Part shown: piece by piece, positions 1-48,872 of the stretch
How the letters are laid out: each line of letters starts with the position of its first letter
Position numbering within the stretch: the stretch's first letter is position 1
Assembly: GCA_018064925.1 (NCBI GenBank)
Contig: JAGHUH010000008.1
Coordinates: forward strand, 1 to 48,872
Reading direction: 5' to 3'
DNA: 48,872 nt
From: Candidatus Cacconaster stercorequi
Lineage (GTDB): Bacteria; Bacillota; Clostridia; Oscillospirales; Oscillospiraceae
Notes under the pieces: generated by a model
Database searches by the model: none
What the model was told of the DNA's origin: nothing
What the model saw: only the letters and a program-made list of their open reading frames with translations
Position numbers and translations under genes: made by a program

Positions 1-30
1 TTCTTCTGGCGTGCGATTCTTTCTTGACAT
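1..30 (-). CDS. Transposase N-terminus, truncated by the window edge
   Basis: An ATG at 30-28 on the minus strand is preceded by GGAGG with normal spacing and reads MSRKNRTPEE before the window ends. Many Firmicutes IS256-family (mutator-type, DDE) transposases begin with a basic stretch followed by RTPEE, which agrees with the terminal repeat just upstream. Only ten codons are visible, so catalytic residues cannot be seen. Confidence 0.4.
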   Translation of the reverse strand, partial: MSRKNRTPEE

Positions 31-102
31 AGTTAAACCTCCATGACGGTGCTTCTATTCTACACCTTCATGGAAGTTTACACAAATTTTGGGACGGTCT
101 CT
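1..102 (-). mobile_element. End of an IS256-family-like insertion sequence (partial)
   Basis: Read on the minus strand, an end sequence starting AGAGACCGTCCCAAAA at about 102-87 and continuing through TTTGTGTAAACT leads into a ribosome binding site and a start codon. This arrangement is typical of the terminal repeat and leader of many Firmicutes IS256-family elements. The other end is outside the window, so no target duplication can be checked. The family call rests on remembered terminal sequence and the first ten transposase residues only. Confidence 0.55.
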
Positions 103-141
103 AACAGGGACCATCCGAGTCAACAGGAACATCTATAATCC

Positions 142-342
142 TCATAATAACCCTCGCTTATCCCACCGCTGATTCTCCATCTCTGTATCATAGCGCCTCT
201 TTTTACGAATCAGTTCACGAATCCGAAGCAGCAAAGAACGTGCGGTATGCTCCATGTCGTTAAGTTCTTCATAAGGAACATCTTTGACGTGGATATTCCC
301 TTCGATAATTTCAGCCGTTCTGTGTTCAAGGATGAATTTCAT
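142..342 (-). CDS. Small hypothetical protein (66 aa)
   Basis: I do not recognise this protein. It is short, charged and mostly helical-looking, with a basic middle (LIRKKRR around residues 42-48). The start at 342 is chosen because AAAGGAGG sits 9 bases upstream. An in-frame upstream start lacks a ribosome binding site and would overlap the preceding gene. The ATG begins one base after the stop of the 347-residue gene, so the two are probably translationally coupled. Its location next to an IS end makes it accessory DNA. It could be a partner or regulator of the larger protein, but nothing in the sequence shows this. Confidence 0.6.
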   Translation of the reverse strand: MKFILEHRTAEIIEGNIHVKDVPYEELNDMEHTARSLLLRIRELIRKKRRYDTEMENQRWDKRGLL

Positions 343-343
343 G

Positions 344-1387
344 CTATCGTTCCTCCTTTTTGTTGTCCTCAATAAGTCGCTGCCGAAATTCAGGGCTGAG
401 GATATACTCATACAACTGAAGTGCATCTTCTTCCGGCAAAATAGGGAACTCTGGCGGGGGAGTAATCCGCTTCAAATATTCCTCATATTTATTTTTGATG
501 ATATCAGCCTTGGCCACATCACCCTTTTGCGCAAAACGCTTTATCATTTGGGAATAACTGGGTTTGCTTGAAAGGCTATACTCTGGATCATTAAGCATCT
601 TCCACTGCATAAATGTTAGCCCATCAATACCGTCCCAAGAAATAGTTGCATATTCTGTATCTGCCGGCAATCCGTTTTTTTCGAGTATATTTTGCCCGCG
701 GTCATGCATCATTTGCTCGTACCTGCTTTCGATGTCTTTAACCATGTCTAAATTGCCTTCTTGCGTGAAATGCTCTATCATTTTGAAATAACTGAATTCC
801 TTTAAGAGCCTATACCCTGGGACATTGAGCAATTTCCATTGAGGGAATGTTAACCCATCAATATGGTCCCAAGAAATAGTGGAATATTCCGTGTCTGCCG
901 GCAGCCCGTTCCTTTCAAGCATGTTCTGCTCACGTTTTTGCTGCGTCCGCGCTCTTTCGGCAAATGTTTCCGCACACTTAACGTAAAGAAGACATAAAGC
1001 GTCATTATTGCCAGCTTTTTTCAGAAATTTCTCTGCCTTGGTAATCGACTTGATCGTAGCACATGCGGGAGAGTTGTCCGTAAAAAGCAGTTCGTACACA
1101 TAATCAGGGTAACCGTCAACCCAAAAACTTTTACAACTGCACCTGGAAATGCATAACCCAGTTTCGCTTCCGTTAACAATAGCATGGTCAGATGGAGAAA
1201 TATTCAATTTTCGACATAGCCGAGACAGCGGATCATCCATAATACGCCAGTACTGTTCGTAAAGTTTTGAAACAACATCAGTTAACCCGTACAGGCGAGC
1301 GTTTCTCATAAAGGACTTCAATTCCTCACTGGTGACATTCTCGGCGGAACCATCAAGTATTGCCTTCTGCCTATCTGAAAGCGTCAT
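344..1387 (-). CDS. Hypothetical protein with a duplicated ~75-residue module (347 aa)
   Basis: No family is recognised. The N-terminal half (about residues 1-150) has several cysteines (CISRCSCKSF near residue 80) and no signal peptide or membrane segment. The C-terminal half contains two copies of one module, at about residues 155-226 and 233-305. Both carry NGLPADTEY, then ISWD..DGLTF.QWK.L, then a helical stretch (Y..MI..F.Q.G) ending in a charged helix. The duplication suggests a repeat or interaction protein. The start at 1387 has AGGAGGTG upstream. It is the first gene of a two-gene operon beside an IS end. Confidence 0.7.
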   Translation of the reverse strand: MTLSDRQKAILDGSAENVTSEELKSFMRNARLYGLTDVVSKLYEQYWRIMDDPLSRLCRKLNISPSDHAIVNGSETGLCISRCSCKSFWVDGYPDYVYELLFTDNSPACATIKSITKAEKFLKKAGNNDALCLLYVKCAETFAERARTQQKREQNMLERNGLPADTEYSTISWDHIDGLTFPQWKLLNVPGYRLLKEFSYFKMIEHFTQEGNLDMVKDIESRYEQMMHDRGQNILEKNGLPADTEYATISWDGIDGLTFMQWKMLNDPEYSLSSKPSYSQMIKRFAQKGDVAKADIIKNKYEEYLKRITPPPEFPILPEEDALQLYEYILSPEFRQRLIEDNKKEER

Positions 1388-1607
1388 ATTATCACCTCCT
1401 GTCACTTTTTATAGAAAAAGCATATCATAGGAGGGCGCGAACAAAAAAGATGGGTATTTAAAAAAATAAGCAAAACAGGACAAACGAACAAAGTTTGGTT
1501 TTTTTGAGAAGGGGTGAAATTTGGCCTGTCTTAAAAAATACGAACATAAAAACTTAAAGTACCCACTCTTTTCCGGCGTGGGAGGAAATCCCCTGCCCTA
1601 TATTTTA

Positions 1608-2186
1608 TTATGTATACGCCCGTCCCTGCTCACCGGACAGCGCATCATCGCCATGCACCATGCCGGCAAAGACCTTTTGCGCCGCCGCCATTTCCTTGGC
1701 TGAAAATGCGCACAGCGTCACCTCCACCGGATAATCCGGATGATCTGCCGTGAATTTCTGATACGCACGGCAACATTGCTTCGTGGACTCCCCAGCAGGA
1801 TCACGCAGCGAGCCGCCGAAAATGCCGGAGCTGATAAGAGGAAACGCAACGCTGTGCAGGCCGTTGTCCATCAGCACGCAGAGGGAATTATAGTACGCAT
1901 CGAACAGCTCCCCGAACGCCATTGGCGTAACAGCGAAGTTCGGCCCCACGGCGTGGATAATGTACCTGGCGTTTGTCAGTTGAAATGCCGGCGTTATGAC
2001 CGCCGCGCCATCACGCAAAGGCGTCTTGTATCGGGCGCACGCCGCCGACAGCGCGGACATCCCCGCTTTTTTGAAAATCACGCCGCAGATCCCACCGCCG
2101 GCCCACAGGCCGCTGTTTGCCGCGTTCACCACCGCGTCAACCGTCTGATCGGCGCAGGATGCGTTGATTAGGATGATATTGCTCAT
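1608..2186 (-). CDS. Macrodomain protein (ADP-ribose binding/hydrolase-like)
   Basis: This 192-residue protein is a single macro domain. VVNAANSGLWAGGG near residue 18 is the ADP-ribose-binding loop, with the conserved Asn-Ala-Ala-Asn and following Gly-rich turn. A second glycine loop, SSGIFGG, lies near residue 119. Family members bind ADP-ribose and may remove it from proteins or deacetylate O-acetyl-ADP-ribose. The start at 2186 is supported by GAAGGAGG seven bases upstream. Upstream in-frame starts would run into the clostripain intergenic space. It follows the clostripain gene by 76 bases on the same strand and may share its transcript. No ADP-ribosyltransferase partner is visible nearby. 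Confidence 0.85.
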   Translation of the reverse strand: MSNIILINASCADQTVDAVVNAANSGLWAGGGICGVIFKKAGMSALSAACARYKTPLRDGAAVITPAFQLTNARYIIHAVGPNFAVTPMAFGELFDAYYNSLCVLMDNGLHSVAFPLISSGIFGGSLRDPAGESTKQCCRAYQKFTADHPDYPVEVTLCAFSAKEMAAAQKVFAGMVHGDDALSGEQGRAYT

Positions 2187-2262
2187 GCTGAGCCTCCTTC
2201 TCGGATTTGAAAGCCGGTATGACATCGCTGCCTGTACTGCACATATCCTGCAGCCTTTCATT

Positions 2263-4650
2263 TTACGGCATCACAGGCGTCCAATACTGCTGATTGTAGA
2301 GATCCGTAAAGCGGTAAGCCGCCGAGGATGCGTCCTTGTCGATATAGACATAGCTGACGGTCAGCTCACCGTCCACCGTCATCTGGTCGCCCAGATAGTA
2401 GCTGTCCTGATAGTCGCCGTGATAGCTGTAATAATCGCACAGGAAATCAATGGTATCGCCGTCCTCCAGCGCGGTGACGGCCTTGGCCACGGTTTCGGTC
2501 TCGCCGTCGTGATAGACGCTGCGGGCGCCGGCCACATAGCCGTTGGGATGCTCGTTGTCAAACACCACCAAAATCTCGGCACGCTGACCATTGACCATGG
2601 CGGGCACATAGCCGGTGATGGTGCACTCATCCCCATTGCACACCGTGTTGGTGTGATAATAGGCCACCGGCTGATCGTTGATGGCGATCCAGGTGTAGTC
2701 AAAATCACCCACCAGCGCACCGTCATCGGTGAACTGATAGACATTGTCAAGACCCATGTCGATATAGCCCTCGCCGTCATCGAAGAACACATTCAGCGCC
2801 AGATCCTGCACCAGACCCCACTGATCCTCGCTCAAGCGCATCTGCGTGGTGCCGTTCGCCTCGGTCCACACCAATGCGTTGGCGTCAAAGCGGTTCTCCA
2901 TCAGATATTCCGCGGTATCGTCCACATTCAAAGACTTGCCGAGGAAGCCGGAGTTGCTGCCGGTCAGACCGCTGACGCCGCCCATATTGCCGCCCAGCAG
3001 TCCGTTAAGCACCTGGGCGATCATCTGGGAGCTCATATCGCTGCTGCCGGAGGACATACCACCCATCAGCGCAGCCAACGGGGACGATGCGCCGCCGGAC
3101 ACCGCCTGACCGCTGACCTCCATGCTGGCAAACTGCTGGATGCAGCGGGCGTATTCACTGTCCATGCCGATGGCCTGATAGGCAGCCACGGCATTATCCA
3201 CATTGGAGGTCTTTTGATAGGGGAAATAGATGGACAGACCGTACGCATTGGTCATGCCGGAGGAGGTCTTGTTATACTTTACCGCACTTAAAAGCGTCTT
3301 AGCCAGCGCCTTACTTGCATCGGTGTTCAGATTATCGGCCAGATTGACCAGATCTACCTGATCGATCTTGTTGGAGGCGGCAAATTCGCGGGTATTGCTG
3401 CGCGCCTTGGAAACCTGCTGATAGCAGTTGTCCTGCAGCTGTGCAGTCGTGGCCTTGGCAAAGCTCTTCAGCTTGGACGGTGCGGTTTTCTCCAACTCCG
3501 CCAGATCCACCACAGACAGCGTAGTGGCCTGACCGCGGCATTTCTGCGCGCAGACGGACACAAAGTCATCGGCGATGTTCTTGCCGATCTCCAGCGTGGA
3601 CAGGGAGGTATTCTTCCCCAGCGCCGTCAGCCAGTTGGTGTAATACCAGCCCACACCCGGCTCGGTTTCTTCGGATGCGATCAGGTAGTCGGCATAGGGT
3701 GTCAGGGTCAGGGCGTTCTCCAGCGTTGCCATCAGGCAGGCGTCAAAGCCGATGAAGTCAAAGGTGACCTTGCCTTTCTTCAGCGCCTTGTCGATGCCCT
3801 GCAGCGTCATGGAGCCACTGCGCGTGTTCTTTTCATCGTAACCGTAGCCGCTGAGGGAGCCGCCGCCGTGATCCCAGAAGATCAGTTCGTTGCGGTTGGC
3901 CGGATAGTTCTTGGCACACCACTGAATGAAGCTGGCCAGATTATTCGGATCGGTCATGGCCGAGGTGCCGGCATCCTTCACAAGACACCGCAGACCGCTG
4001 TCCTCCACCTTATAGATCTGGTTGACGCTGCTGCTGATCACATTATTGCGCCACTGCTTGCATCCGCCGGTAAACACCAGCAGATTGATCTTGCTGCCCA
4101 GATCGGCGGACAGCATCTCCTGCAGATCGGAGGTAGCCATGCCGCTGCGGGACTCCAGATCGGTACCGCACATATAGACCATGATGGTCACGGTATCCCG
4201 GTTGTTGCCCTTGATGGCGGTATACTTGCTGCGGGCGCCGGATGCCACGGAGGTATTCAGCTTGCCCACATTGGATGTACTTTGCCAGCCGTTGGACACG
4301 CTGCCGCTGCCGGTAAAGCCGCCCAGCAGACTGCTCAGATCGGTACTCTGGCTGCCGCTTTGGTAGTGCTCGATATAGCTGCTCTCCGCCGGCGAGCCAA
4401 CATCGTTGCCGCTCAGCAGACTGCCCACGCCGGCTCCGCCGCCGCCCAGCACAAGGATCGCTGCCAGAATGATGCCGATCAGCGATTTTCCGCCGCCGGA
4501 ACGCTTCCCGCCGCCGCTTTGTGCTTCACCGCGACCGGCATATCCGCCTGCATTGCCCACCGACCCGGTATGCAGGCCGTCGCCACGCTTATAAATTCCC
4601 TTTCCGCTGCCGGAAATGTTCTTCCCGTGGCCGCTTGGTCTGTTATCCAT
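2263..4650 (-). CDS. Clostripain family (C11) cysteine peptidase, membrane-anchored
   Basis: 795 residues. After a Gly/Lys-rich N-terminus there is one transmembrane segment at about residues 56-79. A low-complexity Ser/Gly linker follows, then a C11 peptidase domain starting near residue 155 (TIMVYMCGTDLE). The catalytic histidine is in WDHGGG (about H261) and the nucleophilic cysteine in FDACLM (about C305). The last 200 residues form an additional beta-rich domain. Such enzymes cleave after Arg/Lys outside the cell and usually self-process. The start at 4650 has GCGGAGGTG upstream; an earlier in-frame start would lie on the far side of the promoter repeat at 4681-4705. The gene is probably regulated through that repeat. 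Confidence 0.88.
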   Translation of the reverse strand: MDNRPSGHGKNISGSGKGIYKRGDGLHTGSVGNAGGYAGRGEAQSGGGKRSGGGKSLIGIILAAILVLGGGGAGVGSLLSGNDVGSPAESSYIEHYQSGSQSTDLSSLLGGFTGSGSVSNGWQSTSNVGKLNTSVASGARSKYTAIKGNNRDTVTIMVYMCGTDLESRSGMATSDLQEMLSADLGSKINLLVFTGGCKQWRNNVISSSVNQIYKVEDSGLRCLVKDAGTSAMTDPNNLASFIQWCAKNYPANRNELIFWDHGGGSLSGYGYDEKNTRSGSMTLQGIDKALKKGKVTFDFIGFDACLMATLENALTLTPYADYLIASEETEPGVGWYYTNWLTALGKNTSLSTLEIGKNIADDFVSVCAQKCRGQATTLSVVDLAELEKTAPSKLKSFAKATTAQLQDNCYQQVSKARSNTREFAASNKIDQVDLVNLADNLNTDASKALAKTLLSAVKYNKTSSGMTNAYGLSIYFPYQKTSNVDNAVAAYQAIGMDSEYARCIQQFASMEVSGQAVSGGASSPLAALMGGMSSGSSDMSSQMIAQVLNGLLGGNMGGVSGLTGSNSGFLGKSLNVDDTAEYLMENRFDANALVWTEANGTTQMRLSEDQWGLVQDLALNVFFDDGEGYIDMGLDNVYQFTDDGALVGDFDYTWIAINDQPVAYYHTNTVCNGDECTITGYVPAMVNGQRAEILVVFDNEHPNGYVAGARSVYHDGETETVAKAVTALEDGDTIDFLCDYYSYHGDYQDSYYLGDQMTVDGELTVSYVYIDKDASSAAYRFTDLYNQQYWTPVMP

Positions 4651-4680
4651 CGCTTGCACCTCCGCATAATGATAAGAATT

Positions 4681-4705
4681 AGGTATACTGATATATAGTA
4701 TACCT
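4681..4705 (-). promoter_or_regulatory. Perfect inverted repeat, candidate operator for the clostripain gene
   Basis: AGGTATACT and AGTATACCT form a perfect 9-bp inverted repeat with a 7-bp AT-only spacer, 31 bases upstream of the clostripain start. On the minus strand TATACT within it could be a -10 element, so a bound dimer would block transcription. The size and AT-rich symmetry suit a GntR/MarR-type repressor, but which protein binds is not shown. Confidence 0.55.
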
Positions 4706-4800
4706 ATCATTCTCCTGTTTTTCAACGCTTCCGGAAAGAAATCTCCACATTCTTTCCTCAACCTTCATTTCCATCACCTCCGGAGGGGCATCATATAGCA

Positions 4801-4836
4801 CGAGACCGCATTGAGGATCATCCCCATGCGGTCTCG
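4801..4836. other. Intergenic inverted repeat without a T-run
   Basis: CGAGACCGCAT and its reverse complement are separated by 14 bases. No run of T follows on either strand, so it is not a classical terminator. It lies between the alpha/beta hydrolase gene end and the clostripain promoter and could be an mRNA-end or small repeat remnant. Confidence 0.4.
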
Positions 4837-4939
4837 GATTCCTATACAAGTTCAAAATTACCACTTAAATCAAATTCGTATCTCCCATCACACGCGGAAT
4901 GTACCAGGATACTTGTTGTCGATGAACAGAACGATTCTC

Positions 4940-5554
4940 CTATTCTCCGTTTGCTTTCGTCCGCTCTTTTATCCAACCGTCTAAAAACTGCATCTGTTCA
5001 TCGGTATGAAACCAATGCTCTCCGTTTTCCATTACGGTCACTTTGGCGCAGTGCTCCCCGGCAAAATGACGGATCGTATCAAAGGATTGTAAATGATCCT
5101 GGTCTCCGTACAATATTTCAGTTGGAATATTCCACCGAACCGGATGATTCCTTACCCAGCTAAGATAATCCCAGGATAACACTTCGCCAAAGGAAGTTTC
5201 AATCGTCTTTTTCTCTTGCAGTTCCCTTTCGGTCACATTTGCCCAGATCATCATATCAGAAATCAGCTTTTCCATATTCACAATGGGAGATATGAAGAAT
5301 GCTTTCCTGATTGGTTTCTCTCCCAAAGCGCACAGCGCAAAATATGCCCCAATGCTGTTTGCAATCAGATAAACGGCATCATAACCGTCTGATACGGTAT
5401 CAAAAAATGCCTGAAATTCCTTTACCGCACCCCACGGTGTTTTCGCTTGATAGCCAAAGCCTACCACGGTCGCATCCGGAAAAAGCGGGGCATAGTGCTC
5501 TGCTTCTGCGGCCGAACCGCCTTTTCCGTGTAGGTAAATGACAAGTGTTTTCAT
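4940..5554 (-). CDS. Small alpha/beta hydrolase
   Basis: 204 residues with an alpha/beta hydrolase plan: first strand VIYLHGKGG with the oxyanion-type HG, a nucleophile elbow ANSIGAYFA (serine, with Asn replacing the usual first Gly), a late acid in YGDQDHL, and a histidine in GEHWFHT near the end. There is no signal peptide, so it is cytoplasmic. Family members are esterases or lipases of broad specificity, and the substrate cannot be read from the sequence. The ATG at 5554 follows GAGGAGG closely. A TTG start 16 codons upstream is possible. The gene stands between the LRR gene and clostripain on the same strand. Confidence 0.75.
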   Translation of the reverse strand: MKTLVIYLHGKGGSAAEAEHYAPLFPDATVVGFGYQAKTPWGAVKEFQAFFDTVSDGYDAVYLIANSIGAYFALCALGEKPIRKAFFISPIVNMEKLISDMMIWANVTERELQEKKTIETSFGEVLSWDYLSWVRNHPVRWNIPTEILYGDQDHLQSFDTIRHFAGEHCAKVTVMENGEHWFHTDEQMQFLDGWIKERTKANGE

Positions 5555-5687
5555 TTCCTCCTCTTTTCCGCTCTCTTCAACAGGATCCCAATCGCCAAAC
5601 AAATGACAGCAGGAAGCAGGATTTCAGCACTCCGTTCAATTACATCACGGTAAAACGGCGCGGCACGGGTGGGTGCATCGTTGCGCG

Positions 5688-7325
5688 TCACCGTTCAAAA
5701 ATTGCTTTAAGCATCCGGCTGCTGCCGTACGTGTCTATCCATACTGCATCGTTTGATACGATATTGCCGTGGTCATCCTGCCAGCCAACGAACCGATATC
5801 CCTCGTCAGGATACGCATAATAACTCTGCTGCCATTCTCCCGTCTCTTTCCACTGTGCATTGTAGACGGGATTGAATTTTAGTCCCACACTGCCGCCGTG
5901 CTCTGCATAAAGCGCAAGCGGAAGCCTTTCGTTCTGCTGCGGCGCCAGCGAAATGATTTCCTTCATCGGATTTCCGGTTGCATTCAGATGACGCAGCAGC
6001 GGATTATTCCTTGTATCAAGCCTTGTAATCCGGTTATTATGGCAATAGAAGTATTTCAGCTTGGGATTGGCGGAAAGGTCAATTTCCGTAAAATCGTTAT
6101 CGTTGATATAAAGCTCAACCAGCTCCGGATTTTTGGAAACATCTATGGCATGGAGTCTGTTCATTCCCGCATCAATTCCCTGACAGGCCGGCATCTGTGA
6201 TGCATCAATACTTTCCAGCATATTATCCTGCACGCCGAAAATACGCATAGATGGCAGCGCACCGCTTCTCACGGATGAAATCCGATTATGGTACACATCA
6301 AGGAAAACCATATCCTTCTGACCGTCGAGATCAAGGCATCCGCTGAGCTCACAGCCTCTTAAATAAATTTCAAAGCTTTGCAGCGGATAGACATCCTCGT
6401 TGAAGATATGGATCCCGAAGCCTACGGTCTTGCCGCCTTCTGTCACAATTCCGTTGAAGGTCTCCGTGGTATTCGTTTCTTCAAAGCTTTTTGACTTGTC
6501 TGTTTCCGCCACGCGCCGAATGACCTTCTGCTTTTCAGAGATCTTCCGGTGATTTGTCTGACCGTTTTCATCCTTCAAATCAAGAAAAGACGCTAAACGG
6601 TCGTTGCTGTCGGGGCGGTAACGGTAGGGAGCAAAGAACACGGAATAGAAAAATCGCTTCGTTTCGTCGGCACCCAGCGACTGCACGAACAGATCGGTCG
6701 ATACTCCGCCGTCCTCAACAAGCGCTCTTGCATAGTTGAAATTTTGCAGCCATTTGCCCTGACGCTTCTCCGGCGGCAGCAGCGGTGTATTCTGTTCCAT
6801 CTCGATAAATGTGGCAAGGTTTTTCAGGAACAGCTCGCAAATCCGGTCATCCTCCTCCGGTGCGGCAGTTTTCCCCGCAAATACAGGGCGGATGTCATCG
6901 TACCAGCACGGCTTCATCGGCATATTTTCAAGGTCGGCAACCGCTGCACAGTTCTCGGCAAACTTTGCGATGTATTCCCGGTAAAGCGCATCCTGTTCCT
7001 CCACAAGATCGTATATCTCGTTGAGGAACATACGCTTGTCTTCAAAATACATATAATCCGTTGTAAACAGTGGCAGATTTTTATAATACGGCGTAATGGT
7101 AAAGGTATCCATCTGCATGGCACCCTCCCGCGGATTTGTCATGACCAGCAGATTGCCGACGCCTTCAATCTCATACTGCTTTACGGCGTGATATCGCCCC
7201 GCGACAACGAAGTTTTCAAGACTTCCGGTGTCTATTTCAGTAACGCGGTAAGCTTCACGCAGCATGGCAAGTCCCGCGTCAATTCTGCGATGGATCCGTT
7301 TCATGTTAGTTTCATACATACTCAT
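5688..7325 (-). CDS. Cytoplasmic leucine-rich-repeat protein with large N-terminal domain (545 aa)
   Basis: Residues about 1-260 form a globular domain I cannot assign firmly. Features such as DGGVSTDLFVQSLG and the aromatic FFYSVFFAPYRYR loosely recall ferredoxin-dependent bilin/red-chlorophyll-catabolite reductases; this is a weak guess. Residues about 330-450 are bacterial leucine-rich repeats with a 20-21 residue period (LVELYINDNDFTEIDLS, LKYFYCHNNRITRLD). The C-terminus resembles a short beta-grasp/InlB-B-type repeat (GYRFVGWQDDHG). There is no signal peptide or sortase motif, unlike secreted internalin-type proteins. The start at 7325 has GAGGTG upstream. It is monocistronic as far as visible. 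Confidence 0.7.
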   Translation of the reverse strand: MSMYETNMKRIHRRIDAGLAMLREAYRVTEIDTGSLENFVVAGRYHAVKQYEIEGVGNLLVMTNPREGAMQMDTFTITPYYKNLPLFTTDYMYFEDKRMFLNEIYDLVEEQDALYREYIAKFAENCAAVADLENMPMKPCWYDDIRPVFAGKTAAPEEDDRICELFLKNLATFIEMEQNTPLLPPEKRQGKWLQNFNYARALVEDGGVSTDLFVQSLGADETKRFFYSVFFAPYRYRPDSNDRLASFLDLKDENGQTNHRKISEKQKVIRRVAETDKSKSFEETNTTETFNGIVTEGGKTVGFGIHIFNEDVYPLQSFEIYLRGCELSGCLDLDGQKDMVFLDVYHNRISSVRSGALPSMRIFGVQDNMLESIDASQMPACQGIDAGMNRLHAIDVSKNPELVELYINDNDFTEIDLSANPKLKYFYCHNNRITRLDTRNNPLLRHLNATGNPMKEIISLAPQQNERLPLALYAEHGGSVGLKFNPVYNAQWKETGEWQQSYYAYPDEGYRFVGWQDDHGNIVSNDAVWIDTYGSSRMLKAIFER

Positions 7326-7502
7326 TTCAGCACCTCATTTTTCGTTCTCCTGATCGATCAAGCAACGCTGCTGCCTCGGCTCCGTATCCTTCCGGTAGTT
7401 ATTATCATACAAACTGTATCATATCTTTTTCCAAATTTCAATATTTGACGCGGATGACATACGCCATGCTGACTCCTTTTGTCCGCACAAAGGATTCTGT
7501 TT

Positions 7503-7591
7503 GGGGTAAACCGCTGCTTTCAGGCATAAGAAAAAGCCTGTAACCCTTGCGGTTACAGACTTTTTTACTGGCGCAGTGGGAGGGATTTGAA
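7503..7591. repeat. Left attachment repeat (attL side), 89 bp
   Basis: This 89-bp block matches 17949-18037 with no gaps and 11 mismatches. The last 24 bp (7568-7591, CTGGCGCAGTGGGAGGG...) are identical to the 3' end of tRNA-Ser on the right and are the likely crossover core. The block also contains a GGGGTAAAC motif and a tRNA-style terminator hairpin (7531-7566). Confidence 0.85.
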
Positions 7592-7689
7592 TTGCCCTTT
7601 TTGTGTTTCATGCTGTAAAAGAATGTAGTGTTTTCAATGGTTTCCGCGTTTGCGCTGTTCTATGTTGTAATATGCTGTAAAAGCTGTTT

Positions 7690-7710
7690 GGGGTAAAAAT
7701 TGGGGTCAAA
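7690..7710. repeat. Left arm-type GGGGTMAAA repeats
   Basis: Two tandem copies (GGGGTAAAA at 7690, GGGGTCAAAA at 7702), 12 bp apart, lie just inside the left end. The same motif is found four times just inside the right end and once at 7503. Such clustered short repeats near att sites are usually integrase arm-binding sites. Confidence 0.5.
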
Positions 7711-7735
7711 ATATTTCCATTTGTTTCCACATAAC

Positions 7736-7773
7736 AAAGCCCGGCGGAGGCTTTCACCACCCGCCGGGGCTTT
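7736..7773. terminator. Bidirectional terminator hairpin at the island's left end
   Basis: AAAGCCCGGCGG pairs with CCGCCGGGGCTTT and is flanked by T-rich sequence on the right and AACA on the left. It lies 19 bases past the end of the leftmost island gene and would stop the minus-strand operon. Confidence 0.75.
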
Positions 7774-7791
7774 CTTTCGTGGTTGTTGGAC

Positions 7792-7962
7792 TTATCTGCT
7801 TGACCGCTTTGCGCCATAAAAGCTGATGATCGTTTTTTTGTATGAACCGGTGTATACCATATCTTTCGCGTAAGTAAGAATTTTCTCCCTCCCTTCGGCA
7901 TTAAGGGAACGGTAAGAAAAAAGCAAGTCTTTTTCGTCTTTCGTCATAATAGCATTATCCAT
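7792..7962 (-). CDS. Small hypothetical protein (56 aa)
   Basis: This is the last gene of the leftmost island operon. The sequence contains YRSLNAEGREKILTYAKDM, a helical motif often found at the C-terminus of small Firmicutes phage and XRE-type regulators, but no DNA-binding domain is present here. The start at 7962 has AGAAGG upstream. It lies 14 bases after the 84-residue gene. Function is unknown. Confidence 0.6.
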   Translation of the reverse strand: MDNAIMTKDEKDLLFSYRSLNAEGREKILTYAKDMVYTGSYKKTIISFYGAKRSSR

Positions 7963-7976
7963 CTTGTTACCTTCTC

Positions 7977-8231
7977 TCATTTGGCTGATACCTTGTGCTT
8001 TGTCCGTTCTTCCCTGCGTCCGGCCAGATAACCGGCTGTCCAGATCGCGCTGACCATGCGGAAGAATTCCCACCGCCCGTCCTGTATGTCGTCATTGTAC
8101 CAGTACAGAGCGCCGTTCTTCTCACAGGCACGTTCCGCGATCCGTATAGCCGGGAGGAGATCATCCACACCACGGAAGCCTGCGATCCGTTCCGCTTCCT
8201 CTGCGATAACGTCAAAGCTCCGATCCATCAT
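7977..8231 (-). CDS. Hypothetical island protein (84 aa)
   Basis: Acidic, probably helical, with aromatic patches (ALYWYNDD, RWEFFRMVSAIWTAGY) and a basic tail. No family recognised. AAGGAGG lies eight bases before the ATG at 8231, which overlaps the stop of the upstream 73-residue gene by 4 bases, so these genes are translationally coupled. It is one of five small consecutive genes at the island's left end, where satellites commonly keep accessory or interference genes. Confidence 0.6.
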   Translation of the reverse strand: MMDRSFDVIAEEAERIAGFRGVDDLLPAIRIAERACEKNGALYWYNDDIQDGRWEFFRMVSAIWTAGYLAGRREERTKHKVSAK

Positions 8232-8449
8232 AACAAATGCCTCCTTAGCGCGGGAAGCTCTCCCTCCAGCAGGCCGGAATATTCGGCAAAAATTTTGCGC
8301 ATTCCCCTGCGAAGAACCGGTGGCATTTTTCGATACCCGGCCAGCATAACAAGAAGTTTCTCCTCGTCGGTCATGCGCTGCATGATAATTTCAAGTCGTT
8401 CAACTTCTGCTAAGCTGTACGGCTCCTTTTCCACAAAATCAACGATCAT
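8228..8449 (-). CDS. Hypothetical island protein (73 aa)
   Basis: A small helical protein; MTDEEKLLVMLAGYRKM resembles the regulator-associated helices of Firmicutes phage genes. Its ATG at 8449 overlaps the stop of the upstream zinc-ribbon gene and its own stop overlaps the next start, giving a tightly coupled operon. No function can be assigned. Confidence 0.6.
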   Translation of the reverse strand: MIVDFVEKEPYSLAEVERLEIIMQRMTDEEKLLVMLAGYRKMPPVLRRGMRKIFAEYSGLLEGELPALRRHLL

Positions 8450-8787
8450 GCGATTTTCCTCCTTGCTTTTTCTGTGCTGGGGTGGTACGCTTTATGTGCC
8501 GTCCCTCGCTTGTGGTTGGTACGGTGCGCCGCTTGTACAAGGCTTTTCCGGGCTGTACAGGCGGCTTTTCTTTCTGCCATCAAATGACACGCCCACGACG
8601 CTGAGAGCGTCACAGCGGCCACACAGAGAGCGGGAACGATGCTCAGCGCCTCCAAAAGGCCGTCAGCGGCCAGAGCCAGCGACACCAGCAGCAGAAAGCC
8701 GGCGGTTTCCCATCCGCTGCGGCAATCGCATTGCTCTCCCGGATCGAGGTGCGCCCCGCAATAGGGGCAGGTACGATAATACGCCAT
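8446..8787 (-). CDS. Zinc-ribbon membrane protein (113 aa)
   Basis: The N-terminus holds CPYCGAHLDPGEQCDC (residues 7-22), a four-cysteine zinc ribbon. It is followed by two adjacent hydrophobic segments (about residues 28-70, in two blocks) and a basic tail. The protein probably sits in the cytoplasmic membrane with the ribbon and tail inside. Similar short proteins occur in Firmicutes mobile elements without known function. GGAGG lies just before the start at 8787. It follows the 116-residue gene by 13 bases. Confidence 0.65.
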   Translation of the reverse strand: MAYYRTCPYCGAHLDPGEQCDCRSGWETAGFLLLVSLALAADGLLEALSIVPALCVAAVTLSASWACHLMAERKAACTARKSLVQAAHRTNHKRGTAHKAYHPSTEKARRKIA

Positions 8788-8800
8788 GTTTTCCTCCTTT

Positions 8801-9151
8801 TCAGTTTTCGGTGGTGTAATTACCCTCGGAAGGTGTGTTGTGTGGTTCTGCCTGACGTGTACGTCTGTTTTCTTGCATAGATTTGAGCATTTCGCGCTTT
8901 GCTTGCTTCTGTTCTTCTGTAAGCGGTGCAGCGTCCCTTGGTTTATTGATCCTCACCCATGATTTGGGGATGGTATAGGTCACTGACCGCCCATCGGCTG
9001 AGAGCTTCTCCAGGCGGCATTCCTCCGGGCGTTCCTGTGCCAGCTTCTCCAGCTTGCGGCGCATGGCACCATTGAAGGTGTAAACGCTGGCTTCCCTCTT
9101 CTCCTCGTTGAAGTTGATGATGGTCTCCATCTCGTAGCGTGTTAAATCCAT
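8801..9151 (-). CDS. Mobile-element protein of unknown function (116 aa)
   Basis: The protein opens with a TRYEMETIINFNEEK stretch and a beta-rich core (ASVYTFNGAMRRKLEKLA ... SVTYTIPKSWV), followed by a charged, probably disordered tail. Related proteins are common in Firmicutes phages and conjugative elements and are usually called hypothetical. It is the first gene of the five-gene minus-strand operon. GGAGG precedes the ATG at 9151. A TATAAT on the minus strand at 9295-9290 lies in the shared divergent promoter region. Confidence 0.65.
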   Translation of the reverse strand: MDLTRYEMETIINFNEEKREASVYTFNGAMRRKLEKLAQERPEECRLEKLSADGRSVTYTIPKSWVRINKPRDAAPLTEEQKQAKREMLKSMQENRRTRQAEPHNTPSEGNYTTEN

Positions 9152-9289
9152 TCGCTTCCTCCTTTTCAGTTTTCAAGGTTCCGGCGGGAGCGGATCGGCG
9201 TCTGGAATGTATTGAGCACCCGCGGGGCGTTTCACCAGTATGTCCGCCGATCTCTTGTGGCTTGTTTAAGGCCGCTCCCTTTGTCTGGT

Positions 9290-9398
9290 ATTATAATAGC
9301 ATATCTGCGCAGATATATCAATTGTGAGCAATTACATATTTACACAGATATATTTGTACAGTTTATCTATATACACAGATAGACAAGTGTGCTATAAT
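9290..9398. promoter_or_regulatory. Divergent promoter region with CAGATA operator cluster
   Basis: A minus-strand TATAAT (9295-9290) and a plus-strand TATAAT (9393-9398) face outward. Between them are a perfect 16-bp palindrome (ATATCTGCGCAGATAT, 9301-9316) and further CAGATA half-sites at 9345-9350 and 9376-9381, with an inverted TATCTA at 9364-9369. The RHH protein encoded immediately to the right is the obvious candidate ligand; this is inference. Confidence 0.5.
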
Positions 9399-9454
9399 AA
9401 TGACAAGGTGGAAAAGATGCACCTGCATAAACCGCGACACCAATGGAGGAAACT

Positions 9455-9646
9455 ATGACAGTATCAAAAGCACAGCAGAAAGCGGTAAACAAGTATATGG
9501 CCGCAAATTATGACCGCGTAAACGTCACCATGCCAAAAGGCAAGAAAGACACGATCCGCGCCCATGCGGAAACCCAGGGCGAAAGCGTGAATAGCTTTAT
9601 CAACCGAGCGATTGATGAAACCATACAGCGGGATAAAAGCGAATAA
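9455..9646 (+). CDS. Ribbon-helix-helix (Arc/MetJ-type) regulator (63 aa)
   Basis: A basic N-terminus and the strand DRVNVTMPKGKKD lead into two helices (DTIRAHAETQGE, SVNSFINRAIDETIQR). This is the ribbon-helix-helix plan of small Arc-type DNA-binding dimers common on plasmids and phages. The start at 9455 is preferred because GGAGG lies five bases upstream; a start four codons earlier would overlap that site. It is the only plus-strand gene in the left half of the island and is closed by the hairpin at 9663-9698. It probably represses its own and the divergent operon's promoter through the CAGATA repeats. Confidence 0.75.
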   Translation: MTVSKAQQKAVNKYMAANYDRVNVTMPKGKKDTIRAHAETQGESVNSFINRAIDETIQRDKSE

Positions 9647-9662
9647 GCCAGCACACAATAAT

Positions 9663-9698
9663 AAAGCACCCGGACAGGTCATCCCGTCCGGGTGCTTT
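9663..9698. terminator. Bidirectional terminator between the RHH and ArpU-like genes
   Basis: AAAGCACCCGGAC pairs perfectly with GTCCGGGTGCTTT around a 10-base loop, with A's before and T's after. It sits 16 bases after the RHH stop codon. The 210 bases that follow, up to the ArpU-like gene end at 9910, hold no gene I can support. Confidence 0.85.
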
Positions 9699-9909
9699 AT
9701 TTGCTGTCGGTTTAATCGGCTCTCCGGCGGGTGTGCCTGTCCCCGCATCTCTTTATAACCGCCTTCCGGCGGTGTGTGGCGACACTTAATCTCCACCTCG
9801 AAGAGCTAATTATCATTGTAGACCATACCGTTGCGTCCGTCAAGAGAGCACCCGCACGCATGGCAAGTGCCATATTCTCCTCCAAATCCCCAAGCGCTTG
9901 GGATTTTCA

Positions 9910-10191
9910 TCAATAGTCAATCGGACCGAACATGGAAATTGTCAGCTTGCGTAGCGCCTCATTTTGCAAGCGGTAAACGGTACGCAAATTGCAATTCAGT
10001 TTTCGGGCTACCGTGGAGGAAAAACCCGCGTCACGGTCAATATAATGCCGCCAGATCACTTCAAATTCTTCCGGTGTAAGTACAGCAAGCGACCGCTCCA
10101 CGACCGCTGCCTGCCACGCGCCGGCGGTGCACAGCCTCTTGTAATCGTTCAGCCGGTCAATGGTTTGCTGGATATAGTAGTCAATCGGCAT
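9910..10191 (-). CDS. ArpU/sigma-region-4-like regulator (93 aa)
   Basis: 93 residues made of an N-terminal helical part and a C-terminal helix-turn-helix (FEVIWRHYIDRDAG, VARKLNCNLRTVYRLQNEALRKL), as in phage ArpU-type late activators or an isolated sigma region 4. No region 2 is present, so it cannot act alone as a sigma factor. The start at 10191 lies inside the end of the sigma gene (11-bp overlap), implying coupled translation. It may bind DNA as an activator or work with the sigma factor upstream; that pairing is inference. Confidence 0.65.
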   Translation of the reverse strand: MPIDYYIQQTIDRLNDYKRLCTAGAWQAAVVERSLAVLTPEEFEVIWRHYIDRDAGFSSTVARKLNCNLRTVYRLQNEALRKLTISMFGPIDY

Positions 10192-10957
10192 GGTATTTCT
10201 CCCGTATCTGTGCGTATTGCTCCATGATTTCCCTGTGTTTTTCCTCCAACAGCAAATACCGCTCCTCCACGCTCTGGCCGGACTGCTGCCACACTGAAAA
10301 GCCGGTATGGGTGTAGTAGTTAAACGGCATGAAGTCCCGGAGCTTCTTGCTGTGCGGTGACTTCCGAATGCTGTTCATACCGCTGCGGCACAGCTCATGA
10401 ACACGCTGGGGCGTTACGCCCATTTCTGCGGCAATGTCCTTCTGGTGCTTCCCATGGTAGTACCGGTCACGAATGGCCGCTTCCTGCTGGGGAAGAAGGT
10501 CATGCAGGGCGTTGTCCAGCGCCTCATGGAGCTGCTCACTCCATAGCCTTTCCTCAAGCTCGATAAAATCCTGCTCACCGCTTCCGGGTATCATATCCCC
10601 GACGGTAGCCCCGCCGGGATCGTCAGCAGATAAGGGAGCGTCCAGAGACGCGGCACCGTTCAGCGGATCACGCACCCGGCGGCGCACCCCGTAAGCCTCA
10701 CAGAACGCCGTTTTGATGTAGAAGGTCAACCATGTAAGGAAACCGCCAGTCGCCGGGTCAAATGTCTGTACGGCTCTCACAACGGCGATATAGCCGGTGT
10801 TTATGAGGTCGTCCAGCTCCACGCCGCACCGCCCGTCAAAAGCGTGATACCAGCGCAAGGCCAACTTTGCCGCCCAGCCCCGCACCTGCTCCCAGAGCAC
10901 CGGCGTGAGATCGTCCCGGCCTTGCCGGATCAATACGGCCAGTTCTTCATTGCTCAT
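10181..10957 (-). CDS. Sigma-70 family RNA polymerase sigma factor (258 aa), island-encoded
   Basis: Region 2 is clear (ELDDLINTGYIAVVRAVQTFDP, then GGFLTWLTFYIKTAFCEA), with the core-binding and -10-recognition helices. Region 4 follows at about residues 145-190 (LLPQQEAAIRDRYYHGKHQKD, MGVTPQRVHELCRSGM). A helical tail of about 65 residues follows region 4. This is a small phage-type sigma factor that would direct host RNA polymerase to special promoters. ATG 10957 has GGGAGG six bases upstream; a GTG two codons earlier sits on that site. A TGACAATGTCA palindrome lies 17 bases upstream of the start. Confidence 0.8.
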   Translation of the reverse strand: MSNEELAVLIRQGRDDLTPVLWEQVRGWAAKLALRWYHAFDGRCGVELDDLINTGYIAVVRAVQTFDPATGGFLTWLTFYIKTAFCEAYGVRRRVRDPLNGAASLDAPLSADDPGGATVGDMIPGSGEQDFIELEERLWSEQLHEALDNALHDLLPQQEAAIRDRYYHGKHQKDIAAEMGVTPQRVHELCRSGMNSIRKSPHSKKLRDFMPFNYYTHTGFSVWQQSGQSVEERYLLLEEKHREIMEQYAQIREKYHAD

Positions 10958-10973
10958 GCTCACCTCCCGCGCG

Positions 10974-10984
10974 TGACAATGTCA
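10974..10984. promoter_or_regulatory. TGACAATGTCA palindrome, copy 1
   Basis: TGACA-A-TGTCA, preceded by CGCG, lies directly upstream of the sigma gene's ribosome binding site. The same 14-15 bases recur at 11108, 12166 and 12197. Confidence 0.5.
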
Positions 10985-11107
10985 AAAAACCTATTTCCCG
11001 TTGCAATTTTCCGCTATGTGTGGTAACGTGATACTTGAGGAGCGCTCCTGGACCCCTTTTTTGGTCTGGGCTCAACGCTTCTCATTTTTTACGCCCACGC
11101 ACCCGCG

Positions 11108-11118
11108 TGACAATGTCA
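11108..11118. promoter_or_regulatory. TGACAATGTCA palindrome, copy 2
   Basis: The second copy, again preceded by CGCG, lies between the cold-shock gene end and the sigma gene. A perfect AGGAGCGCTCCT palindrome is found nearby at 11038-11049. Confidence 0.5.
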
Positions 11119-11193
11119 CGGTATCGAATAAGGCCCCCGGTATCGTCAACCGTTCAACGCCACGGCACCTACACCGGTGGCCTGTTCAGCTAT

Positions 11194-11412
11194 TTACAGC
11201 ACCTTGACATCCACAGCCTTTACCTTTGCGTCGCCGGTCTCGCGATCAACGAAAACACGCTTGTTAAACTGGCAGGTCGTGTCTTTTTTCAGAATGCGGG
11301 GATCATGATCTCCTACCACATCGGAGATATGAAAGAAAATGTCTTTTCCATCCTCAGCCGCGATAAAACCAAATCCACGATCACCCTTGTAAAACTTGAT
11401 TTTGCCAAACAT
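11194..11412 (-). CDS. Cold-shock domain protein (72 aa), island-encoded
   Basis: A single cold-shock domain. RNP1-type KGDRGFGFI lies at residues 9-17 and RNP2-type IFFHISDV at about residues 25-32, as in CspA/B RNA chaperones, though the C-terminal half is more divergent than housekeeping Csps. It would bind single-stranded RNA or DNA in the cytoplasm. The ATG at 11412 is preceded by a GGGGG-type site. It lies 16 bases after the 230-residue gene on the same strand, probably in the same operon. Csp genes occur on phages, where a role in antitermination or replication is possible. Confidence 0.75.
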   Translation of the reverse strand: MFGKIKFYKGDRGFGFIAAEDGKDIFFHISDVVGDHDPRILKKDTTCQFNKRVFVDRETGDAKVKAVDVKVL

Positions 11413-11428
11413 TGCAGAAGCCCCCTTT

Positions 11429-12121
11429 TTAGTGGTTTACTCTGTTCCAGGGCTTTTCAGCAGTCTTTCTCACGCCATGCAGCACCTCATTGTTTGCACC
11501 AGACAGATCTACATAGTCAGTAAACCGGCGGGACAGCTCCACCCCCATATCATCCGCGAATTTCTCCACGCTTCCGGCAAATCTGGCCACATTGGAAAAA
11601 CCGCGTTCCGGGTCACGGATCACAGAATAACTCTCTGCGTTCAGGTTGCTGATCCGCGCCTCCACATCGAAAATCAACCCCCTGAAAATCAGATCAGCGT
11701 TACCGCTTGCTTTCTCAAAGGCAGCGTAAAGAAGCTCAAGGATTGTTTTCTGCCCCTTGTACGGGCGCACCATCTCAGATCGGACAGAAGCCGGAATGCT
11801 GCCCTCAAGCTGGTCAACGATGGACAGGACGCGGTATACATCGTCTGTGATCTCTGCGCTGCCACTGATAGCATCGGCGGCTTCACTGATTTTCTCGATC
11901 TGAGCGCGGACGGCCTCGCCATACTGGGACACAGCGCCATTGAGTTTTTCGACCTCTACGCCAATCCGCTTGTTTTTCTCCTCCTGAATGTACGGCATGG
12001 CATCCACGGCCTTTGCTGCATCTGCAAAAGCAGAAGATGAGCCATACCACTTTTTCAGGGTTCCGAAAATGTTCTGGCAAGCTGCGTCGATTGCCTTTCT
12101 GTTTGTCTCGATAGTGTTCAT
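11429..12121 (-). CDS. Hypothetical helical island protein (230 aa)
   Basis: Almost entirely helical, with long amphipathic stretches (EEKNKRIGVEVEKLNGAV, GEAVRAQIEKISEAADAI) suggesting a coiled coil; no membrane segment, zinc site or enzyme motif. No family recognised. The start at 12121 is chosen because AAAGGAGA lies seven bases upstream; an in-frame extension upstream would cover the two TGACAATGTC motifs. A structural or host-interference role is possible but not shown. Confidence 0.65.
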   Translation of the reverse strand: MNTIETNRKAIDAACQNIFGTLKKWYGSSSAFADAAKAVDAMPYIQEEKNKRIGVEVEKLNGAVSQYGEAVRAQIEKISEAADAISGSAEITDDVYRVLSIVDQLEGSIPASVRSEMVRPYKGQKTILELLYAAFEKASGNADLIFRGLIFDVEARISNLNAESYSVIRDPERGFSNVARFAGSVEKFADDMGVELSRRFTDYVDLSGANNEVLHGVRKTAEKPWNRVNH

Positions 12122-12165
12122 AAAAAATCTCCTTTTGAAAAAAATTATTGTTTCCTTCATGCGCG

Positions 12166-12176
12166 TGACAATGTCC
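12166..12176. promoter_or_regulatory. TGACAATGTCC palindrome, copy 3
   Basis: One mismatch in the last base; GCGCG precedes it. It lies 45 bases upstream of the 230-residue gene's start. Confidence 0.45.
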
Positions 12177-12196
12177 GAAAACCTCTCACCCGCGCG

Positions 12197-12207
12197 TGAC
12201 AATGTCA
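12197..12207. promoter_or_regulatory. TGACAATGTCA palindrome, copy 4
   Basis: It overlaps the stop codon of the 71-residue gene and is spaced 31 bp from copy 3, about three helical turns, so dimers on both sites would face the same way. Confidence 0.5.
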
Positions 12208-12420
12208 CGAAACTATGTTTTCTCTCTGTTCAATGTCCATCTTTTCCCGGCAAATCCGCCTGGCTTCTTTGATGTTTGAGGCAAAAGCAAGCGGGATGTA
12301 AGCGGGGCCTCCCTCCTCAAGAATGCGATTATTATTTTCCAGCATGTCCGGCACAGTCTCTACATGGAATGCACTCTGCTCCCGACAGTATTCAACCACA
12401 AAGACCGTCTTTGTCCCCAT
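12205..12420 (-). CDS. Small hypothetical protein (71 aa)
   Basis: It starts with a short beta-like stretch (TKTVFVVEYC) and ends in a charged helix (SNIKEARRICREKMDIEQ). Such a sandwich occurs in many phage proteins annotated only as hypothetical. GGGAGG lies six bases upstream of the ATG at 12420. It follows the 66-residue gene by 12 bases in the same operon. No function assigned. Confidence 0.6.
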   Translation of the reverse strand: MGTKTVFVVEYCREQSAFHVETVPDMLENNNRILEEGGPAYIPLAFASNIKEARRICREKMDIEQRENIVS

Positions 12421-12432
12421 GAAAACCTCCCG

Positions 12433-12633
12433 TCAGGATTTGCTGTGGCGAATAGCCTCCAGCAGCACACAAGCAGCAGCGACAGCACAAGCACCTTTAC
12501 TGTCACAATTGGAACGAATGAACAGCATACATTCCGATCCGAGGCAATGCTCGTATTCGTATTCATTTTGTATCAGAGGGCAAACAGCAAACTCGTTCTT
12601 TTCCTCACCCGCCGGAATTTGTTTGATCTTCAT
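12433..12633 (-). CDS. Small cysteine-containing hypothetical protein (66 aa)
   Basis: Five cysteines (C18, C30, C35, C43, C49 approximately) are spread over a short protein (CLGSECMLFIRSNCDS), compatible with a metal site. No family recognised. AAGGAGG precedes the ATG at 12633. It is the first gene after the candidate origin region and probably heads the operon running to the cold-shock gene. Confidence 0.6.
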   Translation of the reverse strand: MKIKQIPAGEEKNEFAVCPLIQNEYEYEHCLGSECMLFIRSNCDSKGACAVAAACVLLEAIRHSKS

Positions 12634-12639
12634 TTAAGC

Positions 12640-12956
12640 CTCCTTAAGCTGTCTTGCTTGTCTCGAATTGTTTCTATACTATATACCCCTATATTATAAA
12701 AAACTTTTTTCGTTTTTCTTGATATATCCAATTTCCTGATTTTATACAAGACAAACAAGACAAAGTATAAAAAATATAGTGTTTGCAATGGTTTCCGCTG
12801 TCTTGTTTCTGTCTTGTTTTGTCTTGTATGTCTTGTTTAAGGCACGGCAGAAGGTGGGAAACGACTGGTTTTTGTCTTGTTTCCCGCCCTCTGTTCGTAA
12901 CATTGAAAAAATAATTATGTAAACTTCCAGTTTTTGGTGTCCGCTTTTTTGGACAG
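12640..12956. other. Candidate replication origin: GTCTTGT iterons beside an AT-rich stretch
   Basis: No gene fits here. GTCTTGT occurs in direct orientation at 12800, 12811, 12821, 12830 and 12874, and inverted at 12746-12752 and 12755-12761. The first four starts are 11, 10 and 9 bp apart, close to one DNA turn. An AT-rich tract (12675-12780) adjoins them. The region lies directly downstream of the primase/helicase genes, as in SaPI-type satellites whose Rep binds iterons next to its gene. The sequence 12777-12798 is repeated with one mismatch at 7626-7647 near the left end. Confidence 0.6.
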
Positions 12957-14456
12957 TTATTCGTGCATTACGGGGGGCGTCTTAGGCTGAAAATAGTAGG
13001 AGCGGCCGCCACCTGTGTCCCGCTGCTGCCTACATTCCAGATCAAGCAATGAGCAAATACGATTTGAAAATGTTTTTCGCTTCATTTCCGATCTAAATCC
13101 AGCCTCGCAGCAAAAAGCCCGGAAATCATTGAAAACAGTCTCCGTCCTCCGGTATACAATCAACTTGTCCTCATCGCCGCAGTAACGGACAAAGGCCGAT
13201 ACGGGGTCATTCAGTATCTTGTATTCATCCAGCAACTCCGCACTTTCTGACGGGATGCACACGCCATTCCCTTCTATGACACCACGCAGGCCACGCACAG
13301 CCAGAACAGCCAAATAATCAAGCTCCGCCTGTGTCCAGTTCTTGTCCTTTGCCTGCGGGCGGAAATCTTCATCAAGAGAAAAATTATGTTGAAGCGGTAC
13401 AATGACCATTCGTGACATAGCGCCGCCGGTGTGATCGCTCATGGTCGGCAACTCGTTGCAAGCAAAAATCATCTTGCAGAACGGCGTAAATGAAAACGGC
13501 TGGTCTCCTTTTCTCTCTCCGGTGATGGTACCTCCGGTGGTAATTGCCTTGAACATCGAGCTGTCAAACAAGTGACGCGCCGGGAGATCATCGCACAGGT
13601 TTGCAGCCTTGCCCACCAATTCCGCTACGCGGAAGCGGCCGCGCTCTCCGTCAAAATCTTGAATACTCATGGAGGAACAATTCCCAGGTCCAACAAACTG
13701 ACGGATCAGATTTAACAAACTGGATTTCCCGTTGCAGCCGCTTTCCCCGAACAAGAAAAACGCTGCCCTGTATCGGTTTTCACGGAAAAGTAAAAGCCCG
13801 ATCATCTGGTACAACAGCCGCACCACCCCGGCGGAGTGATCTGCCAGCCTGTCAAATGTCTGCGCCACGCTATCCGCCGGCGCCGTATCTGGATCATATC
13901 GAGCTGGAAAAACGGAAAGGAAGGTATCTTCCTGCATATATGGCCTGACACGATCCGGGCCGTTAAGATCAAGAACACCATTCGCAAACGGGATCAGTTC
14001 AGGCGGCGATAATTTACGCTCCGGCACCTCAGAAGATGCTTGCAGCCATGCCGCCACCTCTGCCCGGTTGCTTTTTGTGGAGTCCGGGCAGCGTTCCAGA
14101 ATGGCACCATTCAGCGCCGCAGCGTCTGGTACCCACACAAGGCCGCGCCGGGTATGTACTAAATTCCCGATCCGGCAAACAACACCGCAGTTGATCAGCT
14201 CACGGGCCATCTGTTCATGGAGAAAGCGCCCTGAAGTGTCACGGTATGGCCGCGCCGGTTTCGGCGCCGAAACCGCCTTTTCATAACCACGCAGCACCTT
14301 GTTAAAAGCTGTTTTTATTCCAAGCTGTCGGGCACGTTCTGTGGCAATAGCCGAAAGCCTCACGCGATCCAGCTCTGGGAGGTCGAATAGACCCAGGAAG
14401 AAATCTTCTGCCAGCAGTTCGCAAGCACTCATGGCTGAAATTGTACTATCCGTCAA
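12957..14456 (-). CDS. SF3/D5-type replicative helicase (Rep-like, 499 aa)
   Basis: The central and C-terminal parts match phage D5/primase-C-terminal helicases. Walker A is FGESGCNGKSS (about residues 236-246), Walker B NLCDDLP (about 286-292), and sensor motif C IFACNELP (about 330-337), followed by the arginine-finger region MSRMVIVPL. The N-terminal 140 residues lack a catalytic primase domain. It would unwind DNA at the origin as a hexamer. A TTG at 14456 preceded by GGAGGTG overlaps the CHC2 gene's end by 11 bp; an ATG eight codons further in is the alternative. Its stop lies next to the iteron region. Together with the CHC2 gene it forms a split primase-helicase. Confidence 0.85.
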   Translation of the reverse strand: MTDSTISAMSACELLAEDFFLGLFDLPELDRVRLSAIATERARQLGIKTAFNKVLRGYEKAVSAPKPARPYRDTSGRFLHEQMARELINCGVVCRIGNLVHTRRGLVWVPDAAALNGAILERCPDSTKSNRAEVAAWLQASSEVPERKLSPPELIPFANGVLDLNGPDRVRPYMQEDTFLSVFPARYDPDTAPADSVAQTFDRLADHSAGVVRLLYQMIGLLLFRENRYRAAFFLFGESGCNGKSSLLNLIRQFVGPGNCSSMSIQDFDGERGRFRVAELVGKAANLCDDLPARHLFDSSMFKAITTGGTITGERKGDQPFSFTPFCKMIFACNELPTMSDHTGGAMSRMVIVPLQHNFSLDEDFRPQAKDKNWTQAELDYLAVLAVRGLRGVIEGNGVCIPSESAELLDEYKILNDPVSAFVRYCGDEDKLIVYRRTETVFNDFRAFCCEAGFRSEMKRKTFSNRICSLLDLECRQQRDTGGGRSYYFQPKTPPVMHE

Positions 14457-14970
14457 GCTGCCTCACCTCCATTTCCGCAGCGGTCAGGCGATAACTCGCC
14501 GCCGGTAATCGTTTCATTGCCTCCGCTGCCTCGTCGGTCAGATTGTCCCCGGCATCAATAATGAGCTTGTCCAACCGCGTATATTCGTCAAGGGCGTTGA
14601 AATACGTCCGCTGTGCCTCCTCTCGCCGCTCCTGTTGGCGTTTCCGCTCACGCTCCGCCCGCTGTGCTGCCAGAGCTTCCCGCGCCGTCTGCGGCCTATC
14701 AATGGGCAAGCCGAGCTGAAAATCATTGTTCAACTTTGCCACAGCCGCCGGGAAAGACAGATCAAACAATCTCTTAACAAAGGCGATTGCATCCCCGCCG
14801 GCTCCGCAGCCGAAGCAATAAAAATGGTCTGGCCAAATGTGGCACGAGGCCGTTTTTTCGTCGTGGAACGGGCAGCAGCAGAAGCCGGCGCGGTTTACAT
14901 CGAAACCGTAAAACCGGGCAGCCTCCCGCAGATCAATAGCCCGGCGGATAGCATTGGTATCAATCTGCAT
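14446..14970 (-). CDS. CHC2 zinc-finger primase-like protein (174 aa)
   Basis: Residues about 15-80 form a CHC2 zinc-binding domain as in DnaG: C33-x2-H36 and C52-x2-C55 (CPFH ... YCFGCGAGG), followed by FVKRLFDLSFPAAVAKL. The remainder is a charged coiled-coil region; no TOPRIM catalytic domain is present. On its own it can recognise DNA but should not synthesise primers, so it probably works with the helicase encoded downstream or with host primase. It overlaps the wHTH gene by 11 bp upstream. Its ribosome binding site is weak (GGTGG), consistent with coupling. Confidence 0.85.
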   Translation of the reverse strand: MQIDTNAIRRAIDLREAARFYGFDVNRAGFCCCPFHDEKTASCHIWPDHFYCFGCGAGGDAIAFVKRLFDLSFPAAVAKLNNDFQLGLPIDRPQTAREALAAQRAERERKRQQERREEAQRTYFNALDEYTRLDKLIIDAGDNLTDEAAEAMKRLPAASYRLTAAEMEVRQLDG

Positions 14971-15400
14971 CGTTCCACCGCATTTCTTCCTGTCCGTTCA
15001 TCCGCCTGAGCGTATCGCCCACGGCGGCGCGGGTGGCGCGTACCTCGGCAAGGCGGCGATCCAGCGAGCGGGCGTAATGCTCCAGTTCCGCCGGGTCGTC
15101 GGCCAGATAATAGCCACGTTCCCCGCTGCATGAGGCGCAGATCGGCGCACCTGCCCGGCGGGCGCGGCTGATCTCCTTTGTCAGCTCCCGGAGATTATGC
15201 AAGCCCAGCAGCTTCACAAGCTCCCGGCCGGGTATCGCATTGGCCGCACCATGCAGCAAAACCAGCAAAAGCCGTTGACCACAGCCGCCGGGCGTGGTAT
15301 GATCGTTGTCAGAGGAAAAAGCGGTCTGTTCAGTCACTTTTTCTCCCGCCTGTCTCAGTGTTGCCGCACTGGGGCAGGCTTTTTCTTTTGATTTGCTCAT
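14960..15400 (-). CDS. Winged-helix-like phage protein (146 aa)
   Basis: After a polar N-terminus of about 45 residues there is a winged-helix-like region (RLLLVLLHGAANAIPGRELVKLLGL, LRELTKEISRARRAG), a CASCSGERGYYLADD loop and a long C-terminal helix rich in Arg and Glu. Proteins of this layout accompany primase genes in many Firmicutes prophages and are thought to bind DNA. The start at 15400 has GGAGG upstream, and its ATGA overlaps the excisionase stop. Confidence 0.6.
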   Translation of the reverse strand: MSKSKEKACPSAATLRQAGEKVTEQTAFSSDNDHTTPGGCGQRLLLVLLHGAANAIPGRELVKLLGLHNLRELTKEISRARRAGAPICASCSGERGYYLADDPAELEHYARSLDRRLAEVRATRAAVGDTLRRMNGQEEMRWNDAD

Positions 15401-15582
15401 TGTGCGCCTCCGTACTTTTTCAACCATGCCGTGAACTCGTCCACCAGTACGCGGGTGCATCCTCCCAAATGCAGCACCGGGAAGCCGTCCAACTTCGCCC
15501 ACCGGTAAATGGTGGGACGCGATACACCTGCCATTTGTGCGGCCTGCGCCATCGAAACGGCAATGGGTCTGATCTCTGCCAT
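15397..15582 (-). CDS. AlpA/excisionase-type HTH protein (61 aa)
   Basis: A MerR-like winged helix-turn-helix fills the protein: VSMAQAAQMAGVSRPTIYRW (residues 9-28), then GFPVLHLGGCTRVLVDEFTAWL. This is the standard excisionase/AlpA fold used by phages and satellites for recombination directionality or activation. AAAGGAGAG precedes the ATG at 15582, which directly follows the Cro-like gene's stop. In PICIs of Gram-negative hosts AlpA turns on the island; here excision together with the integrase is the likeliest role. Confidence 0.8.
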   Translation of the reverse strand: MAEIRPIAVSMAQAAQMAGVSRPTIYRWAKLDGFPVLHLGGCTRVLVDEFTAWLKKYGGAQ

Positions 15583-15762
15583 TTAGTCACTCTCCTTTGC
15601 AAGTTTCTGGATAATTTCCTTAATTTTCCGCTTTTCTTCTGCGCCCAGCTCGTGCCGCAGCTTGCGGGACAAGCTGCAATCTGCGATCCCCAGCGCATCG
15701 GCCACTTGCCAAAGTTTAACGCCGGAATCAGCCGCCATAAATCGGATGTCCTGATTAGCCAT
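15583..15762 (-). CDS. Cro-like small HTH regulator (59 aa)
   Basis: A compact helix-turn-helix: FMAADSGVKLWQVADALGIA, then DCSLSRKLRHELG and a basic helix. The start at 15762 has AAAGGAGGG upstream and avoids a leader that would cover the control region. It is the first gene of the minus-strand replication operon, diverging from the XRE repressor gene across a 236-bp control region, as in a phage cro/cI switch. It probably represses the repressor promoter; that is inference from position. Confidence 0.7.
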   Translation of the reverse strand: MANQDIRFMAADSGVKLWQVADALGIADCSLSRKLRHELGAEEKRKIKEIIQKLAKESD

Positions 15763-15821
15763 ACAATTCCCTCCTTTGCAAAAATTGTTGTTGAGAGCAT
15801 TGTAGCACAAAACTCAGTTTA

Positions 15822-15840
15822 TTTCAACCTATAGTTGAAA
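15822..15840. promoter_or_regulatory. Perfect inverted repeat, candidate repressor operator
   Basis: TTTCAAC-CTATA-GTTGAAA, 60 bases upstream of the Cro-like gene, sits where the minus-strand promoter should be. It is the clearest symmetric site in the switch region and suits the XRE repressor. Nearby (about 15876-15905) ATTAA recurs three times with roughly 11-bp phasing. Confidence 0.55.
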
Positions 15841-15950
15841 AATAAATAAAATATAGCAAAGCATGGCCAAACGGTATTAAGCGTGATTAAACTGTATTAA
15901 ACGGGATATTACGGAATGTAATGCAAAAAATTAATATTTTGATGTTGTTG

Positions 15951-15979
15951 TTGACATTAGCGGTAAATCAGCGTATTAT
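15951..15979 (+). promoter_or_regulatory. Promoter of the XRE repressor gene
   Basis: TTGACA (15951-15956) and TATTAT (15974-15979) with a 17-bp spacer. The predicted start point lies almost at the ribosome binding site (GGAGG, 15986), so the leader is very short. Confidence 0.75.
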
Positions 15980-15998
15980 CTTATCGGAGGTGCAAGCT

Positions 15999-16529
15999 AT
16001 GAGCGATTTAACAATTTTTGCAAAAAATATAAAGAGGTTACGCGAAGAAAAAGGCATGACACTGAAAGAGCTTGCAGAAACTATCGGAGTATCTCCTCAG
16101 GCCGTTTCCGCATATCAGAAAGCAGGAACAGAAAACGGGAAGGCTCCAACGCTTGATAAGGCGATAGACCTCGCCTCTGCGCTTGGCGTGTCTATCGGAG
16201 AGCTTTGTGGATCAACTGGAGCTACAGAAGAAAAAACGCTTGGAGACATTGCCTTGCTGTTCGCGTATATGATGGAGCACTGGCTTTCTGCCCATGTAAT
16301 CAGTGTTCCTGGAAAGTGTACCGGGGGTCAATACAGTTTTTCAGAGTCCTATCCTGCATTAGCATTTTCACCAGATAGTGAAATAGGGAAATTTATAGTC
16401 GACTACTCAAAAATGAGAGACGTTAGAAACTCTGGCACAATAGACCAACAACTATTCGACAGATGGGTTGAGGGTACTATTTCACGTTTGAGTGGAATTA
16501 ACATCCAAACCGAAGACTTACCATTTTGA
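15999..16529 (+). CDS. XRE-family repressor (176 aa), CI/Stl-like
   Basis: Residues about 5-65 are an XRE helix-turn-helix (IKRLREEKGMTLKELAETIG, VSPQAVSAYQKAG), ending ALGVSIGELC. The C-terminal 100 residues are not a LexA-type protease domain (no Ser-Lys pair recognisable), so induction may be by a protein ligand rather than RecA, as for satellite Stl repressors. This is inference. The start at 15999 has GGAGG nine bases upstream and lies 20 bases after the -10. It is followed by integrase on the same strand. Confidence 0.78.
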   Translation: MSDLTIFAKNIKRLREEKGMTLKELAETIGVSPQAVSAYQKAGTENGKAPTLDKAIDLASALGVSIGELCGSTGATEEKTLGDIALLFAYMMEHWLSAHVISVPGKCTGGQYSFSESYPALAFSPDSEIGKFIVDYSKMRDVRNSGTIDQQLFDRWVEGTISRLSGINIQTEDLPF

Positions 16530-16692
16530 AAGCAAAATCCAAAACGTTTGTGATTTTCAAAAAGCGCATAAAAAAACCGCCCCGGCGCTACCAACACCGG
16601 GACGGTAAGCAGTACACCCAACCAACCACGAAAGGGATATTCTGCCCTTATAGGGTAGCATATTCCGCCGGAACTTACAAGGAGGAAATTTT

Positions 16693-17865
16693 ATGCCACG
16701 CAAAAACACACGCACAGCCGCCGGAGCTGGCAGCATCCGACAGAGGCCGGACGGACGATGGGAGGCGCGGATCACCGTTGGCAACGATCCAGGTACCGGC
16801 AAGCCCATCCGCCGGAGCATATACGGCTCCACGCAGGCAGCGGTCAGAAAACAGATGAACGCCATCATTCGCGAGATCGACAACGGCACATACCAAACTC
16901 CCAACAAGATCACCGTTTCACAGTGGATGGAGGAATGGATCACAGCCTTTTGCGCTAACCGGGTAAAGCCTACCACAATAGCCTCCTATCGCGCAGTGAT
17001 CAAAAATCATGTAAATCCGGCCATTGGTGCCATGGAGATACAGGCCGTTCGTGGGACGCACATACAGCGCATTTACAACACCATGACAGCCGCCGGATTA
17101 ACCGGGAAAACCGTCAAGAATGCCGGTGCCGTTCTCCACAAGGCTTTCAGCGTGGCACTGAAACAGGGCTTGATTGCTGCCAATCCCTGCGATGCTGCCG
17201 AACTGCCGAAAGTGATACAAAAGCCCATCAAACCGCTGACAGACGAAGAAATCCCACGTTTCCTTGCGGCCATTGACGAACACCCGTTCCGCAATGGGTA
17301 CGGCCTGTGTCTGTTCGCTGGTCTGCGTGAGGGCGAATGCCTGGGCTTATCATGGGATAGCGTGGACTTTGAAAACCGGCGGATCACCGTCGGCCAGCAG
17401 CTCCAGAAAAGCAAAACAGAAAGCGGACGGTACTACATCGCCACCTCCACCAAAAACGGCAAAACGCGGGTAATCGCCCCGCCGGAGATTGCCTTTGACT
17501 ATCTGCGAGACGAACGCCGCCGACAAGCCGAAAACAAACTGAGAGCAGGGAAAGCATGGAGTAATCCCGAAAACCTGTGCTTCACCACGGAAACAGGCCG
17601 GTATATCCTGCCGGAGATTTTCCGCCGGGCATACAAGAAGATCATGGCCGGTATTGGTCGCCCGGATGCTCGTGTGCATGATCTGCGCCACACCTGCGCC
17701 ACCGTCGCCATTGCGTCGGGATCAGACATCAAATCTGTGCAAGACCTCATGGGACACGCCACAGCCAGCTTTACACTGAATGTGTACGCGCACACCTCGG
17801 AGCGCATGAAGGAGGACACGGCCAGCCGAGTACAGGGCTATTATGACAACCTTAGAAAAGCATAG
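16693..17865 (+). CDS. int: Tyrosine recombinase / integrase (390 aa)
   Basis: An N-terminal AP2-like arm-binding domain (GSIRQRPDGRWEARITVG), a SAM-like core-binding domain (about residues 70-170) and a C-terminal catalytic domain. The catalytic set is complete: R212 (AGLREGE), likely K254, H329-x2-R332 (HDLRHT), H355 (LMGHA) and the nucleophile Y365 (NVYAH). It would integrate and excise the island at the tRNA-Ser 3' end, 150 bases away. GGAGG precedes the ATG at 16693. A GC-rich hairpin (about 16582-16606) lies between it and the repressor gene, which may limit read-through. Confidence 0.95.
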   Translation: MPRKNTRTAAGAGSIRQRPDGRWEARITVGNDPGTGKPIRRSIYGSTQAAVRKQMNAIIREIDNGTYQTPNKITVSQWMEEWITAFCANRVKPTTIASYRAVIKNHVNPAIGAMEIQAVRGTHIQRIYNTMTAAGLTGKTVKNAGAVLHKAFSVALKQGLIAANPCDAAELPKVIQKPIKPLTDEEIPRFLAAIDEHPFRNGYGLCLFAGLREGECLGLSWDSVDFENRRITVGQQLQKSKTESGRYYIATSTKNGKTRVIAPPEIAFDYLRDERRRQAENKLRAGKAWSNPENLCFTTETGRYILPEIFRRAYKKIMAGIGRPDARVHDLRHTCATVAIASGSDIKSVQDLMGHATASFTLNVYAHTSERMKEDTASRVQGYYDNLRKA

Positions 17866-17870
17866 ACAAA

Positions 17871-17906
17871 GACCCGGCGGATATGCTCTGCCGGGTCTCT
17901 CGTTTT
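17871..17906 (+). terminator. Terminator after integrase
   Basis: GACCCGGC and GCCGGGTC pair around an 11-base loop, followed by TCTCGTTTT, six bases past the integrase stop. Confidence 0.75.
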
Positions 17907-17957
17907 GGGGTAAAAATGGGGTATAAAAATCTGTTTGGGGTAAACTTAGGGGTAAAC
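17907..17957. repeat. Right arm-type GGGGTAAA repeats
   Basis: Four copies of GGGGTA(T)AA start at 17907, 17918, 17937 and 17949, all in the same orientation and inside the island's right end. They mirror the pair at 7690-7710 and are candidate integrase or Xis arm sites. Confidence 0.5.
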
Positions 17958-18037
17958 CGCTGCTTTTGGACACAAGAAAAAGCCTGTAACCATTGAGATT
18001 ACAGGCTTTTCGTCTGGCGCAGTGGGAGGGATTTGAA
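17949..18037. repeat. Right attachment repeat (attR side), 89 bp
   Basis: This ungapped match to 7503-7591 has 11 mismatches. The 24-bp identical core (18014-18037) is the 3' end of tRNA-Ser, so integration restores an intact tRNA gene. The part left of the core carries a terminator for the tRNA. Confidence 0.85.
17978..18010 (-). terminator. Terminator of tRNA-Ser
   Basis: AAAAGCCTGTAA pairs with TTACAGGCTTTT. Read on the minus strand the hairpin ends in TTTTTC, right after the tRNA 3' end. A sister hairpin with base changes lies at 7531-7566. Confidence 0.8.
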
Positions 18038-18106
18038 CCCTCGTGCCGCTTTTGACGACAACACGATTTCCAGTCGTGCTCGTTATGACCACTTCGATAC
18101 CACTGC
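18015..18106 (-). tRNA. tRNA-Ser(GGA)
   Basis: This 92-nt gene has acceptor stem GCAGTGG/CCACTGC, an encoded CCA, a long class II variable arm, a T-loop reading GGTTCAAATCC, and an anticodon loop CTGGAAA giving GGA. It reads serine UCC/UCU codons. Its 3' 24 bases are the integration core of the island. Confidence 0.95.
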
Positions 18107-18246
18107 AAATATTCAGTTGTTTTCACAACATTGCTTATTATAGCAAATTTCCCGTACTTGTCAATAGTATTTTCGGAAAAATCTGCATAAATTTCAAAGG
18201 GCCGCCCGCTTTTGCGGACAGCCCCTCTCTGCGATACCCTGTTTTG

Positions 18247-18423
18247 TTACTTCATCATGGTCGTGACCGTATCCATGGCCGAGTCCATTGCGTTACCCAT
18301 CCGCTGCATGGCCTTGCCCACAGTGGTTTTTCTGGCCTGCGGCCTGGGGTTAACGATCATATCCACGACAGCACCGGCCACCATGCCGATGCACACGCCA
18401 CGCACAAATGTGGTCGTATTCAT
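18247..18423 (-). CDS. Small membrane-associated hypothetical protein (58 aa)
   Basis: One hydrophobic segment (FVRGVCIGMVAGAVVDMIV, about residues 6-24) is followed by a basic region and a Met-rich amphipathic helix (MQRMGNAMDSAMDTVTTMM). It resembles small YtxH-like envelope proteins in plan only. AAAGGAG lies nine bases before the start at 18423. It is monocistronic and divergent from the next gene. Confidence 0.6.
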   Translation of the reverse strand: MNTTTFVRGVCIGMVAGAVVDMIVNPRPQARKTTVGKAMQRMGNAMDSAMDTVTTMMK

Positions 18424-18491
18424 GTTTCTCAACTCCTTTTTCGGTACAGACATAGTATGCTCGCCAAAACAGAAAAAACGCCTTGCATTTG

Positions 18492-18520
18492 TTGCCAAAA
18501 TCGCCGTTTGATGCTATAAT
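18492..18520 (+). promoter_or_regulatory. Promoter for the OMPDC-like / phosphatase / YgiQ operon
   Basis: TTGCCA (18492-18497), a 17-bp spacer and TATAAT (18515-18520), 37 bases before the first start codon. Confidence 0.7.
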
Positions 18521-18557
18521 ATAATTTGATAAATTATGATTAAAAAGGAGTTTTACT

Positions 18558-19328
18558 ATGTCTATTCAGAAATTACAGGAAACGATCCGCACCAGAAAAA
18601 CCCCTGTGGCTTTGGGTCTCAGCCCCGCAGCCGACCGCTTGAGCCGCAAAATTCTGAAAAACTTTACCGATATGTACGGCGAATGCGCCATGGCCAATGC
18701 AGAGGCCGCCCGCTACATGGGCTGTCAGGCGTTGGACGCCGCCGCGGAAAAGCTGCCCGCCGTGATGCTCCGCGCCGAAAGCTATCTGTGCTACGGCTCC
18801 ATGGGCTATGATGTACTGATCAATCTGGCCGGCATTGCCCACAACCGCGGGATGTATGTCATTATCGACTGCCGCACCACGGACGCCCAGGCTTGGCTGG
18901 AGGGTGTGGGCATGGCTGACGCCGTGACCGTTACCCCCTATGCAGGCGGCGACTGCTGCGCCGTGGGCGAGGATAAGGCCGTGTTTGCCGTGACCCGCAC
19001 CGCCAATCCCTCCGGCGGCGATCTGCAAAATCTGATAGCCGGTGACCGCCCCCTGTATGTGGCCGCGGCGGAGCAGATGAACCGCAAGGGCGCCGGCTGC
19101 ATCATCGAAACGGGCTACTCCCTGGACATCAAGGAGCTGCGCAAAAAGCTGGATAAAAACGCCTTTTTGCTGCTGACAAACTGCGACGACGAGAACGCCA
19201 TCTGCGCCTTTGACGATTACGGTCACGGCGCACTGGTGGTGGACAACACCCTGCAGTATGCCGACGATATCCCCGCCGCGGTGGATGCCGCCATGGCCGA
19301 GATGAAGAAATTCGTCACCGTCCTGTAA
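18558..19328 (+). CDS. Divergent orotidine-5'-phosphate-decarboxylase-fold protein (256 aa)
   Basis: The layout follows type 2 PyrF: PVALGLSPAADRL near residue 16, the barrel strand GMYVIIDCRTTD at 98-109, VTVTPYAGGDCC, and FAVTRTANPSGGDLQNL. In OMP decarboxylases the active site is D-x-K-x-x-D. Here the equivalent is D104-C-R106-T-T-D109, with arginine for the essential lysine, and the C-terminal phosphate-binding loop is also altered. Decarboxylation is therefore doubtful; a changed substrate or a regulatory role is possible. AAAGGAG precedes the ATG. It heads an operon with the phosphatase-GNAT and YgiQ genes, not a pyrimidine cluster. Confidence 0.65.
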   Translation: MSIQKLQETIRTRKTPVALGLSPAADRLSRKILKNFTDMYGECAMANAEAARYMGCQALDAAAEKLPAVMLRAESYLCYGSMGYDVLINLAGIAHNRGMYVIIDCRTTDAQAWLEGVGMADAVTVTPYAGGDCCAVGEDKAVFAVTRTANPSGGDLQNLIAGDRPLYVAAAEQMNRKGAGCIIETGYSLDIKELRKKLDKNAFLLLTNCDDENAICAFDDYGHGALVVDNTLQYADDIPAAVDAAMAEMKKFVTVL

Positions 19329-19339
19329 GATCAGCCGCT

Positions 19340-20386
19340 ATGACGACGATTTATCTCATCCGCCATGCCGAGGCCGAGGGCAACCTCTATCGCATCGCCC
19401 AGGGTCATCTGAACGGCACCATTACCGACCGCGGCTATCTGCAGATCGAGGCGCTGCAAAAGCGCTTTGCCGACATCCACATCGACGCCGTGTACAGCAG
19501 TGATCTGCGCCGCGCCTGCATCACCGCCCGCGCCATCTACAAGCCAAAGGGACTGCCCCTGCACCGCACGCCCGACTTCCGCGAGGTCAACATGGGTGTA
19601 TGGGAGGGCCGCACATGGCAGGAGCTGCGCATGGACGACGAGGAGCAGCTCTACTATTTTAACCGCGACCTCTCCCGCTGGAAGGTGGAAGGATGCGAGA
19701 CCTGTCAGCAGGTGCTGGATCGCTACATCCCCGCTTTGCGCCGCGTTGCCGCCGAAAACGAGGGCAAGACCGTAGCCATTTTGAGTCACGGCGCCGCCAT
19801 GCGGATGGTGCTGGGCACGCTGGAAGGCATTCCCATGGAGGAGCTGGGGCGGACACCCCACGGCGACAACACCTCCGTGTCTTTGCTGGAGGTGGAGAAC
19901 GGCGAGATCCGGGTGGTCTACCGAGATGACAACAGCCATCTAACGAAGGCCGGTCTCTCCACCTTTGCCCGCCAGAGCTGGTGGAAGGACAAATACATGA
20001 AGGAAGAGGGCGAATACTACCGCCCCATGAACGACGAATACCGCGCCGAGCTGGCGGCTCTGGGCGTCACCGTCCCCGACGAGGGACTCTGCTACGCCAT
20101 CCGCTTCGGCTTTGAGACCATCGGACTCTATCAGCTTCTGCCGGAGAAAGATCCCCGCTGCGGCTGGATCGGGTGGTATTGGCTGGCACCCGCCTGGCGC
20201 GGAAAGCACCTGGGCATCCCGCCCATGGGACAGGCGGTGGTCTACTATCGCAGGCGCAATGTGGAATATCTGCGCCTTGCCTGCAATGATGAGGCCTCGC
20301 GGGGTTTCTTCATGAAATTCGGATTTACCCCCGCAGAGGGTGACATTCTGGAAAAATACATCGGTTACGGAGATGACACGGAATGA
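19340..20386 (+). CDS. Histidine phosphatase - GNAT acetyltransferase fusion (348 aa)
   Basis: Residues 1-200 are a histidine phosphatase (phosphoglycerate-mutase-like) domain: catalytic YLIRHAEAEGN (R8-H9), the second arginine in SSDLRRA, a glutamate in REVNMGVWEG, and the second histidine in LSHGAAM. Residues about 215-345 look like a GNAT domain (GWYWLAPAWRGKHLG acetyl-CoA loop, LRLACNDEASRGFFMKFGF). The small gap from the upstream gene and the ATGA overlap with the YgiQ gene make an operon. No clear ribosome binding site is seen, suggesting coupling. Substrates are unknown. Confidence 0.8.
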   Translation: MTTIYLIRHAEAEGNLYRIAQGHLNGTITDRGYLQIEALQKRFADIHIDAVYSSDLRRACITARAIYKPKGLPLHRTPDFREVNMGVWEGRTWQELRMDDEEQLYYFNRDLSRWKVEGCETCQQVLDRYIPALRRVAAENEGKTVAILSHGAAMRMVLGTLEGIPMEELGRTPHGDNTSVSLLEVENGEIRVVYRDDNSHLTKAGLSTFARQSWWKDKYMKEEGEYYRPMNDEYRAELAALGVTVPDEGLCYAIRFGFETIGLYQLLPEKDPRCGWIGWYWLAPAWRGKHLGIPPMGQAVVYYRRRNVEYLRLACNDEASRGFFMKFGFTPAEGDILEKYIGYGDDTE

Positions 20387-22356
20387 GAGGGACTGCGTTT
20401 TTACCTGTCAGCCGGGAGGAAATGATCGCCCGCGACTGGTACTATTATGATTTTCTGGTGGTCACGGCAGACGCCTACATCGACCACCCCAGCTTTGGTA
20501 CCACGCTGATCGCCCGTGTACTGGAGAGTGAGGGGTATCGCGTGGCCATTCTGGCGCAGCCGGACTGGCACAGCGCCGATGCGTTCCGCGCCATGGGCAA
20601 GCCCCGCTACGGCGTGATGATCGGCGGCGGCAATCTGGACTCCATGGTGGCGCACTACACCGTGGCCAAGCGCCGCCGGACGCAGGATCTCTACTCCCCC
20701 GGCGGCAAAATGGGCTGCCGTCCCGACCGCCCCACCATCGTCTATGCCAACCGCGCCCGGGAAGCGTTCCCGGATACTCCCATTGTCATTGGCGGTCTGG
20801 AGGCGTCGCTGCGCCGCTTTGCCCACTACGACTACTGGGACGATAAGGTGCGCCGCAGTATTCTCTTTGACGCACCGGCCGACCTGCTGACCTACGGTAT
20901 GGGCGAGAGCGCCACCCGCGAGATCGCCCGCCGTCTGGCCGCCAAGGTGCCGGTGAAGGAGATCACCGATGTACCCGGCACGGCGTACATCGCCGCCGAC
21001 GACAGCGGCTGTCATTTTCACCGCTGCGCCTGCCCCTCCTACGAGGAGGTCTGCGCCGACAAGACCGCCTACGCATTGGCCACAAAAATCCAATACGAGG
21101 AGCATGACCCCGTCCGAGGCAACGCCGTGCTGCAGCCCTGTCAGGGGCGGCTGCTGGTGGTCAATCCGCCGGCGCGTCCCCTGCCGCGCGCCGAGCTGGA
21201 CAAGCTCTATGACCTGCCCTATGTCCGGGAGGTACACCCCATGTATGAAGAAGGTGTGCCCGCCATTGAGGAGGTGCGTTTCTCCATCACCCACAATCGC
21301 GGCTGCTTCGGCGGATGTAACTTCTGCTCGTTGGCGTTCCATCAGGGACGCATGGTCACCTCCCGCTCCATCGACTCCGTGGTACGGGAAGCTGAAATGC
21401 TGACCCATGACCCAAAATTCAAGGGCTATATCCACGATGTGGGCGGCCCCACCGCCAACTTCCGCCACACCTCCTGCAAAAAGCAGAAGGAGCACGGGAT
21501 GTGCAAGGGGCGGAGCTGTCTGGCACCGGAGCCGTGCCCCAATCTGGACGCCGACCACAGCGAGTATACCGAGCTGCTGCAGCGTCTGCGTGCCGTTCCC
21601 GGCATTAAAAAAGTGTTCGTCCGCAGCGGCATCCGCTACGATTACCTGCTGCAGGACAGCAACAAGGACTTCTTCCGGGAGCTGGTGAACTACCATATCT
21701 CCGGTCAACTGAAGGTGGCGCCGGAGCACTGCGTGGCCGGCGTGCTGGATTACATGGGCAAGCCCCACTTTGATGTGTTTCTGAAGTTCTGGCGGCAGTA
21801 TCAGAAGCTGAATGAAAAGGATCAGAAGGAGCAGTATCTGGTGCCCTATCTGATGTCCTCCCATCCCGGCTGCACGCTGAACGATGCCGTGGAGCTGGCG
21901 GAGTTTTTAAAGCGCACCGGCCGCAATCCGGAGCAGGTACAGGATTTCTATCCCACCCCCGGCACGCTGTCCACCTGTATGTACTACACCGGCATCGACC
22001 CCCGGGATATGTCGGAGGTGTATGTGGCCCGTGATCCCCACGATAAGGCGCTGCAGCGCGCTCTGCTGCAGTTCGCCCGCAAGGACAAGCGCGCTCTGGT
22101 CATCGAGGCGTTGGAAAAGGCCGACCGCACCGATCTCATCGGCTTTGAACCAAATTGTCTGATCCGTCCGGTGAAGGGCGAGAAATACTTCGACCGCAAG
22201 CCGGAGGAGATCAAAAAGCCGGCCAAAAAGCGCGACGGCCGCGGCCCCAGACCGGAGGGCACCGTCCACCGCGGACGCCGAAATACCCCGGGACAAAAGG
22301 GGAAAATGTCCGCCAAGAAAAAAGCTGCTTTCGCCAAAAAGCGAAACGGAAAATAA
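20383..22356 (+). CDS. YgiQ-family radical SAM protein (657 aa)
   Basis: The N-terminal domain (YDFLVVTADAYIDHPSFGTT) and the radical SAM cluster motif CFGGCNFC (C308, C312, C315) define the UPF0313/YgiQ family, whose reaction is still unknown. A Cys-rich insert (HTSCKKQKEHGMCKGRSCLAPEPC, split here as two motifs, near residues 365-388) is typical. The C-terminal 40 residues are Lys/Arg-rich, as in many members, suggesting nucleic-acid binding. The ATG overlaps the upstream stop by 4 bases. The gene ends at a strong terminator. Confidence 0.9.
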   Translation: MRGTAFLPVSREEMIARDWYYYDFLVVTADAYIDHPSFGTTLIARVLESEGYRVAILAQPDWHSADAFRAMGKPRYGVMIGGGNLDSMVAHYTVAKRRRTQDLYSPGGKMGCRPDRPTIVYANRAREAFPDTPIVIGGLEASLRRFAHYDYWDDKVRRSILFDAPADLLTYGMGESATREIARRLAAKVPVKEITDVPGTAYIAADDSGCHFHRCACPSYEEVCADKTAYALATKIQYEEHDPVRGNAVLQPCQGRLLVVNPPARPLPRAELDKLYDLPYVREVHPMYEEGVPAIEEVRFSITHNRGCFGGCNFCSLAFHQGRMVTSRSIDSVVREAEMLTHDPKFKGYIHDVGGPTANFRHTSCKKQKEHGMCKGRSCLAPEPCPNLDADHSEYTELLQRLRAVPGIKKVFVRSGIRYDYLLQDSNKDFFRELVNYHISGQLKVAPEHCVAGVLDYMGKPHFDVFLKFWRQYQKLNEKDQKEQYLVPYLMSSHPGCTLNDAVELAEFLKRTGRNPEQVQDFYPTPGTLSTCMYYTGIDPRDMSEVYVARDPHDKALQRALLQFARKDKRALVIEALEKADRTDLIGFEPNCLIRPVKGEKYFDRKPEEIKKPAKKRDGRGPRPEGTVHRGRRNTPGQKGKMSAKKKAAFAKKRNGK

Positions 22357-22358
22357 CC

Positions 22359-22390
22359 AAAACGGACTGTCTGACAGACAGTCCGTTTTT
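22359..22390 (+). terminator. Terminator after the YgiQ gene
   Basis: AAAACGGACTGTC pairs with GACAGTCCGTTTTT around a very short loop, just past the stop codon. Confidence 0.9.
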
Positions 22391-22416
22391 CTCCGGAGCG
22401 CCGTATACTGTATACT

Positions 22417-22572
22417 TGCATATTTATTCCTTTATTCATTTCATTTTTTGTGCATATTGCTCTATTCACTCCCGGTATCTTTTCCTTTTATACGGCATTT
22501 TTGCCACAATTTCTATTTTTACAAATTTTTATTCACTTTACGCTTGACTTTTATTCATTCGTAGCGTATAGT
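22417..22572 (+). promoter_or_regulatory. Promoter of the ABC transporter operon with ArgR-like half-sites
   Basis: TTGACT (22544-22549), a 17-bp spacer and TATAGT (22567-22572) form a good promoter. TATTCA occurs four times (22433, 22463, 22530, 22552), two of them flanking the -35. A 13/14 match to the ARG-box pattern TGNATWWWWATNCA lies at 22417-22430. This suggests ArgR/AhrC control. No other gene is present in 22391-22683. Confidence 0.5.
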
Positions 22573-22579
22573 ATGCATT

Positions 22580-22610
22580 GTCAGGAGGGCAACATCCAGT
22601 TCCCTCTGAC
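22580..22610 (+). other. Leader hairpin in the ABC operon mRNA
   Basis: GTCAGGAGGG and CCCTCTGAC can pair with one bulged G just after the predicted start point, 75 bases before the coding start. No T-run follows, so it may be a 5' stabilising stem rather than an attenuator. Confidence 0.45.
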
Positions 22611-22683
22611 AGGTAACATCTATACCTCCCAAAAGGGTGATTATAGAACCAGAAAATTAAAATTTATGAAAGGAAAAGAAAAG

Positions 22684-23574
22684 ATGAAAAAGTTTATTGC
22701 ATTGATTCTGTCCCTGCTGATGGTCCTGTCTCTGGTGGCCTGCGGACAGGAAGCCGCTCCCGCTGAGGACGACAACACCGATTACACCGCCATGTCTCTG
22801 GAGGAGCTGAAGGGCTGCCTCACCACCGTGGAAGAGGGCAAGCTGACCGTGGTCACCTCCCCCGACTTTGCTCCCTATGAGTTCTATGTTGCCGATGACA
22901 ACGGCGAGTACACGCTGGCCGGCTTCGATATGGATCTGGCCAAGCTGATTGCTGACAAGCTGGGTCTGGAGCTGGAAGTCATCCCCATGGACTTCGACGG
23001 CACCATCTCCGAGCTGGGCGCTAAGAAGTGCGACATCGCTCTGGCCGGTTACTCTCCCGATCCCGATCGTGAAGACCTGATGAACTTCTCCAACCTGTAC
23101 TACAAGGGCGGTCAGTCCTTCTGGTGCACCAAGGCTACCGCCTCCAAGTTCACCGACCTCGCCAGCGCCAACAACGCTGAGTACACCATCGGCGCACAGA
23201 CCGGTTCCATCCAGGCTGACCTGGCCAAGAAAAATACCCCTGACGCCAATGTGCTGGATCTGGCCAAGGTGACCGATATCATCGCCGATATGCTGGCCGG
23301 CAAGATGGACGGTGCCTTCATCGAGACCGCCGTGGGCGAGAGCTATGCCAAGAACTATCCCGATCTGGTAAAGGTCTGCGATGTTCCCTATGATCAGGAA
23401 GGTTCCGCTGTTGGCGTGAACAAGGACAACGCTGCCCTGCTGGCTGCCATCAACCTCATCGTTGACGAGGCCGTATCTGACGGCACCATCGACGGCTTCG
23501 TGGCAGAGGCCAACGAGCTGGCTTCCGGCGCACACTTCATCATGTCCGACGGTGAGATCGTCGCTGACGAATAA
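22684..23574 (+). CDS. Amino-acid ABC transporter substrate-binding lipoprotein (296 aa)
   Basis: A lipoprotein signal peptide (MKKFIALILSLLMVLSLVAC) with the lipobox cysteine at about residue 20 is followed by a type II periplasmic-binding fold of the HisJ/GlnH family (LTVVTSPDFAPYEF, AGFDMDLAKLIADKLGL, FDGTISELGAKKCDIALAG). It anchors outside the membrane and delivers a polar amino acid or conjugate to the permease. Two ATGs are close together; the second (22684) is preferred because AAAGGA lies before it and it starts the signal peptide cleanly. The gene is the first of the SBP-permease-ATPase-amidohydrolase cluster. Confidence 0.9.
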   Translation: MKKFIALILSLLMVLSLVACGQEAAPAEDDNTDYTAMSLEELKGCLTTVEEGKLTVVTSPDFAPYEFYVADDNGEYTLAGFDMDLAKLIADKLGLELEVIPMDFDGTISELGAKKCDIALAGYSPDPDREDLMNFSNLYYKGGQSFWCTKATASKFTDLASANNAEYTIGAQTGSIQADLAKKNTPDANVLDLAKVTDIIADMLAGKMDGAFIETAVGESYAKNYPDLVKVCDVPYDQEGSAVGVNKDNAALLAAINLIVDEAVSDGTIDGFVAEANELASGAHFIMSDGEIVADE

Positions 23575-23601
23575 GCTGACAGACATATTCCAACAAGCTG
23601 T

Positions 23602-23635
23602 CAATTCTCCCCGGAATTCCTTCCGGGGAGAATTG
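23602..23635 (+). other. Intercistronic hairpin between the SBP and permease genes
   Basis: A 13-bp perfect stem (CAATTCTCCCCGG / CCGGGGAGAATTG) with an 8-base loop and no T-run. Such stems usually protect the upstream lipoprotein message and set it above the permease level. Confidence 0.7.
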
Positions 23636-23669
23636 TGCGTATATTATGTAAACGAAAGGGTACATTACG

Positions 23670-24539
23670 ATGGGTTCTTCTCTGATTACCGCCGCCGGCT
23701 TTGCCAAAGCCTGGCGCTACAAGCAAATGTTTGTGGACGGTCTGGTCTGCACTGTCAGCCTGTCTCTGCTCACTGTTATTCTGGGTTTCATTCTGGCGCT
23801 GTTTCTGGCCGTGCTGCGTCTTTCCAACTGGCATCCCTTCCGGGGCGTCGCTTTGGACAAGAACGGCTACCTCTGCAACAATTCTTTCCGCATCCTGCTC
23901 AGCAAGTTCAATCCCCTGAGCTTTCTGGCAAGCTGCTATGTGGAGATCTTCCGCGCCACGCCTATGCTGGTGCAGTTGTTCATTATCTATTACATCGTAT
24001 TTGCCAATGTACCGCTGCCCACCTTCAAGCTGTTCGGCAGTATTCGGTTTGACCGTTTCCTGCCCGGCGTGGTGGCACTGTCGCTGAACTCCGGCGCCTA
24101 CCTGTGCGAGATCATCCGCTCCGGCATCCAGTCCATTGACGGCGGCCAGACGGAGGCTGCCCGCTCTCTGGGCATGAGTCAGGTGCAGAATATGCGCTTC
24201 ATCGTTCTGCCCCAGGCCATCAAGAACATTCTGCCCGCTATCGCCAACGAATTCGTGACCATCATCAAGGAGTCCTCCATCTGCTACACCATCGGTGTAC
24301 AGGAGATCATGTACGCCGTGGCAAGCATCAAGGGCGCCACTTACCGGATCGGTGAGCCGCTGATCATTGCAACGCTGGTCTACTTCTGCCTGACCTTCCC
24401 CACCAGTAAGATCATTGCCTACTTTGAAAAGAAAATGAGCGCCGGTGACCGCAGAAACGGTAACGAAGGTGCCAAAAAAGCAAAGCGCAAAAGTGCAGAA
24501 GTGCTCAATGAGCAGGAACGCACCAAGGCCAAGATGTGA
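23670..24539 (+). CDS. Amino-acid ABC transporter permease (289 aa)
   Basis: A HisM/GlnP-type permease with about five membrane helices. The EAA loop reads [21 protein letters not shown], broken here by length, near residues 165-185 and contacts the ATPase. [19 protein letters not shown] is the typical FRGTP-like segment. It is longer than usual because of a polar loop (residues about 50-80) and a charged tail ([12 protein letters not shown]). AAAGGG precedes the ATG at 23670. It lies 13 bases before the ATPase gene. Confidence 0.88.
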
Positions 24540-24552
24540 GGAGGGCATTGCC

Positions 24553-25317
24553 ATGAAGCTGATCGAAGTCAAGGACTTAAAGAAATATTATAACAAGGGT
24601 GCCATCAAGGCACTGGACGGCGTGACCGTGGACATCAACAAGGGTGATGTGATGGTCGTCATCGGCCCCTCCGGCAGTGGTAAATCCACTTTCCTGCGTT
24701 CGCTGAATTTGCTGGAGGAGCCCACCGGCGGCGAGATCCTCTTTAACGGTGTGGACATCACCAAGAAGAAGGTCAGAAATGCCGAAGGCAAGATGGTGAA
24801 GCTGGACATTGACCAGCACCGCCAGAAAATGGGCATGGTGTTCCAGCACTTCAACCTGTTCCCCCACAAGACCATTATGGAGAACATGACGCTGGCACCC
24901 ATTCAGGTGAAGCATATGTCTCAGGCCGATGCCGAGGCCAAGGCCATCAAGCTGCTGGAGCGCGTCGGTCTGGGTGACCGCGCCGATGCCTACCCCATTC
25001 AGCTCTCCGGTGGTCAGAAGCAGCGAATCGCCATTGTCCGCGCGCTGATGATGGAGCCGGAGGTCATGCTCTTTGACGAGCCCACCTCTGCATTGGACCC
25101 CGAAATGGTGGGCGAGGTGCTGGAGGTTATGAAGGAGCTGGCCGAGGAGGGCATGACCATGGTGGTGGTGACCCACGAGATGGGCTTTGCCCGCGAGGTG
25201 GGCAACCGCGTGCTGTTTATGGCGGACGGCAAGCTGCTGGAGCAGGGCACGCCGGAGGAGATCTTCTCCCATCCGCAGTGCGACCGCCTGCAGGACTTCC
25301 TGGCCAAAGTGCTGTAA
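24553..25317 (+). CDS. Amino-acid ABC transporter ATPase, GlnQ-like (254 aa)
   Basis: A complete ABC ATPase: Walker [10 protein letters not shown] (about residues 36-44), Q-loop [10 protein letters not shown], signature LSGGQKQR, Walker [14 protein letters not shown] and switch histidine VVTHEMGF. It belongs to the polar amino-acid uptake group (GlnQ/HisP). An insertion after the first strand ([14 protein letters not shown]) is common in clostridial members. GAGGAGGG precedes the ATG at 24553; upstream in-frame starts lie inside the permease gene. It energises import by the preceding permease and lipoprotein. Confidence 0.92.
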
Positions 25318-25324
25318 AAATCAT

Positions 25325-25350
25325 CATTGCCCCGGGAAACCGGGGCAATG
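25325..25350 (+). other. Intercistronic hairpin before the amidohydrolase gene
   Basis: CATTGCCCCGG-GAAA-CCGGGGCAATG is a stable stem with a GAAA tetraloop and no T-run, so transcription probably continues into the next gene 22 bases away, perhaps at reduced level. Confidence 0.6.
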
Positions 25351-25371
25351 CCAGTATAAGGAGTAATCATT

Positions 25372-26799
25372 ATGACAAAGCAGGATTGTTTTCAGGTCAT
25401 AGATGCCGCTGCATCCGAGTTGACCGCCCTGTCTGACGATATCTGGGGCTACGCCGAGCTGAGCTTGCAGGAAACCCGTTCCGCCAAGCGATATGTGGAC
25501 TTTCTGCAGAAGGCCGGTTTTGCGGTGGAGACCAATATCGCCGGAATTGAAACCGCCTTCACCGCCACCTATGGCAGCGGCAGGCCCATCATCGGTATTC
25601 TGGCTGAATATGACGCCCTGTCCGGGCTGTCCCAGAAGGCAAATTATGTAAAAAAAGAGTCGCTCACCGCCGGTGGCTGTGGGCACGGATGCGGCCACAA
25701 TTTGCTGGGTGCCGGTGCACTTTCTGCCGCGTTGGGCATCAAGCACTACCTTTCCGGCGGGCACAGCGGCACGGTGATTTTGTACGGCTGTCCCGGCGAG
25801 GAGGGCTGCGCCGCCAAGGCTTTTATGGCGCAGCAGGATATGTTCCGCTCACTGGATGCCGCTCTGGCGTGGCATCCCGGCGATACCAACGAGGTCACCT
25901 CCGGCCGTAATCAGACCTCTTTGCAGGTGCTGTACCGCTACCACGGCATCGCCTCTCACGCTGCCGAAAGCCCCCACATGGGCCGCAGTGCGCTGGACGC
26001 CGTGGAGCTGCTGAACATCGGCGTACAGTTCCTGCGGGAGCACATTGCTCAGGCCGATGCCCTGCACTACGCCATTCTGGACGCAGGCGGCTGTTCTCCC
26101 AATGTGGTGCAGCCGGAGGCATCCGTCCTCTATATGCTGCGCTCGGACAATGTGCCCCACGCCCAGAAGCTGCTGAAGCGACTGGACAATATCGCCCACG
26201 GTGCAGCGCTGATGACCGAAACCACCATGGACCGTCAATTTGTTGACGGCACCGCGGATATCGTGCCCAACGCAGTGCTGGAGCAGGTTTTGTTCCGCAA
26301 TATGCAGGAGGTGGGCGTTCCCACCTACACCACACAGGAAACCGACTTTGCCGCCGCCCTGCGGGATACCTATCCCCATGACCGGCTGCCCGGCAGCGTG
26401 TGGCAGCTTGACGATGAATGTGCCGCACAGGTCAAGGCATTGAGCGAAAACAACACCAAGGCGCTCAACGATTATCTCATGCCCTACCGTACCTCCAACC
26501 AGCAGAATTTCGGTTCCTCCGATGTGGGCGATGTCAGTCATCAGACACCCACCGCGCAGTTTACCGCCGTCACATGGGCCAGCGGCTCTCCCGGTCATAG
26601 CTGGCAGAATGTGGCCATCGGCAAGCACTCCATCGCCCACAAGGGAATGCTCTACGCCGGCAAGGTGCTGTGCGCCGCCGCCATTGATCTGTACGAGTCC
26701 CCCGCTCTGCTGAAGCAAGCCCGGGAGGAATGGCAGCGCAAAAACGGCGTTGGCTACATCTGTCCCATTGAGGACGGCACCATTCCCACCATTCTCTGA
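25372..26799 (+). CDS. M20-family amidohydrolase, AbgB-like (475 aa)
   Basis: A zinc-dependent M20D peptidase/aminoacylase related to p-aminobenzoyl-glutamate hydrolase subunit B. Metal-site segments GILAEYDAL, GGCGHGCGHNLLG, YGCPGEEG and LAWHPGD are present, followed by a lid/dimerisation domain and the late histidine region SSDVGDVSHQTPT and GSPGHSW. It has no signal peptide. Being last in an amino-acid uptake cluster, it probably hydrolyses an amide bond in the imported compound to free an amino acid. AAGGAG precedes the ATG at 25372. The exact substrate (p-aminobenzoyl-Glu or another N-acyl amino acid) is not shown. Confidence 0.85.
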   Translation: MTKQDCFQVIDAAASELTALSDDIWGYAELSLQETRSAKRYVDFLQKAGFAVETNIAGIETAFTATYGSGRPIIGILAEYDALSGLSQKANYVKKESLTAGGCGHGCGHNLLGAGALSAALGIKHYLSGGHSGTVILYGCPGEEGCAAKAFMAQQDMFRSLDAALAWHPGDTNEVTSGRNQTSLQVLYRYHGIASHAAESPHMGRSALDAVELLNIGVQFLREHIAQADALHYAILDAGGCSPNVVQPEASVLYMLRSDNVPHAQKLLKRLDNIAHGAALMTETTMDRQFVDGTADIVPNAVLEQVLFRNMQEVGVPTYTTQETDFAAALRDTYPHDRLPGSVWQLDDECAAQVKALSENNTKALNDYLMPYRTSNQQNFGSSDVGDVSHQTPTAQFTAVTWASGSPGHSWQNVAIGKHSIAHKGMLYAGKVLCAAAIDLYESPALLKQAREEWQRKNGVGYICPIEDGTIPTIL

Positions 26800-26814
26800 T
26801 TTCTGAAAAACAGC

Positions 26815-26853
26815 AAACGATGGCAGGCACTTTTCATGCCTGCCATCGTTTTT
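26815..26853. terminator. Bidirectional terminator between the amidohydrolase and DUF937 genes
   Basis: AAACGATGGCAGGCA pairs with TGCCTGCCATCGTTT around a 7-base loop, with T's on the right and A's on the left. Confidence 0.9.
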
Positions 26854-26877
26854 CTGTTTCATTTTGGTATCGGCTGC

Positions 26878-27543
26878 TTACTTCAACAGTCCCATCAGAC
26901 CGTCCAACAAACCGCCGGCGGCGTTGTTATTTGCCCCAGAGGATGCCGGCTTCTTTTTCTTCTTGCCGGTGGTGGTCGTGGTGGTCGCGGTGGTGCCGCC
27001 GCCCTGCAGGCCGCCGATGATGCCGCCCAGATCCAGACCGGAGGACTGCTGGGAAGAATTTCCGCCACCCAGCAGATTGTTCATCAGCGCGGCCATGGCC
27101 AGCGTGGTGATAATGGAGGAACCCTTGCCGGAGGAAGCCGCGCCCTGTCCCAGCAGGCTCATCAGCAGCGGTGCTGCATTGGCCAGAATCGAGTTGGTCT
27201 TTGCCTTACTGACCTTGGTATCAGATGCGATGGACTGCACCGAGGTGTCATCGCCGGAAGCACCCAGCAGATAATTGACGATCTTGGCGCCATCGTCCGT
27301 ATCCACCTTTTTCAGGTAGGAGGACAAATTGCTGGTATCGCTGCTGCCGTGCTTCATGGCAGCACCCAGAAATGCGTCAGCCAGACTCTTGTCGCCGGAC
27401 TCGTTGCCGGCACCGGTCAGCAAGGCGGGCAGCGCGCTGCCAAGTACCTTTTTGACCTCGCTCTCGCTGGCACCGGTATTTTCACTCAACGCGGAAATGC
27501 TCTCATTACTCAGCATGGTGCCGAGGATCGAATTGATATCCAT
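26878..27543 (-). CDS. DUF937 family protein (221 aa)
   Basis: Residues 1-165 match DUF937: an Asp-Ile-N-terminus, repeated short helices rich in Ala/Ser/Gly (KKVLGSALPALLTGAG, KTNSILANAAPLLMSLLG), and the LAMAALMNNLLGGG stretch. The tail is Gly/Thr-rich with a KKKKKP patch and ends in a short hydrophobic helix (GLLDGLMGLLK). The role of DUF937 is not established; it is widespread and usually cytoplasmic. GGGG precedes the ATG at 27543. It is monocistronic, convergent with the amidohydrolase gene. Confidence 0.85.
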   Translation of the reverse strand: MDINSILGTMLSNESISALSENTGASESEVKKVLGSALPALLTGAGNESGDKSLADAFLGAAMKHGSSDTSNLSSYLKKVDTDDGAKIVNYLLGASGDDTSVQSIASDTKVSKAKTNSILANAAPLLMSLLGQGAASSGKGSSIITTLAMAALMNNLLGGGNSSQQSSGLDLGGIIGGLQGGGTTATTTTTTGKKKKKPASSGANNNAAGGLLDGLMGLLK

Positions 27544-27627
27544 GGTATTTCCCCTTTATGTATATGATATTATAAATTATGTACCCATACACGCGGCAAG
27601 TCAAGAAAAATATTGTGCGCTATCATA

Positions 27628-27655
27628 TTGAAACCCACCACATTTTGTGTATAAT
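27628..27655 (+). promoter_or_regulatory. Promoter of the Ada-like zinc-motif membrane protein gene
   Basis: TTGAAA (27628-27633), a 16-bp spacer and TATAAT (27650-27655), 52 bases before the start codon. Confidence 0.7.
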
Positions 27656-27707
27656 GATACTATCACTTGCAATACCCTTTTCATAAATAAAAAGGAGCGT
27701 TTTTACT

Positions 27708-28520
27708 ATGGCTGAAAAGAAAGAAAAGAAGATCATTTCCGCCAAGACCGGCGAGACCGTGTCTCAGGCAACCATCGCGGCCGATCGCAAAAAGAAAAAG
27801 GCCGAGGCTGTTCCCCAGAGTACCACCGGATTGCGCGTAGGCGCCATCGTGCTGTGGGTCGCTGCACTGGCCTTTGAAATTCTGGCCCTGATGCTGCTGT
27901 TGGGCAAGATCAACCTGCACATCGGCTCCACACTGACGCAGCTGATCATCATGCTGGTGTTGGATCTGGTCTGTGTCATTATCGGCGCACAGCTGTGGAA
28001 GAAAGCCAACCACATCCACCCCGCCTCCGAGGAAAATAAGGCCACCTTCTGGCTGTGGAATAACATGGGCGTGATCGTATGCACCCTGTGCTTCCTGCCC
28101 TTCATCATTCTGGCGCTGACCAATAAGAACGCCGACAAGAAAACCAAGACCATTGCCGCCGTGGTGGCCGTTATCGCCCTGCTCATCGGCGGCGTGGCCA
28201 GCTACGATTGGAATCCTGTGTCCGTCGAGCAGCAGCAGGCCGCCATGCAGGCGCTGGGCAACAGCGATGTGTTCTGGTCCCCTTACGGTCATGTGTATCA
28301 CACCCATGATGACTGCCAGTCCCTGAATCAGTCCGACGAACTGACCTATGGCACCGTGGAGGAAGCCATTGCTGCCAATCGCACCCGCCTGTGCGCCTTC
28401 TGCGCCAAGCGCGACAGCATCACCAATGTGGTCACCGACGGCAATCCCGATGAGGTGGAGCTGTTGGAGGAAAGCGTGGAGGATGTTGCGAACGCTGATT
28501 TGGAAGATCCCGCCGCTTAA
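27708..28520 (+). CDS. Membrane protein with Ada-type zinc motif (270 aa)
   Basis: The basic N-terminus is cytoplasmic. Four hydrophobic helices lie at about residues 45-65, 75-95, 115-135 and 143-163. The C-terminal soluble part carries VYHTHDDCQSL ... EEAIAANRTRLCAFC (about residues 203-242), which follows the YHxxxCxxL...CxxC pattern of Ada-type metal-binding domains. Such motifs are found attached to secreted nucleases and envelope proteins; the function here is unknown. AAAAGGAG precedes the ATG at 27708. The gene has its own promoter and terminator. Confidence 0.65.
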   Translation: MAEKKEKKIISAKTGETVSQATIAADRKKKKAEAVPQSTTGLRVGAIVLWVAALAFEILALMLLLGKINLHIGSTLTQLIIMLVLDLVCVIIGAQLWKKANHIHPASEENKATFWLWNNMGVIVCTLCFLPFIILALTNKNADKKTKTIAAVVAVIALLIGGVASYDWNPVSVEQQQAAMQALGNSDVFWSPYGHVYHTHDDCQSLNQSDELTYGTVEEAIAANRTRLCAFCAKRDSITNVVTDGNPDEVELLEESVEDVANADLEDPAA

Positions 28521-28538
28521 CACAGATAAATACATCAA

Positions 28539-28569
28539 ATGCCGCACGGTCGAAATGACTGTGCGGCAT
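28539..28569 (+). terminator. Hairpin after the membrane protein gene
   Basis: ATGCCGCAC pairs with GTGCGGCAT around a 13-base loop, followed by a CATTCT tract. It is followed closely by a second, stronger hairpin. Confidence 0.6.
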
Positions 28570-28584
28570 CATTCTGCATCCAAA

Positions 28585-28620
28585 AAAATCGGTCATCGCT
28601 TTGATGACCGATTTTATTCT
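28585..28620. terminator. Bidirectional terminator
   Basis: AAAATCGGTCATC pairs with GATGACCGATTTT and is followed by ATTCTTTT. It also ends the convergent zinc-ribbon gene. Confidence 0.85.
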
Positions 28621-28624
28621 TTTA

Positions 28625-29050
28625 TCAGCTTTTTCCGTGAATCTGATTGCCGCACTTTGGGCAGGTGATCACAATCTTCCCCTTCCCCACCGGCACACGG
28701 CACACGGCACGGCAGGCACAGCAGGTGAAGTATTTGTGCTCCTTGTCCTGCTTCTGCTGTTTGGCCGTGCGGAAGCCCTGCGTGACAGGATTCCAGACCT
28801 TTTCCATAAACTTTCGGTTTTCCTCGCGCCGCTGATAAAGGTTGCGGGAAAACACCCGGAACAGCGCCCATACGGTCAGCACTGCGGCCACAAGCCCTAT
28901 AATGCCGTTGGCCACCGTGTTTTTAACGAACATATTGATGACATCCATGACAATGACTGCCCAGATCATCACCAATCCCAACAGGTCAGCACCGTTCCGG
29001 CCATACATGAAGCGGGAAAGCGCATTGCCGATTCTCTGAAAAAAGCTCAT
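28625..29050 (-). CDS. Membrane protein with C-terminal zinc ribbon (141 aa)
   Basis: Two hydrophobic segments (about residues 25-42 and 48-65) precede a basic linker (RNLYQRREENRKF) and a four-cysteine zinc ribbon (FTCCACRAVCRVPVGKGK, CPKCGN). The plan is seen in small clostridial proteins of unknown function. The start at 29050 is chosen for spacing to AAAGGA; an ATG four codons upstream is too near that site. It is divergent from the rpe operon. Confidence 0.7.
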   Translation of the reverse strand: MSFFQRIGNALSRFMYGRNGADLLGLVMIWAVIVMDVINMFVKNTVANGIIGLVAAVLTVWALFRVFSRNLYQRREENRKFMEKVWNPVTQGFRTAKQQKQDKEHKYFTCCACRAVCRVPVGKGKIVITCPKCGNQIHGKS

Positions 29051-29208
29051 CCGAAAGTCCATCCTTTCGCAAAAACGCTGTTACTATTGTACCGAAAAAT
29101 TCATCAAATAAAAAGACCCGATCTGTAAAATTAACAGTTTCGTCATATTTTCCCCGCAAAATTCTTCCCCTCTTACCCACTCTGATGTTCACTTCCTCGG
29201 TTTTTCCG

Positions 29209-29237
29209 TTGCAATCATGGCAAGACATTGGTATAAT
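29209..29237 (+). promoter_or_regulatory. Promoter of the rpe-recR leader
   Basis: TTGCAA (29209-29214), exactly 17 bp, TATAAT (29232-29237). The expected start point is near 29244, over 200 bases before rpe. Confidence 0.8.
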
Positions 29238-29243
29238 GTATTT

Positions 29244-29454
29244 GTATTATTATGCACACTGGGAGCCGGCAGGTATTCCCACCGGCTCCCTATCTGAAAA
29301 GCGGCAAGCCGACCGCCCCCAACGGTGGGGCACTGGCAGCTGCGTCGATGTCGCCGGGGCGGCCCGACTCATGCGCCGCTCGTGTTATCCTATGCCGCAG
29401 AAAACCGCGCCGTGCGGTTTGCTGCGCGATCATTTTCAGAAAGGATCCTCCGCT
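29244..29454 (+). other. Structured 5' leader or small RNA upstream of rpe
   Basis: About 210 transcribed bases without a convincing reading frame. Stems visible: GGGAGCCGG/CCGGCTCCC (29261-29290 region), GCCCC/GGGGC (about 29318-29333), GGGGCGGC pairing back to GCCGACCGCCCC, and AAACCGC..GCGGTTT near 29401-29420. It matches no riboswitch, SRP RNA or 6S consensus I know. The 29063-29208 stretch before it holds only the promoter approach and nothing coding. Confidence 0.5.
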
Positions 29455-30099
29455 ATGATTAAGATCTCCCCCTCCATTCTTTCCGCCGATTTTGCCAATC
29501 TCGGCCGTGATATTGCCCGGATTGAAAGCGCAGACTATGTCCATGTGGATGTGATGGACGGCCTGTTTGTGCCCAATATCTCCATCGGTATCCCCGTGGT
29601 GAAGTCCATTCGCCCCACCACCCAACTGCCGCTGGATGTCCATCTGATGATCGAAAAGCCGGTGCGCTATGTGGAGCAGTTCTGTGATGCCGGCGCCGAT
29701 ATCGTCACCTGCCATGTGGAGTCCGATACCGAGGAAAATATTCACGCGGCTCTTGCAAAGATCCACGCCAAGGGGAAAAAGGCCGGCGTGGTGGTCAAGC
29801 CCAAGACGCCCGCCAGCGCTGTACTGCCCTTTCTCAACGAGGTGGAGATGATCCTGGTGATGACGGTGGAACCCGGCTTCGGCGGCCAGAAGTTTATGGC
29901 TGACATGATGCCCAAGGTCGCCCAGATCCGCCAGTATATCGACGCCATGAATCCCACTTGTGAGTTAGAGGTAGACGGCGGCGTGGATCCCGTCACCTGC
30001 AAGGTCTGCATTGCTAACGGTGCCAATGTGCTGGTGGCCGGCAGCGCCGTTTACAAGGCGGAGAACATCCCCGCCAGAATTGCCGAATTGAGAGGATAA
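29455..30099 (+). CDS. rpe: Ribulose-phosphate 3-epimerase (214 aa)
   Basis: A (beta/alpha)8 barrel enzyme interconverting ribulose-5-phosphate and xylulose-5-phosphate. Signatures: ISPSILSADFANLG at the start, VHVDVMDGLFVPNIS (metal and catalytic Asp), DVHLMIEKP, MTVEPGFGGQ, and the second catalytic Asp in LEVDGGV, followed by the phosphate loop NVLVAGSAVY. Length is normal. The start at 29455 is preceded by AAAGGA, nine bases away. A long structured leader separates it from its promoter. recR follows after 5 bases. Confidence 0.95.
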   Translation: MIKISPSILSADFANLGRDIARIESADYVHVDVMDGLFVPNISIGIPVVKSIRPTTQLPLDVHLMIEKPVRYVEQFCDAGADIVTCHVESDTEENIHAALAKIHAKGKKAGVVVKPKTPASAVLPFLNEVEMILVMTVEPGFGGQKFMADMMPKVAQIRQYIDAMNPTCELEVDGGVDPVTCKVCIANGANVLVAGSAVYKAENIPARIAELRG

Positions 30100-30104
30100 A
30101 CACC

Positions 30105-30704
30105 ATGGAATATTTTCCCGCGCCGCTGGAGCGTCTGGTGGAGCAGTTTGCACGGCTCCCCGGTATCGGCGGCAAAAGCGCCCAGCGCCTTGCATTTCAT
30201 GTGCTGAATTTACCCATGACCGAAGCACAGGAGTTTGCCGATGCCATCGTGGACGCCAAGAAAAGCGTGACGCTCTGTCCCGTGTGCCAAAATCTCACCG
30301 GCGGCGGATTGTGCCCCATCTGCGCCGCTCCGAAGCGGGATGAGAGCACCATCTGCGTGGTGGCCGATCCCCGGGATGTAATCGCCATTGAGCGCGCCCG
30401 GGAGTTCAACGGGCACTACCATGTGCTGCACGGCGTGTTGAGTCCCATGAACCATGTGGGGCCGGACGATCTGCAGATCAAATCTCTGTTGGATCGTGTG
30501 GCGCAGGGCAACATTCACGAGGTCATTATGGCCACCAACCCGGACACCGAGGGTGAGGCCACGGCGCTGTACATTGCCCGGCTTCTGAAGCCCTTCGGCG
30601 TAAAAGTCACCCGTCTGGCCTACGGCATCCCCGTAGGCGGCCATCTGGAATTTGCCGACGATGCCACGCTGATGCGTGCATTGGAGGGCAGACGCGAGCT
30701 GTGA
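30105..30704 (+). CDS. recR: Recombination mediator RecR (199 aa)
   Basis: RecR of normal length: an N-terminal helix-hairpin-helix (RLPGIGGKSAQRLAFH), a four-cysteine zinc finger (CPVCQNLTGGGLCPIC), and a TOPRIM domain (ICVVADPRDVIAIE, MATNPDTEGEATALYIARLL) ending GGHLEFADDATL. With RecO/RecF it loads RecA at gapped DNA. It is co-transcribed with rpe, and apbE follows 4 bases after its stop. Confidence 0.97.
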   Translation: MEYFPAPLERLVEQFARLPGIGGKSAQRLAFHVLNLPMTEAQEFADAIVDAKKSVTLCPVCQNLTGGGLCPICAAPKRDESTICVVADPRDVIAIERAREFNGHYHVLHGVLSPMNHVGPDDLQIKSLLDRVAQGNIHEVIMATNPDTEGEATALYIARLLKPFGVKVTRLAYGIPVGGHLEFADDATLMRALEGRREL

Positions 30705-30708
30705 TATC

Positions 30709-31707
30709 ATGAAACGATTCTTTTCTGTACTTTTGACCATTTTTATGCTGCTCTCCCTCACCGCCTGCGGTGAGCCGAAACCGGTGGAGCAGTCCATCTT
30801 CGCTATGGATACCTACATGACGCTGGTGGCCTACGGCGACAACGCGCAGGACGCACTGGACGACTGTGCCAGGGCCATCAACGACTTGGAACGCACCCTC
30901 TCCCGCACCATAAGCAGCAGTTGTGTCGCACGACTGAACGCCGACGGCAGCTTCGCCGACGAGGAGACCGCCCGACTGGTAGATCGGGCGCTACATTACA
31001 GCACCGAGACCGGCGGCACCTTTGATATCACCATCGCCCCCCTGGTGGAGCTGTGGAACATCACCGGCGATGACCCCCATGTCCCTGCCAAGCGTGAAAT
31101 TGACGCACTTCTCCCACTGGTAGGGAGCGACCATGTCCATGTCAAGAACAGTACTGTCACACTGGACGAGGGCTGCTCCATTGACCTGGGCGGCATCGCC
31201 AAGGGGTATGCCAGCGATGTGGTGGCAGATATTTTTCGATGCCGCGGCATCGAAAGCGGCACCGTGTCACTGGGCGGCAATGTGTATGTCTGCGGCACCA
31301 AGCCCGGCGGCGAGGCGTGGACGGTGGGCATCCAAAACCCCAACGGCGGCGACTGCGCCGCCTATGTCAGTCTGACGAACACCTTTGCCGTGACCTCCGG
31401 CGGCTATCAGCGGTACTTTACCGCCGAGGACGGCACCGTCTATCAGCACATCATTGATCCCCATACCGGTGCACCGGCCCGGAGTGACCTCACCTCCGTT
31501 ACCGTGATCTGCCCCAACGGCACCTGCGCCGACGCATACTCCACCGCACTTTATGTCATGGGGGAGCAGGGCGCCATCGACTTCTGGCGCAGCCACGGTG
31601 ATTTTGACATGATCCTCATCACCGCCGACGGACGGCTGCTGTATACCCCTGCACTGACTGTTACCAAACCGGAGGGAAGCAACTATGACTTCCAGACAAT
31701 CTCCTAA
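30709..31707 (+). CDS. apbE: FAD:protein FMN transferase ApbE, lipoprotein form (332 aa)
   Basis: A lipoprotein signal (FSVLLTIFMLLSLTAC) with cysteine at about residue 19 puts the enzyme outside the membrane. ApbE motifs: AMDTYMTLVAYG, FDITIAPLVELW, DLGGIAKGYASD (FAD/Mg site), GGNVYVCG and DPHTGAPA. It transfers FMN covalently to threonine of target proteins such as RnfG/NqrC or FMN-binding-domain proteins. There is little ribosome binding site, so translation is probably coupled to recR. The 23-bp overlap with the NusG_II gene marks an operon with the Gx transporter gene. Confidence 0.92.
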   Translation: MKRFFSVLLTIFMLLSLTACGEPKPVEQSIFAMDTYMTLVAYGDNAQDALDDCARAINDLERTLSRTISSSCVARLNADGSFADEETARLVDRALHYSTETGGTFDITIAPLVELWNITGDDPHVPAKREIDALLPLVGSDHVHVKNSTVTLDEGCSIDLGGIAKGYASDVVADIFRCRGIESGTVSLGGNVYVCGTKPGGEAWTVGIQNPNGGDCAAYVSLTNTFAVTSGGYQRYFTAEDGTVYQHIIDPHTGAPARSDLTSVTVICPNGTCADAYSTALYVMGEQGAIDFWRSHGDFDMILITADGRLLYTPALTVTKPEGSNYDFQTIS

Positions 31708-32095
31708 ACTGAAGCCCTCTCCATGGGATGCCATCGTGGTGGCCGCGGTCATCGCGCTGGGCGTGTTTGTAACGGTGGTATTCTACGGTGGCAAAAGCGC
31801 CGATCACGACCTGAAATGCGTGGTCAGCGCAGGAAGTAAAACCGTGGATACCATCGCGCTGCGGGATGCGGCGAAAGCCCCCATTGCACGCACCTATCAG
31901 GGCAACGGTTACACCCTGCATATGACTGTCACCGCCGACGGTGTCTGCGTCAGCGAGTCGGACTGCCCGTCGCAGGACTGTGTACATACCGGCACCATCA
32001 CCCGATCCGGACAGAGCATTGTCTGCCTTCCTGCTCAGATCGTCATTCATCTGGAGGGTACCGCCAACAGCGGGCCCGATGTGATCGTGGGGTGA
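31685..32095 (+). CDS. NusG domain II-containing protein (136 aa)
   Basis: One N-terminal membrane anchor (AIVVAAVIALGVFVTVVFYG) followed by an extracytoplasmic NusG_II-type beta domain. Its conserved ESDCPSQDCVHTGTI motif carries two cysteines that probably form a disulfide or metal site. The family is regularly found beside ApbE and Gx transporter genes. GGAGGG precedes the ATG, which lies inside apbE's end. It is likely to serve an envelope flavin or electron-transfer system; its biochemical role is not established. Confidence 0.85.
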   Translation: MTSRQSPKLKPSPWDAIVVAAVIALGVFVTVVFYGGKSADHDLKCVVSAGSKTVDTIALRDAAKAPIARTYQGNGYTLHMTVTADGVCVSESDCPSQDCVHTGTITRSGQSIVCLPAQIVIHLEGTANSGPDVIVG

Positions 32096-32100
32096 CGGGT

Positions 32101-32613
32101 ATGAAGATTACGACGAAAAAACTGGCGCTGTGCGCCGTATTGACGGCACTGGCACTGGGATTGAGCACACTGGAAAACCTGTTTCCCATCTCGCTGGTGG
32201 TACCGCTGCCCGGCGTGAAGCTGGGCCTTGCCAATATCGTCACGGTGTTCGCGCTGTACGAGCTGGGGGCTCCCTCGGCACTGGTCATCCTTGTGGCGCG
32301 GTGTCTGCTGGGTTCCCTGTTCGCCGGCAACGCCTCGGCGCTAATCTTTTCTCTGCTGGGCGGCTTCACCGCCATGCTGGTGATGATCGCACTCAAGCAG
32401 CTGCCCGTCCTGTCCATCTACGGCGTATCCATCGGCGGCGCGGCGGCACATAACATCGGCCAGATGGGCGCCGCCATCATCACACTGGGCAACACCATGG
32501 TGCTGGGCTATCTCCCCTTCCTGCTGGCGGTGTCGCTGTTCACCGGCGCACTTACCGGATTTGTCAGCGGACTTCTGTTCCGCGCCATGAAAAACATCAA
32601 TCTCTCCCACTAA
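32101..32613 (+). CDS. Gx transporter family membrane protein (HepS component I-like, 170 aa)
   Basis: About five membrane helices in 170 residues; PGVKLGLANIVTVFALY and the Gly/Ala-rich SIGGAAAHNIGQMGAAII segment are family hallmarks (PF07456, formerly heptaprenyl diphosphate synthase component I, now called Gx transporter). The substrate is not established; quinone- or flavin-related roles have been proposed from gene neighbourhood. The ATG at 32101 has only GGGT upstream; a GTG at 32092 overlapping the previous stop is possible. It follows apbE and NusG_II. Confidence 0.85.
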   Translation: MKITTKKLALCAVLTALALGLSTLENLFPISLVVPLPGVKLGLANIVTVFALYELGAPSALVILVARCLLGSLFAGNASALIFSLLGGFTAMLVMIALKQLPVLSIYGVSIGGAAAHNIGQMGAAIITLGNTMVLGYLPFLLAVSLFTGALTGFVSGLLFRAMKNINLSH

Positions 32614-32627
32614 AAGGAGGCAATATA

Positions 32628-33671
32628 ATGGATAAAAAAGATAAGATCATACTCCAGCAGTTGGATGTTATCCGCTCCATGTCGGAAAACAACCTCAAAC
32701 GCATGGGCAATGATTTCTGGGGAACTCCCTTTGAGGGCATTCTGGATACCCCCTCGTCTGCCGACAGCGAGAAAAAGAACACGCCCCCTACTGCCGACGC
32801 CAAGCCCGGCGACACCGCTCCGGCAGAGGCAGAGGTCACCCCGCCCGAAAAGATTGAGGATCTGCTGGCAGAGCTGGACGGCTATGTGGGTCTGAAAGAA
32901 ATCAAGGAAGAGGTGCACAGCCTGATCAACATGGTGCAGGTCTACAAGCTGCGACGCGAAAACGGCCTGCCCACCACGGATATGTCGCTGCACATGGTGT
33001 TCTCCGGCAACCCCGGCACCGGCAAAACCACCGTGGCCCGCATCATGGCGCGGATCTACCACTCTCTGGGCATCCTGTCCAAGGGACAGCTGGTGGAGGT
33101 GGATCGAAGCGGTCTGGTGGCCGGCTATGTGGGACAGACCGCCATCAAGACCCAGAAGGTCATTGAAAAAGCCATGGGCGGCGTGCTGTTCATCGACGAG
33201 GCCTACGCCCTCAACGGCAAAAGCGAAAACGACTTTGGTCAGGAGGCCATCGACACCGTGCTGAAGGCCATGGAGGATCACCGCGACGATCTGGTGGTGA
33301 TCGTGGCGGGCTATACGGAGCTGATGGACAAGTTCATCCACTCCAATCCGGGTCTTGAGAGCCGTTTCAACCGTTTTCTGGAGTTCGCCGACTACACCAC
33401 CGACGAGCTGCTTGCCATCTTCCACAGCCAGTGCAAGAAGGGATTTTACCAGCTGGATGAGGGCGTGGAGGAGTTGATCCGCGACTACATCACGGAGGAA
33501 AACACCGATCCGGAGACCTTCGGCAACGGACGCGGCGTCCGCAATATCTTTGAGCATATTCTGGTGGCACAGAACAACCGTCTGGCCAAGATGGAAAATG
33601 TCACCCGGGACGATCTGATGAAGATCACGCAGGACGACATCCTACACGCCCGGGGCAAGATTGACGAGTGA
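32628..33671 (+). CDS. CbbX/SpoVK-type AAA+ ATPase (347 aa)
   Basis: A variable, Pro-rich N-terminus (to about residue 75) leads into a CbbX-like AAA+ domain: GYVGLKEIKEEV, Walker A SGNPGTGKTT (about residues 125-134), Walker B VLFIDEAY, sensor regions VIVAGYTELMDKF and the arginine-finger segment NPGLESRFNRFL. Related proteins are SpoVK, CbbX (rubisco activase) and ESX EccA. Its target here is unknown; no sporulation or rubisco gene adjoins it. AAAAGGAGG precedes the ATG at 32628. It ends at a perfect terminator. Confidence 0.88.
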   Translation: MDKKDKIILQQLDVIRSMSENNLKRMGNDFWGTPFEGILDTPSSADSEKKNTPPTADAKPGDTAPAEAEVTPPEKIEDLLAELDGYVGLKEIKEEVHSLINMVQVYKLRRENGLPTTDMSLHMVFSGNPGTGKTTVARIMARIYHSLGILSKGQLVEVDRSGLVAGYVGQTAIKTQKVIEKAMGGVLFIDEAYALNGKSENDFGQEAIDTVLKAMEDHRDDLVVIVAGYTELMDKFIHSNPGLESRFNRFLEFADYTTDELLAIFHSQCKKGFYQLDEGVEELIRDYITEENTDPETFGNGRGVRNIFEHILVAQNNRLAKMENVTRDDLMKITQDDILHARGKIDE

Positions 33672-33685
33672 CCTGTAAGCAAACA

Positions 33686-33716
33686 AAAAAGTCACCCCCA
33701 CAGGGGGTGACTTTTT
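33686..33716. terminator. Bidirectional terminator
   Basis: AAAAAGTCACCCCC-ACA-GGGGGTGACTTTTT, a near-perfect stem with a 3-base loop shared by convergent genes. Confidence 0.95.
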
Positions 33717-33717
33717 G

Positions 33718-34200
33718 TTATTCTTTTACCCAATCGTACGCAAGGCGCGGCGTTCCGTCGGGAACATAGATGATCCCGCGGCGCTGAAAGCCACATCTTT
33801 CCACAGCACGCTGCATGGTCAGATTGCTCTCATGCGTATCCACGCGGATGTGGTCAATCTGCGTGCTCATCCAACGGAACACCTCCGCCATCACGCCGCG
33901 GTGCGTTCCGTCGCTGCCCAAACGGTGCAATGTGCCGTATTCGGTATCACTGCGCCATGTGCCGCCCTCGATGACAGCATAGGTAGGGTCGTCGCCCACG
34001 ATAAAGGCAAACACGGCGCAGATCCCGTCATCCTCCAGCACATAGAGCTGACCCAGACGGATATCGTTTTCCAGCTTGCTCTCCGGACGATCCTTACCGC
34101 CCCACTGCACCGTGTTGCCGTGATTGCGCATATACTGCCGTGCGGCAGCGTAGACCTCCAGAATACGGGGCAGATCGCCTATTGTTGCCGTTCTCACCAT
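33718..34200 (-). CDS. GNAT-family N-acetyltransferase (160 aa)
   Basis: A GNAT fold: strand MVRTATIGDLPRILEVYAAAR, central GICAVFAFIVGD and the motif A region GSDGTHRGVMAEVFRWM (a degenerate acetyl-CoA pyrophosphate loop), then HESNLTMQRAVERCGFQRRGII. The substrate cannot be told. The start at 34200 is chosen because GGAG lies seven bases upstream, within the end of the yfbR-like gene, whose stop is 4 bases before it. It is the last gene of the mtaB - yfbR - GNAT minus-strand operon. Confidence 0.85.
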   Translation of the reverse strand: MVRTATIGDLPRILEVYAAARQYMRNHGNTVQWGGKDRPESKLENDIRLGQLYVLEDDGICAVFAFIVGDDPTYAVIEGGTWRSDTEYGTLHRLGSDGTHRGVMAEVFRWMSTQIDHIRVDTHESNLTMQRAVERCGFQRRGIIYVPDGTPRLAYDWVKE

Positions 34201-34204
34201 GGCG

Positions 34205-34777
34205 TTACTCCAGTTCATCCAGCGTCAATTGGAAGCCGGGCATAAAGTGCTCCATAAAATATGCCACCTCGGGCATGGCGTATTCCTGCAACGCCGCCAG
34301 CGTCTGCTCGGCAGCCTTGCGGAACTCGGTATTGCCCGCTTTCAGCTCCTCCACGCATTTGATATAGGCTGACAGCTTGTCGGCGGCTTTCACCAGCTGC
34401 TCCACCCGCTCATCCGCCGGCTGCAAAATCTCATCGTAGGTGGGCTGCAATTCCTCCGGCAGCATCTTCAAAAGCTTCTCGCAGGCGATGGATTCCACCT
34501 GCTTATAAGCATCGCGGATATCCGGGTTATAGTACTTGATGGGCGTGGGTAGGTCGCCGGTGAGGATCTCGCTGGCATCGTGGTACAGCGCCGCCACCGC
34601 TACCTGTCCGGGGTCCGTCTGCTGAGAAAAATACTCGTTGCCAATCACTGCCAGCGCATGGGCCAGCATGGCCACCTGATGGCTGTGCTCCTGAATATTC
34701 TCGGTATAGCTGTTGCGCATCAGCGCCCAGCGGTTGATGAACCGCATCCGGTTCATATAGGCAAAAAAATGACTCAT
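34205..34777 (-). CDS. yfbR: HD-domain 5'-nucleotidase, YfbR-like (190 aa)
   Basis: HD-superfamily phosphohydrolase: the metal ligands appear in NIQEHSHQVAMLAH, ALYHDASEILTGDLPTPIKY (HD pair and following Glu/Asp) and the late KAADKLSAYIKC. This pattern and length match YfbR, a deoxyribonucleoside 5'-monophosphatase. Its start overlaps the mtaB stop by 4 bases (ATGA). Confidence 0.9.
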   Translation of the reverse strand: MSHFFAYMNRMRFINRWALMRNSYTENIQEHSHQVAMLAHALAVIGNEYFSQQTDPGQVAVAALYHDASEILTGDLPTPIKYYNPDIRDAYKQVESIACEKLLKMLPEELQPTYDEILQPADERVEQLVKAADKLSAYIKCVEELKAGNTEFRKAAEQTLAALQEYAMPEVAYFMEHFMPGFQLTLDELE

Positions 34778-36060
34778 TTTACAATTTCTCCCAACAGTAC
34801 ATCGCCGTCCACGGCGGTAATCGTTACATCAAGCACCTGATTGTGAAGGTCGCTGCCCACCACCGCCACCATCATATAGTTGGGGGCGTGACCGGCATAG
34901 CGGCCGTCTCTGGGCTGCTCAAACAGCACCGGATAGGTGCGGCCCACGCACGCCTCCAGATAGCGGTGGTGCATCCTCTCCGCCACCGCCGCGGCGCGAT
35001 GGGCGCGTTCATCCTTAACGGGGCCCTGAATCTGCGGCATTTTGGCCGCCGGGGTACCGGGACGAATGGAATAAGGGAAGATGTGCATATCGGCAAAAGC
35101 GCACTTTTCAATGAACGCCAGCGTCTGGGCAAATTCCTCCTCCGTTTCGCCGGGAAAGCCGGTGATCAGGTCGGTGGTCACGGCGGGATGGTCAAAGTAT
35201 TCGTTTAGCTGGCGCACCGATTCATAGTACCGTGCCGTGTCGTATTTGCGATTCATCCGCTTGAGTGTGGCATCACAGCCGGACTGCATGGACAGATGGA
35301 AATGCGGGCACAGGTTGGGCAGCTTCACCGCTCGGCGGCAGAAGTCCTCGGTGATGGTGCGGGGCTCCAGCGAGCCAAGGCGAATGCGCATCTCCCCGGC
35401 AGCGGCGCTGATGGCCTCCAACAGGTCGATCAGCGTGGTGCCGTCCTTGAAATCGTGACCGTAGGAGGAGATCTCGATGCCCGTCACCACGATCTCGCGG
35501 TAGCCCTCGGCACGAAGCTGCGCCGTCTGCTCCACCGCCACGGAAAGCGGCAGCGAGCGCACCGGGCCGCGGGCATAGGGAATGATGCAGTAGGTGCAGA
35601 AATTCACACAGCCGTCCTCCACCTTCAGCATGGCGCGGGTACGCTCCGCCATACCGCCGGCAGGCAAAATCTCAAAGCAGCGGCGGCGCAGCGCGTCATC
35701 CACCAGCATCATCGGCTCATGCTCCGCGGCCGCCTGCTCCAGAAGATCCAGAAACGCCATGCGGTCACCGGTACCGGCAATCAGATCAATATCCAACTCC
35801 GCGGCCTCCCGGGGATGCGTCTGCACATAGCAGCCGCAGGCCGCCACCACGGCGGCGGGATTATTCTTTTTGCAGCGCCGGATCATCTGGCGTGATTTCT
35901 TATCGCTGACCGCCGTCACCGAGCAGGTATTGACAATGTAGGCGTCCGCCGTATCCTCGAAGGGTACCAGTGTGTGACCCCGACGGGTAAGCTCCTGCTC
36001 CATGGCCTGCGTCTCATATTGATTGACCTTGCAGCCAAGGGTATAAATGGCAATTCGCAT
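34774..36060 (-). CDS. mtaB: tRNA t6A37 methylthiotransferase MtaB (428 aa)
   Basis: A radical-SAM methylthiotransferase. The N-terminal domain has the first cluster cysteines (TLGCKVNQYE, VNTCSVT, ACGCYVQTHP). The radical SAM motif is CTYCIIPYARG. TRAM follows in the last 60 residues. It converts t6A to ms2t6A at position 37 of ANN-decoding tRNAs, using two 4Fe-4S clusters. The start at 36060 has AAGGAG ten bases upstream. The divergent cysteine desulfurase gene next door could supply sulfur for its clusters. Confidence 0.93.
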   Translation of the reverse strand: MRIAIYTLGCKVNQYETQAMEQELTRRGHTLVPFEDTADAYIVNTCSVTAVSDKKSRQMIRRCKKNNPAAVVAACGCYVQTHPREAAELDIDLIAGTGDRMAFLDLLEQAAAEHEPMMLVDDALRRRCFEILPAGGMAERTRAMLKVEDGCVNFCTYCIIPYARGPVRSLPLSVAVEQTAQLRAEGYREIVVTGIEISSYGHDFKDGTTLIDLLEAISAAAGEMRIRLGSLEPRTITEDFCRRAVKLPNLCPHFHLSMQSGCDATLKRMNRKYDTARYYESVRQLNEYFDHPAVTTDLITGFPGETEEEFAQTLAFIEKCAFADMHIFPYSIRPGTPAAKMPQIQGPVKDERAHRAAAVAERMHHRYLEACVGRTYPVLFEQPRDGRYAGHAPNYMMVAVVGSDLHNQVLDVTITAVDGDVLLGEIVK

Positions 36061-36170
36061 GAGAGGTTCTCCTTGCACTTTTTGTGCGTTTTTTGTATAA
36101 TAATTATTTGTATTATAATGTATTCTTCCGCCGGTGGCAAGACTCCGGCTTGATGAAATTGAGGTGCCAT

Positions 36171-37304
36171 ATGATTTATCTGGATCACGCCGCCACCACG
36201 CCGGTTCCCAAGGCCGTGGCGGACACTATGTACGATGTACTGACCACGCAGTTCGGCAATCCCTCTGCCCAGTATCCCTACGGACAGGACGCCAAAAAGC
36301 TGGTAGAGCGATACCGTCAGACCATTGCCGATGCGCTGGGATGCGCGCCCCGCAGCCTGTACTTTACCTCCTGCGGCACAGAAAGCGACAACTGGGCCAT
36401 CCATGCCGCCGTATGGCAGGGGCGTCACACGGGCAAGCATATCATCACCACCGCTGTGGAGCACAACGCCATTCTGGAGCCGTGCAAGTGGCTGGAAAAA
36501 CAGGGCTATGAGGTCACCTATCTGGTGCCCGACAAGACGGGAAACATCAGCGTGGAGCAGGTAGCTTCGGCCCTGCGGGAGGATACCGTCCTTGTAAGCA
36601 TGATGCTGGTGAACAACGAGACCGGCTGTATCTTCCCGGTGAAGGAGACGGCACAGCTGCTCCGGACGCGCAAAAGCCGCGCACTTTTGCACTGCGATGC
36701 CGTGCAGGGTTTTTTGAAGGTGGACTGCGATCCCGTGCGCTGGGGCGTGGACATGATGAGCTTTTCGGCTCACAAGATCGGCGGCCCCAAGGGCATCGGC
36801 GCGCTGTATATTTCGGACAGCTTCCGCAATGTGCGGCCTCTGCTGCCCGGCGGCGGTCAGGAGGGCGGCCTGCGCTCCGGTACCGAGGCCACCGCGCAGA
36901 TTGCAGGCTTTGCCAAGGCCGTGGAGCTGCGGCGGGAAAATCTTACCGAAAAGCTGCAGCACATGGCAGACATCAAGGCGTACTGCCGAGAAAAGCTCCT
37001 GACCATCCCCACCGTGGTGGAGGTGGGCAAGGGCACCGCACCCCACATTCTGTCCGTGGCACTGCCCGGCTATCCCAGCGCCAACATCGTCACCGATCTG
37101 GGCGCACAGGGCATCTGCATCAGCGCCGGCTCCGCCTGCCACAAGGGCAAGAGCAGCCATGTGGTCAGCGCACTGGGTCTTGACAAGCGCACCGCCGCCG
37201 GTGTCATCCGCATTTCCTTCGGACCTGACACCACCCAAGCGGAGATCGACGCGCTGTATGAGGCGCTGAAGCAGCACAAGGAGCGGCGCTTCGCCATGCT
37301 GTAA
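36171..37304 (+). CDS. Cysteine desulfurase (NifS/IscS-like, 377 aa)
   Basis: A PLP-dependent aminotransferase-fold enzyme: N-terminal YLDHAATTP, PLP-binding histidine region AVEHNAIL, the Schiff-base lysine in SFSAHKIGGPKG (about K202), and the active-site cysteine in SAGSACHKGKSS (about C323) on the loop typical of the NifS/IscS group. It removes sulfur from cysteine as a persulfide for Fe-S clusters or tRNA thiolation. GAGGTG precedes the ATG at 36171. It diverges from mtaB across 110 bases. The following MATE gene is 24 bases away. No iscU neighbour is visible. Confidence 0.93.
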   Translation: MIYLDHAATTPVPKAVADTMYDVLTTQFGNPSAQYPYGQDAKKLVERYRQTIADALGCAPRSLYFTSCGTESDNWAIHAAVWQGRHTGKHIITTAVEHNAILEPCKWLEKQGYEVTYLVPDKTGNISVEQVASALREDTVLVSMMLVNNETGCIFPVKETAQLLRTRKSRALLHCDAVQGFLKVDCDPVRWGVDMMSFSAHKIGGPKGIGALYISDSFRNVRPLLPGGGQEGGLRSGTEATAQIAGFAKAVELRRENLTEKLQHMADIKAYCREKLLTIPTVVEVGKGTAPHILSVALPGYPSANIVTDLGAQGICISAGSACHKGKSSHVVSALGLDKRTAAGVIRISFGPDTTQAEIDALYEALKQHKERRFAML

Positions 37305-37328
37305 ATCCACTTTCACCAAGGAGCTTCT

Positions 37329-38723
37329 ATGTTCAAAATATTTCAACGCGAGTCGGGCTTTTACCGCTATCTATGGCGCTTGAGTCTGCCCATGATACTG
37401 CAAAATCTCATTACCTTCTCGCTGGGGCTTATCGACACCTTTATGGTCAGCCAACTGGGCAACACCGAGATGGCCGCCGTCACCACCGCCAATGTGCCGG
37501 TGTTCCTGCTGATCTCCATCGTGTTCGGCGTACAGAGCGGCCTTGGCATCCTGATCAGCCAATATTGGGGCAAGAAGGACATGGACGGGATCAGCCGTGC
37601 GCTGGGCGTGGCCTCCTGGCTGGGTACGGGGATCGCCCTTTTGCTGGCCATCGCATTTTTCCTGTTCCCCATTCCCATTATGGATCTTCTCAGCAACAAT
37701 CATGAGCTCAGCGTGCTGGGTGCGCCGTATCTGCGGATCATCGGCTTTTCCTATGTGTTCAATATGCTCTCCTCTGCCTATGTCAGCGCACAGCGCAGCG
37801 TGGAAAACCCCAACTTCGGCATGAAGCTGTTTGGTTTTTCCACCGTGCTGAACACGGGATTGAACTATCTGCTGATCTTCGGCAAGCTGGGCTTCCCCAT
37901 GCTGGGCATCCGGGGCGCGGCACTGGCCACCCTGTGCGCCCGCATCTCCGAGTTCCTGATCTGCCTCGTCTATGCCCTGCGCAGCAAAACCATTCCGCTG
38001 AATTTGTCAGCGTTCTTCCGCCCCGGCTGGGAGATGGCACGACGCTTCGTCAGATACTCCTCCCCCGTCATCCTCAACGAGATCGGCTGGGGGCTGGGCA
38101 ACAGCCTGCTGACGGTTATTCTGGGGCACACCGCCCAATCCGTGGAGTATTTGGCAGCGTACAGCGTCACCGGCAATCTGGGACGGCTTTCGCTGGTGGT
38201 CTGCTTCGGTCTGGGTGCCGCCACCGCCGTGCTGGTGGGCAAGGCCATCGGCGAGGGGCAGACCCACGATCAGGTGATGTCCCTCAGCCGGACGCTGCTG
38301 GCATTCACCGCCGCAGTAGGTGCCGCGCTGGCGGCGTGCTGCATCATTCTGGTGCCAATCTTGTTCCGGCCGGTGATCTTCCCGCTGTTCAAGCTGACCG
38401 GCTACTCCGTGACGATTGCCACGGCGCTGGCTGTCAGTGCCTTTGCCGCCATCCCGCTGCACGCCTATTCCATCTCCGCCGTCACCGGCGTACTGCGCTC
38501 CGGCGGTGATGTGATCTGGGCCACCGTACTGGATCTGATGCCACAATGGCTGTTTTCTCTGGCGCCAACGGCACTATTCGCTCTGGTGCTGAAAACCGGC
38601 TGCTGGCCCATTGCCATTGCCACGCAGGCCGAGGGCATTTTGAAAGTGCCCTTCTGCTTTGCCCGAATCCGCACCGGCAAGTGGATCCATGATGTCACCG
38701 TGTCAGAAAAGGAGAAGCTATGA
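37329..38723 (+). CDS. MATE family efflux transporter (464 aa)
   Basis: Twelve hydrophobic segments in two related halves; the first begins LWRLSLPMILQNLITFSLGL with the family's typical VMVSQLGN-like loop (TFMVSQLGNTEMAAV). MATE transporters export cationic drugs or metabolites using Na+ or H+ gradients. The substrate is unknown. AAGGAG precedes the ATG at 37329. Its last codons overlap rlmA by 4 bases, implying a shared transcript. Confidence 0.9.
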   Translation: MFKIFQRESGFYRYLWRLSLPMILQNLITFSLGLIDTFMVSQLGNTEMAAVTTANVPVFLLISIVFGVQSGLGILISQYWGKKDMDGISRALGVASWLGTGIALLLAIAFFLFPIPIMDLLSNNHELSVLGAPYLRIIGFSYVFNMLSSAYVSAQRSVENPNFGMKLFGFSTVLNTGLNYLLIFGKLGFPMLGIRGAALATLCARISEFLICLVYALRSKTIPLNLSAFFRPGWEMARRFVRYSSPVILNEIGWGLGNSLLTVILGHTAQSVEYLAAYSVTGNLGRLSLVVCFGLGAATAVLVGKAIGEGQTHDQVMSLSRTLLAFTAAVGAALAACCIILVPILFRPVIFPLFKLTGYSVTIATALAVSAFAAIPLHAYSISAVTGVLRSGGDVIWATVLDLMPQWLFSLAPTALFALVLKTGCWPIAIATQAEGILKVPFCFARIRTGKWIHDVTVSEKEKL

Positions 38724-39541
38724 GTCTTTTCATCTGTCCCATCTGCGGCGCACCGCTGCAGCGCGGAGCACATACCTATACCTGTCCCAACCGCCACAGC
38801 TATGATCTGGCCAAGGAGGGGCACACCCACCTGCTGCCCGCCAACCGCAAAAACAGCAAGATGCCCGGTGATGACAAGGGCATGGCCGCGGCGCGTGCCG
38901 CCTTTTTGAGCAAAGACTACTACGCGCCGCTGAAGGACGCCCTGTGCGAGCTGGCAATCGCCCACACAGGCGATGCGCCCTGCGTACTGGACACCGGCTG
39001 CGGCGAGGGCTACTATACCAGCGCCATCTATCACGCTCTGCGGGATGCCGGCAAGGCGCCGCAAATGGCGGGCATCGACATCTCCAAGTTCATCCTGCGT
39101 CTGGCAGCCAAGCGGGAGAAGGCCGTGGAGTTCGCCGTGGCCTCCTCCTATCATCTGCCGGTTGGAGACGCGTCCATCGACTTTCTGCTGAACTGCTTTT
39201 CTCCCCTGGCACTGGACGAATTTCGCCGCTGTTTGCGTTCCGGCGGCCACTTTGCCTATGTGGTGCCGTCGGAAAAGCACCTGTGGGAGCTGAAAGAGGT
39301 GCTCTATGACCACCCCTATCCCAACGAGGTGAAGGAGACGCCTTACGAGGGCTTCCGCTATGTGACCATCCGCCATGTGGAGGGCATGATGCATCTGACC
39401 TCACAGGAGGACATTCACGCCCTGTTCCAGATGACCCCCTACTATTGGAAAACACCCAAATCGGGATGTGAGCGCCTTAACGCGCTGAACACCTTGGACT
39501 GCCGTATTTCCTTTGACATCCATGTGTTTCAAAAGCTGTAA
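38720..39541 (+). CDS. rlmA: 23S rRNA (guanine-N1-)-methyltransferase RlmA (273 aa)
   Basis: The N-terminal zinc finger (C6, C9, C22, H26) recognises the rRNA hairpin. The SAM domain follows (VLDTGCGEGYYTSAI, AGIDISKFILRLAAKRE, FLLNCFSPLALDEFRR). The length and the KEGHTHLLP stretch match RlmA(I/II), which methylates G745 or G748 of 23S rRNA; RlmA(II)-type modification affects tylosin binding. It overlaps the MATE gene by 4 bases. Confidence 0.93.
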   Translation: MSLFICPICGAPLQRGAHTYTCPNRHSYDLAKEGHTHLLPANRKNSKMPGDDKGMAAARAAFLSKDYYAPLKDALCELAIAHTGDAPCVLDTGCGEGYYTSAIYHALRDAGKAPQMAGIDISKFILRLAAKREKAVEFAVASSYHLPVGDASIDFLLNCFSPLALDEFRRCLRSGGHFAYVVPSEKHLWELKEVLYDHPYPNEVKETPYEGFRYVTIRHVEGMMHLTSQEDIHALFQMTPYYWKTPKSGCERLNALNTLDCRISFDIHVFQKL

Positions 39542-39560
39542 AAAAGCAAATATCCCACGC

Positions 39561-39592
39561 AAAAGAGGGACGACAGCGTCGTCCCTCTTTTT
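39561..39592. terminator. Bidirectional terminator
   Basis: AAAAGAGGGACGAC-AGC-GTCGTCCCTCTTTTT; it ends rlmA and the convergent ABC permease gene 38 bases away. Confidence 0.95.
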
Positions 39593-39629
39593 ATTTCTGT
39601 ATGCGGCGTGTCGCAACGCTCTATTCTTT

Positions 39630-41666
39630 TCATTCCTCATTGGTGGAAACGATGTTGTAATAGGTGCGGGCGGTGGCCTTGTAAATGATGGCGTAGACCG
39701 CGCCAAACACAGCAAAGGCTGCCAGCGTCACCAGAATGACAAATGTCAGATTACGCAGATTGAAAAGCTGCAGGATCTTCCACACCAGCGGAAAGGCAAA
39801 GCTCAAATGCACGCCCGCCAGCAGGAGCGGCGCAAAGAACACCGTCAACACCTGGGAGTCGATGCTCTTTCGGATATCCTCCCGGGTCATGCCTACCTTG
39901 CGCATGATGGCGAAGCGGGAGCGATCCTCGTAACCCTCGGACACCTGCTTATAGTAGATGATCATGGCGGCGGCAAACAAAAATACGATGCTCAGCATGA
40001 TGCCCAGGAAGAACATCCCACCGTAGGTGGTGAAAAAGTCATCCTTCTCCTCCGCAAGACAGCCGCTATAATAACCGTAGCCGTTCTCGCCCATCAAGAA
40101 ATCCACCGTCTGCAGGGAGTCGGTGACATCGCGGTATACGGCGATGGTCTCCTCGTCGGATGCCTCCAGATCATAGGCGTAATACCAATCAACCGTCAGC
40201 ATCGAGTCGCCGGACGGATCCTGCAGCGCCTCAAGCGGACGCAATACATCGAAAGATGGCACCACCAAAATTAGCGATGGCATCACCAGACTCTCCGCCT
40301 CGCTGATGGGGAAGCACTCCTTCAACTGCGATGCGATGTTCAGTGTGACATCTCCCACGGTAAGGCTGTTTTCGGGATACTGACAGCGGATGGGGAACAC
40401 CGCCGCCTCCCCTTCCTGCAACGCCAGGCCGGCATCCGTCAAGCGGTTATAATCGTCCAGCGTCACGAAGTAAAGGTTGCGCACGCTGGCATAGGCACCG
40501 ATGTTCCACTCATTGGCAGAGAGGTCGGGCTGGATCACGGCACCGTCCAGCGCACCGGCAATGGATGCGTAGCCGTATTCCGCTGCGTTTTGCGGCGTCA
40601 CGCCATGGCGATCAAACACCGCCTGATACGCACCACGGATCTTGTTGATATTCTCCTCCGTCAGATCGTCCATCGTCCGCAGCTCCACCCCCACCTCGCT
40701 GCCCCACGGAAAGCGGGTAGACAGCGAATCGTTGGCGCCAAAATACAGACTGGCCGTGGAGGAGACCATCACCAGCACCATGGTGGAGAGAATGCAAATG
40801 GAAGCCAGTCCCGCGCCGTTGCGCTTCATGCGGTAGACCATGGAGGACACCGACACGAAATGGTCTTTGCGGTAGTAATACTTCTTGTTCCGCTGCAGCA
40901 GACGGCACAGCACCACACTGCCGGCGATGAACAGCAGATATGTGGCCACGATGACCATGATGACCGCCACAAAGAACCAGAGCAGCGCATCCAGCGGGCT
41001 TTCGATGGACACCGCCAGATAGTAGGCCGCGCCCAAAATCACCACGCCCAACGCCGCCACCACCCAGTTGGCCTTTGGCGGTTTCTCGCCGGCGTGCTCA
41101 CTGCGCAGAAGCTCCAGCGGATTGGAGCGTCCCACCTGCCGCAGGGCGCGCAGGAACAGCAGCAGAAAGATCACCGCAAAAATTCCCACGGTCAGCAGAA
41201 TACTTTCCCCCGTTACCGTGAAGCGATAGTCCACCTCCGCGTGGATGGCATTCAGCAGCCCCAGCTCCGCCAGCTTGGAAAAGGCAATACCCAATCCCAT
41301 GCCACCGGCAAGACTGATCCCGGCTGTCATCAGATTTTCCCACGCCAGTACGCGGCAGATAGCCCGTTTATCCATGCCCAGCACATTATAAAGGCCAAAC
41401 TCCTTATAGCGGCGGTGGATCAAAAACGAATTGGTATAGAAAAGAAAAATTAGCGCAAACACGGCAATCACAAACCTGCCCAATGCCAGAATGAATCCCA
41501 TGTTGCCGCCGCCTCGCATTTCGTCCAGAAGCGGTGAGTCGCTGAGACTCTGCATGATGTAATACATCATCACCATCCCCGTGCAGGTGAGGAGATAGGG
41601 CACATACAACGCCCGATTTTTACGGATCCCCGTCCACGCCAGACGGGGGAAAAAGCTCTTTTTCAT
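39630..41666 (-). CDS. BceB-like ABC transporter permease (678 aa)
   Basis: An FtsX/MacB-superfamily permease of the Bce type: a cytoplasmic start (LAWTGIRKNRALYVPYLLTC), about ten membrane helices, and a large extracellular domain between about residues 310 and 520. In peptide-sensing modules that domain is where bacitracin- or lantibiotic-type ligands are handled. The RYKEFGLYNVLGMDKR coupling segment follows the second helix. Its ATG overlaps the ATPase stop by 4 bases. It is the fourth gene of the R-S-A-B set. Confidence 0.88.
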   Translation of the reverse strand: MKKSFFPRLAWTGIRKNRALYVPYLLTCTGMVMMYYIMQSLSDSPLLDEMRGGGNMGFILALGRFVIAVFALIFLFYTNSFLIHRRYKEFGLYNVLGMDKRAICRVLAWENLMTAGISLAGGMGLGIAFSKLAELGLLNAIHAEVDYRFTVTGESILLTVGIFAVIFLLLFLRALRQVGRSNPLELLRSEHAGEKPPKANWVVAALGVVILGAAYYLAVSIESPLDALLWFFVAVIMVIVATYLLFIAGSVVLCRLLQRNKKYYYRKDHFVSVSSMVYRMKRNGAGLASICILSTMVLVMVSSTASLYFGANDSLSTRFPWGSEVGVELRTMDDLTEENINKIRGAYQAVFDRHGVTPQNAAEYGYASIAGALDGAVIQPDLSANEWNIGAYASVRNLYFVTLDDYNRLTDAGLALQEGEAAVFPIRCQYPENSLTVGDVTLNIASQLKECFPISEAESLVMPSLILVVPSFDVLRPLEALQDPSGDSMLTVDWYYAYDLEASDEETIAVYRDVTDSLQTVDFLMGENGYGYYSGCLAEEKDDFFTTYGGMFFLGIMLSIVFLFAAAMIIYYKQVSEGYEDRSRFAIMRKVGMTREDIRKSIDSQVLTVFFAPLLLAGVHLSFAFPLVWKILQLFNLRNLTFVILVTLAAFAVFGAVYAIIYKATARTYYNIVSTNEE

Positions 41667-42427
41667 GCTCGCTCACTCCCCGTTGTCAGCATGGTCAGTG
41701 TGTCGTTGATCTTCTGATAGAGCTGCTCGTCGCTGTCCGCGCCGCGATAGATCTGATGAAATACCTCGCCATCTTTAATGAACAGCACCCGCTCCGCCAC
41801 GCTGGCCGCCTTGACAGAGTGCGTAACCATCAGGATCGTCTGACCTTGTGCGTTTACCTGTGAAAACAGCCGCAGCAGCTCATCGCTGCTTCTGGAGTCC
41901 AACGCACCGGTGGGCTCATCGGCTAAAATCAGGCGCGGGTCGGTGATCATGGCCCGTGCCACGGCGGCGCGCTGCTTCTGACCGCCGGACACCTCATAGG
42001 GATACTTCTTCAACAGTTTCGTAATCCCCAACCGCTCTGCAATGGGCGCAAGGCGCTTTTCCATCTCCTGATACGTCTTCCCTGCCAGCACCAGCGGCAA
42101 ATAGATGTTGTCCTCCAGCGTAAAGGTGTCCAGCAGATTGAACTCCTGAAACACAAAGCCCAGATGATCCCGGCGAAAAGCCGCCATATCGGACTCCCGG
42201 ATATCCGACAGGTTTTTCCCGTCCAGCAGCACACTGCCGCCGGTGGGGCGATCCAACGCCGCCAGAATATTCAGCAGCGTGGTCTTACCGGAGCCGGACT
42301 CACCCATGATGGCCACGAACTCGCCCTCTTCCACGCTGAAATTCACATTCCGCAGCGCTTCCACTTTATGCCCACCAAATCGGGTGGAATAGACTTTTTG
42401 CAGGCCTGTTACTTCCAGAATTTCCAT
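41663..42427 (-). CDS. BceA-like ABC transporter ATPase (254 aa)
   Basis: A complete ABC ATPase of the MacB/LolD/BceA group: Walker A MGESGSGKTTLL (about residues 37-48), Q-loop FVFQEFNLLDTF, signature VSGGQKQRAAVARA, Walker B RLILADEPTGALD and VTHSVKAAS. It is paired with the BceB-like permease. GGAGG precedes the ATG at 42427. It has its own upstream control region (42428-42535) with a BceR-type box and a -10-like TACAAT at 42462-42457. Confidence 0.92.
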   Translation of the reverse strand: MEILEVTGLQKVYSTRFGGHKVEALRNVNFSVEEGEFVAIMGESGSGKTTLLNILAALDRPTGGSVLLDGKNLSDIRESDMAAFRRDHLGFVFQEFNLLDTFTLEDNIYLPLVLAGKTYQEMEKRLAPIAERLGITKLLKKYPYEVSGGQKQRAAVARAMITDPRLILADEPTGALDSRSSDELLRLFSQVNAQGQTILMVTHSVKAASVAERVLFIKDGEVFHQIYRGADSDEQLYQKINDTLTMLTTGSERA

Positions 42428-42518
42428 ATTGTTTCCTCCGTTTGTTATGGTAGCCCTATTGTAACGCAAGCGGGAAACGCATCGCCATCGAATCGGCTTA
42501 CATTTCCCGCTGCTTTTC

Positions 42519-42532
42519 TTACACTTTTGTCA
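42519..42532 (-). promoter_or_regulatory. BceR-type binding box upstream of the bceAB-like genes
   Basis: On the minus strand TGACA-AAAG-TGTAA matches the TNACA-N4-TGTAA inverted-repeat pattern described for BceR-like regulators. It lies about 57 bp upstream of the putative -10 (TACAAT), with no good -35 in between, as expected for an activator-dependent promoter. Confidence 0.6.
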
Positions 42533-42535
42533 TAT

Positions 42536-43525
42536 CTATTCCGTTTTGCCCTGATATTGGGACAAGTCCAACCGGACTGTGGTACCCTGTCCCACCTGCG
42601 AAGAAACGGACAGCGTCACGCCCAAATTGCGGCAGATGCGGCGGCAGAGATACAAGCCAATACCGCTGGCCGACTTGTCCATGCGGCCATTATACCCGGT
42701 ATATCCCTTTTCAAATACCCGCGGCAGATCCTCCGGTGCGATACCGATGCCCGTATCGGCGATGCAGAGCGTTTTTGGCATCTCCATATAGATGCGGATC
42801 TCCCCCTGCGGCGTATATTTCAGTGCATTGGACAGAAGCTGCTCCAACACAAAGGCCAGCCACTTTTCATCCGTTACCACCATCTCCCCGGTGGGATCAT
42901 AGACAAGGCGCAAATGCCGGTCGATAAACTCCGGAGCAAATTTCCGCACACTTCGGCGGATGATGTCGTCCAGAGAATACATACGAAACACATAGTCGTG
43001 GCTCTCGCTGTCCAGCCGCAGAAAAGCCAGCACCATTTCCACATACTGTTCTACCCGCCGCAGCTCCCGATTCAGCCGACGCTGCAAAGGCGTGTCCTCC
43101 TGTTCCAGCGTCAGGCGCATGGCAGCAATAGGCGTTTTGATCTGGTGCGCCCAGACGGTGTAATAGTCCACCATTTCCCGATACCGGCCTGCGTCTGCCA
43201 CCTGTATCTGCGCCGTTTCCCGACGCAGATTTTCCACCAATGCCTGATAATCCCGCAACAGGACATCGTCCGTGTCCGGCAAATTGTCCAGCATAGCGGC
43301 GGTCATGTGCTGCATAGCACACAGCGTTTCGTGAGTTTTCTTCATGCGCAGGAAATCTGCCGCACCAAATATGCCGCACACCAAAAGGCACAGCGCCGCC
43401 GGATAGCACACTGCCCTCATCGGCAGGCGATACAGGGCAAAGGCCGCAAAAAACACAGCCATGCACAGTACCCCCAGACACAGAGCCCTGCGTTTCCCCC
43501 GCAGCCAAACCCAAAATAGCTTCAT
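42536..43525 (-). CDS. BceS-like intramembrane-sensing histidine kinase (329 aa)
   Basis: Two membrane helices with almost no outside loop occupy residues about 15-60, the mark of kinases that sense through a partner ABC transporter. A short linker leads to the H-box YTVWAHQIKTPIAAM (about H127), then the ATP-binding boxes: LEQLLSNALKYT (N), ADTGIGIAPEDL (G1), SGIGLYLCRRI (G2). GAGGTG precedes the ATG at 43525, 10 bases after the regulator gene. Confidence 0.9.
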   Translation of the reverse strand: MKLFWVWLRGKRRALCLGVLCMAVFFAAFALYRLPMRAVCYPAALCLLVCGIFGAADFLRMKKTHETLCAMQHMTAAMLDNLPDTDDVLLRDYQALVENLRRETAQIQVADAGRYREMVDYYTVWAHQIKTPIAAMRLTLEQEDTPLQRRLNRELRRVEQYVEMVLAFLRLDSESHDYVFRMYSLDDIIRRSVRKFAPEFIDRHLRLVYDPTGEMVVTDEKWLAFVLEQLLSNALKYTPQGEIRIYMEMPKTLCIADTGIGIAPEDLPRVFEKGYTGYNGRMDKSASGIGLYLCRRICRNLGVTLSVSSQVGQGTTVRLDLSQYQGKTE

Positions 43526-43535
43526 ACGGCACACC

Positions 43536-44207
43536 TCACTCCACCAGGTATCCCACGCCGAATTTGGTGGTGATAAAGTCCCGGAGCCCCGCACTGTCCA
43601 GCTTTTTGCGCAGGCGGTTCACATTCACCGTCAAGGTGTTTTCATCCACAAAGCTGTCGCTCTCCCACAGCCGCTCCATGAGTTTTTCACGGCTGACCAC
43701 CTTGCTCTTGCTCTCCAGAAGGCACAACAGGATGCGATATTCGTTGCGGCTGAGTTCTATTTTTTCCCCCTCATAGGTCAGGGTATTGTCGCCGGTATTC
43801 AGAAACGCACCCCGGTGGGACAGCACCGGCGCCGACTGGGCAAAGTCATAGCTGCGCCGCAGCAACGCCTGTATTTTCGCCATCAGCACATTGCCGTCAA
43901 AGGGCTTGGCCACAAAATCGTCACCGCCCATGTTCATCGCCATAACGATGTTCATATTATCCGATGCCGAGGAGATGAAAATGATGGGCACATGGGAGAG
44001 CTTGCGGATCTCGCTGCACCAATGATAGCCGCCGGCAAAGGGCAACCCAATATCCAGCAGGACGATATGCGGTGCAAAGTCCGCAAATTCTGCTGTTACA
44101 CGCTGAAAGTCACGGCACAGCCGCACCTCATAGCCCCATGTGCGCCCAAGCGCCGCAATGCCCTCGGCAATGCCCCGGTCATCTTCCACCAGAAAAACCT
44201 TATACAT
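43536..44207 (-). CDS. BceR-like OmpR-family response regulator (223 aa)
   Basis: The receiver domain has acidic VEDD at residues 7-10, phosphorylation site D52 (LLDIGLP) and K in VAKPF. The C-terminal OmpR winged helix follows (LSRNEYRILLCLLESKSKVV, VDENTLTVNVNRLRKKL). It would be phosphorylated by the adjacent kinase and activate the transporter promoter via the box at 42519. GAGGTG precedes the ATG. Confidence 0.92.
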   Translation of the reverse strand: MYKVFLVEDDRGIAEGIAALGRTWGYEVRLCRDFQRVTAEFADFAPHIVLLDIGLPFAGGYHWCSEIRKLSHVPIIFISSASDNMNIVMAMNMGGDDFVAKPFDGNVLMAKIQALLRRSYDFAQSAPVLSHRGAFLNTGDNTLTYEGEKIELSRNEYRILLCLLESKSKVVSREKLMERLWESDSFVDENTLTVNVNRLRKKLDSAGLRDFITTKFGVGYLVE

Positions 44208-44224
44208 CGTATCACCTCTCCCCT

Positions 44225-44253
44225 ATCCTATAAAACCCGCTACAAAATGTCAA
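44225..44253 (-). promoter_or_regulatory. Promoter of the two-component genes
   Basis: On the minus strand: TTGACA, 17 bp, TAGGAT, about 18 bases before the regulator start codon. Confidence 0.7.
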
Positions 44254-44256
44254 CCG

Positions 44257-44291
44257 AAAAGAGGGAGCAGACCACTGACGGTCTGCTCCCT
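44257..44291 (-). terminator. Terminator of typA
   Basis: AGGGAGCAGACC pairs with GGTCTGCTCCCT; on the minus strand CTTTTC follows. It separates typA from the two-component promoter. Confidence 0.85.
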
Positions 44292-44298
44292 TTGCTTC

Positions 44299-46131
44299 TT
44301 ATTTCTTTTTGCCGCCGTGGGTGGCCTTCATGCGCTTTTCGTGGTTCAGGATGGTCTTGCGGATCCGCAGGTTCTCCGGCGTGACCTCCAGCAGCTCATC
44401 GTCTGCCAGGAACTCCAGACACTGCTCCAGACTCAGCTTACGGGGCGGCACCAGACGCAGTGCCTCATCGGAGCCCGAGGCACGGGTGTTGGTCTGCTGC
44501 TTCTTCTTGCAGACATTGACAGTGATATCCTCCTGCTTGGGGCTGACACCAACCACCATGCCCTCATACACCTTCACGCCGGCACCGATGAACAGCGCAC
44601 CGCGCTCCTGCGCGTTGAACAGACCGTAGGTGATGGACTCGCCGGTTTCAAAGGACACCAGAGAACCGGTATTGCGGCGATTCATCTCGCCCTTAAAGGG
44701 GGCATAGCTGTCGAACACGCTGGCCATGATGCCCTCGCCGCGGGTATCGGTCATGAATTCGTTGCGATAGCCGAACAGACCGCGGGACGGAACAAGGAAC
44801 TCCGCCTTCATGCGGCTGCCCACAGGATTCATCTCCAGCAGGTCGCCCTTGCGCTTGCCGATCTTCTCGATGACGGCGCCCACATTCTCGGCAGGCACAT
44901 CCACCACCAGACGCTCCATGGGCTCGCACTTCTTGCCGTCGATGGTCTTATACAGAACGCGGGGAGGAGATACCTGGAACTCATAGCCCTCACGGCGCAT
45001 GGTCTCGATCAGGATGGATAGGGACATCTCGCCGCGGCCTGCCACATTGAATGCATCGGATGCGCCCTCGATCTCGGTAACACGCAGGGAAACATCCTTC
45101 AGCGTTTCGCGGAACAGGCGTTCACGGATCTGGCGGGAGGTGACATACTTGCCCTCACGACCGGCGTAGGGGGAATCGTTGATGGAGAAGGTCATCTCCA
45201 TGGTGGGAGCACTGATCTTCACGAAAGGCAGCGGCTCCACGCAGTCCACGGCGCAGATGGTATCACCGATGGTGATTTCGCCGATACCGCTCAGGGCAAT
45301 GATGTTGCCGGCGCTGGACGCAGTGACGGCCTTCTTGCCCAGGCCATCGAATTCATACAGGGACACGGCCTTTGCCTTCTTGGGAGCAGCATCGGCATCG
45401 TGATAGTTGCACACCGCGATCTCCTGATTCTGCATCAAGCTGCCGCGCTCAATGCGGCCGATGGCAATACGGCCCACAAACTCGTTGTAGTCGATGGCGG
45501 AAACCAGCATCTGGAAGGGTTTCTCCACATCGGCCTCCGGAGCGGGAATATAATCCAGAATGGTGTCGAACAGCGGCTTCAGATCGTCGCCGATCTTGTC
45601 GGGAGAATAACCGCAGATGCCGTTGCGGGCAGAGCAGAACAGCATGGGGCTGTCCAGCTGATCGTCGGTAGCATCCAGATCCAGCAGAAGCTCCAGCACC
45701 TCGTCGATGACCTCGTGAATACGCTGGTCGGGACGGTCGATCTTGTTGACCACCACGATAACGCGGTGACCCAGCTCCAGCGCACGGGACAGCACGAAAC
45801 GGGTCTGGGGCATGGGACCCTCGGCGGCGTCCACCAGCAGGATAACGCCGTTGACCATCTTCAGAATACGCTCCACCTCGCCGCCGAAATCGGCATGGCC
45901 CGGAGTGTCCACAATATTGATTTTAGTATCACCATACTGGATGGCGGTATTCTTGGCCAGAATGGTAATGCCGCGCTCGCGCTCTAAGTCGTTGGAGTCC
46001 ATGACGCGATCCACAGTTTCCTGATTTTCGCGGTACACGCCGCCCTGCTTCAGCATCTGATCCACCAGCGTGGTCTTGCCGTGGTCAACATGGGCGATAA
46101 TCGCTACATTTCTGAGTTTTTCGTTCTGCAC
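44299..46131 (-). CDS. typA: Translational GTPase TypA/BipA (610 aa)
   Basis: GTPase domain: G1 AHVDHGKTT (residues 13-21), the switch I threonine in RGITI, G3 [12 protein letters not shown]4 NKIDRPD, G5 SARNG. EF-G-like domains follow, then the BipA-specific C-terminus (VPARGLFGYR-type motif read here as [13 protein letters not shown]). It binds 70S ribosomes and helps 50S assembly and stress adaptation. A GTG at 46131 preceded by AAAGGGG gives the normal 610-residue length; an upstream in-frame ATG would extend into the promoter. Confidence 0.95.
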
Positions 46132-46194
46132 AGAAAAAACCCCTTTCCTTTTGGGTAAAATATATAAATTTAAAAGAAATACGCTAACCTTGAT

Positions 46195-46223
46195 ATTATA
46201 TGCTCTATTTTTAGCAATTGCAA
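46195..46223 (-). promoter_or_regulatory. Promoter of typA
   Basis: On the minus strand: TTGCAA, 17 bp, TATAAT, about 64 bases before the GTG start. Confidence 0.8.
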
Positions 46224-46265
46224 GGGTTTCCTTCATCTTTTCGCTTTTTTGTGCATTTTTTTGCG

Positions 46266-46294
46266 TTGACAAAGCCACGGGATGATAGTAAAAT
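46266..46294 (+). promoter_or_regulatory. Promoter of the tRNA-Arg locus
   Basis: TTGACA (46266-46271), 17 bp, TAAAAT (46289-46294), 15 bases before the first tRNA-like sequence. Confidence 0.8.
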
Positions 46295-46308
46295 ACGAAA
46301 AGTGATGT

Positions 46309-46347
46309 GCCTCCGTAGCCCAGCTGGATAGAGCGATCGCCTCCTAA
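46309..46347 (+). pseudogene. 5' half of a tRNA-Arg(CCU)-like gene, 3' half missing
   Basis: The sequence begins like a tRNA: acceptor GCCTCCG, D-arm TAGCCCAGCTGGATAGAGC, and CCTCCTAAG in the anticodon loop. After that, no matching anticodon stem, T-arm (GGTTCGAAT) or CGGAGGC acceptor strand appears. CAGCTGGATAGAGC is shared with the intact tRNA-Arg 102 bp downstream. It is a half gene or tRNA-derived leader lying directly behind the promoter. Confidence 0.6.
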
Positions 46348-46410
46348 GGGCACGGAATGTCGCTCGCCTTTTCCGAAAAGGCAAATGGTTATGAGTACAA
46401 AATTGAATAA

Positions 46411-46487
46411 GCCCTGATAGCTCAGCTGGATAGAGCATCCGCCTCCTAAGCGGAAGGTCGACGGTTCGAATCCGCCTCAGGGTGCCA
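46411..46487 (+). tRNA. tRNA-Arg(CCU)
   Basis: 77 nt with encoded CCA. The acceptor GCCCTGA pairs with TCAGGGT, the D-arm reads AGCTCAGCTGGATAGAGC, the anticodon loop CTCCTAA gives CCU, and the T-loop is GGTTCGAATCC. It reads AGG. Confidence 0.96.
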
Positions 46488-46489
46488 TT

Positions 46490-46536
46490 AAAAAGAGCCG
46501 AAATCCCTTGAAAATAAAGGGTTTTCGGCTCTTTTT
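46490..46536 (+). terminator. Terminator after tRNA-Arg
   Basis: AAAAAGAGCCGAAA pairs with TTTCGGCTCTTTTT, with an inner CCCTT/AAGGG stem. The next 113 bases to 46649 show no gene. Confidence 0.9.
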
Positions 46537-46649
46537 CTTTATTGTCGCTTGCCTTTCAGGTGGGCGTAAAATTAGCAAGATTTTTGATTTTCTGCTAAGC
46601 GAAACGGCTCTTCTGCTAATTGGAGCAAAAAAAACGAGTTGAAATCTCG

Positions 46650-46967
46650 CTAATTGAAAATGTAAACCATCACTCGATCGCCATCGGTGAAGTTTCCCTT
46701 GCTGTCCATGTATTCGTGCGCCAGTATGTCCTTCAGCACCAGCATGGCGTCCTGTTCGTTGTATCCGTGGGTGACCTGAAGCTCGGTGAACATGGCTCTG
46801 ATTTGCCGGGCGTAATGCGGGATGTCCACCTGCGTCTGATAGGTTTTCAGGATCGGGTACTTGGTGCTCCACGCCTTCGTCCAGTCGGTTTTGCTCTGGT
46901 TCTCTTCGGTGGTCTCGCGGATGTTTCTCTCGATGCACAACCGGCTATCGCCGTCTTTATTCTTCAT
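46650..46967 (-). CDS. Hypothetical protein (105 aa), third gene of accessory operon
   Basis: No family recognised. A charged N-terminus is followed by PILKTYQTQVDIPHYARQI and a helix ending YNEQDAMLVLKDILAHEY, then a short DGDRVMVYIF tail. It is cytoplasmic. The start at 46967 has AGGAG upstream and lies inside the end of the preceding gene (11-bp overlap), so it is coupled to it. Its conserved position suggests a partner of the 327-residue protein; this is inference. Confidence 0.65.
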   Translation of the reverse strand: MKNKDGDSRLCIERNIRETTEENQSKTDWTKAWSTKYPILKTYQTQVDIPHYARQIRAMFTELQVTHGYNEQDAMLVLKDILAHEYMDSKGNFTDGDRVMVYIFN

Positions 46968-47940
46968 CGGTTGACTCCTGTGCGTTGTCTTTAATCGTGA
47001 GACCGTACTCAAAAAAGCACATATCGATGATTTTGGCTGCCGGGTACGCAAAACCTGCTTTGCTGCAATGCTCTCGCAGCGCCTCGAATGCCGCGTTGTG
47101 CTCTATGTACATCGCGCCAAGCGCGGTGAGTGAGCTTGCAGAGAACTGCTGCGGGGCCGCGCCGATCCTGCTGATTGCTTGTTTGAAGTAGCGGTCGTAT
47201 GCCGGTGCGCATCCCACGGTGCCAAGGAGTATTTTTGTCAGGAGAGTGTTTGTCGGTGTTCCGCCGCTTCCGCTGGCAAGGTATGCCTCGGTAATCCTCG
47301 TGCAAAGCTGCATAATCTTTTGAGCGGTTTCCTTATTGGCAAGCTGCTGTGCGGTGGCATCCCACAGGTCATCCCACTCCGGCTCAAACAGCAAATCTAC
47401 CACATCTGCATGGATCCTGTAATCCTTCTGCATGAGGAAGGAATTGCGGAGCATCCCCCAACTGGCCAAGTACCACGCAAGGTGGAGGCATAGGGTGTCG
47501 GTGTCGATGCTATCCGGGTCTTCCCTGTGCTGCTTGAATGCTTTGTGGCAGTGCCCCCATGAGCGGTAGCGGTGGTTCGGGTCACTCTGCATATCATTAT
47601 AGCAGTCGTAGCCCTTCTGGATCGCTGCTGTCAGCGCTTCTTCGTCAAGATGCTGTTTGTATGTAATCGCCGTGGTGCGCGTACCGCGCTGCTGTGGCTC
47701 TCCCTTCGTAAACTCCACCCAACCTGCCTTCATGTCAATGGCAGACACGATATAGCCCGCATTGAGCCATCCTTTTTGGAATGGTGATCCGCTCGATTTG
47801 CAGTTTGCCCACGATGGCCGGTCTTTGTAGGCAGATGGTGGAATCGGGATAATTCCTTCAAGTTCCGTGTATGTCAGGCGCACAGTATCTTGGCCGCAGG
47901 TTTGCAGCCATTCTGTCAGCGGTGCATATTTTGATGCCAT
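46957..47940 (-). CDS. DUF7662-like domain fused to an orphan helical domain (327 aa)
   Basis: Residues 1-75 (KYAPLTEWLQTCGQDTVRLT, LEGIIPIPPSAYKDRPSWAN, GWLNAGYIVSAIDMKAGWVEF) match the DUF7662 pattern, a small beta/alpha domain often fused to other parts in accessory genes. The remainder holds a widespread but unnamed module with CYNDMQSDPNHRYRSWGHC, HLAWYLASWGMLR and FLMQKDYRIH, mostly helical. No enzyme motif is evident. AAGGAG precedes the ATG at 47940, 19 bases after the DUF6508-like gene. The operon is accessory DNA between tRNA-Arg and the rRNA end. Confidence 0.7.
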   Translation of the reverse strand: MASKYAPLTEWLQTCGQDTVRLTYTELEGIIPIPPSAYKDRPSWANCKSSGSPFQKGWLNAGYIVSAIDMKAGWVEFTKGEPQQRGTRTTAITYKQHLDEEALTAAIQKGYDCYNDMQSDPNHRYRSWGHCHKAFKQHREDPDSIDTDTLCLHLAWYLASWGMLRNSFLMQKDYRIHADVVDLLFEPEWDDLWDATAQQLANKETAQKIMQLCTRITEAYLASGSGGTPTNTLLTKILLGTVGCAPAYDRYFKQAISRIGAAPQQFSASSLTALGAMYIEHNAAFEALREHCSKAGFAYPAAKIIDMCFFEYGLTIKDNAQESTDEE

Positions 47941-47959
47941 GGTAGTTCTCCTTTTTGGA

Positions 47960-48385
47960 TCAGTCCTCTCTCTGATCGATCTCGGCCAGTCGTTCCAGCC
48001 AGCGGAGGATACAGCCTTTTTCAAAGAAGCCCAGCAGAGCTCCGTCGCAGAATCGCTCTGCACGGACGGCTCCGATCAGCAGCGCGATCACCCCTTTGGC
48101 ATCCATGCCGCTGACATCTGCTTCCTCCATCGCTTTGCTGCCCCATTCGAGGCCGTGGCTTTTCAGCGTGTCTCCGTATCTGGTATGCTCGAATTCCGGG
48201 TGCTTGTCACAGTATTCATAGAGGGTATCTACGAATTGGTCAACCGTTCTGGAATAGTTCACGAAGGGCATACGCTTCGGGTGCTCTGGTGTTCCAGCAT
48301 TCTCTCTGTCAATAAACCATTCGCCCAATGCGCCTTCCTTGATCTGCGGGATATATGTGGTGAGTTCCGAAAATCTATTTGACAT
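47960..48385 (-). CDS. DUF6508-like protein (141 aa)
   Basis: The C-terminal half (YGDTLKSHGLEWGSKAMEEAD, ALLIGAVRAERFCDGALLGFF, GCILRWLERLAEID) fits the DUF6508 family, small cytoplasmic proteins of unknown function found scattered in accessory regions. GGAGG lies nine bases before the ATG at 48385. An upstream frame ending in the same area (about 48380-48455, reading LHDLTEEIRYKAAAAG) may be the remnant of another gene. It is the first gene of the three-gene operon. No promoter is obvious. Confidence 0.75.
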   Translation of the reverse strand: MSNRFSELTTYIPQIKEGALGEWFIDRENAGTPEHPKRMPFVNYSRTVDQFVDTLYEYCDKHPEFEHTRYGDTLKSHGLEWGSKAMEEADVSGMDAKGVIALLIGAVRAERFCDGALLGFFEKGCILRWLERLAEIDQRED

Positions 48386-48677
48386 CTTCTGTGTCCTCCA
48401 TCCCAGCTGCTGCCGCCTTGTATCTAATTTCTTCGGTCAGGTCGTGCAATCTGTTGATAGTATATCATGGTCTGTGCCTGTTTTCAATTCAAAACGCCCG
48501 GCGGTTCCTGCGGACAAATCCGCACAAATGCTGACACAGGCTTTACACAATCCGGCGATTTGAGGCTCCTGTAAACCTGCGGCAAATGGTATAAACCACA
48601 TCTGTACAAATACCGCATACAGGTCGTACATAGACCGGGGCAAATCAGCGGAAAGTAGCCTAGAGAAACACTATATA
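48386..48677. other. Intergenic stretch without a supported gene
   Basis: Apart from a 24-codon minus-strand frame ending at about 48380 with no start signal, no coding sequence, hairpin terminator or repeat stands out. Confidence 0.4.
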
Positions 48678-48727
48678 ATAGGAAGAAGCGCGCTTAACTG
48701 ACCTGTCACGGGATGATGCGAAGCATC
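48678..48727 (-). repeat. 50-bp direct repeat of 5S rRNA-associated sequence, copy 1
   Basis: These 50 bases recur exactly at 48823-48872. On the minus strand they contain CAGTTAAGC, the core of 5S loop/helix III. Here the match lacks the 3' part of 5S, so it is a fragment. It may be a real duplication or an assembly join. Confidence 0.8.
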
Positions 48728-48742
48728 TCGAACATTTAGGAT

Positions 48743-48772
48743 AAAAAAAGAACAGTCTTTCGACTGTTCTTC
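48743..48772 (-). terminator. Terminator of the rRNA operon
   Basis: AGAACAGTC pairs with GACTGTTCT around a 4-base loop, followed on the minus strand by TTTTTTTAT. It lies just past the 5S 3' end. Confidence 0.85.
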
Positions 48773-48777
48773 TTCAT

Positions 48778-48872
48778 GTTGGCGCTACCTATTTTCCCAG
48801 GCGCGTCAGCCCGTCAAGTATCATAGGAAGAAGCGCGCTTAACTGACCTGTCACGGGATGATGCGAAGCATC
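48778..48872 (-). rRNA. 5S ribosomal RNA, 3' part (cut by window end)
   Basis: On the minus strand the last bases read CCTGGGAAAATAGGTAGCGCC, split by family pattern as the helix I/IV end of 5S. It is preceded by GATACTTG and, with the usual 14-base spacing, GTTAAGC. The 5' third is outside the window. The rRNA operon therefore lies to the right, transcribed leftward. Divergence in loop B and the shared 50-bp repeat leave some doubt about the part beyond 48823. Confidence 0.65.

Follow-up and report, generated by a model that had tools for sequence, protein, structure and literature searches.

P4-type satellites replicate by means of a primase-helicase and integrate into tRNA genes, and the gene names sid, psu and delta belong to this type. 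As far as the account cited here (PMC10690885) goes, P4 is packaged via cos sites by the P2 terminase, and SaPIs that bear terS encode a TerS of their own, which serves pac sites specific to SaPIs. The criteria drawn from PMC6092414 for phage-inducible chromosomal islands (PICIs) are the order integrase, master regulator and replication module, the lack of structural or lytic genes, a size that is typically 12-15 kb and an att site never used by prophages, and further PICI-exclusive orthologous genes, induction by a helper phage and specific packaging into infectious particles. In the same text, the two cosN of EcCICFT073 are said to be identical to the cosN of the phage that induces it (PMC6092414). 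For the Vibrio PICMIs, the section cited states that its authors were unable to find cos or pac sites in the genome of the helper (PMC10803314). In SPP1, pac is described as overlapping the gene 1 segment for the DNA-binding domain of TerS (PMC6316719, passage cited).

We analysed a 48.9-kb window, the whole stretch of DNA under study, from Candidatus Cacconaster stercorequi. It holds an island of 10.4 kb that is bounded by 24-nt att cores and sits at the 3' end of tRNA-Ser(GGA). Its boundaries and its integration, regulation and replication features are as follows.

7568-7591: attL core, 24 nt, exact copy of 18014-18037
12634-12956: putative replication origin, iteron region; 8 TGTCTTG/CAAGACA copies; motif 2 copy at 12777-12795
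12957-14456, minus strand: SF3/D5 helicase (DUF5906 8e-20; D5_N 1e-5; phrog_864 1e-87)
14446-14970, minus strand: CHC2 zinc-finger primase part (Zn_ribbon_DnaG 2e-17)
14960-15502, minus strand: conserved gene (phrog_2113 3e-11)
15397-15582, minus strand: AlpA/excisionase-like HTH_17 gene (HTH_17 2e-9; phrog_66 excisionase 6e-9)
15583-15810, minus strand: small HTH-like ('Cro-like') gene (phrog_17740 2e-13; up to 73% in L061)
15999-16529, plus strand: XRE-family repressor candidate (HTH_3 5e-15; L059 has a relative with 37% along its length)
16693-17865, plus strand: tyrosine integrase (Pfam Phage_integrase 3e-22)
18014-18037: attR core at the tRNA-Ser(GGA) 3' end, exact copy of 7568-7591
18015-18106, minus strand: tRNA-Ser(GGA), integration site (ARAGORN)

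The sequence-only reading had described a PICI-like island between 24-bp direct repeats at a tRNA 3' end, and both the island as a whole and its exact repeats were confirmed, with the tRNA identified by ARAGORN. The core lies within a 92-nt direct repeat that is 87% identical (7500-7591 and 17946-18037), so that the right end of the island also duplicates the hairpin-like sequence that follows the tRNA. In the relatives read, the left-flank genes were not found next to the tRNA, and hence no clean empty site emerged. In G007, where the analysis of the neighbouring genes went as far as a list, the same tRNA-Ser is occupied by another integrase (48%).

The tyrosine integrase, the XRE gene diverging from the other regulators, the AlpA-like gene, the CHC2 primase with its SF3 helicase and the iteron region had all been named from the letters of the DNA, and each proved real at the values listed. 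The 'Cro-like' gene stood in part: a small HTH-like gene is present and is kept beside alpA in relatives, but it has no Pfam match and its PHROG match is unnamed. Relatives of the gene at 14960-15502 occur in 7 of the 12 integrase-matching loci among L059-L070. The eight TGTCTTG/CAAGACA copies at 12634-12956 are all those in the island and 8 of the 11 in the whole window, and we infer that this region acts as the replication origin.

The absence of capsid, terminase and relaxase genes likewise held in Pfam and PHROG scans of 20 ORF products, which assigned none of them convincingly to structural, terminase or relaxase families and showed no lytic gene. Weak matches linked phrog_57 'terminase small subunit' to XRE (3e-4) and AlpA (3e-3), AlpA to phrog_5751 'terminase large subunit' (6e-3) and to Pfam Terminase_5 (0.013, under the cut-off), and the RHH gene to a baseplate-type Pfam family (E 0.076); we treat the terminase matches of XRE and AlpA as generic HTH cross-hits. 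A tblastn search of the island with five TerS and the TerL of C15, a phage contig belonging to this genome's assembly, returned a 23-codon motif stretch (E 0.006), one match at E 0.09 and nothing else.

The island follows the PICI order of integrase, master transcriptional regulator and replication module, has no recognised structural or lytic genes, the weak cross-hits aside, and is a little below the typical PICI size. Gene order had been taken to define PICIs; by itself it is insufficient, since induction by a helper and packaging into particles are among the published criteria as well, and we liken the island to PICIs from its sequence alone, without assigning it to them. Neither a terminase small subunit of its own, as in terS-bearing SaPIs, nor the capsid, portal and terminase genes of cf-PICIs, nor the head, tail and lysis genes of an intact prophage were found in the island by Pfam and PHROG.

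Compared by build, the island resembles the cos-type PICIs (EcCICFT073; SaPIbov4/5) in its integrase, regulator, Pri-Rep/ori and lack of structural genes. In the accounts cited, these PICIs carry the packaging signal of the helper and use its terminase, and we propose likewise for the island; its signal, however, would be an element inside terS, in four copies, and not a cos site, and no capsid-redirecting gene was recognised. With the pac-type SaPIs (terS-bearing PICIs) it shares the module order, headful-type packaging would apply, and two of its integrase relatives carry a terS-like gene, but no terS was found in the island, and the site of a phage terS is copied instead. The Vibrio PICMIs, as characterised in the text cited, are alike in having few genes, AlpA and primase among them, and in lacking terS; headful-like packaging would also be shared, and host group and att site differ. 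Primase-helicase replication and tRNA integration are shared with P4, whereas no sid-, psu- or delta-type gene was named in the island scans.

Between attL and the iteron region lie the accessory genes, together with copies of two short motifs.

7626-7649, plus strand: motif 2 copy, 23/24 nt in common with C15
7977-8787, minus strand: three small accessory ORFs (8446-8787, 8228-8449, 7977-8231), no family above cut-off
8801-9151, minus strand: conserved accessory gene (phrog_1709 6e-9; 31-68% relatives)
9443-9646, plus strand: Arc/RHH protein (phrog_13890 1.6e-20; 53-81% relatives)
9910-10191, minus strand: sigma region-4-like, late-regulator type gene (phrog_1558 1.7e-8; phrog_36 1e-4)
10181-10957, minus strand: sigma-70-type factor (sigma70-ECF superfamily 2e-19; relatives in L061, L065, L068)
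10970-10983, plus strand: motif 1 copy (PWM score 20.2), located immediately upstream of the likely ribosome site of the sigma gene
11104-11117, plus strand: motif 1 copy (PWM score 14.7)
11194-11412, minus strand: cold-shock domain protein (CSD 1.6e-9)
11429-12121, minus strand: orfJ, ~230 aa (ORF list; no family)
12162-12175, plus strand: motif 1 copy (PWM score 42.6); 12152-12188 matches 35/37 nt of C15 terS
12193-12206, plus strand: motif 1 copy, 2-nt overlap with the end of gene 12205-12420 (PWM score 22.6)
12205-12420, minus strand: small phage-type gene (phrog_6104 1e-10)
12433-12633, minus strand: small Cys-rich ORF (ORF list; no family above cut-off)

The two sigma-70-like genes, the cold-shock gene and the four-copy motif were absent from the earlier description. 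Besides its own, orfJ has three weak matches in 300 family genomes (best E 2.5e-4), and its one AlphaFold model, helical with a pLDDT of 39, is too poor to use. We rejected its placement in the J-like family found near terS of relatives (hhalign probability 0.9%, E 0.063 versus 0.12 for a control protein) and a defence role, for which PADLOC on 10 proteins gave a marginal orfJ match alone (E 0.005). Motif 2 was rejected as a helper-group trait, being present in 4 of 30 records at ≤3 mismatches, and the places examined disagree.

We observed that motif 1, CGCGTGACAATGTC, occurs in four exact copies in the island, all within 1.24 kb and spread over two intergenic gaps. At one of the four the match to C15 is long: the 37 nt at 12152-12188 lie inside its terS, with E=3e-8 against the genome and 1.5e-9 against 40 kb of phage contigs. 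The other three share a core of 14-17 nt, and the copy at 10969/10970 has about 27/32 nt in common with that at 12161/12162. Two of the copies are palindromic (CGTGACAATGTCACG). C15 is a 14.7-kb contig with terS, terL, portal and minor head genes arranged one after another; it belongs to an assembly that is 88% complete, into which it may have been mis-binned. With ≤1 mismatch, the 14-mer finds solely the four island copies and terS in its own genome, where the backwards-pattern control gave 2 matches in one search and 3 in another. According to the passage cited above, SPP1 pac is located inside terS, like the C15 element matched by the island.

Among 20 distinct terS sequences, the motif stretch shows the strongest synonymous-codon conservation of the gene, with a same-codon fraction of 0.71 versus a median of 0.43; in 300 codon shuffles, which leave the kinship of the sequences in place, the maximum of any terS window was 0.673. 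Because of this peak, the stretch looks like a DNA element and not only protein code. The exact 18-nt consensus is present in 7 of 22 terS relatives, and the terS of L119, L121 and L122 differ from it at 6-9 positions.

A weight matrix (PWM) was built from the terS of 17 other phages, with C15 and the island left out. Its five best matches in the window all fall in the island; four are the motif 1 copies and the other, with a score of 16.0, lies within the int gene. The maximum in 20 shuffles of the window was 13.1. Among 37 loci besides the window (472 kb), scores above 13 were reached by C15 (1 site) and L129 (4 sites) alone. Such a site is absent from all 27 loci of this set that are integrase/RHH, helicase or J relatives, and the sites are thus not a trait of the integrase family. 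L129 is a Lachnospiraceae contig bearing an element with XRE, sigma, Rep and an integrase that differs from that of the island; the exact form of its site has 0 matches in viral_contigs. Among the matches listed, no other of the 375 family genomes (own included) has two within 10 kb.

The integrase relatives (66-70% protein identity; long DNA matches 64-67%) head mosaic islands, of which L061 and L065 each carry a terS-like gene. A relative with full structural genes had been named as grounds for rejecting a satellite: none was seen in the minority of relatives' genes scanned, and the related island L070 has a tail tape measure gene. A 717-aa gene of L085 was rejected as a tape measure protein, having no such Pfam match. 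In viral_contigs the integrase has four relatives only (24-26%), and the helicase, orfJ and sigma genes have no close relatives there; nor does the helicase have one in genome_contigs. Its relatives in the genomes searched are distant, about 23-32% identical, and 8 out of 60 relatives (E≤1e-3) and 17 out of 394 order genomes (E≤1e-20) have distant helicases, the own genome being in both counts. A plasmid home was rejected, with no DNA match in the plasmid collection and all helicase matches below 60% identity. The suggested new family is a mosaic group and not a tight lineage.

We consider the island probably to be an integrative, PICI-like satellite that has no terminase of its own and would be packaged by that of its helper. 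This is supported by the terS element common to the island and C15 at the DNA level, by motif 2, a second, 24-nt motif that the island has in common with C15, and by the two integrase relatives with a terS-like gene. On our best reading it would be of the pac type, TerS-less, and bear the packaging or TerS-binding site of the helper in several copies; we infer that motif 1 is a TerS-recognised packaging (pac-type) element. Growth of a C15-type phage would relieve the XRE repressor, AlpA and the integrase would excise the island, CHC2/SF3 would replicate it from the iteron region, and helper TerS/TerL would begin headful packaging at the site array. The multiple copies may offset the missing terS by higher TerS occupancy.

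Alternatively, the four sites might be operators: TerS or a different regulator of the helper would bind there and switch the operons of orfJ and sigma, the island would in this way sense the late phase of the helper, and packaging would start elsewhere. The two gaps that contain the four copies are located upstream of orfJ and sigma; one copy overlaps the preceding gene by 2 nt, and the one at 10970 abuts the likely sigma ribosome site. Two are palindromic, as is common in operators, and SPP1 terminase represses its own synthesis, to judge by the title of a work that PMC5615212 cites. However, a phage regulator would not obviously need a site inside terS, the listed phage sites are not palindromic, and both roles can coexist. 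We regard operators in place of packaging sites as unlikely. That the island is a decayed prophage, with the 37 nt a remnant of a former terS, would agree with the match sharing the reading frame of orfJ when that gene is extended upstream (GERFSDIVTRMKE versus ERFSDIITRMRE), but the frames of the four copies are not all alike, tblastn shows no other terS or terL remnant, and same-integrase relatives retain a similar small module, which makes this origin very improbable. Many clostridial IMEs resemble small tRNA-borne islands with an RHH protein, as this one is; we nevertheless give little credence to a mobilizable element conjugating in trans, as the relaxase gene expected of an IME, which had also been named as evidence against a satellite, was found by neither Pfam nor PHROG, and the island shares a phage-specific motif. 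Chance or a common genomic repeat, suggested by CGTGACRATGTCACG in unrelated genomes, by palindromic pairs or arrays in L126, L127 and L128 and by single matches (≤1 mismatch) in many family genomes, likewise for the backwards control, untallied, can hardly explain the 37-nt match, the PWM scores (no site above 13 in L126-L128) and four exact copies so closely spaced.

If the packaged satellite is the correct reading, the island may, more tentatively, represent a class of pac-type satellites that have no TerS and exploit headful phages with several copies of a conserved helper-terS element, that arose more than once (L129), and whose array doubles as a helper sensor for late operons. In the open-licence PubMed Central literature, as far as its texts were accessible and with bioRxiv outside the scope, we found no account of a satellite that lacks TerS but has an array of sites derived from terS. 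Testing synonymous sites within terS reveals a candidate packaging element for a phage group, and this element in turn leads to a satellite. The island and C15 would form a directly testable helper-satellite pair. In conclusion, the island suggests that the packaging strategies 'own TerS plus own pac' and 'helper cos' are joined by a third.

The 10.4-kb island at 7568-18037 is bounded by exact 24-nt repeats at the 3' end of a tRNA gene, as the sequence-only reading had proposed, and the repeat at 18014-18037 lies at the 3' end of tRNA-Ser(GGA) on the minus strand. It is part of a longer repeat of 92 nt (87% identical), which indicates that the right end of the island rebuilds the tRNA end together with the hairpin-like stretch behind it. 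The island carries the following features.

7568-7591 and 18014-18037: att repeats, exact 24 nt, bounds of the island
right end of the island, first in order, plus strand: integrase and XRE genes
divergent from integrase and XRE: small HTH-like gene, AlpA/HTH_17 gene, conserved gene (phrog_2113), CHC2 primase part, SF3 helicase
after the SF3 helicase: non-coding stretch with 8 iterons, then small ORFs
remaining order: orfJ (11429-12121, without family), cold-shock gene, sigma-70-type factor, region-4-like regulator, Arc/RHH gene, small accessory ORFs
10970, 11104, 12162 and 12193: four copies of the motif 1 core, CGCGTGACAATGTC

The integrase, the XRE gene diverging from small HTH-like and AlpA genes, the CHC2 primase, the SF3 helicase and the iterons named in that reading are all present, and its claim that capsid, terminase and relaxase genes are absent held: no capsid, portal, tail, lysis, terminase or relaxase family could be convincingly assigned in the island, where we saw weak cross-hits only. 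The G+C content is 0.514 for the island, 0.555 for the remainder of the window and 0.507 for C15, a 14.7-kb phage contig of the same genome. None of the relatives read showed a clean empty tRNA-Ser site. In a genus relative (L212, G007:C26), this tRNA-Ser also has an integrase beside it, a different one (48% identical), so the tRNA may be an integration hot spot.

Self and the att repeat aside, the best listed match of the island in its own genome is 37 nt at 95% identity on C15, within terS (phrog_606, 5.5e-14). C15 also encodes a primase/helicase (phrog_8841, 1e-149), a late regulator (phrog_36, 9e-26), terL (phrog_10250, 1.7e-11), a portal (phrog_533, 1e-76) and a minor head gene (phrog_581, 2e-69). 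Assembly completeness is 88%, over 46 contigs; C15 may be mis-binned or a free phage. With up to one mismatch, motif 1 occurs in the own genome only at the four island copies and the terS site; the backwards control had 2 matches. When the window was scanned with a 12-mer at up to two mismatches, 10 matches were returned; shuffled sequences averaged 3.5, and 1 of 100 shuffles had as many as 10. No further pieces of C15 terS or terL were found in the island by tblastn. A second phage contig of this genome (G000:C24; L101, L102) carries a 2487-aa ORF and a terS, terL and portal gene of its own, and lacks motif 1 sites scoring >13 with the matrix described below.

In the simplest model, the terS element would be a TerS-recognised packaging element of the C15-type phage group, and by carrying it the island would be packaged by the helper terminase. 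The main rival explanation is that the motif 1 sites are operators of the two operons behind them; the copies sit in gaps upstream of the sigma factor gene and of orfJ, and the copy at 12193 shares 2 nt with the end of the small gene before it. Operator and packaging roles can coexist.

Conservation of the element was assessed in terS relatives found by protein search (20 IMG/VR loci and, own genome aside, 2 of 400 family genomes), all 22 of which were codon-aligned to C15 terS. The consensus GAC ATY GTT ACG CGC ATG is exact in seven, differs at 1-2 places in five and at 3-4 in seven, and shows 6-9 differences over its 18 nt in L119, L121 and L122, while over the whole gene only ~15-34% of codons are identical to those of C15. 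After removal of the near-duplicates L106, L111 and L114, the codon test covered 20 sequences including C15. Within the gene, same-codon rates peaked in the six-codon windows covering the site, at up to 0.71 (median 0.43); no window in 300 codon shuffles, which ignore relatedness, exceeded 0.673. Other terS windows have equal relatedness yet lower rates. The element follows the HTH stretch, as read by eye. The exact consensus occurs in 35 IMG/VR contigs, 31 times in a terS relative and four times in unrelated genes; because the pattern selects the motif and 6 of the 31 contigs were already in the protein search, these placements show place, not conservation.

We then scored the window with a 30-nt matrix built from 17 terS sites, excluding C15, the island, the three duplicates and two loci without the motif (L121, L122). 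The top scores were 42.6 at 12152, 22.6 at 12183, 20.2 at 10960, 16.0 at 17785 (inside int) and 14.7 at 11094, compared with 29-46 for the training sites and a maximum of 13.1 in 20 dinucleotide shuffles of the window. Among 37 further loci (472 kb), scores >13 occurred only in C15 (one site) and in L129 (four sites, 17-22), with none in the 27 integrase/RHH, helicase or J relatives. A search for ACGCGTRACRATGTC with up to one mismatch matched 73 of 375 family genomes (own included), mostly once, and in the listed places clusters of at least two matches in 10 kb were confined to the own genome. The backwards control matched many genomes, the own genome three times.

Scanning genome_contigs (84,980 species by its description) for paired sites returned four matches. 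In L129 (CAMWNY010000093.1, Lachnospiraceae), terS-type sites at 1423, 6164, 6202 and 6271 lie outside any terS found. Sites flanked by terS-like sequence sit where no genes could be assigned, upstream of a Tn916-type integrase; the contig also carries an XRE gene, a sigma factor and a G2P-type Rep at other positions. C15 terS matched L129 at the motif only (E 0.57; 8.0 kb of the 8.5-kb fragment searched). The other three matches, L126, L127 and L128, have palindromic CGTGACRATGTCACG repeats without sites >13, and may be unrelated. In the Spirochaetaceae contig L126 (2087-2285), palindromic CGTGACAATGTCACG stands in six copies; L127 and L128 have similar pairs.

A second sequence common to the island and C15, motif 2 (TAGTGTTTTCAATGGTTTC), matches close to attL (7626-7649, 23 of 24 nt) and within the iteron stretch (12777-12795, 18 of 19 nt). 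The C15 copy (L100:5094-5117) lies in a gap with GTGGGAC-type repeats, as judged by eye. With up to two mismatches, the own genome has three motif 2 copies in the island and two on contig C1, and motif 2 also occurs on C15; clear conservation in other phages of the C15 group was not seen.

Island DNA found some match in 148 of 400 family genomes, the longest being the integrase at 64-67% DNA identity (G478, G072, G593, G532, G448, G755, G631, G670, G580 and others) and 66-70% as protein. Around related integrases, parts of the int-XRE-small HTH-alpA-phrog_2113 module recur, with a sigma factor and RHH gene in some; the replication genes differ. No capsid gene was recognised among the selected genes scanned in these loci. 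In L065 and L061, the latter cut off by its contig end, the gene adjoining sigma matches terminase small subunit PHROGs (2.5e-8 and 6.5e-6). L070:4369-7263 (G580:C74; integrase 68%) encodes a 965-aa tail tape measure protein (phrog_58, 4e-60; TMP_3, 1e-30), and this island is possibly a satellite that sets or disturbs tail length.

In three 'Bacteriophage sp.' records of 6-11 kb from human faeces in Mexico, none of them annotated, we found relatives (44-48%) of a gene that lies near terS in L061. One record, L084 (MT836267), combines a terS-like gene with an integrase, a primase and a terminase large subunit (Terminase_3, 2e-34). A faecal virus-particle study from Mexico has been published (PMC8361208); we saw no statement that ties the records to it. 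In the small viral contigs L084, L085 (MT837364) and L089 (IMG/VR), a terS-like gene lies a few genes from a J-like gene; L085 has a Phage_Gp15 tail gene, and no portal or capsid gene was recognised among the genes scanned in the three. Membership of orfJ in the J-like family could not be demonstrated.

Known systems offer parallels to the proposed packaging of the island by a helper terminase. The SPP1 pac site is described as overlapping a promoter, a ribosome site and the gene 1 segment that codes for the TerS DNA-binding domain (PMC6316719). EcCICFT073, reported to carry two helper cosN sites, does the equivalent of the proposed strategy with those sites (PMC6092414), and two putative cos sites are reported for a Streptococcus island (PMC13376191). 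In contrast, pac-type SaPIs are described as supplying their own TerS (PMC10690885). The PICMI authors report that they could identify neither cos nor pac sites in the genome of the helper (PMC10803314). As for the PICI-like satellite of the sequence-only reading, membership in PICIs proper is unproven; better supported is that the island would work like a PICI.
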